49,371 bases of DNA from positions 1 through 49,371 of the forward strand of contig JASMBC010000005.1 in the NCBI GenBank assembly GCA_030754035.1. Direction: 5' to 3'. The translations under genes were made by a program, and so were the position numbers. The notes under the pieces are model-generated. The model did no database searches and was not told where the DNA came from. It saw only the letters and a list, made by a program, of their open reading frames with translations. Below are positions 1 to 49,371 of the stretch, one piece after another (the stretch's first letter is position 1; each line of letters starts with the position of its first letter). The stretch comes from Arenicellales bacterium. Lineage in GTDB: Bacteria > Pseudomonadota > Gammaproteobacteria > Arenicellales > UBA868.

Positions 1-196
1 TAAAACGCTGACCCCCCTCACTAGCCGGCGTGAGGTCCAAACGCCAGGCCTGGTTCTGACATCACCCAGTCTTGGCGCTAAAAGATAGGGTGGGAAGCCT
101 TAATGCTGTCATAAGGTTCTGCGACTAACCTAGCTTTATTGCTGCCCGTGATTATTGAAGGGTATCGCTACCGTACAACAGTCGAGGAGTCGGCCA

Positions 197-550
197 ATGA
201 TCTCAACTCGCCGTTTCCTGGTTTTGACCGCTGTCACAACACTGCTGGCCGGATGCGGTGGTGGTGGCAGTGACAGTGGCGTTAGTGTTCATCGTCCTAA
301 CACTACCTACAACCCAGGAGTTACGGGATCCGGATTTCAATACACGACTTGTCGGGTACGTTCAGTCCGGATGACTGATGCCAGCACCATAGTCATCTTT
401 ACCAAACCAAGCGGCGTCTCTCCTTGTGTGCTGAATTCCCTGACTGCCCCAGCCCCTTACAAAGAGCAGGTCTTCGGTTTCATGGCGCCGTGGAAAATTG
501 TCAAATTAAAGTACTCAGGAACTACTGTGACGCAGTACAGCAACGGCTAA
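197..550 (+). CDS. Small lipoprotein of unknown function
   Basis: A 117-residue protein with a type II signal peptide: RR at residues 5-6, a hydrophobic stretch and the lipobox LLAGC with the lipidated Cys at position 20, followed by a Gly-rich linker. It should be an outer- or inner-membrane lipoprotein. Only two other cysteines are seen, which could form a disulfide. I recognise no domain. The ATG at 197 is chosen because GAGGAG lies 8 bases upstream; a TTG at 155 would place 14 odd residues before the signal peptide. The gene converges on the mannosyltransferase gene and their stop codons overlap (547-550). Confidence 0.7.
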   Translation: MISTRRFLVLTAVTTLLAGCGGGGSDSGVSVHRPNTTYNPGVTGSGFQYTTCRVRSVRMTDASTIVIFTKPSGVSPCVLNSLTAPAPYKEQVFGFMAPWKIVKLKYSGTTVTQYSNG

Positions 551-2076
551 TCTTCGCGTACTTCGTGGTTGGCCTCTCGCCCTGCACACCGATAAACACT
601 CCAGATATCGGCCCGGGACAGCCACTGGCCCCAGTCCAACATTCGCAGCCAACCGGGCAATGCAGACACCACCAGAGTCATATTCGGGCAAGAGGATGCG
701 ATTGTCGGTGGCGGATAAGCAGTAGGCAAGAACAGGTAAATTGGCTGTGATGCCTGTGTAGCCAACAAATGCCACTGCTCCGGGGTACTGACCAGTTTGG
801 GGCTTACATTAGGTGTCCTGAAGAAGCTGATTACCCCACCGCCATCGCGATAGGGATCCTGCTGATACGTGACCAGTTCGAAACGCCCCACCTTGCCCTG
901 CTCATACATCCACTTGTGGATCACAGCTTCCTGTCGGGCGGGGGTGAAACTGAAAAATACCAGTGCGAGGCTATTCACTGCCACGAAAAAATACACGAAA
1001 ATTTTTATAGGCCGCTGTAGGCGTGGTTTTTTCAGTTGCCATCTAAGCCCCTGCCCCAACTCCTCAAGCCCCATGACTGCAAGTATCAGTAATGGGTATA
1101 TCACCGGCATCAGAAAACGGGTTTCTTTGTGTCCTATGAGCGAATGCCCCAATAGGAATGCAGTAACAACCCAGACTAATACATGTGCTGGCCGGCGAAT
1201 GATCCCTGCCAGAACGGCCAGCAACAGCACCAGACTGAATGGCGGGACAAAAAGGATCAGCAGCTTTTCTATGTAGTACCACCACGGATCAATTCCGAAC
1301 TGCGCTGCTTTACCGTCGATAAGGTTGGCCGAAAAATAATTGGCCGGGGTCAGCACCCATTCTCCGTAAAACCAGGCATCCAGAACAACATTCAATCCAA
1401 CGGCTATGCCAAAGCCCAGTAAAGACATGGCCACAATTAACAAACCTGGCCTTCGAACCAGCACCAACCACAGGGCAAGACCCATCAGCGCAAAGGCAAC
1501 GGGAAAGCGAAAGAAGAATGAAAAACCCAGCGTGACTCCAGCAACCAAAGCCAATGCGATGGCCCCTTTTCGATCAGCATCACAGGCACGCAACAACAAC
1601 CAGATCCCCAGGGACAAAAATATTGCCGCCCAGTTCTCAGAGGCGAACTGCGCATGCAGGAAAGGCAATAACCAGAAAAAACCTGTGACGAAGAAAAGGG
1701 CGAGTTGTGCCCATTGCTGCTCCAACCAGCGAAATGCATGAAAACACAACAACAACGTGGAAACAAACCCGAGCACTGCAGATATCAGCCTGAGTACGAA
1801 AGCCGCCTGAAAAGGGTCGGCCTCGGCAAAGACCTGATAAACCACGTAGGCGATGGCAGGCTGGATCGCGGGTCTTATCTGTTCAAAAAACTCCCAGGGA
1901 AGCGTCAGATGCGGTTCCAATCCGATCTTGAAGTTCGCAAATTCCAGAATCTGATAATCGGCGTCCGGGTGAATCCGCCCTTCGCCGAGCCATGCAGCGC
2001 ATAAATGCAAAATCAAACTCAAGGCTAACCCGGCATAAAGCACCGGGCTCGAGAACTGCTTCATGCTCTGCTTCAC
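547..2076 (-). CDS. GT22-type (Alg9/PIG-B-like) membrane glycosyltransferase
   Basis: A 509-residue polytopic membrane protein with about ten hydrophobic segments. The first periplasmic loop carries HPDADYQ (36-42) followed by EFANFKIG and LPWEF. This matches the signature of glycosyltransferase family 22 (GT-C fold, dolichyl- or polyprenyl-phosphate-sugar donors), in which the acidic residue after HP is catalytic. Eukaryotic members add mannose to GPI anchors or N-glycan precursors; the few bacterial ones have unknown acceptors. The C-terminal 120 residues form a soluble tail. The gene stands alone. A second Met at residue 5 is an alternative start. The family is fairly sure; the substrate is not known. 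Confidence 0.75.
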   Translation of the reverse strand: MKQSMKQFSSPVLYAGLALSLILHLCAAWLGEGRIHPDADYQILEFANFKIGLEPHLTLPWEFFEQIRPAIQPAIAYVVYQVFAEADPFQAAFVLRLISAVLGFVSTLLLCFHAFRWLEQQWAQLALFFVTGFFWLLPFLHAQFASENWAAIFLSLGIWLLLRACDADRKGAIALALVAGVTLGFSFFFRFPVAFALMGLALWLVLVRRPGLLIVAMSLLGFGIAVGLNVVLDAWFYGEWVLTPANYFSANLIDGKAAQFGIDPWWYYIEKLLILFVPPFSLVLLLAVLAGIIRRPAHVLVWVVTAFLLGHSLIGHKETRFLMPVIYPLLILAVMGLEELGQGLRWQLKKPRLQRPIKIFVYFFVAVNSLALVFFSFTPARQEAVIHKWMYEQGKVGRFELVTYQQDPYRDGGGVISFFRTPNVSPKLVSTPEQWHLLATQASQPIYLFLPTAYPPPTIASSCPNMTLVVSALPGWLRMLDWGQWLSRADIWSVYRCAGREANHEVRED

Positions 2077-2398
2077 TGACTACTATCTTGGTGAGAACGA
2101 CCTTGGCTATGATCGAAGTAATGTCCGGGCGACGTCTCTCGACAGAAGCTCAAAAGCTCCAGACCAAGCGCAATGGCTGCGATGGCAAGCGTTGAGAAAG
2201 GCGGATATTAACTGGACTTGTTCTCCTGGCTGCCGATGTGCTGATCATAACTTCCCCCTTGCTGCCGTCACTGATATTACTGGGGATTCTGATGGACTTA
2301 AGGATCCGGCATCACCGTAGATCGCAACGGCAGGGAAATAATCCATGTCAGGGAGGTACTCCATCACTACATGAGTGCTACATGATTAGCGCGCCCGT
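2077..2398. other. Intergenic gap without recognisable gene
   Basis: About 320 bases upstream of the mannosyltransferase and downstream of the TerB-like gene, both on the minus strand. Short open frames here have no recognisable product, no good ribosome site and no family resemblance. It probably holds the promoter of the mannosyltransferase gene, but I cannot point to a convincing -35/-10 pair. Confidence 0.4.
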
Positions 2399-2848
2399 TT
2401 AGCCGGGTTTATGACGCAACTTTGCGGCTACAAAATCCTTTTGCGGTATGTGCAACAGACGCTGTATCTTGCGCATCAAATGCAGTTCGTGATCATCGAG
2501 GCGCCCGTCAGCATAGACTACCCGCCACATCTGTTCGACCAGGGTCAGCCGCTGCTGCTCGCTCCAGTGCTTGTTGATCAGCGAGGTGAACCCGTGCAGG
2601 CCGGTGGCCTCTTTTGCCTGGGACTCAGCCAACGCCAACAAGGCCTTTGAATCCACATCGCTCAATGAGAACTGACTACACACCAGAGCGTGTATTGTCG
2701 CCCTCTCTGTATCGCCTAGATCGTAGTCCGCCATCGCAGTCTCAAACAGTAATGCTGCTGCGGCCAGACGCAAAGGTTCCTCCACAGCCAAAGGATCATC
2801 GCGCGATTGAAGTCGCTTGCGAAAAAACTCCCCAATTGCGTCAATCAT
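2399..2848 (-). CDS. TerB-like helical protein
   Basis: A 149-residue, all-helical acidic protein without signal peptide or membrane segment. It resembles the TerB/COG4103 family: an N-terminal FF-K-RL start, a first repeat around FETAMADYDLGDTE (about 36-49), and a second acidic repeat around VVYADGRLDDHELHLM (about 109-124). The D-G-x-x-D-x-x-E pattern of the second repeat is typical of the metal-binding TerB fold. Function is unknown for most single-domain members; tellurite resistance should not be assumed because no other ter gene is nearby. It lies downstream of the terminator that ends the upp operon. Confidence 0.7.
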   Translation of the reverse strand: MIDAIGEFFRKRLQSRDDPLAVEEPLRLAAAALLFETAMADYDLGDTERATIHALVCSQFSLSDVDSKALLALAESQAKEATGLHGFTSLINKHWSEQQRLTLVEQMWRVVYADGRLDDHELHLMRKIQRLLHIPQKDFVAAKLRHKPG

Positions 2849-2970
2849 ATGATCTGTAACCCCACCTTTGAACCGCGCATTCTAATCTTACTAAGGGAAA
2901 AGCGCGTAAAACAGCTAAATGAGGCACAAACATGCCAAGAAGGGGGTCACAGTGAGTCCTGTGAATCGGC

Positions 2971-3003
2971 AAAAAAAGGGCGGAACCCTGGCGGGTGCCG
3001 CCC
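2971..3003 (-). terminator. Intrinsic terminator on the minus strand
   Basis: Read on the minus strand, GGGCGG (3003-2998) pairs with CCGCCC (2983-2978) across a 14-base loop. Seven T residues follow (2977-2971). It can end the upp-3133 operon and would also form the 3' end of the small RNA proposed just upstream. Confidence 0.75.
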
Positions 3004-3033
3004 CTAACTCCACATTTAATGGAGGAGATATGC
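2971..3033 (-). ncRNA. Candidate FNR/Anr-dependent small RNA
   Basis: A perfect FNR-type box (3068-3081) is centred 41.5 bases before position 3033, the class II activator geometry. At the expected -10 position the minus strand reads GTTAAT (3045-3040), 4 of 6 matches to consensus. The predicted transcript of about 63 nt begins near 3033. It carries CTCCTCC (3027-3021), complementary to Shine-Dalgarno sequences, then a small CTCCA/TGGAG hairpin, and ends at the intrinsic terminator with seven U. This arrangement resembles known anaerobic sRNAs such as FnrS or PhrS in logic, not in sequence. No coding frame is evident. Read-through from upp is an alternative origin for the terminator. Confidence 0.4.
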
Positions 3034-3067
3034 AGGCGTATTAACCCATACCACCCTATTAACCGTA

Positions 3068-3081
3068 TTGATCCAGATCAA
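3068..3081. promoter_or_regulatory. Perfect FNR/Anr-type box
   Basis: TTGATCCAGATCAA matches the FNR/Anr consensus TTGAT-N4-ATCAA at every defined base. It lies in the non-coding gap between the terB-like gene and the small exported protein, not next to any protein start. On the plus side it faces the 3' end of a convergent gene, so the minus-strand transcript ending at 2971 is the likely target. Confidence 0.65.
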
Positions 3082-3132
3082 TATTTTCGATTTCTGAAAA
3101 ATACCCATAACGGCCCAAGTAACCGCGGCGCT

Positions 3133-3468
3133 CTAAGGAGCCTTCAGCATACAAGTTTCGTCCTGACTATCACGCTGGCTGTCGTAGCGCATTTCACAAA
3201 TGATCACCTGGCCAGATTTTTCCAACCGGTAGTCGGTGACAGAAACAATACGCCACAATTCAGCATAGGGGGCAATCCCGGGATGACGTTCGTTTCTTTC
3301 AGTGATTGCAGTGACCTGCCAACCCTGGCGGGTCAGGCCATAAACACCCGCTTCGAGCGGCTGTGCCCAACTGATGCTGGTGAGTACGCCGACCAGAAAG
3401 AAAGTGAATGCTGTAGGAGCTCTCCTGCTAACCCGGGATACGACCCGCGGCAGGCAATTGGCGATCAC
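3133..3468 (-). CDS. Small exported protein of unknown function
   Basis: A 111-residue protein starting with GTG just four bases after the upp stop, so probably translated by coupling with upp. Residues 16-36 form a hydrophobic signal peptide ending near SWAQ, giving a mature periplasmic protein of about 75 residues. The mature part holds two cysteines that could pair. I recognise no domain; small proteins of this kind are often labelled hypothetical. The weak ribosome site leaves the exact start open. Confidence 0.55.
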   Translation of the reverse strand: MIANCLPRVVSRVSRRAPTAFTFFLVGVLTSISWAQPLEAGVYGLTRQGWQVTAITERNERHPGIAPYAELWRIVSVTDYRLEKSGQVIICEMRYDSQRDSQDETCMLKAP

Positions 3469-3471
3469 GCC

Positions 3472-4104
3472 CTAGCGAGTGCCATAAATCCGGTCACCCG
3501 CATCGCCCAGACCAGGCAGGATGTAGCCATGATCATTCAGTTGGCGGTCCAACGCCGCTGTATAGACTGGAACATCAGGGTGAGCCTGGGCAAATGCAGC
3601 AACCCCCTCGGGAGCAGCCAGCAGGCAAACAAACTTGATCTTTTTGGGCTGATCCTTTTTCAGACGAGTGATAGCGGCGCTCACAGAATTGGCGGTTGCC
3701 AGCATCGGATCCACCACAATCACCTGACGTTCGTTAATATCATGAGGCACCTTGTAGTAATACTCGATGGCTTCCAGGGTATCCGGATCACGATACAAGC
3801 CGATATGCCCCACCCGGGCTGACGGTATCAGATCAAGCATACCGTCCAGCAGGCCATTGCCTGCGCGCAGCACCGAGACAAAACACAGTTTCTTGCCGGA
3901 CAGCATAGGCGCCTGCATGGTCTCCAGTGGCGTTTCAACCTCTCTTAGTTCTGTCGGCAGATCGCGCGTGACTTCGTACGCCAGCAACAGTGCGATCTCG
4001 CGCAGCAGCTGGCGAAAGTTTGCGGTGGGCCGGGTTTTATCCCGCATTAAGGTGAGCTTGTGCTGCACCAGCGGATGGTCAACTAAGGTGAAAGATTTCT
4101 GCAT
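3472..4104 (-). CDS. upp: Uracil phosphoribosyltransferase
   Basis: Converts uracil and PRPP to UMP in pyrimidine salvage, in the cytoplasm. The 210-residue length equals the family norm. The PRPP-binding loop [13 protein letters not shown] is at 128-140 and the uracil-binding segment [13 protein letters not shown] at 193-205, both intact. It is followed by a small exported-protein gene after four bases and then by the minus-strand terminator at 2971-3003, so the two genes form a short operon. No uracil permease gene is adjacent. Confidence 0.96.
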
Positions 4105-4328
4105 GATGCTACTCTCGTCACAACGGATATGAGTGCTCCGGGGATGGAAAATAGTCCAACACCGAAGTACCGGTGAATATTTCGACGGGATACCCCACCA
4201 CTACATTCTATGTCACGATACCGACAATTGACACCGGCAGTAAACAGCCGCCAGGCAACGCTGCAGGAAAACTGCCTGGACGAATAAAACGGCTGAAACT
4301 CAAACAACAGATCAGACACAATCAGGTG

Positions 4329-4928
4329 ATGAGCGTACAGAAAAAACGAACCCGGGATATTGCCGCAAAGCGCCGAGTGGTTCTCACGGGCAGTGAATGT
4401 ACCGGCAAGACCCAGATTGTCCAAGCTCTGGCCGCTCATTTTGACTGTCCATTCTCGGCAGAAGGCGCGCGTCTTTATCTTGACCAGCAATCAATGGCAC
4501 TGACAGCCCAAGATATCGAGCCCATCGCCTGTGAGCAGATCGCCCAGGAAGATGCTGCCGTGGGCCGTGCGTCCGAGCTCACCATCCATGACACCGATCT
4601 TCTGTCCACCGTGATCTACGCGCGCCACTACTACCAGCACTGTCCCGATTGGATCGTAGATACCGCGTATTCGCGGGCACGGGGGTTGTATCTGCTATGT
4701 GATATCGACCTGCCCTGGGTAAGCGATGGGCTTTTGCGCGATCGGGGGATGGGTGGGCAACGAGCGCAGTTGCATTCACTTTTCGTCGCCATGTTGAACC
4801 AAACTGGTCAGCACTGGATGTATATACGCGGTATCGGCCCTGCACGCGAGCAATACGCGATTGCCGCCGTTGCAAACTATCTTGCCAAGGGCAGCATCAC
4901 TCCCAGCCACGCTATTGACAGCCCGTAA
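4329..4928 (+). CDS. NadR-like nucleoside kinase (AAA_28 family)
   Basis: A 199-residue P-loop ATPase. Walker A is GSECTGKT at 21-28; the segment HDTDLLSTVIYARHYY and the motif DIDLPWVSDGLLRD match the C-terminal ribosylnicotinamide kinase domain of NadR. The N-terminal HTH and NMN adenylyltransferase domains of NadR are absent. Such stand-alone kinases phosphorylate nicotinamide riboside or a related vitamin. The gene sits directly upstream of the TPP riboswitch and thiBPQ but would not itself be controlled by the riboswitch. The ATG at 4329 is preferred; a longer frame opens at 4173 but adds 52 unconserved residues. Confidence 0.75.
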   Translation: MSVQKKRTRDIAAKRRVVLTGSECTGKTQIVQALAAHFDCPFSAEGARLYLDQQSMALTAQDIEPIACEQIAQEDAAVGRASELTIHDTDLLSTVIYARHYYQHCPDWIVDTAYSRARGLYLLCDIDLPWVSDGLLRDRGMGGQRAQLHSLFVAMLNQTGQHWMYIRGIGPAREQYAIAAVANYLAKGSITPSHAIDSP

Positions 4929-4950
4929 GTGGACAACTAGATTCTAGGTG

Positions 4951-5037
4951 TTATCCGACGGGGTGTCCGACAGAGGTCGGGCTGAGAATGACCCGTTGAA
5001 CCTGAACCGGATCATACCGGCGGAGGAATTCGGATAA
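4951..5037 (+). promoter_or_regulatory. TPP riboswitch (THI element)
   Basis: The conserved blocks GGGGTGTCC, GGGCTGAGA, ACCCGTTGAACCTGA and CCGG..ATACCGGCGGAGGAA appear in the right order. The closing helix P1 is a perfect 8-bp pairing of TTATCCGA (4951-4958) with TCGGATAA (5030-5037). It senses thiamine pyrophosphate and lies directly before thiB, so it should repress the thiamine transporter when TPP is plentiful. Confidence 0.96.
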
Positions 5038-5075
5038 TGGCGTCAAAGCCCCTCCGCCCTTCAGTTCCGAAGGAG
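5019..5075 (+). promoter_or_regulatory. Riboswitch expression platform with alternative pairing and SD hairpin
   Basis: GGCGGAGG in the aptamer core (5019-5026) is perfectly complementary over 8 bases to CCTCCGCC (5051-5058) just downstream. CCTTC (5058-5062) can pair with GAAGG (5069-5073), which is the Shine-Dalgarno of thiB. TPP binding would hold 5019-5026 in the aptamer and allow the downstream segment to sequester the SD; without TPP the 8-bp pairing would break the aptamer and open the SD. There is no U-tract, so control is probably translational. Confidence 0.65.
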
Positions 5076-5081
5076 CCTTAC

Positions 5082-6092
5082 GTGAAAATTCTGAAGATTC
5101 TTTTTGGCCTTGCAGGCTGTTTGCTGGCGATTGCCTGCCCTGCAACACAAGCGGCAAAGACTCAGCTGACGGTCTACACCTATGCCTCGTTTGTATCCGA
5201 GTGGGGCCCTGGCCCACTCATTGAAGAGCATTTCGAGGCACAATGCGATTGTGATCTAAAGTTTGTCGGTCTGGAGGATGGTGCCGCCTTACTCAGCCGG
5301 CTGAAACTCGAGGGGGATCGCTCACCGGCAGATGTCATTCTTGGGTTGGATACCAGCCTGACCGCTGAAGCCCAACAAACAGGACTGCTGCAAGAACACG
5401 GGTTAGATCTGGAATCGGTCGACTTTGCCCTACCCTGGTCCGACCTGGTCTTTGTGCCCTATGACTTTGGCTACTTTGGCTTCGTCTACGACAGCGAGGC
5501 ACTTCCCATCCCGCCGGCCAGTCTTACGGAACTGGTCAATAACAGTAACGGGCCGCGTATCATCATCCAGGATCCCCGCACCAGCACCCCGGGACTGGGG
5601 CTTGTGCTGTGGATGCGCAAAATATTCGATGCGGCTGACGAGGATGCCTGGGCCATGCTGGCGCCCCGAATTGTGACTGTGACTAAAGGCTGGTCGGAAG
5701 CCTATGGACTCTTTCTTAAAGGCGAGGCACCCATGGTACTGAGCTACACCACCTCCCCTGCCTACCACCGCCATGTAGAACAGACAGATCGCTACCGCGT
5801 AGCCATGTTCAAAGAGGGGCATTACCGACAGGTTGAAGTCGCTGCCCGGTTGGGCACTTCGTCCGAACCACAACTGGCGCAGGACTTTCTGGGTTTTCTG
5901 CTTTCGGACACAGTGCAAAATATCCTTCCCACCTCTAACTGGATGCTACCAGCAGTGCATACAGGGCAACCCCTGCCCGATGCCTTCCACAGTGATGAAG
6001 TGCCACAGCAGATGCTCCGATTCGATCCGGCGCAGGTGCAAGATCAGCGCAAACAATGGATAAATCGCTGGCTGTTTGCATTGTCACGTTGA
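5082..6092 (+). CDS. thiB: Thiamine ABC transporter substrate-binding protein
   Basis: Periplasmic thiamine/TPP-binding component of ThiBPQ. With the GTG start at 5082 (AAGGAG 6-7 bases upstream) the 336-residue protein begins MKILKILFGLAG with a clean signal peptide cleaved near ATQA (about residue 24), then the family start QLTVYTYASF. The body matches the ThiB/TbpA extracellular solute-binding fold, with the typical VPYDFGYFGFVYD and PRTSTPGLG segments. An in-frame ATG at 5037, on the last base of the riboswitch P1 helix, would add 15 residues before the signal peptide and is less likely. It is first in the thiBPQ operon. Confidence 0.93.
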   Translation: MKILKILFGLAGCLLAIACPATQAAKTQLTVYTYASFVSEWGPGPLIEEHFEAQCDCDLKFVGLEDGAALLSRLKLEGDRSPADVILGLDTSLTAEAQQTGLLQEHGLDLESVDFALPWSDLVFVPYDFGYFGFVYDSEALPIPPASLTELVNNSNGPRIIIQDPRTSTPGLGLVLWMRKIFDAADEDAWAMLAPRIVTVTKGWSEAYGLFLKGEAPMVLSYTTSPAYHRHVEQTDRYRVAMFKEGHYRQVEVAARLGTSSEPQLAQDFLGFLLSDTVQNILPTSNWMLPAVHTGQPLPDAFHSDEVPQQMLRFDPAQVQDQRKQWINRWLFALSR

Positions 6093-6097
6093 GCCGT

Positions 6098-7702
6098 ATG
6101 TGGGCCTATCGAGTCATCTCGCTCTGGCCCGGGACCCTGGCCGTGGCCTTTCTGGGTACTCTGATCGGGGGCTCTCTTGTCGGGATAATGGCCCGGTTTG
6201 GCACCGGCGATCTTACGGCAATCGTGACCGATGCCTACTTGCACTCGGTAATAAGTTTCACGCTGTGGCAGGCCACACTTTCAACCCTGATCAGCGTTGG
6301 GCTCGCACTACCGATCGCTCGCGCCTACGCCCGACAGTCCCACTTTGTTGGGCGGCGCGCGCTGATCACATTGATGGGCCTGCCGATGGTCATGCCGGTG
6401 ATTGTTGCGGTTCTGGGTATCGTCGCGATCTACGGTCACAACGGTGTGATTACTCAGTTGATGCGCGCAGCAGGGTTCACATGGTCTTTTGGGATCTATG
6501 GCCTTGGCGGGATACTGCTGGCCCATGTTTTTTTCAACCTGCCGCTGGCGGTGCGATTGTTGCTGCCGGCCTGGGAGCAGGTTCCAGGTGAAAGCTGGCG
6601 CCTCGCCAGCACCCTGGGGATGTCCAGCACTCAGTTGTTCCGATTTATCGAGTGGCCTGCGCTGAGCGCTTTTCTGCCCGGCGCGCTGGTGATTGTTTTC
6701 CTGCTCTGCTTCACCAGTTTTGCGGTCGTATTGACCCTTGGCGGGGGGCCTGGAGCAACCACAGTTGAAGTGGCGATTTATCAGGCACTGCGCTTTGACT
6801 TCGATCCCGGCCGGGCAACGCTGCTTGCCCTGACTCAACTGGCGCTATGCGCAACAATTGCGCTGACCATGTCTCGATGGCTGCGCTCGCAACCGCTAAC
6901 CCAGGGGCTGCAAAAAGGCCTACGAAACCGACCCGACCGAAACGCCCTACTCAATCGAGCTGTAGATGTCTTGCTGATCACGCTGAGTGCGCTCTTTATC
7001 GGTTTGCCCATCGCGGCGGTTGTTGTTGCCGGTCTGGAGGGGCCGCTGTTACGGGTTATCCTGGATTCTGCGCTTTGGAGCGCAACCGCACGCAGCCTGG
7101 GGATTGCGCTGATAGCGACACTAACCGCCAGCGTACTGGCGTTGGGTCTGGCGATGACTGCTCGGCGGCTGGTGTTGGTACAGCGGCGGCCTGGGGCCAC
7201 GGACCTGGTGTTGTTGGCCGGCTCGGTAAGTCTCGCGGTTCCACCCATGGTGATTGGCACCGGGCTTTTTCTTTGGGCGCTGATAACCGGCACAACAGAG
7301 GTGGTCACCCTTTTTCTCATAGCATTAATTAACGCACTCATGGTACTGCCCTACGCATTGCGCAGCATTGCTCCAGTTCTGATCGACTCAGGACGGCGCC
7401 ACCACAAACTGTGTGAACAACTGGGCCTGCAGGGCTGGCAGCGATTTCGCCGCATCGACTGGCCTGCTATACGCAAACCGACAGCGTTTGCTGTGGCGCT
7501 GGGCAGCGCGTTGTCATTTGGAGATATGGGCGTAGCAGCACTCTTTGATACCAGCGGTGCAATAACACTGCCGGTCATGCTCTACCACCGGATGAGCGCC
7601 TACCGCTTCGATGAAGCTGCCGTTACCGCACTGGTACTCGTTGTGATGAGTATGATTTTATTCTGGGCCCTGGATCGGATTGTAGGGCGATGGCTTTCCT
7701 GA
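6098..7702 (+). CDS. thiP: Thiamine ABC transporter permease
   Basis: A 534-residue inner-membrane protein with two homologous halves of about six helices each, like E. coli ThiP. Each half has an EAA-type loop that docks on the ATPase, around WRLASTLGMSS and CEQLGLQGWQRF, both followed by a WPA motif. The ATG at 6098 lies just after the thiB stop and gives the family length; an in-frame ATG at 6056 inside thiB has no ribosome site. The 3' end overlaps thiQ by 13 bases. Confidence 0.92.
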   Translation: MWAYRVISLWPGTLAVAFLGTLIGGSLVGIMARFGTGDLTAIVTDAYLHSVISFTLWQATLSTLISVGLALPIARAYARQSHFVGRRALITLMGLPMVMPVIVAVLGIVAIYGHNGVITQLMRAAGFTWSFGIYGLGGILLAHVFFNLPLAVRLLLPAWEQVPGESWRLASTLGMSSTQLFRFIEWPALSAFLPGALVIVFLLCFTSFAVVLTLGGGPGATTVEVAIYQALRFDFDPGRATLLALTQLALCATIALTMSRWLRSQPLTQGLQKGLRNRPDRNALLNRAVDVLLITLSALFIGLPIAAVVVAGLEGPLLRVILDSALWSATARSLGIALIATLTASVLALGLAMTARRLVLVQRRPGATDLVLLAGSVSLAVPPMVIGTGLFLWALITGTTEVVTLFLIALINALMVLPYALRSIAPVLIDSGRRHHKLCEQLGLQGWQRFRRIDWPAIRKPTAFAVALGSALSFGDMGVAALFDTSGAITLPVMLYHRMSAYRFDEAAVTALVLVVMSMILFWALDRIVGRWLS

Positions 7703-8406
7703 TACTTGACCGCCTGACTTTCACCACGGGCGACTGGGGTCTTTGCGCATCGCTGCGAGTGGGCCGGGGGGAGTGTGCTGCGCTGATTGGAGCCAGCGGT
7801 GCAGGCAAGTCAACACTGCTCTCGTTGATCGCTGGCTTCGAGACACCTGACAGCGGCGCGATCCTTGTGGATAACCAGGATATCGGCTCTCTGGCGCCGG
7901 CACAACGGCCGGTAACCATGATGTTCCAGGAACATAACCTGTTTGCTCACCTCAGCCTTTACGACAACATCGCGCTCGGCTGTCATCCCGGTCTAAACCT
8001 TGCCCCGGCAGATCATGAGACCATTAACCAGGCTCTTGAGGCAACGCAACTGGGTGATATCAGCCGGCGCCGGCCCGCTGGCGTATCGGGCGGCGAGCGC
8101 CAAAGAGCCGCCCTGGCCCGCTGTCTTTGCCAAAAAAGGCCGTTACTGTTACTGGACGAACCCTTTGCCAACCTCGATCCGCGCTTGCGCCAGCAGATGC
8201 ACGCCCTGGTTGACGAGTTGCGTCAAACTCATGCGTTAACTGTGATCGTGGTCTCTCACCTGCCACACGAAGCGGCACGCATTGCCGACCAGATGGTATT
8301 CATGCATGAAGGACAGATTACCGAACAGGGATCCGCGAGTATCACTTTGGCTGACCCCCAAAGCCAGGAACTGCGCGATTACCTGCAGTTCACGCCAAGC
8401 GGGTAG
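7690..8406 (+). CDS. thiQ: Thiamine ABC transporter ATP-binding protein
   Basis: A 238-residue ABC ATPase powering ThiP. Walker A GASGAGKS is at 34-41, the signature VSGGERQR starts at 132 and Walker B LLLLDEPFANLD runs 152-163, followed by the switch His in VVSHLPHEA. It overlaps thiP, as usual in thiBPQ operons. The glutathione peroxidase gene begins about 30 bases after its stop and may be co-transcribed. Confidence 0.93.
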   Translation: MAFLILDRLTFTTGDWGLCASLRVGRGECAALIGASGAGKSTLLSLIAGFETPDSGAILVDNQDIGSLAPAQRPVTMMFQEHNLFAHLSLYDNIALGCHPGLNLAPADHETINQALEATQLGDISRRRPAGVSGGERQRAALARCLCQKRPLLLLDEPFANLDPRLRQQMHALVDELRQTHALTVIVVSHLPHEAARIADQMVFMHEGQITEQGSASITLADPQSQELRDYLQFTPSG

Positions 8407-8439
8407 TATGTCGGCTGTAATGAGATGGAGATGCAAAGT

Positions 8440-8985
8440 ATGCGATTTTTCAATATCCTGTCGACTGCGGTGCTGGCATTTACAACAGTCGCCTCGACTG
8501 CAGCACAGGCCTGTCCGGTGAATCTCGATTTCACCAAACGCTATCTCGCCAGTGACGAATCGGTGCGGCTGTGCGACGCGTATGCAGGCAAGGTTCTGCT
8601 GATGGTAAATACCGCCAGTTACTGCGGCTTTACACCACAGTTCAAGGGTCTGGAAGCATTGTACGAGAAATATAGTGAGCGCGGCTTTGTCGTACTGGGC
8701 TTTCCTTCCAATGACTTTTTTCAGGATCCCCGCTCGGAGGAGAAGGTTCGCGAATTCTGCGATCTCAGCTACAGTGTCAAGTTCCCCATGTTTGAAAAAT
8801 CCCGGGTGGCTAAGCGCAAAGCTGAACCGCTTTTTCAGGCACTCGGTAACGAGGCCGGTCAATTCCCCAAATGGAACTTTCACAAATATCTGCTCGACCG
8901 GGATGGCAAGATCGTCGGAAGTTTCGGATCTACCGTTACACCTGACAATGTTGACCTGGTAAAAAAGATTGAATCGCTACTCTAA
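8440..8985 (+). CDS. Exported glutathione-peroxidase-family thiol peroxidase
   Basis: Reduces hydroperoxides. The 181-residue protein starts at ATG 8440 (GGAG nine bases upstream) with a signal peptide ending near AQA (23-24), so it acts in the periplasm. The peroxidatic Cys is Cys62 in NTASYCGFTPQF, and the WNF motif is at 145-147. The usual Gln of FPCNQF is replaced: here it is FPSNDF, with Asp92. Cys107 in REFCDLSYSVKFP fits the resolving cysteine of thioredoxin-dependent members, so a 2-Cys mechanism rather than glutathione use is likely. Alternative starts at 8425 and 8431 only lengthen the signal peptide. Confidence 0.85.
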   Translation: MRFFNILSTAVLAFTTVASTAAQACPVNLDFTKRYLASDESVRLCDAYAGKVLLMVNTASYCGFTPQFKGLEALYEKYSERGFVVLGFPSNDFFQDPRSEEKVREFCDLSYSVKFPMFEKSRVAKRKAEPLFQALGNEAGQFPKWNFHKYLLDRDGKIVGSFGSTVTPDNVDLVKKIESLL

Positions 8986-9033
8986 GGAAATCACCTGACT
9001 CCTGGGCTCTCAAGCCAGCGATCTCTACCGCAC

Positions 9034-9882
9034 ATGAACCATGGCACTCATCACCGCAGGGCCGTATTCACCGATCTGGACGGCACGCTGCTGGGACCAG
9101 ACCATCAACTATCAGAGCGAAACCGGGAAACGCTCAAACACCTGGGCGATCTGGGTGTACAGCGCATCGTAGTGACCGGCAGATCACTGTACTCGTGTGA
9201 CCGCGTGCTGGATCAAACCTTTCCCATAGATATGCTGGTGACCTCCTCCGGTGCCGGCATTTTTTCCTATCCGTCGGTACAGCCACTGCAACACTTCGGC
9301 CTGGGAGTTGTCGAGATTACTCAGGCGATCACGGTGCTCGAAGAGTTGCAACTGGACTTCATGGTGCATGCCCCGGTGCCGGATAACCATCATTTCTGCT
9401 GGAGACGATTCAGCCAACACAACGCGGACTTTGATAGACGCCTTGCCCTGTACGCAGGATGTCACCAACTGCTGCAACCCAACGAAACGCCGCAAGCGGG
9501 AGCAGCCCAGTTGCTGGCCATCGTATCTGCAGCAGATTCTACTGGCCTGCACGATGTATTAAGTCAACGCTTACCTGAGCTTAATGTGCTGCGTACGACC
9601 TCGCCGCTGGATCACTGCTCTACCTGGTACGAGATCTTCCCCGCATCAGTGTGTAAATCCCATGCTGCCGCATGGATCTGTGAGTACTTGAATCTTAACG
9701 CCCAAACAGCGCTCGCGGTTGGCAATGATTACAACGATCTTGACCTGCTACGCTGGGCTGGCGTCTCTTGTGTCGTTGCTAATGCGCCGGCCGAACTCTC
9801 CCGGGAGTTTGTAGTGGTGGCACACCATAGCGAAGGAGGCTTCAGCGATGCCGTTTCGCATTGGCTAACGAGTTTTAACTAA
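9034..9882 (+). CDS. Cof-type HAD-IIB phosphatase
   Basis: A 282-residue HAD-superfamily hydrolase. Motif I is FTDLDGTLL with the nucleophile Asp14 and Asp16, motif II is VTGRS, and motif IV is GNDYNDLDLL. The alpha/beta cap between them places it in the Cof/HAD-IIB group, which dephosphorylates sugar phosphates, FMN or the thiamine intermediate HMP-PP. The E. coli family member Cof acts on HMP-PP, so a link to the thiamine genes upstream is possible but unproven. No clear ribosome site precedes the ATG. It converges with the ABC ATPase gene after 16 bases. Confidence 0.8.
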   Translation: MNHGTHHRRAVFTDLDGTLLGPDHQLSERNRETLKHLGDLGVQRIVVTGRSLYSCDRVLDQTFPIDMLVTSSGAGIFSYPSVQPLQHFGLGVVEITQAITVLEELQLDFMVHAPVPDNHHFCWRRFSQHNADFDRRLALYAGCHQLLQPNETPQAGAAQLLAIVSAADSTGLHDVLSQRLPELNVLRTTSPLDHCSTWYEIFPASVCKSHAAAWICEYLNLNAQTALAVGNDYNDLDLLRWAGVSCVVANAPAELSREFVVVAHHSEGGFSDAVSHWLTSFN

Positions 9883-9898
9883 GGCTGTACATCCGCGA

Positions 9899-10666
9899 CT
9901 ACCAGAGCAGGCGACCCGCTACGAAAGCTGCTCCGAGCTTCGTGCCAGACGCATCGAGGAAACTTTCAACAGGACTATGCTCAACCAGCCGCCCGTTATG
10001 AAGAAACAGTATCTCACTGGCAATACGTCGAACCTGCCCCATGTCATGAGATACCATGATGATACGAACACCTTCATCATCAATCCGAGTAATGATCTCT
10101 TCGACAGCTTGCGTCGCTGCCGGATCGAGGTGGGCCGTAGGCTCATCCAGAAACAGCACACGAGGCTCCAGAGCCCAGGCTCGCGCCAATGCAAGGCGCT
10201 GCTGTTCGCCACCGGAGAGTACCCGGGCATCACGCCGGGCCAGTTCGACCAGCCCGGTTTTTTCGAGTGCTGACAGTGCCCTTTCGTGCCGCTCGCCCCG
10301 CGGAGTATCCCGCGCCGCCAGGGCATGTTCGACATTCGCCTGTACCGAGCGGCGTAAAAGTGCCGGGCGCTGAAACAGCATCGCCTGGGCGCAGCGTTGC
10401 TGGGCCACACTACCTCCAGCCCAGCGGGCCTCACCGCGGGTAGGCCTGAGCAGGCCGTGACAAAGACGCAGCAGCAGACTCTTGCCAGCGCCGTTTGGCC
10501 CGACCACACAGGTACGCCCTTGGCGTTCCAGCGTAAAATTCACATCGGCAAGTAAAGTCTCACCACCGGCATCGAAGCCAAGGGCGCTCACCCGAAGTGG
10601 CAGTAATTCGAAGCTGGCATCAGCCGGGGAAACCGCTGTGGCCTCATATGTTGTGGGTGAATCCAT
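9899..10666 (-). CDS. TupC-like tungstate-type ABC ATPase, orphan
   Basis: A 255-residue ABC ATPase with Walker A GPNGAGKS (56-63), signature LSGGEQQR and Walker B VLFLDEPTAHLD. The segments LLRLCHGLL and AMLFQRPALLRRSV are typical of TupC/WtpC, the ATPase of tungstate uptake systems. No permease (TupB) or binding protein (TupA) gene is beside it, so its partner must be encoded elsewhere or it is a remnant of a moved operon. The ATG at 10666 is preferred over a TTG at 10687. Confidence 0.75.
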   Translation of the reverse strand: MDSPTTYEATAVSPADASFELLPLRVSALGFDAGGETLLADVNFTLERQGRTCVVGPNGAGKSLLLRLCHGLLRPTRGEARWAGGSVAQQRCAQAMLFQRPALLRRSVQANVEHALAARDTPRGERHERALSALEKTGLVELARRDARVLSGGEQQRLALARAWALEPRVLFLDEPTAHLDPAATQAVEEIITRIDDEGVRIIMVSHDMGQVRRIASEILFLHNGRLVEHSPVESFLDASGTKLGAAFVAGRLLW

Positions 10667-10797
10667 CGCACACTCGAGCGTTAGCAACTTTGCTTCGTTG
10701 GATTATGTGCGCGCCGGGCCGCCAGCACAAAGTCTGTGGCATTTTTATCTTTATCACGCGAATAAGCGCCAACAAAACCGGGTGCAGCGACCATTTC

Positions 10798-10838
10798 ATA
10801 CTATGGTAATTAGTATTTGGGATAGTTACAGGTATAGT
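10798..10838 (+). promoter_or_regulatory. Candidate promoter with inverted repeat before the efflux operon
   Basis: ATACTA (10798-10803) and TAGTAT (10811-10816) form an inverted repeat with a 7-base gap. The right arm overlaps a weak -35 (TTAGTA, 10810-10815), which lies 17 bases before a -10-like TATAGT (10833-10838). A repressor on the repeat would block this promoter. The regulator is unknown. Confidence 0.3.
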
Positions 10839-10864
10839 TCTTGCATACGAAGTTACTAACGAAC

Positions 10865-12352
10865 ATGCTCATGCGCAAAGTTTTAATAGTTATCCCACTC
10901 GCTGTGGCTATCGCTGGGGGTATCTGGCTCTTCCAGGGAGAACTCCAGGATCCATCCCCTGGCTGGCGACTGGCTCAGGTCGAACGAGGCACCGTCGAGC
11001 AGGTGGTATCAGCGACCGGCCGAGTCGATCCAGTGATGACAGTCGATATCAGTTCGCAGGTCTCCGGCCAGATTGCCGAGGTACTGGTCAATTTCAATTC
11101 AAAAGTGGCAACCGGACAAGTACTGGCCCGCATCGATCCTGCCGCGTTTGAAGTCCGGGTCGAGGTAGCGCGTGCCGATCTCGCTTATGCTAAGGCCAAT
11201 GTCGCCATGCAGAAAGCTGTCCTGGATGAACTGCGGGCCGAACGCAGCGGCGCGATGGCAGCGCTGGGCGAACTGGAAAAAGACCTGAAACGCCAGCGTA
11301 CCCTCTTCCAACGTAAGGTCGTATCCGAAAGTGTGGTCGGTAGTGCGCTCGCGCAGCGCGACCAGGCGCATGCACGCCTTGAAAGCATTGCAGCACGCCT
11401 TGTGAAGCAACAGGCCCAGGTGCTCTCGGCAAAGGCCCAGGTCGATTCCCGTTCGGGCAGCCTGCGCGAGCGTGAACTGGACCTGGGCTATACCGTGATC
11501 CTTTCCCCGGTGGACGGTGTCGTCATCAACCGCGATGTCGATGTCGGGCAGACCGTCGCGGCCAGCCTGCAGGCTCCGGTACTGTTTACACTGGCCAAGG
11601 ATCTGCGTGATGTACAAATTGAGGTCAGCGTTGATGAGGCAGATATCGGGCGAGTTATTGATGGCCAGCAAGTTCGATTCACGGTAGATGCTTACCCTGA
11701 CCGGCGATTCAGCGGCCACGTTTCCCAGATACGCAAGGCGCCCCAGGTCGACTCAGGCGTGGTGACCTACCGGGTGATGGTGGCCACACGGAACAACGAC
11801 GAGGCGCTATTGCCGGGCATGACTGCAACTGTGGAGATCATCGTCGGCCGGCGTGAGAATGTACTGCGGGTACCCAATTCGGCACTTCGGTTTAAACCCA
11901 AAGGCCTATCCAAAGCCTCCGGATCGACGGCCAAGAATGGCCATCAGCGGGCTCTGGCACGGATCGAAAAACTTGCCACAGCGCTGGAACTCAGCGATAA
12001 ACAGCGCCCCGCGGTTGCAGCTGTGTTCCGTGAGATGGGTGAGGCAATACACGCACTACGCGAATCGGGCATGGAAGAGCAAGCCAGAAAAAGCGCCAAA
12101 ACCCAATTGCGCAATCAGGCTTTCGGCCGCATTGAAGCATTGCTCAGCGAGGATCAGAGAATACGCTACCGTGAAATGCGTGCCGAATCGGCTGGCACCC
12201 GCCAGCGCCGTGGCACGTTATGGCGGCCACAAGGTCCTACCTCTGTAAGGGTTGAGATCGGCCTGTCCGATGACACCTATTCTGAAATCACGAGCAATGA
12301 ACTTTCAGCAGGCGATGCCGTGATTACCGGGCGCGAGCGTGCAACCCACTGA
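10865..12352 (+). CDS. MacA-like periplasmic adaptor with helical insert
   Basis: Membrane-fusion protein of a MacAB-type exporter, linking the inner-membrane ABC pump to an outer-membrane channel. The 495-residue protein has an N-terminal membrane anchor, a lipoyl half-motif (ISSQVSGQIAEVLV), a long coiled-coil hairpin (about 90-200), the second lipoyl half (ILSPVDGVVINRDVDVGQ) and a beta-barrel. After VPNSALRF (about 333), where other MacA proteins enter the membrane-proximal domain, about 95 residues are inserted (roughly 355-450). They are helical and charged, with two LTxxQ-like motifs, LSDKQR and LSEDQR. First gene of a three-gene operon. ATG 10865 is chosen over TTG 10841. Confidence 0.85.
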   Translation: MLMRKVLIVIPLAVAIAGGIWLFQGELQDPSPGWRLAQVERGTVEQVVSATGRVDPVMTVDISSQVSGQIAEVLVNFNSKVATGQVLARIDPAAFEVRVEVARADLAYAKANVAMQKAVLDELRAERSGAMAALGELEKDLKRQRTLFQRKVVSESVVGSALAQRDQAHARLESIAARLVKQQAQVLSAKAQVDSRSGSLRERELDLGYTVILSPVDGVVINRDVDVGQTVAASLQAPVLFTLAKDLRDVQIEVSVDEADIGRVIDGQQVRFTVDAYPDRRFSGHVSQIRKAPQVDSGVVTYRVMVATRNNDEALLPGMTATVEIIVGRRENVLRVPNSALRFKPKGLSKASGSTAKNGHQRALARIEKLATALELSDKQRPAVAAVFREMGEAIHALRESGMEEQARKSAKTQLRNQAFGRIEALLSEDQRIRYREMRAESAGTRQRRGTLWRPQGPTSVRVEIGLSDDTYSEITSNELSAGDAVITGRERATH

Positions 12353-12368
12353 CCTGCAATAACAGCTC

Positions 12369-13121
12369 ATGAGCGTGCCGATCATCCGGACTCGACAGCT
12401 GTGCCGCGAATACCTCGTTGGCGCACAAACAGTGAAGGCGCTGATCGATTTTTCTGTCGATATTCAGCACGGTGAATTTGTTGCGATCGTGGGGCCTTCG
12501 GGATCGGGCAAATCCACCTGCATGCACCTGCTGGGATGTCTGGATACACCTAGTGCAGGCGAGTACCATTTGGACGGACAGAATATCTCCAGATTGGACG
12601 CCGATGCACTTGCCGGGATACGTCGGCGCAAAATCGGGTTCGTTTTCCAATCATTTAATTTGCTTGGCGGCGCCAACGCAATCGCTAACGTGGAACTGCC
12701 GCTGGTTTACGGTGGCGTCTCCCGTGCTCAGCGGCTCGAACAGGCCCGGGCGGCGCTCGATTCGGTCGGGCTTGCTGATCGTGGACACCACCTGCCAGCA
12801 CAACTTTCAGGCGGGCAGATGCAGCGGGTCGCCATCGCCCGTGCCATCGTCAACCGACCGGCACTGGTGTTGGCCGATGAGCCCACCGGCGCACTCGACA
12901 CCCAGACGGGCCAAGAGATCATGGCGCTGCTCGAGAGTCTGAACCGCTGTGGGATGACCGTCGTTGTCATCACCCACGAGGCAGAGATTGCTGCCTTTGC
13001 CCAAAGAGTGCTGTATTTTCGCGATGGCCGCCTGATTGAAGATCGATCGACCTCAGGTGTCAATGCTGTCACACCAACGACATTACCGAAGATAGGCGAG
13101 GCACATCATGAAGCTCAGTGA
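12369..13121 (+). CDS. MacB-type ABC transporter ATPase
   Basis: A 250-residue cytoplasmic ATPase of the LolD/MacB type VII ABC family. Walker A GPSGSGKST is at 42-50, the family-typical Q-loop VFQSFNLL follows, then the signature LSGGQMQR and Walker B VLADEPTGALD, with the switch His in VITHE. It powers the permease encoded immediately downstream, whose start it overlaps by 14 bases. In canonical MacB both domains are fused; here they are separate, as in many Gram-negative MacAB-like systems. Confidence 0.9.
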   Translation: MSVPIIRTRQLCREYLVGAQTVKALIDFSVDIQHGEFVAIVGPSGSGKSTCMHLLGCLDTPSAGEYHLDGQNISRLDADALAGIRRRKIGFVFQSFNLLGGANAIANVELPLVYGGVSRAQRLEQARAALDSVGLADRGHHLPAQLSGGQMQRVAIARAIVNRPALVLADEPTGALDTQTGQEIMALLESLNRCGMTVVVITHEAEIAAFAQRVLYFRDGRLIEDRSTSGVNAVTPTTLPKIGEAHHEAQ

Positions 13122-14340
13122 CAGCCTGCTGAGTGCCGTTAGCTCGCTGCGGGCTAATAAGCTGCGAACTGCGTTGACTACGCTGGGAATCATTATCGGT
13201 GTCAGCGCTGTGATCGCCATGGTCGGTGTGGGTAAGGGAGCGCAACTGAGGATCGAAGAAACGATACAGGGACTGGGTGAGAACGTACTTTTCGTACGTA
13301 ACGGTACCAGTGTCGCCGGCGGCGTACGGGGCGGAGCCAATTCCAAGATCTCTTTAACCGAGGCTGACGCAGCTGCGATTATTGCCGGCGCTCCGTCCAT
13401 ACTGATCGCGGCGCCAACTCTGCGGGCCACCGGGCAGATAATCTTTGGCAATACCAACTGGTTTAGCACCATCTACGGGGTAGGCGACACCTATCTGCAG
13501 GCCCGGGACTGGCAGATCGAAAATGGCCGCACGTTCAGCACCAACGAGGAACGCTCCAGTACCAAAGTGGTGATTGTTGGCCAAACGATCATCGATCAAC
13601 TGTTCTTTGGCCAAGACCCGGTTGGCGAAACTATTCGGATCGATCGGATCCCGTTCCGGGTCGTCGGTACCATCCGTGCAAAGGGAGAATCCTCCTGGGG
13701 TCGTGATCACGATGATGTCGTATTCGTACCGCTATCGGCAGCCCGCTCACGACTGGATGTCGGCAAACGTTATCGTGGCAATCTGGTTCGGGATATCACA
13801 TTGAAAGCACGCTCAGCTGACCTGCTGGAAACCGCTGAGCAGGAGGTCACTGATCTTCTGCGGGAGCGCCACCGGATCCGTCCCGGAGCGCCCGATGATT
13901 TTTACGTACGTAATGTCGCACAGTATCTCGAAGCCCGTGCCAAATCCGAGCGCACCATGTCGCTGCTGTTGGCGGCCGTCGCCGGCATCTCACTGCTGGT
14001 GGGTGGAATCGGCATCATGAATATCATGCTGGTCTCTGTCACCGAGCGTACCCGCGAAGTGGGCCTGCGCATGGCGGTTGGGGCGCGGCGCATCGATATC
14101 CTTGTGCAATTTGTTACCGAGGCAATGGCGGTATCACTCATTGGCGGCGCCATCGGCGTAGCGCTGGGTCTGGGGGGGCTACTCACAGCAGCGCGCTTTG
14201 GTGACTGGCCTGTCGTGATCTCACCGTTTTCGGCGGTAATCGCCATGGGCTTCGCGGCGTTGATAGGCGTCTTCTTTGGCTATTACCCTGCCCACAAAGC
14301 CTCTCGACTCGACCCGATTGTTGCGCTACGCCGCGAATAA
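13108..14340 (+). CDS. MacB-type ABC permease (FtsX domain)
   Basis: A 410-residue permease: one N-terminal helix (TTLGIIIGVSAVIAM, about 24-40), a large periplasmic MacB_PCD domain, and three C-terminal helices with the FtsX-domain signature GGIGIMNIMLVSVTERTREV. Type VII transporters of this kind push substrates from the periplasm out through an adaptor and TolC rather than across the inner membrane. It completes the operon with the adaptor and ATPase genes. No outer-membrane factor gene is nearby. The substrate is unknown. Confidence 0.9.
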   Translation: MKLSDSLLSAVSSLRANKLRTALTTLGIIIGVSAVIAMVGVGKGAQLRIEETIQGLGENVLFVRNGTSVAGGVRGGANSKISLTEADAAAIIAGAPSILIAAPTLRATGQIIFGNTNWFSTIYGVGDTYLQARDWQIENGRTFSTNEERSSTKVVIVGQTIIDQLFFGQDPVGETIRIDRIPFRVVGTIRAKGESSWGRDHDDVVFVPLSAARSRLDVGKRYRGNLVRDITLKARSADLLETAEQEVTDLLRERHRIRPGAPDDFYVRNVAQYLEARAKSERTMSLLLAAVAGISLLVGGIGIMNIMLVSVTERTREVGLRMAVGARRIDILVQFVTEAMAVSLIGGAIGVALGLGGLLTAARFGDWPVVISPFSAVIAMGFAALIGVFFGYYPAHKASRLDPIVALRRE

Positions 14341-14406
14341 CAAAATGACCTGGCTGATAATCTACTCCAGTTGATAAAAGAGCGTACGGTGTGGCACCAT
14401 GTCCAC

Positions 14407-14431
14407 GGACAGCTATCCTTCTTGGCTGTCC
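14407..14431. repeat. Inverted repeat after the efflux operon
   Basis: GGACAGC (14407-14413) and GCTGTCC (14425-14431) form a perfect 7-bp stem with an 11-base loop. There is no T-run, so it is not a clear terminator; it may protect the 3' end of the efflux mRNA. Confidence 0.4.
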
Positions 14432-14457
14432 TATGGATGGCCAAAAAACAATCAACC

Positions 14458-14480
14458 GGCACTACCTCAACGGAAGTGCC
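14458..14480. repeat. Inverted repeat before the Cys-rich mini-protein
   Basis: GGCACT (14458-14463) and AGTGCC (14475-14480) can form a 6-bp stem with an 11-base loop, ten bases before the AGGGAG ribosome site of the 64-residue protein. It could be an operator or a leader hairpin. Confidence 0.3.
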
Positions 14481-14503
14481 ATCATAAAAAAGGGAGAATG
14501 CTC

Positions 14504-14698
14504 ATGGCGGAATATAGCTGCGCAGTTTGTGGAATGGGAGTTACGGGGTTGAAGTGTGTAAAGTGCGAGGCAGAACTCGTACACGACCACATCACCACCG
14601 ATGAAGGCAACACCGTGGCAGTAACTAAGTGCCCGAATAATTGCGGCATGATCAAGTCACCTATGTGCTGTGGCACGGATATGAGTTGCAGCCTCTAA
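14504..14698 (+). CDS. 64-residue Cys-rich zinc-ribbon-like protein
   Basis: A very small soluble protein with nine cysteines: CxxC at 6-9, CxxC at 18-21, C43-x3-C47, the pair C55-C56 and C62. Two CxxC knuckles of this spacing suggest a rubredoxin-like or zinc-ribbon fold; the CC pair near the end is unusual. AGGGAG lies seven bases before ATG 14504, a strong start; the ATG at 14498 is too close to it. It stands alone between the efflux operon and an amidase. Metal binding is inferred from the cysteines; the function is unknown. Confidence 0.75.
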   Translation: MAEYSCAVCGMGVTGLKCVKCEAELVHDHITTDEGNTVAVTKCPNNCGMIKSPMCCGTDMSCSL

Positions 14699-14762
14699 CC
14701 TAATCTGGACGACGATCCAATGAATCGTTTACTGTAGTCTAGAAAGTCTGCGGGCCCATCCA

Positions 14763-16178
14763 GTGAGTAGTGATGATCTGAGCCGTCTCTTTGCGACGAA
14801 GCTTAGCGAATGCCTGCGTTCTGGAGCTTTATCACCCCTTGAAGTCATGGATGCCACGATATCACGCATTGAAGCGGTAAACCCCAAGGTCAACGCCTTG
14901 CCGACTCTGTGTCTGGGCCATGCTCGCGAACAGGCGCGTGCAATGACCGAACAGTGGGCATCCACCGATATCAAAGGCCCACTCTGGGGTCTGCCACTGG
15001 CAGTTAAGGATTACAACGACCTCGGCGGTGTGGCCACAACCTACGGTTCGCCGCTCTTTGCAGATAATATCGTCCGCAAATCGGACGCGACGGTAGCCAA
15101 ACTGCAAGCCTCAGGCGCTGTTCCTGTCGGCAAATCCAATGTGCCCGAGTGGGCCGGAGCGCATACCTTTAATCCGGTCTTTGGTCATACGCTCAACCCC
15201 TGGAACAGCGCCGTCAGCGCCGGCGGCTCCTCCGGCGGCTCGGGCGTCGCACTGGCCACCGGGATGGTACCCCTGGCAACAGGCAACGACCTGGGCGGCA
15301 GCCTGCGAGTCCCGGCCAGTTTTAATGGTGTTGTGGGCTTACGTCCTGGACCTGGTCGCGTGCCTCGGGGGGCACGCCTGCCCGCTTTTGATACGCTCTG
15401 GGTCGAAGGGCCGATGGGACGCTGCGTTGCCGATGTAGCATTAATGCTCGATGGTGCTGCCGGCCACGACCCGGCGGATCCGCTGTCATTTCAGCATACC
15501 GGTGAAAGTTTTGTGGGTGCGCTGCAACACGCTGACATGCCACGGCGGGTCGGATTCAGCCCTGACCTTGGTGTGGTACCCATGGAGCCAGAAGTCGCAC
15601 AGGTCTGTGAGGCGGCGGCAGAGCGTTTCAGCGAAATCGGGGCACAGGTGGATTGGTATGCACCGGATTTCTCCGGCGCGATTGAGGCCTTTCAGACCCT
15701 GCGCGGTGTGCTGATCGCACAGATGATGGAATCAATCCTGCAACAACACCGCGAGCGGATCGCACCGGAGATCATCTGGAATATCGAAAAAGGCCTGGCA
15801 GTCACCAATGCCCAGCTGCTGGATGCCGAGCGGGCTCGATCCGGGTTGTACCGACGGATCACTGCCTTTTTTGAAGAATACGACCTGCTGCTATGCCCCA
15901 CTGTATCGGTGCCACCTTTTCCTAAAGAGCAACGCTATGTTGAAACCATCGACGGGCAGCCGACTCAAACCTATATTGACTGGATCGCAATCACTTTTGC
16001 GATCACCATGACCTCGTGCCCTGCACTCAGCCTGCCAGCCGGCTTCACCAAGACAGGCTTGCCGGTAGGTCTTCAGGTTATCGGCCCACCACGTGGTGAA
16101 GCTGCCTTGCTGCGCGCCTGTCATCGTATGGAAGAAGTTCTGGATCTGGCCGGCCAGGTGCCAATCGATCCCCGGTAA
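14763..16178 (+). CDS. Amidase-signature-family hydrolase
   Basis: A 471-residue cytoplasmic amidase with the Ser-cisSer-Lys triad: Lys82 in LAVKDYND, the cis-Ser near 156-157 in GGSSGGSG and the nucleophile Ser180 in LGGSLRVP. The family hydrolyses amides of aliphatic or aromatic acids, or the amide of Glu-tRNA(Gln) in GatA. It is not GatA: no gatB or gatC is adjacent and the C-terminal half differs. The start is GTG 14763 with no good ribosome site, so it is uncertain by a few codons. Substrate unknown; a role in catabolism of an N-containing solute would fit the genes further right. Confidence 0.85.
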   Translation: MSSDDLSRLFATKLSECLRSGALSPLEVMDATISRIEAVNPKVNALPTLCLGHAREQARAMTEQWASTDIKGPLWGLPLAVKDYNDLGGVATTYGSPLFADNIVRKSDATVAKLQASGAVPVGKSNVPEWAGAHTFNPVFGHTLNPWNSAVSAGGSSGGSGVALATGMVPLATGNDLGGSLRVPASFNGVVGLRPGPGRVPRGARLPAFDTLWVEGPMGRCVADVALMLDGAAGHDPADPLSFQHTGESFVGALQHADMPRRVGFSPDLGVVPMEPEVAQVCEAAAERFSEIGAQVDWYAPDFSGAIEAFQTLRGVLIAQMMESILQQHRERIAPEIIWNIEKGLAVTNAQLLDAERARSGLYRRITAFFEEYDLLLCPTVSVPPFPKEQRYVETIDGQPTQTYIDWIAITFAITMTSCPALSLPAGFTKTGLPVGLQVIGPPRGEAALLRACHRMEEVLDLAGQVPIDPR

Positions 16179-16194
16179 TTATCGAAAGTGCCAC

Positions 16195-16508
16195 CTGCAT
16201 AGTCTCTCAGCACAACAAATTAGTCGGTATCATCAAGATGGTTTTCTGTATCCACTGCCGGCGCTGGAAGGATCTGAACTGACCAAAACATCTGCTGAGT
16301 TAGAGGGGGTCGAAAACAGCTGATCCGCTGGCAGAACTTTGCAACGATCGCCAGAGATAGTGACAGCACCGGACACTGGGTGCACATCCCGGCGCCATCA
16401 ACCCATTACGAGTCGTCCGCGATGATGCGCTGTCAGCAAGTCTGCCTTGAGCAGAATAAGGTGCTGCTGCGTAAAACCCGCGCGTCCAAATCGATCGCTC
16501 GACAGTAA
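16195..16508 (+). pseudogene. Decayed phytanoyl-CoA dioxygenase (PhyH) gene
   Basis: Two pieces of one PhyH-type gene lie in different frames. The first (16195-16323) reads SLSAQQISRYHQDGFLYPLP, the classic N-terminus of Fe(II)/2-oxoglutarate dioxygenases of this family, and stops with TGA. The second (about 16320-16508) is offset in frame. It reads ATIARDSDSTGHWVHIPAP and ends in a helical tail, matching the family C-terminus. About 170-180 central residues with the HxD...H iron site are missing. The start codon also looks lost (CTG/CAT where ATG is expected). The gene cannot make an active enzyme. An intact, different PhyH gene lies at 35734-36555. Confidence 0.65.
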
Positions 16509-16514
16509 AGGAAA

Positions 16515-17600
<1,086 letters not shown>

Positions 17601-18053
17601 TCAGCGGATTTTAATATCGACCTTGCGCGGTTGTACTTGTGCCGTCTTGGGTAGAACCAGATTGAGCACGCCATCTTGGTAATGGGCCTCGACCTTTGCC
17701 TCATCAATGTCGACTCCCAAACGAAACGAGCGAGCAAACTTGCCTTTATAGCGTTCCTGGCGAATCAACCGGCCACTCTTTTCTTCGTCCTTTTTTTCTA
17801 TCTGGCGTTCTGCGCTGATCGTCAGCACGCCATCATTGATAGTCACATCCAGATCTTCGCGGGGCACGCCGGGGACCTCTGCCTTCACCATGAAAGCGCT
17901 TTCGCTCTCGCTGACATCCATGGCAGGCGCCTTTGCATTACCCTCACGCTGCACCATCGTCGGTGCTCGGAACCAATGGCCCATCAGGTCGTCAAAATCA
18001 CCAAATACTTCCCAGCTACGATTTCTTTCACCGAGTCTTGCCAGATTATTCAT
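17601..18053 (-). CDS. Small heat-shock protein (Hsp20/IbpA-like)
   Basis: A 150-residue alpha-crystallin-type holdase that binds unfolding proteins under heat or oxidative stress. The N-terminal FGDFDDLMGHWF is typical of class A bacterial Hsp20, the alpha-crystallin domain runs from about MDVSESESAFMVKAEVPGV to the GVLNLVLPK strand, and the C-terminal IxI motif is present (VDIKIR). ATG 18053 has a strong GGAGGTCC ribosome site upstream; the open frame to 18134 is leader. A candidate sigma-32 promoter (18123-18149) and a leader hairpin precede it. Confidence 0.93.
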   Translation of the reverse strand: MNNLARLGERNRSWEVFGDFDDLMGHWFRAPTMVQREGNAKAPAMDVSESESAFMVKAEVPGVPREDLDVTINDGVLTISAERQIEKKDEEKSGRLIRQERYKGKFARSFRLGVDIDEAKVEAHYQDGVLNLVLPKTAQVQPRKVDIKIR

Positions 18054-18082
18054 AAGAGGACCTCCGTTGTCTTCTTGATACA

Positions 18083-18100
18083 CATCGCACCTTTGCGATG
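18083..18100 (-). promoter_or_regulatory. Hairpin in the hsp20 leader
   Basis: CATCGCA (18083-18089) and TGCGATG (18094-18100) form a perfect 7-bp stem with a 4-base loop, about 30 bases before the hsp20 start on the minus strand. It could be the 5' hairpin of an RNA thermometer, but I see no clear second hairpin masking the ribosome site. Confidence 0.35.
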
Positions 18101-18122
18101 CATCTTGTTTCGCTGGTATAGA

Positions 18123-18149
18123 TATGGTGGTCACCTGAGATTTTTCAAG
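18123..18149 (-). promoter_or_regulatory. Candidate sigma-32 heat-shock promoter
   Basis: On the minus strand CTTGAAA (18149-18143) matches the sigma-32 -35 element exactly. CCACCATA (18130-18123) resembles the CCCCATnT -10 element, with 12-13 bases between. It lies 70-95 bases before the hsp20 start. Confidence 0.5.
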
Positions 18150-18924
18150 GGTTGTCTTCTAGTTAAGCAAACAAAATTTCAAACTTCAGGTTCACCTTTA
18201 TTGCTGGCTTTCATAGGGAAAGCAGAACACTCTGAAAATATTCTTTTAGAACAACTGGTGCAGATCGATTTATCCAGCGATGGCAGAATTCCACAGATAG
18301 CCTCTCCTTTAGTTGGACACCGGCCACGTCAACCTGGGCAACACCCTGAGTGAACCATAGTAGATGTCGCAGTCCACAGTAGTGGTCCCGTAGACGCTGA
18401 AACAGCTCACGTACATGATTCACTGTACCAAAATTAATGGCGTTATCTATGCGGATCACCACCGTTGGCGTCTAATCGGTCATTTCAAAACTAATGACCT
18501 GCGGGTAAATCAGCCTCAAGACGAGACGAACTGCCAGTAGGCCGACCGCGAATGTGTTGCGCCACAAAGCCTTCGCCTTTTTTTAAATTCATCAAATCGT
18601 CAAAAATGCAACTGGCCCCGGCAATCCGGCTGTAAACCATAAAAGCATCAACCCCACAACGCCAATGAACATATCTCCTATATCAAACTCAGGGTATTAG
18701 ATTTAAATTTTTTTATTGTCCAGTAATTAGTGACAAAGAAAAGCGCCTTTACTCAGTATTTGCAGAGGCGTATTCAGGCGTCTGATTCACTGGTGTCTTC
18801 AGTGGCATTAAGGTTACCCGTCACCTGATATCGGCCTTTTAGGAAATGTTGGCTAATGATCCCGGCATCAGTTACCCTGCCGGCTGACTTCAGAGATCTG
18901 GATCCCACCAGCCCAATCCACCCC
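18150..18924. other. Long gap with no convincing gene
   Basis: About 775 bases between hsp20 and the FAD oxidoreductase. A minus-strand frame at 18211-18462 (83 codons, GTG start) has no ribosome site and no recognisable domain. Around 18670-18760 the sequence turns AT-rich, which may hold the promoter of the FAD oxidoreductase gene. I see no repeat, RNA gene or remnant I can name. Confidence 0.4.
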
Positions 18925-20226
18925 ATGCCTGCACAATATGACGCCGTCGTGATCGGCGCCGGGATCATCGGCACGGCAATAGCCTTCGCCCTTAGCAAGA
19001 ACGGCTGGCACACCCTGGTGGCCGACCTGCGGCCTGGGGCAGGCCAGGGCGCGACCAGCAGTTCGCTGGCGATGGTGCGTACCCAGTATTCTACTCGTGA
19101 GGGCACCGCACTGGCATGGGAGGGATTCCATTGCTGGCAGGATTGGTCTGCGTTTCTCGAGCTCGATACCGATGAACCGATTGCCCCGTTTCATCCAGCG
19201 GGTGTGCTGACATTCAAAACTCCCAACAATGGCTTTCTCAAGCAGCAACTCGAATTTTCGCGGGAACTGGGCATCCCTTACCAGGAGTGGCCACTGTCTA
19301 AACTACAGCGAACCTTCCCTGACTGGGATCTGAATACTTTCGGCCCGCCAGTTCTGTCAGACAACCCACGCTTTGGGACAAGCTCCAAAGAAGAACTGCG
19401 AAGTGTCTTTTTCCCTAAAGGGGGTTACTGTCCGGACCCACAACTGGCCGCCCATAACCTGCAACGGGCTGCCCAGCAACACCACGCTGAATTTCGCTTT
19501 AGCTGCGCGGTCGAAGCGATTCATGCTGATAACGGCCGCGTCACAGGCGTAACACTTTCAAATGGGGAGAAGATCTCCTGCCAGATCGTGGTCAACGCCG
19601 CTGGACCGCATGCTGAAGCGATCAGTGCACTGGCCGGCCTTGCGCAGGCACACAAGATCAAGACCCGTGTCATTCAGCACGAAACTGTGCATATTCACTG
19701 CCCTCAGGCAGCCAGTGCAGATCACACCCCGATCATGCTCTACGACACAGACATTGGCAGTTATGTGCGTGCCGACACGGGAGAAAACATTCTCACCGGC
19801 AGTGTGGGCGCCCAGGATGAAGTTGAACTGCCTGTTGACCCGGATGATTTCGATCGCAATCTTTCGACACAGGCGATTGAGCCACTATACCGCCTGGCGC
19901 AGAGGATTCCGACACTGGGCATTCCCAATACCTTGTCGGGCGTGGCCGATTTGTGGGATGTAAGCGACGACTGGATTCCGATTTATGATCGCACTGATCT
20001 TGCGGGCTTTTATGTCGCCATAGGCACCAGCGGAAACCAGTTCAAGACTGCACCGGCGGTAGGCGAGCTTATGACGACGCTGATCAACGCATGTGAAAAC
20101 GGCAAGGATCATGACCATCAGCCGGTGACCTTTCGCCTTACGCGTACCGGGCATACCATTGCCCTGGGCTTTTTTTCGCGCAACCGCCAGCCCAACCCGG
20201 CCAGCAGCCTCTCGGTTCTGGGTTAA
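18925..20226 (+). CDS. DAO-family FAD-dependent amine oxidoreductase (copy 1)
   Basis: A 433-residue flavoprotein related to the sarcosine oxidase beta subunit and glycine oxidase, which oxidise secondary or N-methyl amines. The FAD-binding GAGIIG is at 11-16 after the beta strand DAVVI. A second nucleotide-contact segment is VVNAAGPHAEAI, and the C-terminal GFYVAIGTSGNQFKTAP closes the FAD site. It is clearly paralogous along its length to the protein at 46253-47560, whose 435 residues support the ATG at 18925 rather than 18856. Its 3' end is six bases from the convergent MmgE/PrpD gene. Substrate unknown. Confidence 0.85.
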   Translation: MPAQYDAVVIGAGIIGTAIAFALSKNGWHTLVADLRPGAGQGATSSSLAMVRTQYSTREGTALAWEGFHCWQDWSAFLELDTDEPIAPFHPAGVLTFKTPNNGFLKQQLEFSRELGIPYQEWPLSKLQRTFPDWDLNTFGPPVLSDNPRFGTSSKEELRSVFFPKGGYCPDPQLAAHNLQRAAQQHHAEFRFSCAVEAIHADNGRVTGVTLSNGEKISCQIVVNAAGPHAEAISALAGLAQAHKIKTRVIQHETVHIHCPQAASADHTPIMLYDTDIGSYVRADTGENILTGSVGAQDEVELPVDPDDFDRNLSTQAIEPLYRLAQRIPTLGIPNTLSGVADLWDVSDDWIPIYDRTDLAGFYVAIGTSGNQFKTAPAVGELMTTLINACENGKDHDHQPVTFRLTRTGHTIALGFFSRNRQPNPASSLSVLG

Positions 20227-20232
20227 TCCGGT

Positions 20233-21609
20233 TCAGGCGGCCGCTGCAAAAAGCGCATCGACCGATTCCTGTTGGTCCAGGGACATCAGCTGCTGGTGTA
20301 ATTCACTGGCCGCATCGCCGATGACCGGCTCGGCCAAAGACAAAAACTTTGCCCGGTGCACTGCGTCTTCGGGAAAGTTTTCGGGCTCGCCCCGGGGTAT
20401 CTCCACGCAGCGACTCTGGTGGGATCCGTCACGAAACTGAACAGTCACTCGACCCCCCATCCGTTCGGGATAGATCGCCTCCATCTCGGGATCCTCACTG
20501 ACATCAATACGCTCAGCCAGGGCTAGTGTGTCTGGCTCGTCGAGGTAACGCGCATAATCATCCCAGGCAAGGTTACCCGTTTGTGCTGCAACGGCGGCAG
20601 TAAAGTGCATGGAAAACTGACCGCCAACCACGCCCTGGGGCTTGCGGCGGAAGTCCTGCGGCAGCGCAGTCAGATCCATACCCTTGCGCGGCAGGCCAAT
20701 CGTAATCTGGGCAATATCCGATTCGGCCACCCCCGTTCCGACGATATCAATAACAGCGTCGATTGCAGCATGACTGAACCGGCATGACGGGTACGGCTTA
20801 ACACCGATCTCTAAGGTTTCCCAATGCTCATGCAATGCGTGTATCGCAAGGTCCGAATCGGGATCCGGCGTATAACTTTTTAAGAAACCGCAATCGCCCT
20901 CAATGGCATCGGCTGCGCCGATAAAACCCTCAGCCGCCAGGGAGGCTGCTATTACACCTACCATAGCCGCATTACCTACCTGGAAACGCTTGGTCCAGGC
21001 GCTGTTGACCAAGAACTGCATCGACCCCGCCGCCTGGCTCAGGCAGATACCCAGCGCCATCTCCAGATGCTGCGCGTCCAGTCCCAGTGCCCGTCCGGCG
21101 GACACGGTTGCTCCGAAAGCGCCAGCGGTTGCAGTTGGGTGAAAGCCCCGGTCGTAATGATCTGCCGGTTTTAACGCGCGCCCCAGCCGACACACCACTT
21201 CATAGCCCGCGATAACCCCTGCTAGCACATCGGCACCATGAGCACCTGCCATCTGGCCACCCGCCAGTGCAGCTGCAAGTATCGGGGCACTCGGGTGTAC
21301 GGTAGCTGCGATATGAGTGTCATCAAAATCCAGGCTGTGAATCAACGTTCCGTTGATCAACGCCGCAGCCGGAAAAGCATATCCTTGGGCATCAGCAAAC
21401 ACACCGCCGCTGCCATGACCGATACCCATGCGCTGTATCGCGGCTAACAGCGCAGGTGTGGACTCAGCCTCACGCCGACCCCGGATCGCAATCCCAACAC
21501 TGTCCGCTACAAGCAGGCAAGCACGTTCAACCACAGGCCGGGGTACATTCTTCAGGTTCAGCGAACTGGCAAATTCGCAAACCGTCGCGGTGACTCCCTT
21601 TGCTCCCAC
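20233..21609 (-). CDS. MmgE/PrpD family protein
   Basis: A 458-residue protein of the family that includes 2-methylcitrate dehydratase (PrpD), immune-responsive gene 1/aconitate decarboxylase and epimerase-like members. The hallmark segment FDDTHIAATVHPSAPILAAALA and the GFHPTATAGAFGAT motif are both intact, so an active dehydratase or decarboxylase is expected. No prpB or prpC is near, so methylcitrate is not the likely substrate. It is the last gene of a minus-strand operon with enoyl-CoA hydratase, a CMD-family protein and an alpha/beta hydrolase, implying breakdown of an organic acid. Confidence 0.85.
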   Translation of the reverse strand: MGAKGVTATVCEFASSLNLKNVPRPVVERACLLVADSVGIAIRGRREAESTPALLAAIQRMGIGHGSGGVFADAQGYAFPAAALINGTLIHSLDFDDTHIAATVHPSAPILAAALAGGQMAGAHGADVLAGVIAGYEVVCRLGRALKPADHYDRGFHPTATAGAFGATVSAGRALGLDAQHLEMALGICLSQAAGSMQFLVNSAWTKRFQVGNAAMVGVIAASLAAEGFIGAADAIEGDCGFLKSYTPDPDSDLAIHALHEHWETLEIGVKPYPSCRFSHAAIDAVIDIVGTGVAESDIAQITIGLPRKGMDLTALPQDFRRKPQGVVGGQFSMHFTAAVAAQTGNLAWDDYARYLDEPDTLALAERIDVSEDPEMEAIYPERMGGRVTVQFRDGSHQSRCVEIPRGEPENFPEDAVHRAKFLSLAEPVIGDAASELHQQLMSLDQQESVDALFAAAA

Positions 21610-21662
21610 CGGTTTTCTCCTTTGATTCTTAACCCGCTTTCCATAAAAGCAGGTGAAAATTG

Positions 21663-22454
21663 CTAGCAGCCCTTGAAATCCGCTTTTCGCTTTTCGTTAA
21701 AGGCTGTAATACCCTCGCGCCGATCCTCGGTGGGCACCGTCTGGTTGTAGGCTTGCAGCTCCACCTCATAATCAGCCTTAAGCTGCTCGTGCGCGGCATG
21801 GTTCAGCGCCTGAAGGGCACTGCGCACAGCAATCGGGCCGTTGTCAGCAATCCTCTGCGCTACGCTGCGAACCGTCTTGATCAATTCATCCGGTTCGCAT
21901 ATCTGGTTGATCAGCCCCCACTGCAGGGCTTGCTCAGCGGTAAACGGCGTACCTGTAAGTATGATTTCCTTGGCCCGGCGTATGCCAACTGCCGAAGGCA
22001 GATATTGAGTGCCCGCCATGCCCGGCATGATTCCCAGCGTAGTCTCGGTCAGGGCAAAACGGGCATGGCTGGCAGCATAGGCAAAATCACAGGACAGCGT
22101 CAGTTCGGCCCCACCGCCGAAGGCAGCGCCGTTGATTGCACCCAGCAAAGGTGTCGGGCAATCTATTAATGCACGAGCTAAATTCTCAAACACCACGTGC
22201 TGGGCATACCACTCGTCATCGCTCATACCATGGCGTTGCTTGAGATCACCACCGGCGCAAAAAGCGCGATCACCACTACCGGTGAGTATGATGCACCGGG
22301 CCTGGCGCGCGCCTGAAACAAAATCGCTGAAAACTTCTAAGAGCTCTTCAGCCATTTGGGTATTGAATGCGTTCGCCACCTCTGGTCGATTCAGGGTGAT
22401 CCAGGTCAGATGATCCTGCCGGTCAACGATGATTGTCTTAAAACTATTACTCAT
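21663..22454 (-). CDS. Enoyl-CoA hydratase/isomerase family protein
   Basis: A 263-residue crotonase-fold enzyme. The oxyanion-hole segments RAFCAGGDLKQ and GAAFGGGAELTL are present, and both catalytic glutamates are in place: Glu117 in GGGAEL and Glu137 in LTETTLGIMP. Full hydratase activity is therefore plausible. It is in an operon-like row with CMD-family and hydrolase genes upstream and the MmgE/PrpD gene 53 bases downstream. It differs from the CaiD-like crotonase at 29490-30302. The substrate is not evident. Confidence 0.87.
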   Translation of the reverse strand: MSNSFKTIIVDRQDHLTWITLNRPEVANAFNTQMAEELLEVFSDFVSGARQARCIILTGSGDRAFCAGGDLKQRHGMSDDEWYAQHVVFENLARALIDCPTPLLGAINGAAFGGGAELTLSCDFAYAASHARFALTETTLGIMPGMAGTQYLPSAVGIRRAKEIILTGTPFTAEQALQWGLINQICEPDELIKTVRSVAQRIADNGPIAVRSALQALNHAAHEQLKADYEVELQAYNQTVPTEDRREGITAFNEKRKADFKGC

Positions 22455-22576
22455 ATTTGTAGTGGGCTTTGACTGTCGTCTGAAAGCTATTTATAGGCCA
22501 ACATGGATGAGGTCGCAACGTTTGTGCACTATCCATCGCATGCCGTTGGTATTCCAAAATGCACTGCGTCCTGAGT

Positions 22577-22957
22577 CTATTCGCCATCGAGTTCAGCAAA
22601 CACCTTTTTTGCAATACGATGGCATTCGACCGCAACTGGAACTCCGCAGTAAATTGCAATCTGGTTGAGAATGGCTTTTAACTCTTCCCGAGTGACGCCG
22701 TTGACCATCGCCCCGCGAAAATGCAGTTCCCATTCATGCATTCGGTTAAGCGCTGCGATCATCGTGACATTTAGCATGCTGCGGGTTTTCCGGTCCAAGG
22801 TATCATCGCCCCACACAGCACCCCAGCAGTATTCAGTCAGCAGTTCCTGAAAATCACGTGCAAATTCACTGGCGTTGGCCAGCGCATTATCAACGTACTC
22901 GGCGCCGAGCACATCGCGGCGGGTTGCCAAACCCTTATCAAAGCGTTCCTGATCCAT
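22577..22957 (-). CDS. Carboxymuconolactone decarboxylase (PcaC-like) protein
   Basis: A 126-residue helical protein resembling PcaC, which decarboxylates 4-carboxymuconolactone. The conserved core is EWELHFRGAMVNGVTREELK followed by a YCGVP segment and a trailing ECHRIA helix. The CxxC of the AhpD branch is absent, so it is not a peroxidase partner. ATG 22957 has AGGAGA six bases upstream, better than the frame start at 23038. The neighbouring alpha/beta hydrolase resembles PcaD, the next enzyme of the beta-ketoadipate pathway, but no protocatechuate dioxygenase is present, so another lactone acid may be the substrate. Confidence 0.82.
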   Translation of the reverse strand: MDQERFDKGLATRRDVLGAEYVDNALANASEFARDFQELLTEYCWGAVWGDDTLDRKTRSMLNVTMIAALNRMHEWELHFRGAMVNGVTREELKAILNQIAIYCGVPVAVECHRIAKKVFAELDGE

Positions 22958-23061
22958 AAAAGTCTCCTGTCGAAAAGGGCTGATTATGCCTGTATGAATA
23001 TACTGGTGGGCAATTAGAGTGTGCCCGGCCTGTAGCATATCGCCAAGGCTCGAACCACACC

Positions 23062-23868
23062 CTAGCTATTCGCCCGGATGAATTCGAGCAATATCGTATT
23101 GACCGCGTTCGGATCTTCCAGCGATGCCAGGTGGTGCAATCCAGGCAGCACCACAACCTTGCCTGCGACCAGGTCTGCACCCATGCGCTGGGCAATCGCC
23201 GGCGTGGACCCCACATCCTTTTCTCCAGTCAAAACAAGAGCTGGACAGCAGACCTTTTTCAGCACATTGCCGATCTCAGCATCAGCATTCACCAATGCCT
23301 CGTAAGCGGCTGTATAGGCCGCAAGATCATTGGCCAGCAGTTTCTCGGATACCTGTTTCACCCGATCCGGGTGGGTCGCCTTGAAATCGTCATCGAACCA
23401 ACGGTCGATTGCCGCTTGGGCAATAGGCGCTAGACCTTGCTCTTTTGTAGTTTGCAAGCGTTCGTGCATACCCTTGAGTTCCGCTTCGCTACGCCGGTAA
23501 ACCGTATTCATCAGCGTAAGGGTTTTCAGTCGCGCCGAAAACTGCCCGGCGAAGGCCTGAGCGATAACTCCGCCCATAGATAAACCCACAAGATGGACTC
23601 GATCAATCGCAAGATGCTCCAGCAGTTGCACCAGTTGCTCAACAAAACTAAAGATACCCTCTATCCGCTCCGCGGGAGCGGTGCGCCCGTGCCCGAGCAT
23701 GTCGTAGCGAATGACCTGATGGGTTTTTGCAAGCGCAGGCACCTGCAGATCCCACATGGTGTGATCAAGGCCAACCCCATGGATCAGTACAATCGGCTCA
23801 GCGTTATTAGCAGCACCCGAAATGTCATACCAGGTGCCCTCAGGACTGTAATCACTGCAATGTGGCAT
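23062..23868 (-). CDS. Alpha/beta hydrolase, PcaD/TgnD-like
   Basis: A 268-residue alpha/beta-hydrolase-fold enzyme. The oxyanion motif HGVGLDHTMW starts at 30, the nucleophile is Ser97 in GLSMGG, and the acid and base lie in GEKDVG and LPGLHHLA. It resembles 3-oxoadipate enol-lactonases. Hydrolases of this fold also cleave N-formyl or enamide intermediates in N-heterocycle breakdown, such as trigonelline. It heads the minus-strand operon 23868-20233 and is divergent from ridA and the aldehyde dehydrogenase across a 100-base promoter region. Confidence 0.82.
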   Translation of the reverse strand: MPHCSDYSPEGTWYDISGAANNAEPIVLIHGVGLDHTMWDLQVPALAKTHQVIRYDMLGHGRTAPAERIEGIFSFVEQLVQLLEHLAIDRVHLVGLSMGGVIAQAFAGQFSARLKTLTLMNTVYRRSEAELKGMHERLQTTKEQGLAPIAQAAIDRWFDDDFKATHPDRVKQVSEKLLANDLAAYTAAYEALVNADAEIGNVLKKVCCPALVLTGEKDVGSTPAIAQRMGADLVAGKVVVLPGLHHLASLEDPNAVNTILLEFIRANS

Positions 23869-23968
23869 TTTTTTGCGAAAATTCCTTAAGGTCGTATAAA
23901 GGTAGCCGGCATGAACCGAACCTGTGCTATTTTAGTCGGACAAGTCTAAGAGACGGTCATATTCTGCG

Positions 23969-24373
23969 ATGAATCAGTCCCAAAAAAAGATCATCGGCAA
24001 GCCGCTGGTTATCAATGGCCGCCAGCTGTCGCTGTCGCGAGCAGTGCGCGCCGGTGACTTTGTCTTTTTGACCGGGCAAGTTCCCATGGTCAACGGCAAG
24101 GTCATGACCAGCGGCGATATCGAGGAACAGACCCGGGCCTGCCTTGAAAACATCCGTGAGACCCTGGCTGAAGCCGGCTGTGCTCTGTGCGATGTGGTCA
24201 AGTCAATGGTCTGGCTACGTTCGCGTGACGATTTCGGGGGGTTCGACGCAATCTACGCTGAGTATTTTCCTGATGGTCCACCGGCGCGTTCAGCACTGAT
24301 CAGTGATTTTCTGGTGGACATTCGCGTAGAAATTGAATGCATCGCATACAAACCACTGGAACAAAGAGGGTAG
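23969..24373 (+). CDS. RidA/YjgF/YER057c family protein
   Basis: A 134-residue trimeric chorismate-mutase-like fold. Family features are the FVFLTGQVP strand, the QTRACLENIRETLAEAG helix and the C-terminal IECIAY segment; the arginine of RidA imine deaminases seems to be kept in the PPARSAL segment. RidA hydrolyses enamine/imine intermediates; relatives act as 2-aminomuconate deaminase or in pyrimidine breakdown (RutC). Here it is seven bases upstream of an aldehyde dehydrogenase and clearly in one operon with it, which favours a catabolic role over general housekeeping. Confidence 0.9.
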   Translation: MNQSQKKIIGKPLVINGRQLSLSRAVRAGDFVFLTGQVPMVNGKVMTSGDIEEQTRACLENIRETLAEAGCALCDVVKSMVWLRSRDDFGGFDAIYAEYFPDGPPARSALISDFLVDIRVEIECIAYKPLEQRG

Positions 24374-24379
24374 CAGTCA

Positions 24380-25864
24380 ATGACTGAACTAAAGCAATAT
24401 CAGATGTTTATTGATGGTCAATGGGTTGATTCACAGGACGGCAACACTTTTGCCAGCATTAACCCTGCTACCGGCGAAGCCTGGGCCGAAGTGCCCGAAG
24501 CCAGCGAGGCCGATGTCAACCGTGCGGTGGAGGCGGCACACCGGGCCTTTACCGAGGGCCCCTGGTCAAGCATGACTGCAACTGCTCGAGGCAAACTGAT
24601 GCGTCGCCTCGCTGAGGTGCTTAGCGAACATTCGGAATCACTGGGACGGTGTGAAACCGTTGATACTGGGAAACTCTTCAAGGAAACCCGCTGGCAGGCT
24701 AATTACATTTCCGACTTTTTTTATTATTACGCCGGCCTTGCGGATAAAGTCTGTGGCGAGACGCTACCGATCGACAAACCAGACATGATGACAATGACCC
24801 TGCGCGAGCCGCTGGGTGTAGTCGCTGCTGTCGTGCCCTGGAACTCGCAACTTTTTCTGGTCGCGGTCAAGATCGGTCCAGCCCTGGCAGCTGGCAACAC
24901 GGTCGTTCTCAAAGCTTCAGAACATGCCTCGGCCCCAATGCTCGAATTTGCCCGGGTTTTCGAAGAAGTTGGTTTTCCGCCAGGGGTTTTCAACGTCGTT
25001 ACAGGGCACGGAGAGCCTTGTGGCCGAACCCTCACCAGTCACCCACTGGTGGATCGCATCAGTTTTACCGGCGGGCCCGAGACCGCCCGCCATGTCATGC
25101 GCAACGCTGCTGAGAACTTTGCCCAGGTTTCCCTGGAACTGGGCGGCAAGTCGCCAGTGATTGTTTTTGAAGATGCAGACCTTGAAAGTGCAGTTAATGG
25201 CGTATTGCTCAGCATTTTCAGCGCCAGCGGGCAAAGTTGTGTTGCCGGATCCCGCCTGTTGCTGCACCAATCCATCCATGATGAGGTGCTGGCGCGGGTA
25301 ACAGAAAAAGCAGCCAAGATCCGTATCGGCGACCCCTTGGACGATGCCAGCCAGATGGGGCCTTTGGCCACCCAAGCCCAGATTGACAATATTCATGCCA
25401 CCGTTGCGGACGCCACCGCGAACGGTGCCACACTTATCTATGGCGGCAAAACACCCCAAGGGCACGATAACGGCTGGTATATAGAGCCAACCATCGTGGA
25501 CTGCCCAAACCAGCAGATCGGTGTAGTACAGAACGAACTTTTCGGGCCGGTGGTCAGTGCGCTCACATTCCATGATGAGGCCGATGCTCTTAGCCAAGCC
25601 AACGACACGCGCTTTGGTCTTGCTGCAGGAATTTTTACCCGTGATGGCGGTCGCGCCTTACGTGTCAGCAAGGCGGTACGAGCGGGAATCGTCTGGGTCA
25701 ACACCTACCGTATGGTTTCACCGCTGGCGCCGTTTGGCGGCTACAAAGACAGTGGCTATGGCCGCGAATCAGGCATGCAAGCCATCTACGACTATACGCG
25801 TCCAAAAACCGTCTGGCTGAACACCTCAGCAGAACCCATCACCGACCCGTTTGTCATGCGGTGA
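24380..25864 (+). CDS. NAD(P)-dependent aldehyde dehydrogenase
   Basis: A 494-residue ALDH. Catalytic residues are in place: Asn155 in VPWNSQ, Glu253 in LELGGKSP and Cys287 in SGQSCVAGS. It belongs to the broad group that includes 2-aminomuconate semialdehyde, betaine aldehyde and the trigonelline-intermediate dehydrogenase TgnC. Co-transcribed with ridA upstream; an LLM-type monooxygenase gene follows on the same strand. This context suggests oxidation of a ring-cleavage semialdehyde. Its last 11 bases overlap the end of the convergent SnoaL-like gene. Confidence 0.92.
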   Translation: MTELKQYQMFIDGQWVDSQDGNTFASINPATGEAWAEVPEASEADVNRAVEAAHRAFTEGPWSSMTATARGKLMRRLAEVLSEHSESLGRCETVDTGKLFKETRWQANYISDFFYYYAGLADKVCGETLPIDKPDMMTMTLREPLGVVAAVVPWNSQLFLVAVKIGPALAAGNTVVLKASEHASAPMLEFARVFEEVGFPPGVFNVVTGHGEPCGRTLTSHPLVDRISFTGGPETARHVMRNAAENFAQVSLELGGKSPVIVFEDADLESAVNGVLLSIFSASGQSCVAGSRLLLHQSIHDEVLARVTEKAAKIRIGDPLDDASQMGPLATQAQIDNIHATVADATANGATLIYGGKTPQGHDNGWYIEPTIVDCPNQQIGVVQNELFGPVVSALTFHDEADALSQANDTRFGLAAGIFTRDGGRALRVSKAVRAGIVWVNTYRMVSPLAPFGGYKDSGYGRESGMQAIYDYTRPKTVWLNTSAEPITDPFVMR

Positions 25865-26192
25865 CCTGCTTGTAGTAGGTATCCTTTTTCAGGACCTTAT
25901 CCTCGCGGAAAGTCCAAAGGCCGCGACCTGGCTGATTGATCGGGCCGGTACCGGTAACCCGCCACTCGGTTACGGCCCGCTCACCACTGATCCAGCTATG
26001 GGTATCCCCCCCATGGATATCCGGTACGGCAGCAAAGCGTTTGGCAGGCGCCGTGCGAATAGCATTGTTACCCTTGAAGCACTCGCCGTAGGGATGCGCG
26101 CCTGCCGCCAGCAAAAACTCACCGTCCTCATCAAAACTTTCGACAATCGCCTCAAGATCCTTATTGTTAAAAGCCGAAAGAATCTCCCCCAT
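25854..26192 (-). CDS. SnoaL-like (NTF2-fold) protein
   Basis: A small cone-shaped NTF2-like fold protein, 112 residues from ATG 26192. MGEILSAFNNKDLEAIVESF and FDEDGEF are the typical first helix and strand; WxVTGTG and a C-terminal KKDTYYKQ strand complete the fold. Members are polyketide cyclases, isomerases or unknown ligand binders. Oddly, a strong AGGAGG (26218-26223) lies far from this ATG but four bases from an in-frame ATA at 26211-26213, which would add ISVTLKR. The true start may be that ATA. It overlaps the aldehyde dehydrogenase tail-to-tail. Confidence 0.75.
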   Translation of the reverse strand: MGEILSAFNNKDLEAIVESFDEDGEFLLAAGAHPYGECFKGNNAIRTAPAKRFAAVPDIHGGDTHSWISGERAVTEWRVTGTGPINQPGRGLWTFREDKVLKKDTYYKQVTA

Positions 26193-26411
26193 TCTCTTCA
26201 GTGTTACGCTTATCTTTCCTCCTGGGAAATTTACCGGAACGGGCAACAGCACTTGGCGCGGCTGGCTACTCTAATTGCAGAGCTCGAAAAATCAGCTAAT
26301 CCCTTGTGCGGATTATTTGCCGGGTCTTACTCAAGATCAAGCAGGGCTTTTACTTTATCTGCCCATGCGGTGCTAGACTCATCGCGTTCAAAAATCCACG
26401 AGGAAGAGCAG

Positions 26412-27455
26412 GTGAAATTCCAACTAGCGATCAACATGGAGCGTATCTCGCCGGATATCGATATGCGCGATGTCCAACGGCATACGCTGGAAATGGTCCA
26501 GATGGCCGACGAAGGTGGCTTTCATATTGCCTGGGCAGCTGAACATCATGCTCTGGAAATGACCATTGCGCCAAACCCGTTTCAGATACTTACCTGGTGG
26601 GCAGCACATACCAATCGCATTCGACTTGGCACGGCTGTGGCAGTCGCCGCGTACTGGCACCCAATCAACCTGGCCGGTGAGGCTGCTCTGGTGGATCTGT
26701 ACAGTAATGGTCGGCTGGATTTTGGCATCGGCTCAGGCGCCTACCAGCGTGAGTTCGATCGTATGCACGCCGGACTCAAGCAAAGTGACGCCTGGCGCTA
26801 TATGCAGGAAATGCTCCCCGCGGTAAAAGCGCTGTGGCAAGGTGATTACGCCCATGAGGGTGAATTCTGGCGCTTTCCCGAATCGACTTCGGTGCCCAAA
26901 CCTGTACAGCAACCCCACCCACCAATCTGGGTAGCCGCAAGAGCGCCGATCACCTATGACTATGCAGTCAAGCAGCAGTGCAACATTATGTCCTGGCCGC
27001 TGACCCGGCCTCTGAGCGAGGTCGAGACCTACCTGGGTCGATTACAGACAGCACTGGAAGAAAACCCGGGCAATAATCGACCCATATTCGCGACCATGCG
27101 CCACACCTGCGTCTATGACAATAAAGACGACTGGATGGTGCCCGTGGAAGCGGCCATGCGCCAGTTAGGTCAGTTTGAGAATCTGTTCAAAAACGCCGGC
27201 GGCGTCGACAACGGTTTCCCGGCTATGATCGATTTATCGACACTGGAAAACCGGGACGAATACGACCCGAAGACACTGCACGAACACCTGATGTTTGGCA
27301 CCCCCGACGAGATCGTCAATAAACTGCGGCTTTACGACGAACTGGGTGTCGATCAGTTCACTTACTATGCCAGCCTCGGATTGGGACTGAAAGAACAGAA
27401 ACGCTCGCTGGCACTGTTCATCAACGAAGTGATGCCCGAGTTCGCCGAGAACTGA
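26412..27455 (+). CDS. LLM flavin monooxygenase, TgnB-like
   Basis: A 347-residue bacterial-luciferase-like oxygenase using reduced flavin from a separate reductase. The N-terminus INMERISPD, the WAAEHHAL metal-free active-site strand, GSGAYQREFDRM and the FPESTSVPKPVQQPHPPIW segment closely resemble the trigonelline oxygenase TgnB group as I remember it. Start is GTG 26412, preceded by AGGAAGAG; the long open frame back to 25851 runs antisense to the SnoaL gene. No flavin reductase gene is nearby. Neighbouring ALDH, RidA and hydrolase fit oxidative opening of an N-heterocycle. A bidirectional terminator follows. Confidence 0.82.
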   Translation: MKFQLAINMERISPDIDMRDVQRHTLEMVQMADEGGFHIAWAAEHHALEMTIAPNPFQILTWWAAHTNRIRLGTAVAVAAYWHPINLAGEAALVDLYSNGRLDFGIGSGAYQREFDRMHAGLKQSDAWRYMQEMLPAVKALWQGDYAHEGEFWRFPESTSVPKPVQQPHPPIWVAARAPITYDYAVKQQCNIMSWPLTRPLSEVETYLGRLQTALEENPGNNRPIFATMRHTCVYDNKDDWMVPVEAAMRQLGQFENLFKNAGGVDNGFPAMIDLSTLENRDEYDPKTLHEHLMFGTPDEIVNKLRLYDELGVDQFTYYASLGLGLKEQKRSLALFINEVMPEFAEN

Positions 27456-27491
27456 TGCCGAACAACGGGCCTGCCGTTGGCTCTTCACGAT

Positions 27492-27534
27492 GATCTACCT
27501 CGCGCGCAGTGCGCGAGGTAGATCAGTTTTGAGT
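27492..27534. terminator. Bidirectional terminator between convergent genes
   Basis: GATCTACCTCGCGC (27492-27505) pairs perfectly with GCGCGAGGTAGATC (27511-27524) over 14 bp with a 5-base loop. AGTTTTGAGTTTT follows on the plus strand, ending the LLM gene. On the minus strand it would stop transcription from the BKACE gene. Confidence 0.85.
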
Positions 27535-27535
27535 T

Positions 27536-28420
27536 TTAAGAGATGCCAAGTTTCTCGCGTGCTTCATCGGCATCACACACCCGACCACCGAGGTCACCAA
27601 TAATCCGGACGGCTTTTTCAACCAGTTGCGCGTTACTGGCCGGCACGCCTTTTTCCAGGTAAAGGTTATCCTCCAGTCCGACCCGGGCATTACCCCCCAG
27701 CAACATTGCCTGCGCTACCATCGGCATCTGGGCACGGCTGATACCGAAACCTGACCAGATAACACCACTGGGCAATTGATTGACCATGGCATTCATGGTC
27801 GCAGGATCGGCGCCGGCACCCCAGGGGATGCCCAGACAGATCTGATACATGGCCGGCCCCTTGATCAGGCCTTCAGCGACCATCTGATTGGCAAAACGCA
27901 AGTGCCCCAGATCAAACACCTCCATCTCGGGCTTGACACCAATCTCGGCATAACGTGTGGCCATGGTACGCAGCATATTGGGCGTTTGCACGTAAACATA
28001 GTTGGCGTTATCAAAATTGATCGTGCCGCAGTCCAGGGTGGCGATATCCGGACGCAACAGTTCAACGTGCGCCATGCGCTGCTCGGCAGTAATCAGGTCG
28101 GTGCCCTCTGCCGGCACCTGCGGGTTATCGTCATCAATAATCAGATCACCACCCATGCCAGCCGTCAGGTTGATCAGTACATTGCGTCCACTATTTCTGA
28201 CCCGCTCGACCACATCCTTGAACAGTGCAATATCGCGACTGCCTTTCCCGGTCTGCGGGTCACGCACATGCAGGTGCACGATCGCTGCCCCAGCATCTGC
28301 CGCCTCAATGGCTGAAGCCGCAATTTGCTCCGGTGTTACTGGAATCGCAGGATGCTTATCGACTGTGTCGCCGGCCCCGGTGACAGCGCAGGTCACCACT
28401 ACATTGCTATTCATTGCCAT
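27536..28420 (-). CDS. Beta-keto acid cleavage enzyme (BKACE, DUF849)
   Basis: A 294-residue TIM-barrel Zn enzyme that transfers an acyl group from a 3-keto acid to CoA, releasing acetoacetate. The Zn ligands His49 and His51 are in VHLHVRDP, and LTAGMGGD and [10 protein letters not shown] are typical active-site loops. It is the gene immediately downstream of L-carnitine dehydrogenase, which makes 3-dehydrocarnitine, the known substrate of the carnitine BKACE subgroup. The predicted reaction is 3-dehydrocarnitine plus acetyl-CoA to betainyl-CoA plus acetoacetate. It is the last gene of the minus-strand operon. Confidence 0.9.
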
Positions 28421-28491
28421 TTTTGCTACTCCTTCGTATCATTTATGTATTGTCAGTGTGTTGCGCAGACTTGAGGTTTACCCAGTCTGAC

Positions 28492-29463
28492 TCAACCCAT
28501 CTTTGGCCAACCATCCTCGCTGGGTGGGTACCAATGCTCGCGCAGCACTTTTTGAATCTCGACCAGGCAACGGTCGCGGCGGCGCTCCATATCACCGAAA
28601 TCGCGGACTCCGGATTCCACCTCACACCCTTCAACGATCCGCTGCTTGAGTTCATCGGTTAATTCAGGCGCCTTCATGTGCGACCAGGGTAATTTCAGCG
28701 CCGGCCCAAACTGCTCGATCGTGTGGCGCATACCACCCGGACCACCACCCAGATGCCAGGCGAGAAATGTACCCATAAACGCCCAGCGCAGGCCCGGGCC
28801 GCCTGTCACGGCCGCGTCAATTTCCGCTACAGTTGCGACACCCTCATCGATTAAATGCAATGCCTCGCGGTACAGCGATTCCTGCAGTCGGTCCGCAATA
28901 TAGGCTTCGATTTCGCGGCGCACGTGCAGTGGTCGCATACCAATTGCACTGTAGAACTGCCCGGCCCGGGATATCGACTCGGCCGAAGTCTGCTCACCGC
29001 CCACCACCTCGACTAATGGCAGCAGATACACCGGTGCAAAAGGGTGACCGATGACCAGGCGTTCGGGGTGACGGCAACGTGATTGCAAACGACTGGGTAA
29101 AAGCCCCGAAGAGCTCGACGCAATGATCGTGTCGCTCTTGGCATGCCGGCTGATCTCCTCATGAACCTCGATTTTCAGCGCCTCACGCTCAGGAACGTTT
29201 TCCTGAATAAAATCGGCCTGCGTCACCGCAGTGGCGATATCATCGGCGAAGTACAACCGGCTTCGATCTCCTTCGTCTGTTAGCCCGGCAGCCTCCAGAA
29301 CCGGCCAGGCATCGGCAATGGTTTTTTCGACATAACCACGTGCCTCGGCCCTGGGATCTGTCAGCACCACTTCTAACCCACTGGCCAGGCACCTCGCGGC
29401 CCAGCCGCCGCCAATAACGCCCCCGCCTACCAGTGCGATGCGCTGAACTCTCTCTTGTGTCAT
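28492..29463 (-). CDS. L-carnitine 3-dehydrogenase
   Basis: A 323-residue NAD-dependent enzyme of the 3-hydroxyacyl-CoA dehydrogenase fold. The Rossmann motif GGGVIG is at 13-18. SSSSGLLPS, HPFAPVYLLPLVEVVGG, GMRPLHVRREIEAYIADRL, LRWAFMGTFL and MRHTIEQFGPAL match L-carnitine dehydrogenases, not hydroxybutyryl-CoA dehydrogenases. Some relatives carry a C-terminal thioesterase domain; it is absent here. Between a CaiD-like gene and BKACE, it should oxidise carnitine to 3-dehydrocarnitine. One substitution is notable: HPFAP where most have HPFNP. Confidence 0.88.
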   Translation of the reverse strand: MTQERVQRIALVGGGVIGGGWAARCLASGLEVVLTDPRAEARGYVEKTIADAWPVLEAAGLTDEGDRSRLYFADDIATAVTQADFIQENVPEREALKIEVHEEISRHAKSDTIIASSSSGLLPSRLQSRCRHPERLVIGHPFAPVYLLPLVEVVGGEQTSAESISRAGQFYSAIGMRPLHVRREIEAYIADRLQESLYREALHLIDEGVATVAEIDAAVTGGPGLRWAFMGTFLAWHLGGGPGGMRHTIEQFGPALKLPWSHMKAPELTDELKQRIVEGCEVESGVRDFGDMERRRDRCLVEIQKVLREHWYPPSEDGWPKMG

Positions 29464-29489
29464 TACTTTCCCCTTTGCTCTGGCAGCGG

Positions 29490-30302
29490 CTATTCGCCAC
29501 GAAATACGGGTTTGCGTTTTTCCACAAATGCCTTAACCCCTTCCTTGGCATCTTCTGAGCGCAGCATCTTGCGATAAACCGGCAAATCAGCCGTACGCAT
29601 AGTATTAAAAGCGCCCTCTACGGTGTCGCCTTCAATCGCTCGTAGCACTTCCTTGACCGTCTGCACCGCCAGTGGCGCAGACTCGGCAATCTGTTGCGCC
29701 CATTGGCGTGCAGTATTCATCAACTCGGTCGCTGGTACCACCGCGTTCACCAGCCCATGGCTGGCTGCTTCGTTCGCGCTCATACGCCGACCCAGCAACA
29801 GCATCTCGACCGCGACGTTATATGGGATCCGCCTTGGCAAACGTTGTATAGCCCCGGCATCCGGCACAATGCCCAATGGCATCTCCGGTAACTGGAAAAA
29901 TACGTGATCTGCCGCAACGATCAGGTCACAAGCCATGACCAGTTCAAACCCGCCTCCGATCGCAAGCCCATTAACTGCACCGATAACCGGCTTGTTAAGG
30001 TTCCACATCTCGGTTAATCCTGCAAACCCGCCCGGCAGATCTGCGTCGGCTTCCCACCAGTTGTCCAGCTGCTGCTCGCCCGCGTCCAACGCCTTAAGGT
30101 CCCATCCCGCAGAGAACATTTTCTCGCCAGTTGCCGTCACCAGGCCCACCCGCAGTTCGGGATCATCGCGCAGCATGACCACCGCTTCATTGATTCTGCG
30201 GCTCAAGTCGAAATCAATAGCATTTACCTTGGGGCGGTTAAGCGTAATCTCTAATACCGCGCCATGTCGCTCAACCAGTAGTTCTTGTGCTCTGTGGTCC
30301 AT
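29490..30302 (-). CDS. CaiD-like carnitinyl-CoA dehydratase
   Basis: A 270-residue crotonase. The segments KMFSAGWDLKAL (61-72), PGGFAGLTEMWNLNKPVI and LPEMPLGIVPDAGA strongly recall E. coli CaiD, which hydrates crotonobetainyl-CoA to L-carnitinyl-CoA. Glu120 and Glu140 are the catalytic pair. ATG 30302 has AGGGAA upstream; the open frame to 30380 is leader. First gene of the minus operon CaiD-CDH-BKACE, and divergent from an acyl-CoA dehydrogenase and an acyl-CoA ligase gene that would supply its substrate. Confidence 0.85.
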   Translation of the reverse strand: MDHRAQELLVERHGAVLEITLNRPKVNAIDFDLSRRINEAVVMLRDDPELRVGLVTATGEKMFSAGWDLKALDAGEQQLDNWWEADADLPGGFAGLTEMWNLNKPVIGAVNGLAIGGGFELVMACDLIVAADHVFFQLPEMPLGIVPDAGAIQRLPRRIPYNVAVEMLLLGRRMSANEAASHGLVNAVVPATELMNTARQWAQQIAESAPLAVQTVKEVLRAIEGDTVEGAFNTMRTADLPVYRKMLRSEDAKEGVKAFVEKRKPVFRGE

Positions 30303-30365
30303 TTGTTTCCCTGGATTCGACTGGTTTGGTCTGCAGTCGGAATAAAATGTAAAGACGCACGATAT

Positions 30366-30425
30366 GGCAATAACGTGCACAAGGCAATATCATGAGCGGC
30401 CACGGCTTGCGCCGCTACGGCAATA
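30366..30425. repeat. Three GGCAATA direct repeats in the divergent promoter region
   Basis: GGCAATA occurs at 30366-30372, 30383-30389 and 30419-30425, within the 176-base region between the CaiD-like and acyl-CoA dehydrogenase genes. The first two are 17 bases apart. They may be sites for a regulator of the divergent carnitine-type genes. A GCGGC/GCCGC inverted repeat lies between the second and third copies. Confidence 0.35.
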
Positions 30426-30478
30426 ATGCGCTCGGGTGGATACTTTTCAGCGCTTTGAACTTGAATCCTGGGGGAATC

Positions 30479-31639
30479 ATGGACATCGAACTAAACAGCG
30501 AACAGCGGATGCTGGCCGACTCTATTAAGGCATTTGTCGAAGAAGAGCTGATGCCCCTGGAAAACGAGGTTGAACGCGCAGGTGAAGTCAGTGCTGAGAT
30601 GGGTGAACGCATCAAGCACAAAGCTCTTGAGATGGGTTTTTACGCCGCCAATCTACCCGAATCAATCGGAGGTGGTGGGCTGGACTGCACCAGCCTGGCG
30701 ATCATGGAACGCGAGTTCGGCAAGGTCACACACGCACTGCATGGCTTTGCCTGGCGCCCCACCGAGCTGCTATTGGCCTGCAGTGATGAGCAAAAAGAAC
30801 GCTATCTGCTTCCTTGCGTAAAAGGAGGCAAAGTTGAGTGCTTCGCCATCACAGAGCCAGGTGCCGGCTCTGACATCATGTCGATGGCAACACGCGCACA
30901 GCCTGACGGGGATGACTGGATCATCAATGGAGCCAAGCATTTTGTCAGCAGTCACGTCGAGCCCGATTTTGCGATTGTCTTTGCCGTCACTGGAGCGGAT
31001 GAAACTACTCGTGGCTCGCGCAAACGGGTCAGTGCGTTTCTGCTAGACCGCGGGCATCCAGGTTTTGATATCACGCGTGGGCCGCGCTGTGTCAGCCAGC
31101 GGGCATACCTCAATTTCGTATTGTCATTTAATGACTGTCGAGTCAATAAGAGTCAGATGCTCGGCGCAGAAGGCGAAGGCCTGAAGCTTGCCGACAAGTG
31201 GATTAAGATGGGCCGGGTATGGGTTGGAGCCGGCTGCTGTGGTCGCGCGGAGCGACTGTTGGAGTTGTCGCTGGACTGGGCTGCCAACCGCAAGCAGTTT
31301 GGTCAACCCATCGGCAAATTCCAAGGAACGTCTTTTAAGCTGGCAGACATGGCGACCGAACTGCAGGCCGCCGACCTCATGGTGATGCATGCGGCCAGAA
31401 AAGCCGATGCGGGGCAGATGACGCCCACCGATGCAGCCATGTGCAAGCTGTTCGCCTCCGAGATGCTGCACCGCCTGGCCGATAACGCGGTCCAGATCTA
31501 CGGCGGCATGGGCCTGATGGAAGATTTCCCGATCGAACGTCTATGGCGTGACGCACGCCTTGAGCGAATCTGGGAAGGTACATCTGAAATACAGCGACAC
31601 ATCATCAGCCGATCACTGCTGCGACCGCTTGGCGCATGA
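30479..31639 (+). CDS. Acyl-CoA dehydrogenase
   Basis: A 386-residue FAD enzyme that makes 2-enoyl-CoA. The FAD-binding ITEPGAGSD signature, the second signature KQFGQPIGKFQ...DMA and the C-terminal IYGGMGLMEDFPIERLWRD...IWEGTSEIQR with the catalytic Glu are all intact. ATG 30479 follows GGGGGAA. It overlaps the ligase gene by four bases (ATGA) and faces the CaiD-like gene, so oxidation of gamma-butyrobetainyl-CoA to crotonobetainyl-CoA is the attractive role; E. coli CaiA works in the reverse direction. Specificity cannot be read from the sequence. Confidence 0.88.
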   Translation: MDIELNSEQRMLADSIKAFVEEELMPLENEVERAGEVSAEMGERIKHKALEMGFYAANLPESIGGGGLDCTSLAIMEREFGKVTHALHGFAWRPTELLLACSDEQKERYLLPCVKGGKVECFAITEPGAGSDIMSMATRAQPDGDDWIINGAKHFVSSHVEPDFAIVFAVTGADETTRGSRKRVSAFLLDRGHPGFDITRGPRCVSQRAYLNFVLSFNDCRVNKSQMLGAEGEGLKLADKWIKMGRVWVGAGCCGRAERLLELSLDWAANRKQFGQPIGKFQGTSFKLADMATELQAADLMVMHAARKADAGQMTPTDAAMCKLFASEMLHRLADNAVQIYGGMGLMEDFPIERLWRDARLERIWEGTSEIQRHIISRSLLRPLGA

Positions 31640-33753
31640 CCCCAAAACAACGTGCCAATCTCGATCGGCTGCTGGCGCCACGCCATATTGCCTTTATCGG
31701 CGGCGATGCTGCTGTATCTGCGGCACAACAGTGCGCCACGAGTGGCTTCGCCGGCGAAATCTGGGGCGTCAATCCACGCCCGGGGCGGTTCGGTGAGATA
31801 CCTTCCTTCGCCAGTGTCGAGCATCTGCCGCAAGCACCGGATGCGGTTTTTCTTGCCGTCCCACGACATGGCGTATCAGAGGTGCTCGCACAACTACGGG
31901 ATGCAGGCGCCGGCGGTATCGTCTGCTATACCGCAGGTTTTAGGGAGCTGGGTGGGCAAGGCGCTGATCTCGAGCGCGATCTGATTGCGGCCTGCGGCGA
32001 TATGGCGCTGGCTGGACCGAACGTGTTCGGTTTATTGAATTACGTCAGCGGGGCGCACCTGTGGCCATTCAGTCATGGCGGCAAACGGGTAACGGGCGGC
32101 CCCGCCATCATTTCTCAATCCGGCATGCTCTCGAGTTACCTGCTGACCAACAGACGTTCAATTAATTTCTCGTACGTGATCGGCGCCGGGAATCAATCCA
32201 TTTTAGGTGTTGAAGACTACCTCGACAGCCTTGTCGATAACGGTGCTGTCACTGGCTTTGGCCTGTACATAGAAACACTGCGCGACATACCCCGTTTTGC
32301 GGATGCGGTTGCCCGCGCCATGGCACGTAAGGTGCCCGTGGTCGCACTCAAGGTGGGTCAATCTGAGCTGGCAGCCCAGACTGCGCTCACCCATACCGGT
32401 TCTTTGGCCGGCCAAGATGTCTGCTACCAGGCGCTTTTTGACCGGATCGGTGTTGCCCGTGCTTTAAGTCCCAGCCTGCTACTGGAAACCCTGCAGATGC
32501 TGACCACGGCCGGTGCACCGGCAGGTAAGCGGCTTGCGGCATTCACCTGCTCAGGCGGCGACGTCGCCATGCTCGCCGACTGTGCCGACAGTCAAGGTCT
32601 GATCTTCGATGCACCCGATGCCGCAACGGAAAAATCCCTGCGCCAATGGCTTCCTGACATTGCGACCGTGGGCAATCCGCTTGATTACACCACGCCGCTT
32701 TGGGGGCAGGAGGAAACCCTGAAAAATGTGTTCAGCGCGGCGCTCGCACCCGGCTACGATGCAGCACTACTGGTACAGGACTATCCCCCGATTGAAATCA
32801 GTGACGATCGGCCCTACTACCAGGCTGATACCCGGGCCTTTATTCACGCAACACAAAGTGCCGGTATACCGGCTGCAGTGTGCTCCAGCCTGCCGGAGAA
32901 TCTTGATCACGAAACCCAGGCAACGCTCATCAACAACGGTATCGCGCCGTTGCAGGGTATCAGCGAAGCCACCATGGCTATCAGCGCTTCGGCCGTATTC
33001 GGCCGGGTGTGTAAGAAACTGCAAAGCGGCTCAGACCCTTTTATTCCCAAAATCTATACACCCGACCGCTCCCAGCCGGTCACCCTGGATGAATGGCAGG
33101 GCAAACAGATGCTGCGAACGCACCGCATTCCCGTTCCGAGGGGTGAGCTGGTCAATTCTAAAACAGTGAGTGAGGCAGCTCGCCGGATCGGCTTTCCGGT
33201 CGCTCTTAAGCTCGTCAACAACCAGTTGCCGCATAAAACCGAAGCTGGGGTCGTCCGACTGAACCTTGCCAACCAAGACCAAGTCTGCCAAGCGGCACAC
33301 GAGGTGCTGGATCTGGGATCGCAAGCTCTCGGTCAACAGGTCGACGACCAGTTGTTGGTCGAAAAAATGCTGGATACAGTGCTCGCAGAGTTACTGGTGG
33401 GGGTACAGAATAATCCGCAATTTGGTCTGGTCATGACACTCGCAGGAGGGGGAACCCTGGTAGAGCTCATGGCTGATTCCACGACAATACTTTTACCAGC
33501 AGACCTATCCAGTCTTCGTGATGCCCTTGCCTCGCTTAAGGTCATGCGTCTGCTGGAAGGTTATCGTAACCGCCCACACGCCGATGTCGACCAATTGCTT
33601 GATACTCTGGTCGCTATCAGTGAAATGGCGCAACACCTCGCGCATGAACTCATTGCGATGGATATCAATCCGCTGCTGGTGACTCAAAGCGGCTGCTTTG
33701 CCGCGGATACGCTGATTCAGTTGAGTCACGAAAACTTGCTGGCAATGCCCTGA
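31636..33753 (+). CDS. ADP-forming acyl-CoA synthetase
   Basis: A 705-residue fused ligase of the NDP-forming acyl-CoA synthetase superfamily. Order: CoA-binding Rossmann domain (about 1-130), two succinyl-CoA-ligase-like domains with the phospho-histidine His253 in LTHTGSLAG, and a C-terminal ATP-grasp domain (about 485-700). It activates a carboxylic acid with CoA and ATP; the superfamily includes acetate-CoA ligase and DddX, which acts on DMSP. Translationally coupled to the acyl-CoA dehydrogenase. In a carnitine-type pathway it would replace the AMP-forming ligase CaiC or the CoA transferase CaiB. Substrate inferred, not shown. Confidence 0.87.
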   Translation: MTPKQRANLDRLLAPRHIAFIGGDAAVSAAQQCATSGFAGEIWGVNPRPGRFGEIPSFASVEHLPQAPDAVFLAVPRHGVSEVLAQLRDAGAGGIVCYTAGFRELGGQGADLERDLIAACGDMALAGPNVFGLLNYVSGAHLWPFSHGGKRVTGGPAIISQSGMLSSYLLTNRRSINFSYVIGAGNQSILGVEDYLDSLVDNGAVTGFGLYIETLRDIPRFADAVARAMARKVPVVALKVGQSELAAQTALTHTGSLAGQDVCYQALFDRIGVARALSPSLLLETLQMLTTAGAPAGKRLAAFTCSGGDVAMLADCADSQGLIFDAPDAATEKSLRQWLPDIATVGNPLDYTTPLWGQEETLKNVFSAALAPGYDAALLVQDYPPIEISDDRPYYQADTRAFIHATQSAGIPAAVCSSLPENLDHETQATLINNGIAPLQGISEATMAISASAVFGRVCKKLQSGSDPFIPKIYTPDRSQPVTLDEWQGKQMLRTHRIPVPRGELVNSKTVSEAARRIGFPVALKLVNNQLPHKTEAGVVRLNLANQDQVCQAAHEVLDLGSQALGQQVDDQLLVEKMLDTVLAELLVGVQNNPQFGLVMTLAGGGTLVELMADSTTILLPADLSSLRDALASLKVMRLLEGYRNRPHADVDQLLDTLVAISEMAQHLAHELIAMDINPLLVTQSGCFAADTLIQLSHENLLAMP

Positions 33754-34060
33754 TCTTGTGGACTGGAACCACTGCTGTGGTTGCGCTGTTCGACACGCTT
33801 CGTCCACCGGGTTATCCGCAATTTCGACCCGATCGACAACATCACTGTCGCATGGATTTTTGTAAACAACCTGGGGCAACAGGCGCGAAACAGATAATGG
33901 TTGCGAAGCCAACTAGTTCAGTTCGTTTAAAACAAACCTGCAAGGGTATCCAGATCAGGGTAGTGGCTAGACGACACGCAAGCTGCAAAATTATGCGCCA
34001 GAGTTTTGGACTTGATGCGACAATAGTTCCCTAGAATCCATAAAAAACAACCCCCATGAT
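33754..34060 (+). other. Intergenic gap, no gene recognised
   Basis: About 307 bases between the acyl-CoA synthetase and the HAD gene. Short frames on both strands have no recognisable product. The last 50 bases contain TTGATG and TAGAAT, but their 14-base spacing is too short for a good sigma-70 promoter. Confidence 0.35.
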
Positions 34061-34720
34061 ATGAAAGGACTTGTACTGCTCGACTACGACGGCGTGATTG
34101 TTGACTCGGCACAGCCGGTGCTGGAGCAGACAGCCGTTTTCTGCAAGGATCAGGGCTTGCCGTTTTCCCTCACCCTGGCCGATTTCGACCAGCTGGATCC
34201 AGCGACTTTCACCATGCTCGCCAAAGTCGCTGGCATACCCGACCCTGATCACCGCGCATACGGTCGCTTTCTTTTTGATACATTGCAAAATGGCGCTATA
34301 CAGATCGCTCTTTTTCACGGAATCAGTGAAATGATACGGGACTTAAGCGAGCGGCATATCCTTTGCGTGGTCACCGCCAATCATGCCGATGTGGTGCGAG
34401 CCCGGCTCGTACAAGAAGAGCTGGATGATTGCATCAGCACGTATTACGGCAGCGACCGACCAGGCGGCAAAGCGGAGCATATACGCGAGGCGCTCAACCA
34501 TTACGCCATCGATGCCCGACAAACCTGGATGGTGGGTGATTCGGTCAGCGACATGGATGCGGCGCACACCGCCGGGGTGAATGCTCTCGCAGTCGGTTGG
34601 GGCTGGCAATCCGCTGATGTGCTAAAAACGCGAGCGCCCGATCATCTTTTCCATGCTCCGCAGGAGCTTCACGCTTTTCTAAGCAGTCCCCTTGCTTTAT
34701 CGCAGATGAGCCATTCTTGA
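34061..34720 (+). CDS. HAD-family hydrolase (phosphoglycolate-phosphatase-like)
   Basis: A 219-residue subfamily IA HAD phosphatase: motif I LLDYDGVIVDS with Asp8 nucleophile and Asp10, motif II VTANHAD (Thr), motif III Lys in GGKAEHI, and motif IV MVGDSVSDMDAA. A small helical cap lies between motifs I and II. Substrate unknown; Gph, PgmB and similar enzymes share these features. The stop overlaps the TTG start of acpH, so the two are co-translated. Confidence 0.85.
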   Translation: MKGLVLLDYDGVIVDSAQPVLEQTAVFCKDQGLPFSLTLADFDQLDPATFTMLAKVAGIPDPDHRAYGRFLFDTLQNGAIQIALFHGISEMIRDLSERHILCVVTANHADVVRARLVQEELDDCISTYYGSDRPGGKAEHIREALNHYAIDARQTWMVGDSVSDMDAAHTAGVNALAVGWGWQSADVLKTRAPDHLFHAPQELHAFLSSPLALSQMSHS

Positions 34721-35352
34721 ATACCCTGGCACACCTATACCTGTCAGGGAACGACCCGGACCTGATACTGGGCAACTTTATCGGGGACTCGATTCGGGGC
34801 GAGCAATTCAACAGACTAAACCCGCAAGTGCAACAAGGGGTGCTTTTGCACCGACAGGTAGATCGCTATACCGATGCACACCCGGTCTTTCGGGGGCTAT
34901 CGTCTTTGATGCGTGAGGACTTTGGCCGTTATTGCTCGGTAGTGGCCGACGTATTTATGGATCATTTCCTGGCTAAAGACTGGCACCGCTACCATCAGCA
35001 ACCCCTGGTTGATTACACCGACTGGATCAAGTGTATTCTCGCGCCGCGCATAAGCGCGTGCCCTACCCGGTCGCAAAGGTTCTTCGATTACCTCAGTCGA
35101 ACCGATACGCTTTTGCATTATCGGTCCACCAGCGGTATCAACCAGACGCTGTCACAGATGGCCCAGCGCACTCGCTTTAATTCGGGGATGGAAAAATCCG
35201 GCGAAGTCTTGGCGCGGCTTTACCCGCAACTGCAAAACGGTTTCGATGATTTTTTCCCTCAACTCGTCGCCTACGCCGAGCGCCAAAGGCACTCACCAAC
35301 CCCACAGGCAAAGCAAGTCAGCTCTCAGGCCGAACCAGCGTTGGCGTCCTGA
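34717..35352 (+). CDS. acpH: ACP phosphodiesterase-like protein (AcpH)
   Basis: A 211-residue protein beginning MNTLAHLYLSGNDPDLILGN, the hallmark of AcpH (formerly DUF479), which removes 4'-phosphopantetheine from acyl carrier protein. GNFIGDSIRG, LLHRQVDRYTDAHP and VVADVFMDHFLAKDW are conserved and supply the His/Asp residues of the HD-like site. The start is TTG 34717, overlapping the upstream stop. The last 30 residues are a low-complexity tail. Its 3' end overlaps the convergent small-protein gene by 28 bases. Confidence 0.85.
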   Translation: MNTLAHLYLSGNDPDLILGNFIGDSIRGEQFNRLNPQVQQGVLLHRQVDRYTDAHPVFRGLSSLMREDFGRYCSVVADVFMDHFLAKDWHRYHQQPLVDYTDWIKCILAPRISACPTRSQRFFDYLSRTDTLLHYRSTSGINQTLSQMAQRTRFNSGMEKSGEVLARLYPQLQNGFDDFFPQLVAYAERQRHSPTPQAKQVSSQAEPALAS

Positions 35353-35630
35353 GGGGTATGGTAATAATCACTTTCGCTGGCTGATTGACGCACCTGTTCA
35401 ATCAGTCGTTCAAGGCGCTTTTGAGCGGTGTCGATCTCTTCGCACGATTCGCAATCCAGATCGCCACAAGGCTGATGCGCATAAAGCCAGAAATGCACGG
35501 CTCCGGCCAGCAGGCCAGAGGCCACTTCCCAGCTGTCCGATTCCGAATCCTGGTCCAGCAACTGGTTGCCCAACTCAATCATGCGCTCAGCAGCGGCGTC
35601 AAAATTCTGGGTATCGTCTTCGAGTTCCAT
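35325..35630 (-). CDS. Small acidic cytosolic protein, unknown function
   Basis: A 101-residue acidic helical protein starting at ATG 35630 with GAGGGAG just upstream. It has four cysteines in two CxxxC/CxxC-like clusters, CGDLDCESCEE (about residues 55-65), which could bind a metal. The ending SDYYHTPQDANAG looks conserved in style rather than random. I cannot name a family. It overlaps acpH tail-to-tail, and the PhyH gene lies upstream on the same strand after about 100 bases. Confidence 0.6.
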   Translation of the reverse strand: MELEDDTQNFDAAAERMIELGNQLLDQDSESDSWEVASGLLAGAVHFWLYAHQPCGDLDCESCEEIDTAQKRLERLIEQVRQSASESDYYHTPQDANAGSA

Positions 35631-35733
35631 GGCTCCCTCGGGGCCGGTCACGGTCGGCCAAAGGCATTACTGTGGGCAGCGGATTCTACCGGCTCGGCCG
35701 CTGCCCGGCCAGCGCCGGCTCACACAAGGCGCT

Positions 35734-36555
35734 TCAGGCAGGCCACACCAGCGGGTAGCGCTCGCTATCCAGTGGGTCTCCATCGCGGTGGGCGCTCGAA
35801 CGCAGGTTCTCATTCGTGCCCACACGTGTATCGTAAACCACATCATCGCCGGTGTAGCGCACAGCATATCCCCGTCTGCGTTGGTCGCGCCTGAGATTGC
35901 CACCCGAGCCATGCACTGTAAGACCATGAAAAACATAAACATCACCAGGCTCTAGATCCCAACTGACCAGCTCGTAATCTTCACGCTGCGCTTCGATGTC
36001 GGGCATCGGTTCGTAATTGGGGTTAATCTCGTAACGATCCTGCCCCACCGTCTCACCAAAAGCCTGGGGCTGAAACCAGCGGCCCCAACGATGAGACCCG
36101 GGCACAAACTCCAGTGCACCCGAATCCACCGTTACCGGGTCAAGTGCGATCCAAAAAGACAGCACCTGCCAGCCCCGCATCGCCCAGTAAGGCTGGTCGT
36201 TGTGCCATCGGGTTCGGTTTGGTGTGCCAGGCTCTTTGGCGAACAACTGGTCATATAACAGGTTGACCTTTTTCGAGTCCAAAAGTTGCGCAGCAAGCCC
36301 TGGCAGTGGAGATTGAAAGCAGAACGCACGAAACCTTTGGTCGTGCTCCCACAGGCGCAAGTTACCGTGAAAGCGGCCCTGGCTATTGTCAGGTTGATAA
36401 CCATGAAAGAAAGGGCCCGGAGAATTGATATCGGTTTCAATCGCCTCGGCCAGGGTCTTGAGCCACTGTTGACTTACACACTGGCGAATCACTGCCACAC
36501 CATCGGTACGGAATTGAGAAACCAGTTCTAAAGACAAGCGTTTGGGTGGTGTCAT
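35734..36555 (-). CDS. Phytanoyl-CoA dioxygenase (PhyH) family oxygenase
   Basis: A 273-residue Fe(II)/2-oxoglutarate dioxygenase. The iron triad is complete: His118 and Asp120 in RWHNDQPYW and His215 in HGLTVHGS, with arginines at 226-228 (RRR) for 2-oxoglutarate. The family hydroxylates small molecules, including ectoine, L-proline analogues and phytanoyl-CoA. It lacks the ectoine hydroxylase signature and no ectABC is present, so 5-hydroxyectoine formation is unlikely. Divergent from the aldo/keto reductase gene. Substrate unknown. Confidence 0.85.
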   Translation of the reverse strand: MTPPKRLSLELVSQFRTDGVAVIRQCVSQQWLKTLAEAIETDINSPGPFFHGYQPDNSQGRFHGNLRLWEHDQRFRAFCFQSPLPGLAAQLLDSKKVNLLYDQLFAKEPGTPNRTRWHNDQPYWAMRGWQVLSFWIALDPVTVDSGALEFVPGSHRWGRWFQPQAFGETVGQDRYEINPNYEPMPDIEAQREDYELVSWDLEPGDVYVFHGLTVHGSGGNLRRDQRRRGYAVRYTGDDVVYDTRVGTNENLRSSAHRDGDPLDSERYPLVWPA

Positions 36556-36671
36556 AGCAAGCGTTCTTCAAAGATCACGTGAGAGCCCCATCTTGGTTCG
36601 CCCGGCCATTATGTTACATACTCCCATGCGGGCGAAGGCTGGCACCAACCACAACGCAAGGAAATCTGAAG

Positions 36672-37706
36672 ATGCGCTATCAACCGTTAGGACGCACTGG
36701 CATTGAAGTATCGGCGATATGCCTGGGCACCATGACCTGGGGCGAGCAGAATACGTCAAAGGAAGGCTTCGCGCAGATGGATCATGCCCTTGCGGGCGGC
36801 ATCAATTTCTTCGATACGGCAGAGATGTACCCGGTGGATGTTCGCGCTGAAACCTATGGCCATACCGAGGCCATCATCGGAGACTGGCTGGCTGAACGGC
36901 GCTGTCGCGATCAGATTATCCTTGCGAGCAAGGTCTGTGGCCCAGGGCAGAGTCATATCCGTGGGGGCGATTGCCGCTTTACCCGGGACACCATTCACAG
37001 CGCGTGTGAGGGCAGCCTGAAGCGCCTGCGTACCGACTATATCGACCTGTATCAACTGCACTGGCCGGACCGGGGCTGGACCGATTTTAAAAACCTCGGA
37101 CAAACTCAAGTCATTGAGGACGTGGGCTCTGACCGCGAGGAAACCCTGATCGCACTCGATGAGCTGATCCAGGCCGGAAAAATCCGAGCCTGGGGCATCT
37201 CTAATGAAAGTGCCTGGGGAGTGATGGACTTTGTCGCCCGGGCTGATAAGGGTCGAGTGTCACGTCCCGCCAGCATCCAGAATGCCTACAGTCTTCTTAA
37301 CCGCAAGTTTGAGTTTGCCCTTGCCGAAATTGCCTTGCGAGAACACGTTGGCCTGCTTGCCTATGCGCCCATCGCAGCAGGTGTGCTGACCGGGAAGTAT
37401 CTTGACGGCGCGCGCCCGCCTGGCGCTCGTAACACGCTATGGCCTTCCAACACCCGCTATTTCAGCGATCAGGCCCAATCTGCCACCAGAGCTTATGTCA
37501 AACTCGCCGGCGAATTGGGGCTGTCGCCTGAGGTACTCGCCCATGCTTTCGTTCTGAGCCGACCGTTTTTAACCGCCTCGATTGTCGGGGCTACCCGGAT
37601 AGGACATCTGGACCAGGCTTTCGCTGCACTAGACTACACGATATCAGATGAACTCGTCTCGCGTCTGCAGGAACTGCACCATCAATATCTGGTGCCGGCA
37701 CCCTAA
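36672..37706 (+). CDS. Aldo/keto reductase, Tas-like
   Basis: A 344-residue NADPH-dependent reductase with an eight-strand barrel. The catalytic tetrad is visible: Asp48 and Tyr53 in FFDTAEMYPV, Lys in ILASKV and His in YQLHWPDR. YDLHWPDR-type motifs and the MRYQPLGRTGIEVSAICLGTM start place it with Tas/YajO-like AKRs. ATG 36672 follows AAGGAAAT; the frame start at 36579 is upstream non-coding. The ureohydrolase gene follows after 36 bases and is probably in the same operon. Substrate unknown. Confidence 0.9.
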   Translation: MRYQPLGRTGIEVSAICLGTMTWGEQNTSKEGFAQMDHALAGGINFFDTAEMYPVDVRAETYGHTEAIIGDWLAERRCRDQIILASKVCGPGQSHIRGGDCRFTRDTIHSACEGSLKRLRTDYIDLYQLHWPDRGWTDFKNLGQTQVIEDVGSDREETLIALDELIQAGKIRAWGISNESAWGVMDFVARADKGRVSRPASIQNAYSLLNRKFEFALAEIALREHVGLLAYAPIAAGVLTGKYLDGARPPGARNTLWPSNTRYFSDQAQSATRAYVKLAGELGLSPEVLAHAFVLSRPFLTASIVGATRIGHLDQAFAALDYTISDELVSRLQELHHQYLVPAP

Positions 37707-37742
37707 GACATTCCCTATACCCAACGATCAAAAGAAATTGTC

Positions 37743-38696
37743 ATGACTAAACCGTTAACCCAGGCGCCGCAGGTACCAGCGCGCACCTTCTTGAATTTTC
37801 CCCTCGTTCTGGATCTTGATAATCTTGAAGCAGACATCGCTATTCTTGGCATTCCCTATGGCCTGCCCTATCGGCCACACGAGATGGCCAATGACCAGAG
37901 CCGGGCGCCAGACGCGATCCGCCAGGGCCCAAGCTACGTTCCCTACACCCTGTCCAGTTACGACTGGGATCTCGATGGATACCTGCTCGATGGCCGTGAT
38001 ATCACTGTGGTCGACTGCGGTAATGTCAGCGCTGATCTCAACGATCACCAGGAACACTACCGTCGCGCTGAGCAGGCCGCCCGAAAGATTCTGGCGACGG
38101 GCACAACCCTGATAGCCCTGGGTGGAGATCACGGGATTCCGATTCCCGTCATGCGCGCCCTTCAGCGCCAGGAGACCATCACACTGGTGCATATCGATGC
38201 CCACATTGACTGGCGTGACCAAGTCAATGGCGTGCGTGAAGGCTACTCAAGTCCTATCCGGCGCGCTTCAGAGATGGACTGGTTTGGCTCCATCGTGCAG
38301 ATCGGTATTCGTGGTAACGGCAGTGCTCGAGCAGAAGAAGTACAAGATGCGCGGGACTACGGCGCAGATATCATTACCGCTTACGAAATGCATGAGATTG
38401 GTATGGCAGCTGTACTAGAGCGCATTCCCGATGGCGGACCCTATTACTTGACTATTGACGCCGACGGATTGGACCCTACCATCATGCCGGGAGTAATGGC
38501 GCAGGCCCCCGGAGGTCTGAACTGGTTACAGGTTCGACAACTGGTTCATGGCCTGGTCAACAAAGGCCGGGTGCTGGGAATGGATCTGGTGGAGATTGCA
38601 CCCTCTTATGATCATGGGCACATTACGATCACTCACGCAGAACGGTTGATCTGTAATTTTATCGGCGCTTGTGTGCGGGCCGGCTACTACGACTGA
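37743..38696 (+). CDS. Arginase/agmatinase-family ureohydrolase
   Basis: A 317-residue binuclear manganese hydrolase of guanidino compounds, releasing urea. Metal ligands: His130 in GGDHG, Asp152, His154 and Asp156 in DAHID, and Asp239 with Asp241 in DADGLDP. Where agmatinases have SHGTPFRRA, this has YSSPIRRASE, without the substrate-loop His, so the substrate probably differs from agmatine. Candidates are guanidinobutyrate, guanidinopropionate or another guanidino acid. It follows an aldo/keto reductase and lies near a creatinase-like gene, consistent with use of guanidino compounds as nitrogen sources. Confidence 0.87.
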   Translation: MTKPLTQAPQVPARTFLNFPLVLDLDNLEADIAILGIPYGLPYRPHEMANDQSRAPDAIRQGPSYVPYTLSSYDWDLDGYLLDGRDITVVDCGNVSADLNDHQEHYRRAEQAARKILATGTTLIALGGDHGIPIPVMRALQRQETITLVHIDAHIDWRDQVNGVREGYSSPIRRASEMDWFGSIVQIGIRGNGSARAEEVQDARDYGADIITAYEMHEIGMAAVLERIPDGGPYYLTIDADGLDPTIMPGVMAQAPGGLNWLQVRQLVHGLVNKGRVLGMDLVEIAPSYDHGHITITHAERLICNFIGACVRAGYYD

Positions 38697-38726
38697 TGTA
38701 AGCAACAGATGCTGTACTCTTCGCGG

Positions 38727-39764
38727 TTAGAGTTGAGCCGCCAAAGCCGTTAGCAGATCATCGACTTCAGCCTCAGAAGTGTTCCAGGCGGTCACAAACC
38801 GCATTGCCTTTCCATCAAGCTCTTCATCGTTGACCTTGATGCCCTGCTGGGCCAGAGCCTTAATCAAAGACCGAGGCATACGCACAAACACCTCATTGGA
38901 CTGGGTGGGGTAAGCAAGCTCAATGCCAGGCAGCGCATCAAGGCCCTGACCCAAACGCTGGGCCATGGTGTTTGCCTGCCGGGCATTGCGTAGCCAGACA
39001 TCGTCAGCAAGGTAACCCTCAAACTGCGCCGAGATAAAGCGGCTTTTTGAAAGCAGTTGCCCGGCGCGTTTTTGCAAAAATGGAAAATCGCCCACGAGTT
39101 CGGGCTTGAAAAAGATTACCACCTCCGCCGCCAGGCAGCCGTTCTTGGTGCCGCCAAAAGACAGCACGTCGATTCCCGCTTGCCAGGTCATCTGCGCTGG
39201 CGTTATCCCAAGCGTCACCAGGGCATTGGCAAACCGCGCGCCATCCATGTGAACCGGCAGCTGGTGTGCGCGTGCAACTGATGTAATCGACTTGATCTGG
39301 TCAAGCGGATATACCGTACCTGACTCACAGGCCTGGGTGATGCTTACGGCCGAGGGCTGAGCATGGTGTACGTTGCCGCGGCCGTAAATTGCCTGCTCGA
39401 GTGTGTCTGCACTGATCCTGCCATCGACGCCCTTCATATCTATCAGTTTTGCGCCGCCGGTAAACATCTCCGGTGCACCACATTCATCGGTATTGATATG
39501 AGATAACTCATGGCAGAAGATTTTTCCAAATGACGGCGTCAAAGCAGACAACGCCAAGGCATTGGCGGCGGTCCCGGTCGTCACCGGAAAAGCCGTTACC
39601 GGTGTTTCAAATATTTCAGAAAGTCTTGCGCGAAGTCCTGCGGTCCATGGGTCTTCACCGTAAGATGGCGTGGTTCCGGTATTGGCACGCGCTAAGGCCT
39701 GCATAACCTCGGAGCAGGCGCAGGAGACGTTATCGGAAGCGAAATTATTCACGGAATTGCCCAT
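38727..39764 (-). CDS. Low-specificity threonine aldolase-like PLP enzyme
   Basis: A 345-residue fold-type I PLP enzyme that cleaves beta-hydroxy amino acids to glycine and an aldehyde. The PLP lysine is Lys207 in SFGGTKNG; HMDGARFANA provides the PLP-ring Asp and Arg, and ASDNVSCACSEVM is a typical start. It is the last gene of a six-gene minus-strand row after doeA and doeB. That position hints that a hydroxylated amino acid, or glycine supply, is part of the same pathway. It could also be an ordinary LtaE. Confidence 0.87.
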   Translation of the reverse strand: MGNSVNNFASDNVSCACSEVMQALARANTGTTPSYGEDPWTAGLRARLSEIFETPVTAFPVTTGTAANALALSALTPSFGKIFCHELSHINTDECGAPEMFTGGAKLIDMKGVDGRISADTLEQAIYGRGNVHHAQPSAVSITQACESGTVYPLDQIKSITSVARAHQLPVHMDGARFANALVTLGITPAQMTWQAGIDVLSFGGTKNGCLAAEVVIFFKPELVGDFPFLQKRAGQLLSKSRFISAQFEGYLADDVWLRNARQANTMAQRLGQGLDALPGIELAYPTQSNEVFVRMPRSLIKALAQQGIKVNDEELDGKAMRFVTAWNTSEAEVDDLLTALAAQL

Positions 39765-39800
39765 GGTAAAACCTTAATTGATAGAGAAAACTTTTTACTG

Positions 39801-40982
39801 CTAATCGATGACGATCAGTTCGCGCGCTACGTCACACAGGCGCTCGCCACCGCTATCGGTCACGATGAAGGGTTCCGATACGGCAGCGCCGATCGTCTCC
39901 AGCCAGACGCCCGATTGGAAATGAAAGCACATACCGCTTTGCAGAACGGTTGTGTCACCTGGACGTAGACTGGCAGTGCGCTCCCCCCAGTCTGGCGGGT
40001 AATTGACGCCGATCGGATACCCCACCCGGCTTTCTTTTTGGTAGCCGTTGCGGTTGAGCACCTTCTGCCATACCGCCTCAACCTCCTCACAGGTCGAGCC
40101 AGGGCGGGCTACCTCCAGAGCGGCATCGACTCCCTCAACGATGGTATCCGCCAACTTCACGACTTCTTGAGGCGGTGTGCCGAGATACAGTGTGCGCGTC
40201 AGCGGGGCCTGGTAATGGTGCCGAGCACCACCCAACTCCATCATTACCAGGGCATCATCAGGCAAGGGGTGTTCAGACCAGGTCAGGTGTGGCGTGCTGG
40301 TGCCCTCAGCCACCTGTATCAGCGGGCATAAGCTACTGTAGTTGCCATATTTGCCGTTAACACCCATCACCTGTGCGTGGTAAACCTCAGCGATGATCTC
40401 GTACTCCGGCACACCGGGCGCGACTTTTGCGATTGCCCTGTTCATGGCAGCGCTTACGATCTGGCCTGCTTCGCGCATATAAACTAACTCGGCGTCTGAT
40501 TTGATCAGCCGTGCCCAGTTCACCAGTTCCTGTGAATCAGACACGCTTGCGTCTGGCATGCCTTTAACCAGGTGGGCGTGTGCACGGGCAGTGTAGTAAT
40601 GCGCATCCAACTCCACCCCAATGCGGGCCGATCCCCAGCCACGCGCGGTAATCAGTTCTGCCAGCTCATCGTAGGGATGTTCGCTCGGGTGATGAATCAG
40701 CGTTTCGGAAAAAGTTGTAATGTTCTCTGGTGGAATATCTGTGGTGATGTGTGCTGCTTTTGCATCCTGGGGGCGGCCAAACCAGATCGGACTTGCCTCA
40801 TCGGTATGAACGAGAACCACCTGGGGGGTGTAAAAAGACCAGCCATCAAAGCCGGTTAACCAGTTCATATTCGCCGGATCCTGACAGATGATCAGATCAA
40901 AACCCTGATCGACCATTCTCTTTTTTGTCTTAACCAGGCGGCGGTCATATTCTGCCTTGGGAAACGGCTTGCTGTATTGCAT
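39801..40982 (-). CDS. doeA: Ectoine hydrolase (DoeA/EutD), M24 family
   Basis: A 393-residue pita-bread-fold enzyme that opens the ectoine ring to N-acetyl-2,4-diaminobutyrate. Characteristic segments are DPANMNWLTGFDGWSFY near the start, VNWARLIKSDAEL..MREAGQI, TPHLTWSEHPLP and GYPIGVNYPPDWGERTASLRPGD, all as in ectoine hydrolases. The usual M24 metal aspartates are absent (MMELGGARHHYQAPLTRT), as expected for this non-metal branch. It lies 45 bases downstream of doeB, the partner deacetylase, in one operon. Confidence 0.9.
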   Translation of the reverse strand: MQYSKPFPKAEYDRRLVKTKKRMVDQGFDLIICQDPANMNWLTGFDGWSFYTPQVVLVHTDEASPIWFGRPQDAKAAHITTDIPPENITTFSETLIHHPSEHPYDELAELITARGWGSARIGVELDAHYYTARAHAHLVKGMPDASVSDSQELVNWARLIKSDAELVYMREAGQIVSAAMNRAIAKVAPGVPEYEIIAEVYHAQVMGVNGKYGNYSSLCPLIQVAEGTSTPHLTWSEHPLPDDALVMMELGGARHHYQAPLTRTLYLGTPPQEVVKLADTIVEGVDAALEVARPGSTCEEVEAVWQKVLNRNGYQKESRVGYPIGVNYPPDWGERTASLRPGDTTVLQSGMCFHFQSGVWLETIGAAVSEPFIVTDSGGERLCDVARELIVID

Positions 40983-41027
40983 GTCGATTTCTTTATGAAT
41001 AGTGGATGTTTTGCCAAGCTACGATGA

Positions 41028-42020
41028 TCAGTCAACCTTTAGCGCAATCACCGCCAGAAAATCTCCTGGCTTGATCAGGCAGGGATAATGACGGCCCATA
41101 AAGATGCCATCTACCTTCGATCGGTATTCTACCGGGGGCGCCCCGGTTCGCTCTGTGTCATGAATCACTCCGATCAGATCACCTTCCTTAACCTCATCGC
41201 CCAGGTTGTTACACATCTCGAGAAGTCCAGAATGCTCAGAGGTGATAAAACAGCGCGGGTCCATTGTATCTACGTTAGCTGACGGCATTCGTTCTGGCTT
41301 ACCAGGCAAAATACCGGCATGCATGAGCACGTTGGAGATGCCGCGCTTTGCGATACCCGCAGTGGTTGCATCAGTAGAGCCGCCACCGCCCAGCTCAGTG
41401 CCTACAAAAACCTTTCCCTGGTTCTCGGCAGCAGTGTCATAAAGATGAACAGGCTCATGCTCTAGCAGCATCATCGAATAGGGGGCATTAAATGCCTCCA
41501 CCGCAGCAACACAGCGGGCCTGCTGCTCTTTATCATCCAACACGTGAGCCGCGCCGAATGGGGCGAACTTCATCGTCTTACCACCGGAATGAATATCGAT
41601 TACGTAATCCGCCAGCGGCAGCAATGTGCGGGAAAAATAATCCGCGACAATCTGGGTAATGGTGCCATCCGGATCGCCGGGGAACACCCGGTTCATGTTG
41701 CCGCCATCGATTGATGAGGTCCGTTTACCGGCCCTGAAGGCAGGGTAATTCATGGCCGGCACAATAATCACACGGCCACTGATGGCCTCCGCGTTAAGCT
41801 CAGTGGCCAGACACCAGAGCGCTATGGGTCCTTCGTACTCATCGCCATGATTGGCGCCAGTGAGCAACGCGGTAGGTCCTTCACCATTTCTAACCACCGT
41901 GACTGGGATCATCACTGCGCCCCAGGCTGAATCATCCCCCGAATAGGGAACCTTCAAAAAACCATGCTGAACGCCATCGGCATCAAAATCTACTGTGGGT
42001 TGGATCGGGTTATCTCTCAT
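41028..42020 (-). CDS. doeB: N-acetyl-2,4-diaminobutyrate deacetylase (DoeB/EutE)
   Basis: A 330-residue zinc-dependent deacylase of the aspartoacylase/succinylglutamate desuccinylase family. Zn ligands are His58 and Glu61 in GANHGDEYEG and His144 in DIHSGG; RAGKRTSSIDGGNMNRVFPG is the conserved substrate loop. It acts after DoeA, giving 2,4-diaminobutyrate and acetate. ATG 42020 is preceded by AGGAGGACC, an excellent ribosome site; the frame start at 42047 is not. Followed by doeA. Confidence 0.9.
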   Translation of the reverse strand: MRDNPIQPTVDFDADGVQHGFLKVPYSGDDSAWGAVMIPVTVVRNGEGPTALLTGANHGDEYEGPIALWCLATELNAEAISGRVIIVPAMNYPAFRAGKRTSSIDGGNMNRVFPGDPDGTITQIVADYFSRTLLPLADYVIDIHSGGKTMKFAPFGAAHVLDDKEQQARCVAAVEAFNAPYSMMLLEHEPVHLYDTAAENQGKVFVGTELGGGGSTDATTAGIAKRGISNVLMHAGILPGKPERMPSANVDTMDPRCFITSEHSGLLEMCNNLGDEVKEGDLIGVIHDTERTGAPPVEYRSKVDGIFMGRHYPCLIKPGDFLAVIALKVD

Positions 42021-42119
42021 GGGTCCTCCTGACAAGCGTCTGCTCAAGTCCTGAATCCGGGCTTATTGATGCCCTAGTGGGGTTCGCGACCGGGTTACGG
42101 GAGGGTCGAAGAATGCTAT

Positions 42120-42851
42120 TTAAACATTCACGAAATAACGACCGATTCCCTTCAAGGTCATATAGAGGTACTGGCGCCGTGCATTGCCAACACCGTGCAT
42201 ATCACCAACCTCCAAGGCACGTTGAATCTCGGAGATCTCATGACCCAGAATTCCTACTGCCTCGTTCCAATCCAGATTGTGCAGGAAAGTGAACCAGATG
42301 CGGGCCGCGCGGTAGTACAGGAAGTCCGTCATATCGCGCAACGCCTGGTTTCCAATCAGACCCAGAAGAAGTTCGTGTAAATCGTTGCACAACAATGCAT
42401 AGGCCCGCTGATCAACCGGGCCATCCTTGAGTATTTCGACCCGGTCTTGCAGTGTTTTGATGTCCTTAAGAATTTCAGTAGTGGGTGCGATAGGAGACAG
42501 GTCACCGGTCATCTCCGACAGGCGCATTCGCAGTTCGTAGACCTCCTTAAATGCTTTGAGGTCAAGATCAGTAACGATAGTGCCAATACCATTGCGGGTC
42601 TCGACCAGGCCTTCATGACCCAAGCGCTGAAGAACATTTCGAACCGGCGTGCGACTGACCCCGAATTCCTCAGCGAGAAGGCCTTCGTTGAGCAATGTGC
42701 CCGGATGGTAGTCAAGCAGGCAGATTCGCTCGCGAATAGCCTTGTAGATGCGGTTGAATCTTTCGGATTGATTTTCGCGTCGTTGGCCAATAGACGACAC
42801 AGTTTTTTTTGCGGCAGTTGTCACATCATCACCCACTCCGCTAGTCGCCAA
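42120..42851 (-). CDS. GntR/FCD-family transcriptional regulator
   Basis: A 243-residue regulator. The N-terminal winged helix (about 33-100) includes the recognition helix EFGVSRTPVRNVLQRL; the C-terminal FCD domain is helical, with acid and His residues (NDLHELLLGLIGN, LGHEISEIQRAL) that bind a carboxylate ligand through a metal. It is inside the operon with eutA, doeB and doeA, overlapping eutA by 11 bases, so it likely controls these genes. Known ectoine-catabolism regulators are the MocR-type EnuR and the Lrp-type DoeX; an FCD type here is different. The start (TTG 42851, or GTG 42836/42824) is uncertain. Confidence 0.88.
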   Translation of the reverse strand: MATSGVGDDVTTAAKKTVSSIGQRRENQSERFNRIYKAIRERICLLDYHPGTLLNEGLLAEEFGVSRTPVRNVLQRLGHEGLVETRNGIGTIVTDLDLKAFKEVYELRMRLSEMTGDLSPIAPTTEILKDIKTLQDRVEILKDGPVDQRAYALLCNDLHELLLGLIGNQALRDMTDFLYYRAARIWFTFLHNLDWNEAVGILGHEISEIQRALEVGDMHGVGNARRQYLYMTLKGIGRYFVNV

Positions 42852-43668
42852 GTTTGGGTCTTAGACAGTTGTCACCCCAATCAAGTTGGAAAAGCCGGCC
42901 ATAGCCTTCAATAGCATCATCGATGCCGGCACGACGCAGACAATCCCACAGCATGGCCTGATTAGAGCACACAACAGGTTTACCGGCGGCATCTTCGATC
43001 TGCTGTAACACGTCGATGGTGCGGATACCGCCACAGCTGACAAAGATGGCATCGGCATCATCCCGGTCTACACTCAGGGCAAAGTCCCGAAGGTAAGAAG
43101 GGGTGATGCGGCCCATCGCCTCGCCATCTTCGACATTCAGGCCCTGGATATCGAGCACCTCAAATCCCTTTCCCTGAAGGAATTTCAGTTCCATCGTGTT
43201 GATCTCATCAAGATAGGGCGTGGCCACCACGATTCTGTGCGCTTCCAGCCGGTGCAGGGCGTTGATAACGCCGGTAACCAGGGTTGCCGGCTGGGCCCAG
43301 GGAGCACCGCGTCTGATCTCGGCCATCACCCGTTCCTCGCCGATGACGATCGACCCGGAGGTACAGGCGTAACAGACCACGTCCGGGCGTGCTTCTGGCT
43401 GCAGCAGCGAGGCAGCCTCGGCCATATCGTCGATATGGGCAGCGAGATTGGCAACGGTGCAGTCATTGTCTGTGCGCAGGCGGGTGACACTGGCCCCCAC
43501 ACCTTCAGGTATCAGGCGAAAGATGTTCTCTTCCATCGCAAGATCAGTGGAGAGAATGATGAACCCCAGTTTAGCCCGCCAGTGAGTGCCCTGGTCGTAG
43601 CCCACTTCACGCGGTGTGGAGCGCACGGGGTTTGTCGGTACCGTCCCGACTCTGCTGTTACCCGACAT
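42841..43668 (-). CDS. eutA: EutA-like protein of the Asp/Glu racemase superfamily (copy 1)
   Basis: A 275-residue protein of the arylmalonate decarboxylase/maleate isomerase branch. The two active-site cysteines are kept: Cys102 in CYACTSGS and Cys212 in FVSCGGIRT. EutA proteins are encoded in many ectoine-utilisation clusters, where their reaction is unproven; an isomerase or racemase step is supposed. ATG 43668 directly follows the TAA of the upstream PLP-enzyme gene, so the two are translationally coupled. A second copy is at 47636-48421. Confidence 0.85.
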   Translation of the reverse strand: MSGNSRVGTVPTNPVRSTPREVGYDQGTHWRAKLGFIILSTDLAMEENIFRLIPEGVGASVTRLRTDNDCTVANLAAHIDDMAEAASLLQPEARPDVVCYACTSGSIVIGEERVMAEIRRGAPWAQPATLVTGVINALHRLEAHRIVVATPYLDEINTMELKFLQGKGFEVLDIQGLNVEDGEAMGRITPSYLRDFALSVDRDDADAIFVSCGGIRTIDVLQQIEDAAGKPVVCSNQAMLWDCLRRAGIDDAIEGYGRLFQLDWGDNCLRPKLGD

Positions 43669-44877
43669 TTAACCGAGTACCCGGGCGAGATCAGCAGACA
43701 GATCCGCGGGATCTTCTAAGCCCACAGAAAGCCTGAAAACCCCGTCACCGGCAAATTCACGGTACGCCGCCAGTTGCTCATCGGACAGGTGATAACTCGA
43801 TGCCATCAGGTCATCGGTCCCGAGCCAGCAGATCAGGCTGCGATGATGACCCAGGGATACCGCGTAATGGATGACCTGCAGCTGCGCCATCATCTGCCGG
43901 CTCATAGCCGGGCCATCGCTGACTCGAAAAGAAAGCATCCCGGAGAAGTTATCCATCTGGCGGCAGGCGAGTTCATGGTGCGGATGACTTGGCAGGCCCG
44001 GGTAGAACACCCTGTCGACCTGAGGGTGTGCTTCCAGATACCTCGCCAGCGCCATGGCATTGTCCTGGTGGGCCTGCATCCGGATCGGCAGCGTTGCCAG
44101 ACCCCGATTAATCAGCCACGCATTGAACGGACTGATCACTCCGCCGAAATGAATCTGTCCAGCAGTCGCAACTGCCTGGATATTCTCTTCAGATGCAAGG
44201 ACCGCGCCACCCATCGCGTCACCATGCCCGCAGCAGTACTTGGTCAGCGAATGAATCACATAATCCGCACCAAGGGTGATTGGCTGTGTCGCGATCGGAG
44301 TGGCAAAAGTGGAGTCAATAGCGAGGCGGGCTCCGTGCTGATGCGCGATCGCGGCGACAGCCGCGATGTCAGTCAGGCGCATGGTCGGATTGGCCGGTGT
44401 CTCACCCCAGACCAGGCGGGTCGCCGGGGTAATTGCGCGCTCGATCGCATCCAGGTCCGAGAAATTCGCCGCTACGACTTCGATCCCCATTCGGGCAAGA
44501 TCGTTGCGCGCCAGCTCGGCCGTTCCCGGATAGTTAGCATCGCTGATGACCAGTCGATCGCCGGATTTCAGCAGACTGAACAATACGGCAGCCGTTGCCG
44601 CCATACCGGAGGCGAAACAGCGGCAGGCCTGTGCCTGTTCAAGCGTTGCGAGCTTGTCTTCTAACTGCCGTACTGTCGGATTGCTCCAGCGACTGTAAAT
44701 GTAGGGAGCCTTCTCAGGAATATCGTAAGCAGAAAAACCTACCGGCTCGTCCAGCACAAAGGTACTCGACATGACTATATTCGGTGCCGATGCGCCGGTA
44801 TGTGGATCCGGCCCTTCGCCGGCGTGAACCGCCAGCGTGCGCTGCCCTGGAGAATTCCGCCCGCCCTTGTCAGCCAT
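43669..44877 (-). CDS. Cys/Met-metabolism PLP enzyme (cystathionine synthase/lyase family)
   Basis: A 402-residue PLP enzyme that performs beta- or gamma-elimination or replacement. The PLP lysine is Lys213 in HSLTKYCCGHGD, Asp188 holds the pyridine nitrogen, Tyr61 and Arg63 (YSRWSNPT) bind phosphate from the neighbouring subunit, and Tyr116 stacks on PLP. The methionine gamma-lyase cysteine is replaced by Pro (NYPGT). It heads the ectoine-type operon, so a gamma-substituted amino acid such as 2,4-diaminobutyrate is a candidate substrate. It may instead be an ordinary sulfur enzyme. Confidence 0.85.
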   Translation of the reverse strand: MADKGGRNSPGQRTLAVHAGEGPDPHTGASAPNIVMSSTFVLDEPVGFSAYDIPEKAPYIYSRWSNPTVRQLEDKLATLEQAQACRCFASGMAATAAVLFSLLKSGDRLVISDANYPGTAELARNDLARMGIEVVAANFSDLDAIERAITPATRLVWGETPANPTMRLTDIAAVAAIAHQHGARLAIDSTFATPIATQPITLGADYVIHSLTKYCCGHGDAMGGAVLASEENIQAVATAGQIHFGGVISPFNAWLINRGLATLPIRMQAHQDNAMALARYLEAHPQVDRVFYPGLPSHPHHELACRQMDNFSGMLSFRVSDGPAMSRQMMAQLQVIHYAVSLGHHRSLICWLGTDDLMASSYHLSDEQLAAYREFAGDGVFRLSVGLEDPADLSADLARVLG

Positions 44878-44890
44878 CTTTTTTCCTTAT

Positions 44891-44930
44891 CTTGTGCTTC
44901 AGTTCAACAAGAAGTATATTATCTTTATAC
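44891..44930. promoter_or_regulatory. Candidate operator region between divergent operons
   Basis: CTTGT (44891-44895) and ACAAG (44907-44911) form an inverted repeat. GTATA (44914-44918) and TATAC (44926-44930) form a second one right beside it. Both lie in the 142-base divergent region and could be sites for the FCD regulator, whose family often binds TTGT/ACAA-type palindromes. Confidence 0.35.
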
Positions 44931-45019
44931 AGGTAAATCAAAGCTTCCCGATAACTACTGCCGTTAGAACTTGTAGCGTTATTCACCCGAGAGAATCGTA
45001 CACCAGGAGGAGGGTGGAC

Positions 45020-46216
45020 ATGTCATACGAAAAGATATCGATGCCCGCAGAAAGAGAACTGCTGCCGTTGTTTCAAAGTCGCACCGAAGAACTGCAGGAG
45101 CACCTCAAGGATGTGGGAATCGATATTCTTATTATCACCAACATTGATTCCATCTACTACTTTTCCGCTTATTGGGGAGATCTCGGGCTTGAGTTCGGCC
45201 GCCCAACAATGCTTGTCGTTGCGAGCAACGGCGACGCCACTCTGATAACACCTGCGTCCGAGTCGTTAATGGCCCGCGCTATGACCTGGGTCGAGGATAT
45301 AGGTCTATATTCTGACGGCGTTGGCGAGGAATGGCGCGACCCACTGCGTAAAGCACTTGGGAGCGCTGAAAATAATGCCCGCATCGCGATCGAAAGCAAC
45401 GATATTCCGGCAGTGATTGCAAATTTCTTGCCCACAGAGTTTGGACTCAATGATCCTATTGACGCCACGCCCATTATCTCGCAAATGCGAATAATCAAAT
45501 CTGCGCAAGAACTCAATATGATTCGCCAGGCCGGTCAGGTCGCCATCGCCATGGGGATCGCTGGGCGCGATGCTATGGCAGTGGGTGTCCCCGAATATGA
45601 AGTGACCTTAGCCTGTATGGTCGCCGGTACACGAAAAGCGGCTGAGATTATCGCTGCCGAAGACCAGGACTCCTTGATGAGCCCGGTAATCCATAATCTT
45701 CAGGCTTTACAGTCCGGCCACTTTACCAGTTACACCCACCTGCATCCGCGGGTGCGCAAGATTCGTCATGGCGATCCGATCTACATGTGCTTTTGCTCGA
45801 TATGCCACTTTAAGCAATTCAAACTGGGCTATGACCGGGAATACTTCGTCGGCAGCGTCGACGATGAGACGGCCCGGGTCTACAACACCGCAATCGAAGC
45901 ACAGGCGGCAGCATTTCGTGAAATGCGCCCCGGCGTCGCCGCCGAAGATGTTCACAAAGCTGCCGATGAGGTCTACCAGGGCGCAGGCTTCGCCCCATCG
46001 TACCGAACCGGCCGTGCGCTCGGCTACTCGTCATTGGAAAAGCCCGAGTTGAAGTACGGTGACAGAACACCACTTGAACCGGGCATGGTTTTCGCCGTCG
46101 ACGGCGGGATAACGGTACCCGATGTTTTTGGGGCGCGGGTTGGCGACACGGTCATCGTCACCGATGATGGCATCGAAATTGTGACGGAATATCCGCGTGA
46201 TCTAACAGTACTGTAA
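45020..46216 (+). CDS. Creatinase-like M24 (pita-bread) hydrolase
   Basis: A 398-residue protein related to creatinase and ectoine hydrolase. Features shared with creatinase are FGRPTMLVV (about 59-67), MRIIKSAQE, VPEYEV and LQSGHFTSYTHLHP with His240/His242 near the catalytic His. Metal-ligand positions are lost; the first Asp region reads YMCFCSICHFKQF with three cysteines, so it is a non-metal member. The creatinase Glu near the end is Asp here (FAVDGG), so creatine is not certain. AGGAGG lies nine bases before ATG 45020. Followed after 36 bases by an FAD amine oxidase, the order expected if it frees an N-methyl amino acid. Confidence 0.85.
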   Translation: MSYEKISMPAERELLPLFQSRTEELQEHLKDVGIDILIITNIDSIYYFSAYWGDLGLEFGRPTMLVVASNGDATLITPASESLMARAMTWVEDIGLYSDGVGEEWRDPLRKALGSAENNARIAIESNDIPAVIANFLPTEFGLNDPIDATPIISQMRIIKSAQELNMIRQAGQVAIAMGIAGRDAMAVGVPEYEVTLACMVAGTRKAAEIIAAEDQDSLMSPVIHNLQALQSGHFTSYTHLHPRVRKIRHGDPIYMCFCSICHFKQFKLGYDREYFVGSVDDETARVYNTAIEAQAAAFREMRPGVAAEDVHKAADEVYQGAGFAPSYRTGRALGYSSLEKPELKYGDRTPLEPGMVFAVDGGITVPDVFGARVGDTVIVTDDGIEIVTEYPRDLTVL

Positions 46217-46252
46217 TTTCGAACAACCCCGATCGATATCAAAGAAACTTAA

Positions 46253-47560
46253 GTGAACAGCAACACATACGACGTCATCATCATAGGTGCGGGAATCATC
46301 GGCGCCGCCACTGCTTATGAGTTGTCAAAAAAAGGCCATCGAACAATTAGTCTAGACATGTTGCCGGCTGCCGGTTATGGATCAACATCGAACTCGTGCG
46401 CCATTATCCGGCTTTACTATTCAACCCTGGATGGCTGCACGATGGCCTACGATGGGTATTTTTACTGGCGCGAGTGGGCAGATTATCTAAAGGCGCCCGA
46501 TGACGAGCCGCTGGCTGTGTTCAATGAAACTGGCAACCTGATCATGAAGACCAAGGTAAACGATGGGCTTCGCAGTCAACTCGTGCATCTTGATGCCCTC
46601 GATATCTCATATGAACACCTGTCGAATGAGCAAGTTCTGGAGCGCTTTCCGTTCTATAACCTGTCGTCCTTCTCACCCGCCAGGGCGCTGGATGACCCGG
46701 CTTTTGGCGAACCAACCGGAGGTGAGGTCAACGGCGCCATCTTTTTTCCAAGGGGCGGTTACATCTCCGATCCACAGTTTGCGACCCGTAACATTCAACT
46801 CGCAGCCGAACGGGTCGGGGCAACATTTATGTTCAACAGCCAGGTGGCAAAGATTCCCGTGATTGATGGCTGCGTCAGGGGCGTGGTCCTTGCCGATGGG
46901 ACCCGCATCGATGCAGCAATCGTCATCAACGCGGCCGGGCCCCACTCATGCAAGATCAATGCCCTTGCAGGTGCCGAGAAAGACATGAAAATCTCCACTC
47001 GCGCACTGCGTCAAGAGGTGGTCCACGTGCCAGCACCGGAGGGAATGAACTACGGCTCGATCGGGTGTGTAACGTCAGACAGCGATGCCGCTGTCTACAC
47101 CCGTCCAGAACTGGGAAATAACATTCTGATCGGCAGTGAGGACCCGCCATGTGATCCACACCAGTGGGTAGATCCTGATGACTACGAGAAAAACTTCACT
47201 GATCAATGGACGGTGCAGGCGCAACGTCATGCCCAGCGGTTCCCGGGACTCGGCATCCCCACTACGCTAAAAGGCTGTGTCGATCTCTATGACGTAACGG
47301 AGGACTGGATTCCAATCTATGACCGATCATGCATCGGTGGCTTTTACATGGCGATCGGCACCAGCGGCAATCAGTTCAAAAACGCGCCAGTAGCAGGGAA
47401 AGTAATGGCAGAACTCATCGAATACTGCCAATCAGGGAACGATCATGACGCCCAGCCATTGAATTATCGTTGTGAAAACCTGGATCGGGTAATCAATCTG
47501 GGCACTTTCTCGCGGCTTCGAGAAATCCACCAGGGCAGCACGTTCTCCGTTCTTGGGTGA
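46253..47560 (+). CDS. DAO-family FAD-dependent amine oxidoreductase (copy 2)
   Basis: A 435-residue flavoprotein co-linear with the one at 18925-20226: GAGIIG at 12-17, FFPRGGYISDPQ, VINAAGPHS, then DWIPIYDRSCIGGFYMAIGTSGNQF and an FSVLG end. The family oxidises N-methyl or secondary amino acids (sarcosine, dimethylglycine, glycine) and releases formaldehyde or an imine. It is in a two-gene plus-strand operon with the creatinase-like hydrolase, so it probably acts on that enzyme's product. The start is GTG 46253 without a strong ribosome site. Confidence 0.88.
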   Translation: MNSNTYDVIIIGAGIIGAATAYELSKKGHRTISLDMLPAAGYGSTSNSCAIIRLYYSTLDGCTMAYDGYFYWREWADYLKAPDDEPLAVFNETGNLIMKTKVNDGLRSQLVHLDALDISYEHLSNEQVLERFPFYNLSSFSPARALDDPAFGEPTGGEVNGAIFFPRGGYISDPQFATRNIQLAAERVGATFMFNSQVAKIPVIDGCVRGVVLADGTRIDAAIVINAAGPHSCKINALAGAEKDMKISTRALRQEVVHVPAPEGMNYGSIGCVTSDSDAAVYTRPELGNNILIGSEDPPCDPHQWVDPDDYEKNFTDQWTVQAQRHAQRFPGLGIPTTLKGCVDLYDVTEDWIPIYDRSCIGGFYMAIGTSGNQFKNAPVAGKVMAELIEYCQSGNDHDAQPLNYRCENLDRVINLGTFSRLREIHQGSTFSVLG

Positions 47561-47635
47561 ACTTTACTGCAGGCAGAGGTCTCGATGATCCATCATGCTG
47601 CTTACAACTGCTGAAGGGCGCTTACATTTCCATGC

Positions 47636-48421
47636 CTAGTGCTCACGGAATAATCGCCCGTAGCCATTGATGCGGTCGTCAATACCGGCCATTCGCAGGC
47701 ACTTCCACATCATTCCCTGGTTGCTGGTTACCACCGGCTTGCCGGTGGCCTGTTCGATGTCTTCAATAACCTCAATCGCACGCATCGCACCGCAACTGAT
47801 AAAAATAGCGTCCGCTTCAGGATGATCAATGGCCTGGGCAAATTCGCAAATGTAACGCGGTGTCACACGCGTGATGTCCGCATCAAAAGTCAGGTTCAGA
47901 CCCTGAACATTCAGCAACTCGAAACCCTTATCGATGAAATATTGAGCTTCAATCGAATTAATTTCATCAACGTAGGGTGTTCCCATAACAATCCGCCGTG
48001 CTGACAGGGCCTGCAAACCCTCGATCACGCCAGTGACAAGTGTCGTCGCCTTGCGCTTAGGGTTCCCACGAACGAGTTCTCTAATCACATTGGACTCGCC
48101 GATCACAACACTTCCCGAGGTGCAGCCGTAACAAACCACATCAAGATCAAATTCAGGCAACAGTTCGGCAGCGGAAACCGCAAGCCCCGCTTCCATTGAT
48201 GCCAGATTTTCGACAGTACACCCCGTCGGCATCGGTGATCTGGTGAAATGAACTCCCACCCCTTCGGGAGCGAGTCGAAACATATCCTCTTCTATCACTG
48301 TGTCGTTGGAGATAAGAACAAAGCCCAGCCGGGCGCGCCACGCGCTGCTGTGATCAAACTCAGGCTGCCACTGCTGGGATTGAACAAAAACCTCCTCGTT
48401 CTGAGCCTTGGTCAATGCCAT
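47636..48421 (-). CDS. EutA-like protein (copy 2)
   Basis: A 261-residue paralogue of the protein at 42841-43668, alignable over the whole length. Both cysteines are kept: Cys100 in CYGCTSGS and Cys210 in FISCGAMRA. GFVLISNDTVIEEDMFRLAPEGVG and GTPYVDEINSIE mirror copy 1. It is a single gene convergent with the FAD oxidase and separate from the ectoine operon, so it likely serves the creatinase-like pathway or a different solute. A TTGT-N6-ACAA site lies 18 bases upstream of the start. Confidence 0.85.
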   Translation of the reverse strand: MALTKAQNEEVFVQSQQWQPEFDHSSAWRARLGFVLISNDTVIEEDMFRLAPEGVGVHFTRSPMPTGCTVENLASMEAGLAVSAAELLPEFDLDVVCYGCTSGSVVIGESNVIRELVRGNPKRKATTLVTGVIEGLQALSARRIVMGTPYVDEINSIEAQYFIDKGFELLNVQGLNLTFDADITRVTPRYICEFAQAIDHPEADAIFISCGAMRAIEVIEDIEQATGKPVVTSNQGMMWKCLRMAGIDDRINGYGRLFREH

Positions 48422-48438
48422 CTCAACCTCCTAAGGTT

Positions 48439-48452
48439 TTGTATATGAACAA
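48439..48452. promoter_or_regulatory. Candidate GntR-type operator before EutA copy 2
   Basis: TTGTATATGAACAA is an inverted repeat TTGT-N6-ACAA, 18-31 bases upstream of the eutA-like start. It resembles palindromes bound by FCD-type GntR regulators, and the ectoine-type operon encodes such a protein. Confidence 0.3.
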
Positions 48453-48591
48453 TGCTGTCCAAGAGACATTTCTCCCACCTGTTGCGCACACACTCGACGT
48501 TTACCCATTTCTGGCGTAAATCCATTATCCAGTCCGTAAGTCTACAACTCAAGCCTCTGCCGCCCAACAGGAGTTTTAGGGGTCGCTCCGA

Positions 48592-49371
48592 CTAGGCCGT
48601 GAGCGCCTCTACCCGCCGGACCACCTCGCGGCAGAACGTGGCGTGATGGTCGCGGTCGTCGATGAAGATGGACGGCTTGATCGCGAAGGTCGTGAAGCCC
48701 AACGCCTGCTGCCTTGGGATCTCCTCCAACGCCTCGGGCAGTGGGGCGCAGGCGTCGTCGCTGGGGAACGCCACCCGGGTGCCACCCACCATCTCGAAGT
48801 CTTCGAGCCGCCGGCCCGCGTCGGCCAGCCTTGTCCGCAGGTCCGCTACGAGCCCTGGCGTTACCCGCCCAACGGGGTGGAAGCCCGAGCCGTAGCTGAC
48901 GAGTCGGCGGACCATGGCTTTACTAATGTGTTCCCCACCGAACCACATGGCCGGGCCCTCGGGCCGCCAGGGCTTTGGCTCAAGGTAAACGTCGTCGAAG
49001 GAGAAGAACTCCCCGGAGTAGCTGACGGGCGAGCGCTGCCACACCAGCCGCAAAATCTCCAGCTGCTCGTCGAGGATGCGCCCGCGGCGGTGGAAGTCAA
49101 TGCCCAGGGCGGCGTACTCATCAGCATGCCAGGAGACGGTCGGTTGGATGACAAGACGCCCCTCGGCGAGCAGGTCGAGTGTGGCCAGATCGTGGGCGAG
49201 AATGAGCGGATGCCGCAGCGGGGCGATGAGCGCAATGGCTCCGATTCGGATGCGCGACGTCGCCTGCGCAATCGCCGACAGCAACACAAAATTCGATGGC
49301 CACGGCGTCACCGGAGCCTGGTTACCCGGCATCGCGTAGTCGCGGGGATTAGCCATCCGGCCCGCGGAGCC
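48592..49371 (-). CDS. F420-type LLM oxidoreductase, N-terminus beyond window
   Basis: The C-terminal 260 or so residues of a luciferase-like monooxygenase/F420-dependent oxidoreductase. DPRDY-like NPRDYAMPGNQAPVTPWP, RIRIGAIALIAPLRHPLILAHDLATLD (split by the hinge) and WFGGEHISKAMVRR are typical of the F420-type group. The frame stays open past the ATG at 49356 to the window edge, so the gene is cut. GC is about 70 percent with nearly all codons ending in G or C, unlike every other gene here. This points to transfer from a high-GC donor, perhaps an actinobacterium, or to a misjoined contig. Confidence 0.8.
   Translation of the reverse strand, partial: GSAGRMANPRDYAMPGNQAPVTPWPSNFVLLSAIAQATSRIRIGAIALIAPLRHPLILAHDLATLDLLAEGRLVIQPTVSWHADEYAALGIDFHRRGRILDEQLEILRLVWQRSPVSYSGEFFSFDDVYLEPKPWRPEGPAMWFGGEHISKAMVRRLVSYGSGFHPVGRVTPGLVADLRTRLADAGRRLEDFEMVGGTRVAFPSDDACAPLPEALEEIPRQQALGFTTFAIKPSIFIDDRDHHATFCREVVRRVEALTA

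Follow-up and report, generated by a model that had tools for sequence, protein, structure and literature searches.

Oxygen-responsive small RNAs (sRNAs) are known from few lineages. In enteric bacteria FnrS, an sRNA that ends at a terminator, is activated by FNR in the class II arrangement, from a site centred at -41.5, and is described as confined to the Enterobacteriaceae (PMC3032703). The FnrS, or AniS, RNA of Neisseria is also small and FNR-activated, with a predicted class II box and a terminator (PMC3032703). NmsRA and NmsRB are short sRNAs with anti-Shine-Dalgarno (anti-SD) motifs that lower the translation of TCA-cycle genes (PMC5362039). The double-hairpin RNAs of Rfam family RF02278, the Betaproteobacteria toxic sRNA family that comprises ncS03, ncS05, ncS27 and ncS62, have CU-rich parts complementary to ribosome-binding sites (RBS), and their predicted targets belong to transport and metabolism (PMC5688073, PMC11722255). 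These RNAs are reported to block ribosome-binding sites. Overexpression of one of them slows growth (PMC5688073), and Bordetella S17S, whose 5' end is similar to that of the double-hairpin RNAs, directly represses a target (PMC11722255).

Here we describe a candidate oxygen-responsive sRNA from uncultured marine bacteria, found in a stretch of 49,371 nucleotides assigned to an Arenicellales bacterium (the window). From sequence comparison we consider it likely that the locus is a new FNR-activated sRNA gene of Arenicellales-type marine bacteria, whose product would act in trans and repress several mRNAs. The promoter and the RNA are compact and well defined. The FNR box, TTGATCTGGATCAA (3068..3081, minus strand), is the sole exact match to the FNR pattern in the window, over the whole of which 1.3 boxes are expected by chance if one mismatch is allowed. 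An extended -10 element, TGGGTTAAT (3040..3048, minus strand), includes the hexamer GTTAAT at 3045-3040, and its TAAT is invariant in the aligned members. The transcription start is predicted at 3033 on the minus strand from a box at -41.5 together with this -10, the centre of the box lying 41.5 bases from that position. An earlier note on this DNA had proposed a perfect box at class II distance from 3033 with GTTAAT as the -10, and our analysis bears out both points, the pattern match being exact and the hexamer belonging to a -10 of the extended type. With a box near -41.5 and a -10 the locus has the layout of FNR class II activated sRNAs, the start itself being predicted.

The predicted transcript is about 63 nt long (2971..3033, minus strand). 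The minus strand from 3033 to 2965 folds at -30.2 kcal/mol (z = -3.5, with none of 200 shuffles as good), and the predicted fold has a small hairpin and then a strong terminator that is rich in GC and has seven U at its end, in agreement with the earlier note. The intrinsic terminator with its U7 tail occupies 2971..3005 and the small hairpin, hairpin 1, occupies 3008..3024, both on the minus strand. In the window's fold hairpin 1 is formed by CUCCAU/GUGGAG; the alignment favours a shifted register beginning at CUCC 3027-3024, and hairpin 1 is less certain, since the register of the consensus is not that of the single folds. Further towards the 5' end the alignment shows a near-invariant block, CCTGCATATCTCCTCCAT (3019..3036, minus strand), within which lies the anti-SD motif CTCCTCC (3027-3021, minus strand). 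This motif had been described as exposed; it is present, but it is only partly exposed, as the minimum-energy fold places its last four bases in the 5' side of the small hairpin's stem and leaves GCATATCTC as the fully single-stranded portion. Conservation within the RNA is highest in CCTGCATAYYTYCTCCA, which is complementary to a ribosome-binding site: the complement gives the SD sequence GGAGG, four bases and ATG (TTG in three relatives). This RBS-complementary block therefore suggests pairing over the Shine-Dalgarno sequence and start codon.

When 61 genomes were searched at the DNA level, matches to the region came from six further genomes of the family and from another locus in the window's own assembly, and a covariance model built from these loci enlarged the set within the family, giving 15 loci after inspection. 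The reading in the earlier note had been made to depend on conservation of the unit from box to terminator in relatives. Our results show that the whole unit (box, -10, anti-SD block, hairpin and terminator) is kept at all 15 loci, in 13 genomes of genus g3 and on two contigs of the window's assembly. The loci are of type A (the window, G014, G021, G025, G026, G029, G018 and contig C59) or type B (G003, G011, G019, G020, G028, G031 and G032). The start of the box is exactly 38 bases upstream of the TAAT of the -10 in 14 of the 15, and box-to-RNA spacing is the same to the base in just as many. The fifteenth locus, in G028, has a decayed box with one half-site retained; the anti-SD block of this copy (L041) is altered as well, and it is perhaps a decaying copy. 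Since other species have the complete unit at an unchanged spacing, we regard it as more than a chance arrangement.

Over the 15 loci the half-sites of the box reach 1.6 bits per column, as does the -10 region, and the 5' part of the RNA has 1.55; the sequence upstream of the box has 0.55 and the spacer between box and -10 has 0.9. The flanks diverge while the box halves and the RNA stay conserved. Across the structure as a whole 94.8% of cells are paired, compared with 44-62% when it is slid, and three pairs of the terminator are changed on both sides. The covariation score is 0.284 against 0.201 in shuffles, with none of 500 shuffles as high, and is to be read as support and not as proof, since the loci come from one family, so that their conservation is partly non-independent and kinship inflates such scores.

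The window's contig, C81, is 99% identical over 2.7 kb (5037-7702) to G014, a genome of another genus. The second sRNA locus of the assembly (G000) is on contig C59. Over 5037-7702 of the window this contig and the genome G001, which belongs to the same genus as G000, give matches of identical score and coordinates (68%). The window was therefore probably misbinned into G000, and its contig is probably that of a G014-like organism contaminating the assembly. We accordingly claim no duplication, that is, no two paralogous copies within one genome. The sRNA occurs in at least two genera. Several assemblies of these bacteria appear to derive from an oxygen-deficient inlet, which for the SI060 and SI074 genomes, judging by their names, is probably Saanich Inlet.

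At every one of the 15 loci the sRNA unit is located between the same two genes. In the window a small gene of unknown family encoding 111 aa (3133..3468) lies upstream and a terB-like gene (2399..2848; PF05099, E 6.7e-31) downstream, both on the minus strand like the sRNA, and upp, encoding uracil phosphoribosyltransferase (3472..4104, minus strand; TIGR01091, NF001097), lies beyond the small gene. The 111-aa product has no match in Pfam or NCBIfam; it has a possible signal peptide, and several genera of the family keep its gene in front of terB. In relatives without the sRNA (for example G022, G023, G002, G005 and G012) the small gene and terB are adjacent, and the gap between them has no FNR-like box. 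Elsewhere in the window a TPP riboswitch (RF00059, 69.9 bits; 4949-5046, plus strand) overlaps the start of an ORF resembling an ABC transporter substrate-binding protein and is followed by a permease-like ORF (6056-7702); these ORFs probably encode a thiamine transporter.

Model searches of the rest of the order (109 genomes) and of the class (369 genomes) yielded nothing convincing. The order-level match in G063 appears to be coding and was discounted. The class-wide matches, 17 besides the window's own genome and 11 of them with loci, were taken as terminator look-alikes: none of the 11 has a correctly placed FNR box, and CTCCTCC is nearby in one (L114). Scanning 84,980 species with a pattern likewise gave nothing convincing, the matches in Acinetobacter and Clostridiaceae lacking the full unit and being taken as chance, and no phage-borne copy was found among viral contigs.

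The constant position of the unit suggests another explanation, namely that it is an FNR-controlled cis leader of terB and that the short RNA is the premature-termination product of an attenuator. Each of the 15 copies is followed immediately by terB, which has the same orientation, and in six of the seven type-B genomes the distance from the terminator to the start of terB is 32-36 nt, which leaves little room for a further promoter; because terB is always next, and so close in these genomes, we allow this reading a small but real chance. In type A, however, the gap is 121-139 nt and contains TTAGAAT, or in G025 TTAAAAT, which may be a -10 belonging to terB itself. Inspection of the alignments by eye revealed no obvious antiterminator pairing, the strongest conservation is in the 5' anti-SD block and not before terB, and the terB genes of many relatives are without such a leader. 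It is far less probable that the structure only terminates the upp/small-gene operon and that the FNR box in front of it is due to chance. A terminator is indeed expected after the small gene, which ends at 3133, but between diverging flanks the box, the -10 and the 5' block keep both their sequence and their distances, relatives without the unit lack every part of it, and the unit is also present on C59 of G000, where no upp is seen beside the small gene. Hardly credible is an FNR-controlled small-protein gene or dual-function RNA, for although some members have an ATG after the anti-SD block, the frames are tiny and variable (M-W-S-stop in the window, M-N-D-R-G-S-stop in C59 and G018), the hairpin loop is of variable length and the transcript contains no complete minus-strand ORF of at least 20 aa.

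We therefore return to a separate, trans-acting sRNA gene. The new anaerobic sRNA put forward in the earlier note gains support from its conservation, the two-sided terminator changes, the clean empty site of relatives, the FNR proteins of five carriers and the absence of any Rfam family at threshold. These five sRNA-carrying relatives (G003, G014, G018, G021 and G032) encode an FNR with the cysteines of an Fe-S cluster in the form CxxCx5C (CRDCxLAELC) and with the recognition helix ETVSR (ETVSRLF); the protein of G018, the one scanned, passes the NCBIfam Fnr cutoff (NF008365). In these carriers a box of the form TTGAT-N4-ATCAA should therefore be functional. In the BH10 genome (G032) fnr itself is about 6 kb from the sRNA (L059, 1152-1916, plus strand), with a hemN-like gene beside it.

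From this arrangement we infer transcription, oxygen control, pairing in trans and repression. When oxygen is low, FNR would bind the box at -41.5 and activate the promoter, which would be of class II and has an extended -10. The stand-alone minus-strand gene would then give a transcript of about 63 nt stopping at the intrinsic terminator. Its 5' segment, GCAUAUCUCCUCC(A), part of which lies in the small hairpin, could pair with the SD and start-codon regions of several mRNAs, and this pairing would lower their translation, so that genes unwanted under low oxygen would be turned down.

Possible targets were sought with sequence patterns and by computing duplex energies for 1232 start regions in G018 and 458 in G003. 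The xanthine phosphoribosyltransferase gene xpt ranked first and a class V aminotransferase gene sixth among the 1232 start regions sampled in G018. The RBS of the aminotransferase gene, GGAGGATTTATGC, is kept in six type-A carriers and is absent from the orthologues of type-B and sRNA-free relatives. The gene for a family 3 amino-acid binding protein carries GGAGGATGTATGC or GGAGGAAGTATGC at its start in several genomes, of type A as well as type B; two genomes where no sRNA was found have almost the same start. We regard these three genes as weakly supported candidate targets. Against the 1232 start regions the real 5' arm pairs no better than shuffled arms, so that the list of targets counts for little statistically. 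A 16-base complement common to several genomes, AATGGAGGAGATATGC, was rejected; it is inside a methyltransferase coding region and not at a start.

The control logic of the sRNA, with FNR acting from -41.5, is that of enteric FnrS, but the sequence and length differ. Rfam includes models of FnrS and of PhrS from Pseudomonas. A permissive Rfam scan of the sRNA locus lists 12 families, none of which reaches its cutoff there, and neither FnrS nor PhrS is among them. The likeness to FnrS and PhrS drawn in the earlier note thus holds for the control logic and fails for the sequence. The Neisseria FnrS/AniS RNA, at about 111 nt, showed no sequence match to the sRNA described here. The best permissive match, which spans the entire model (1-64 of 64), is to RF02278 with 26.5 bits (E 0.001); G021 gives 27.8 bits and G014 27.5, against a cutoff of 50. 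The length is similar and the architecture the same, with a 5' UCUCCUCCA, hairpin 1 and a U-tailed terminator hairpin; however, RF02278 is betaproteobacterial, whereas our sRNA is gammaproteobacterial and located beside terB behind an FNR box. RF02278 relatives on plasmids were searched for FNR boxes and none was found, and FNR control is not described for these RNAs in excerpts of PMC5688073 and PMC11722255. NmsRA and NmsRB (RF02877) score 16.6 bits against a cutoff of 52, form a tandem pair and are not known to be FNR-driven. The alphaproteobacterial AbcR1/2-type and mmgR sRNAs have a CU-rich anti-SD motif, and transporter mRNAs are among their known targets. Their family, RF00519, gives 17.7-20.9 bits, and both promoters and lineage differ.

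By the tests made, the sRNA is a member of neither FnrS nor RF02278, and a distant kinship with RF02278 is possible. We suggest only tentatively, as a somewhat improbable reading, that it is an RF02278-type, RBS-mimicking double-hairpin sRNA under direct FNR control, which on the loss of oxygen would cover the SD and start codon of selected transporter, aminotransferase and purine-salvage mRNAs. If the sRNA acts as proposed, FNR-driven sRNAs would arise repeatedly with unrelated RNA bodies, and the betaproteobacterial double-hairpin sRNAs might be tied to oxygen control. Taken together, the comparisons suggest an sRNA with the expression of FnrS and the mode of action of the double-hairpin or NmsR sRNAs.
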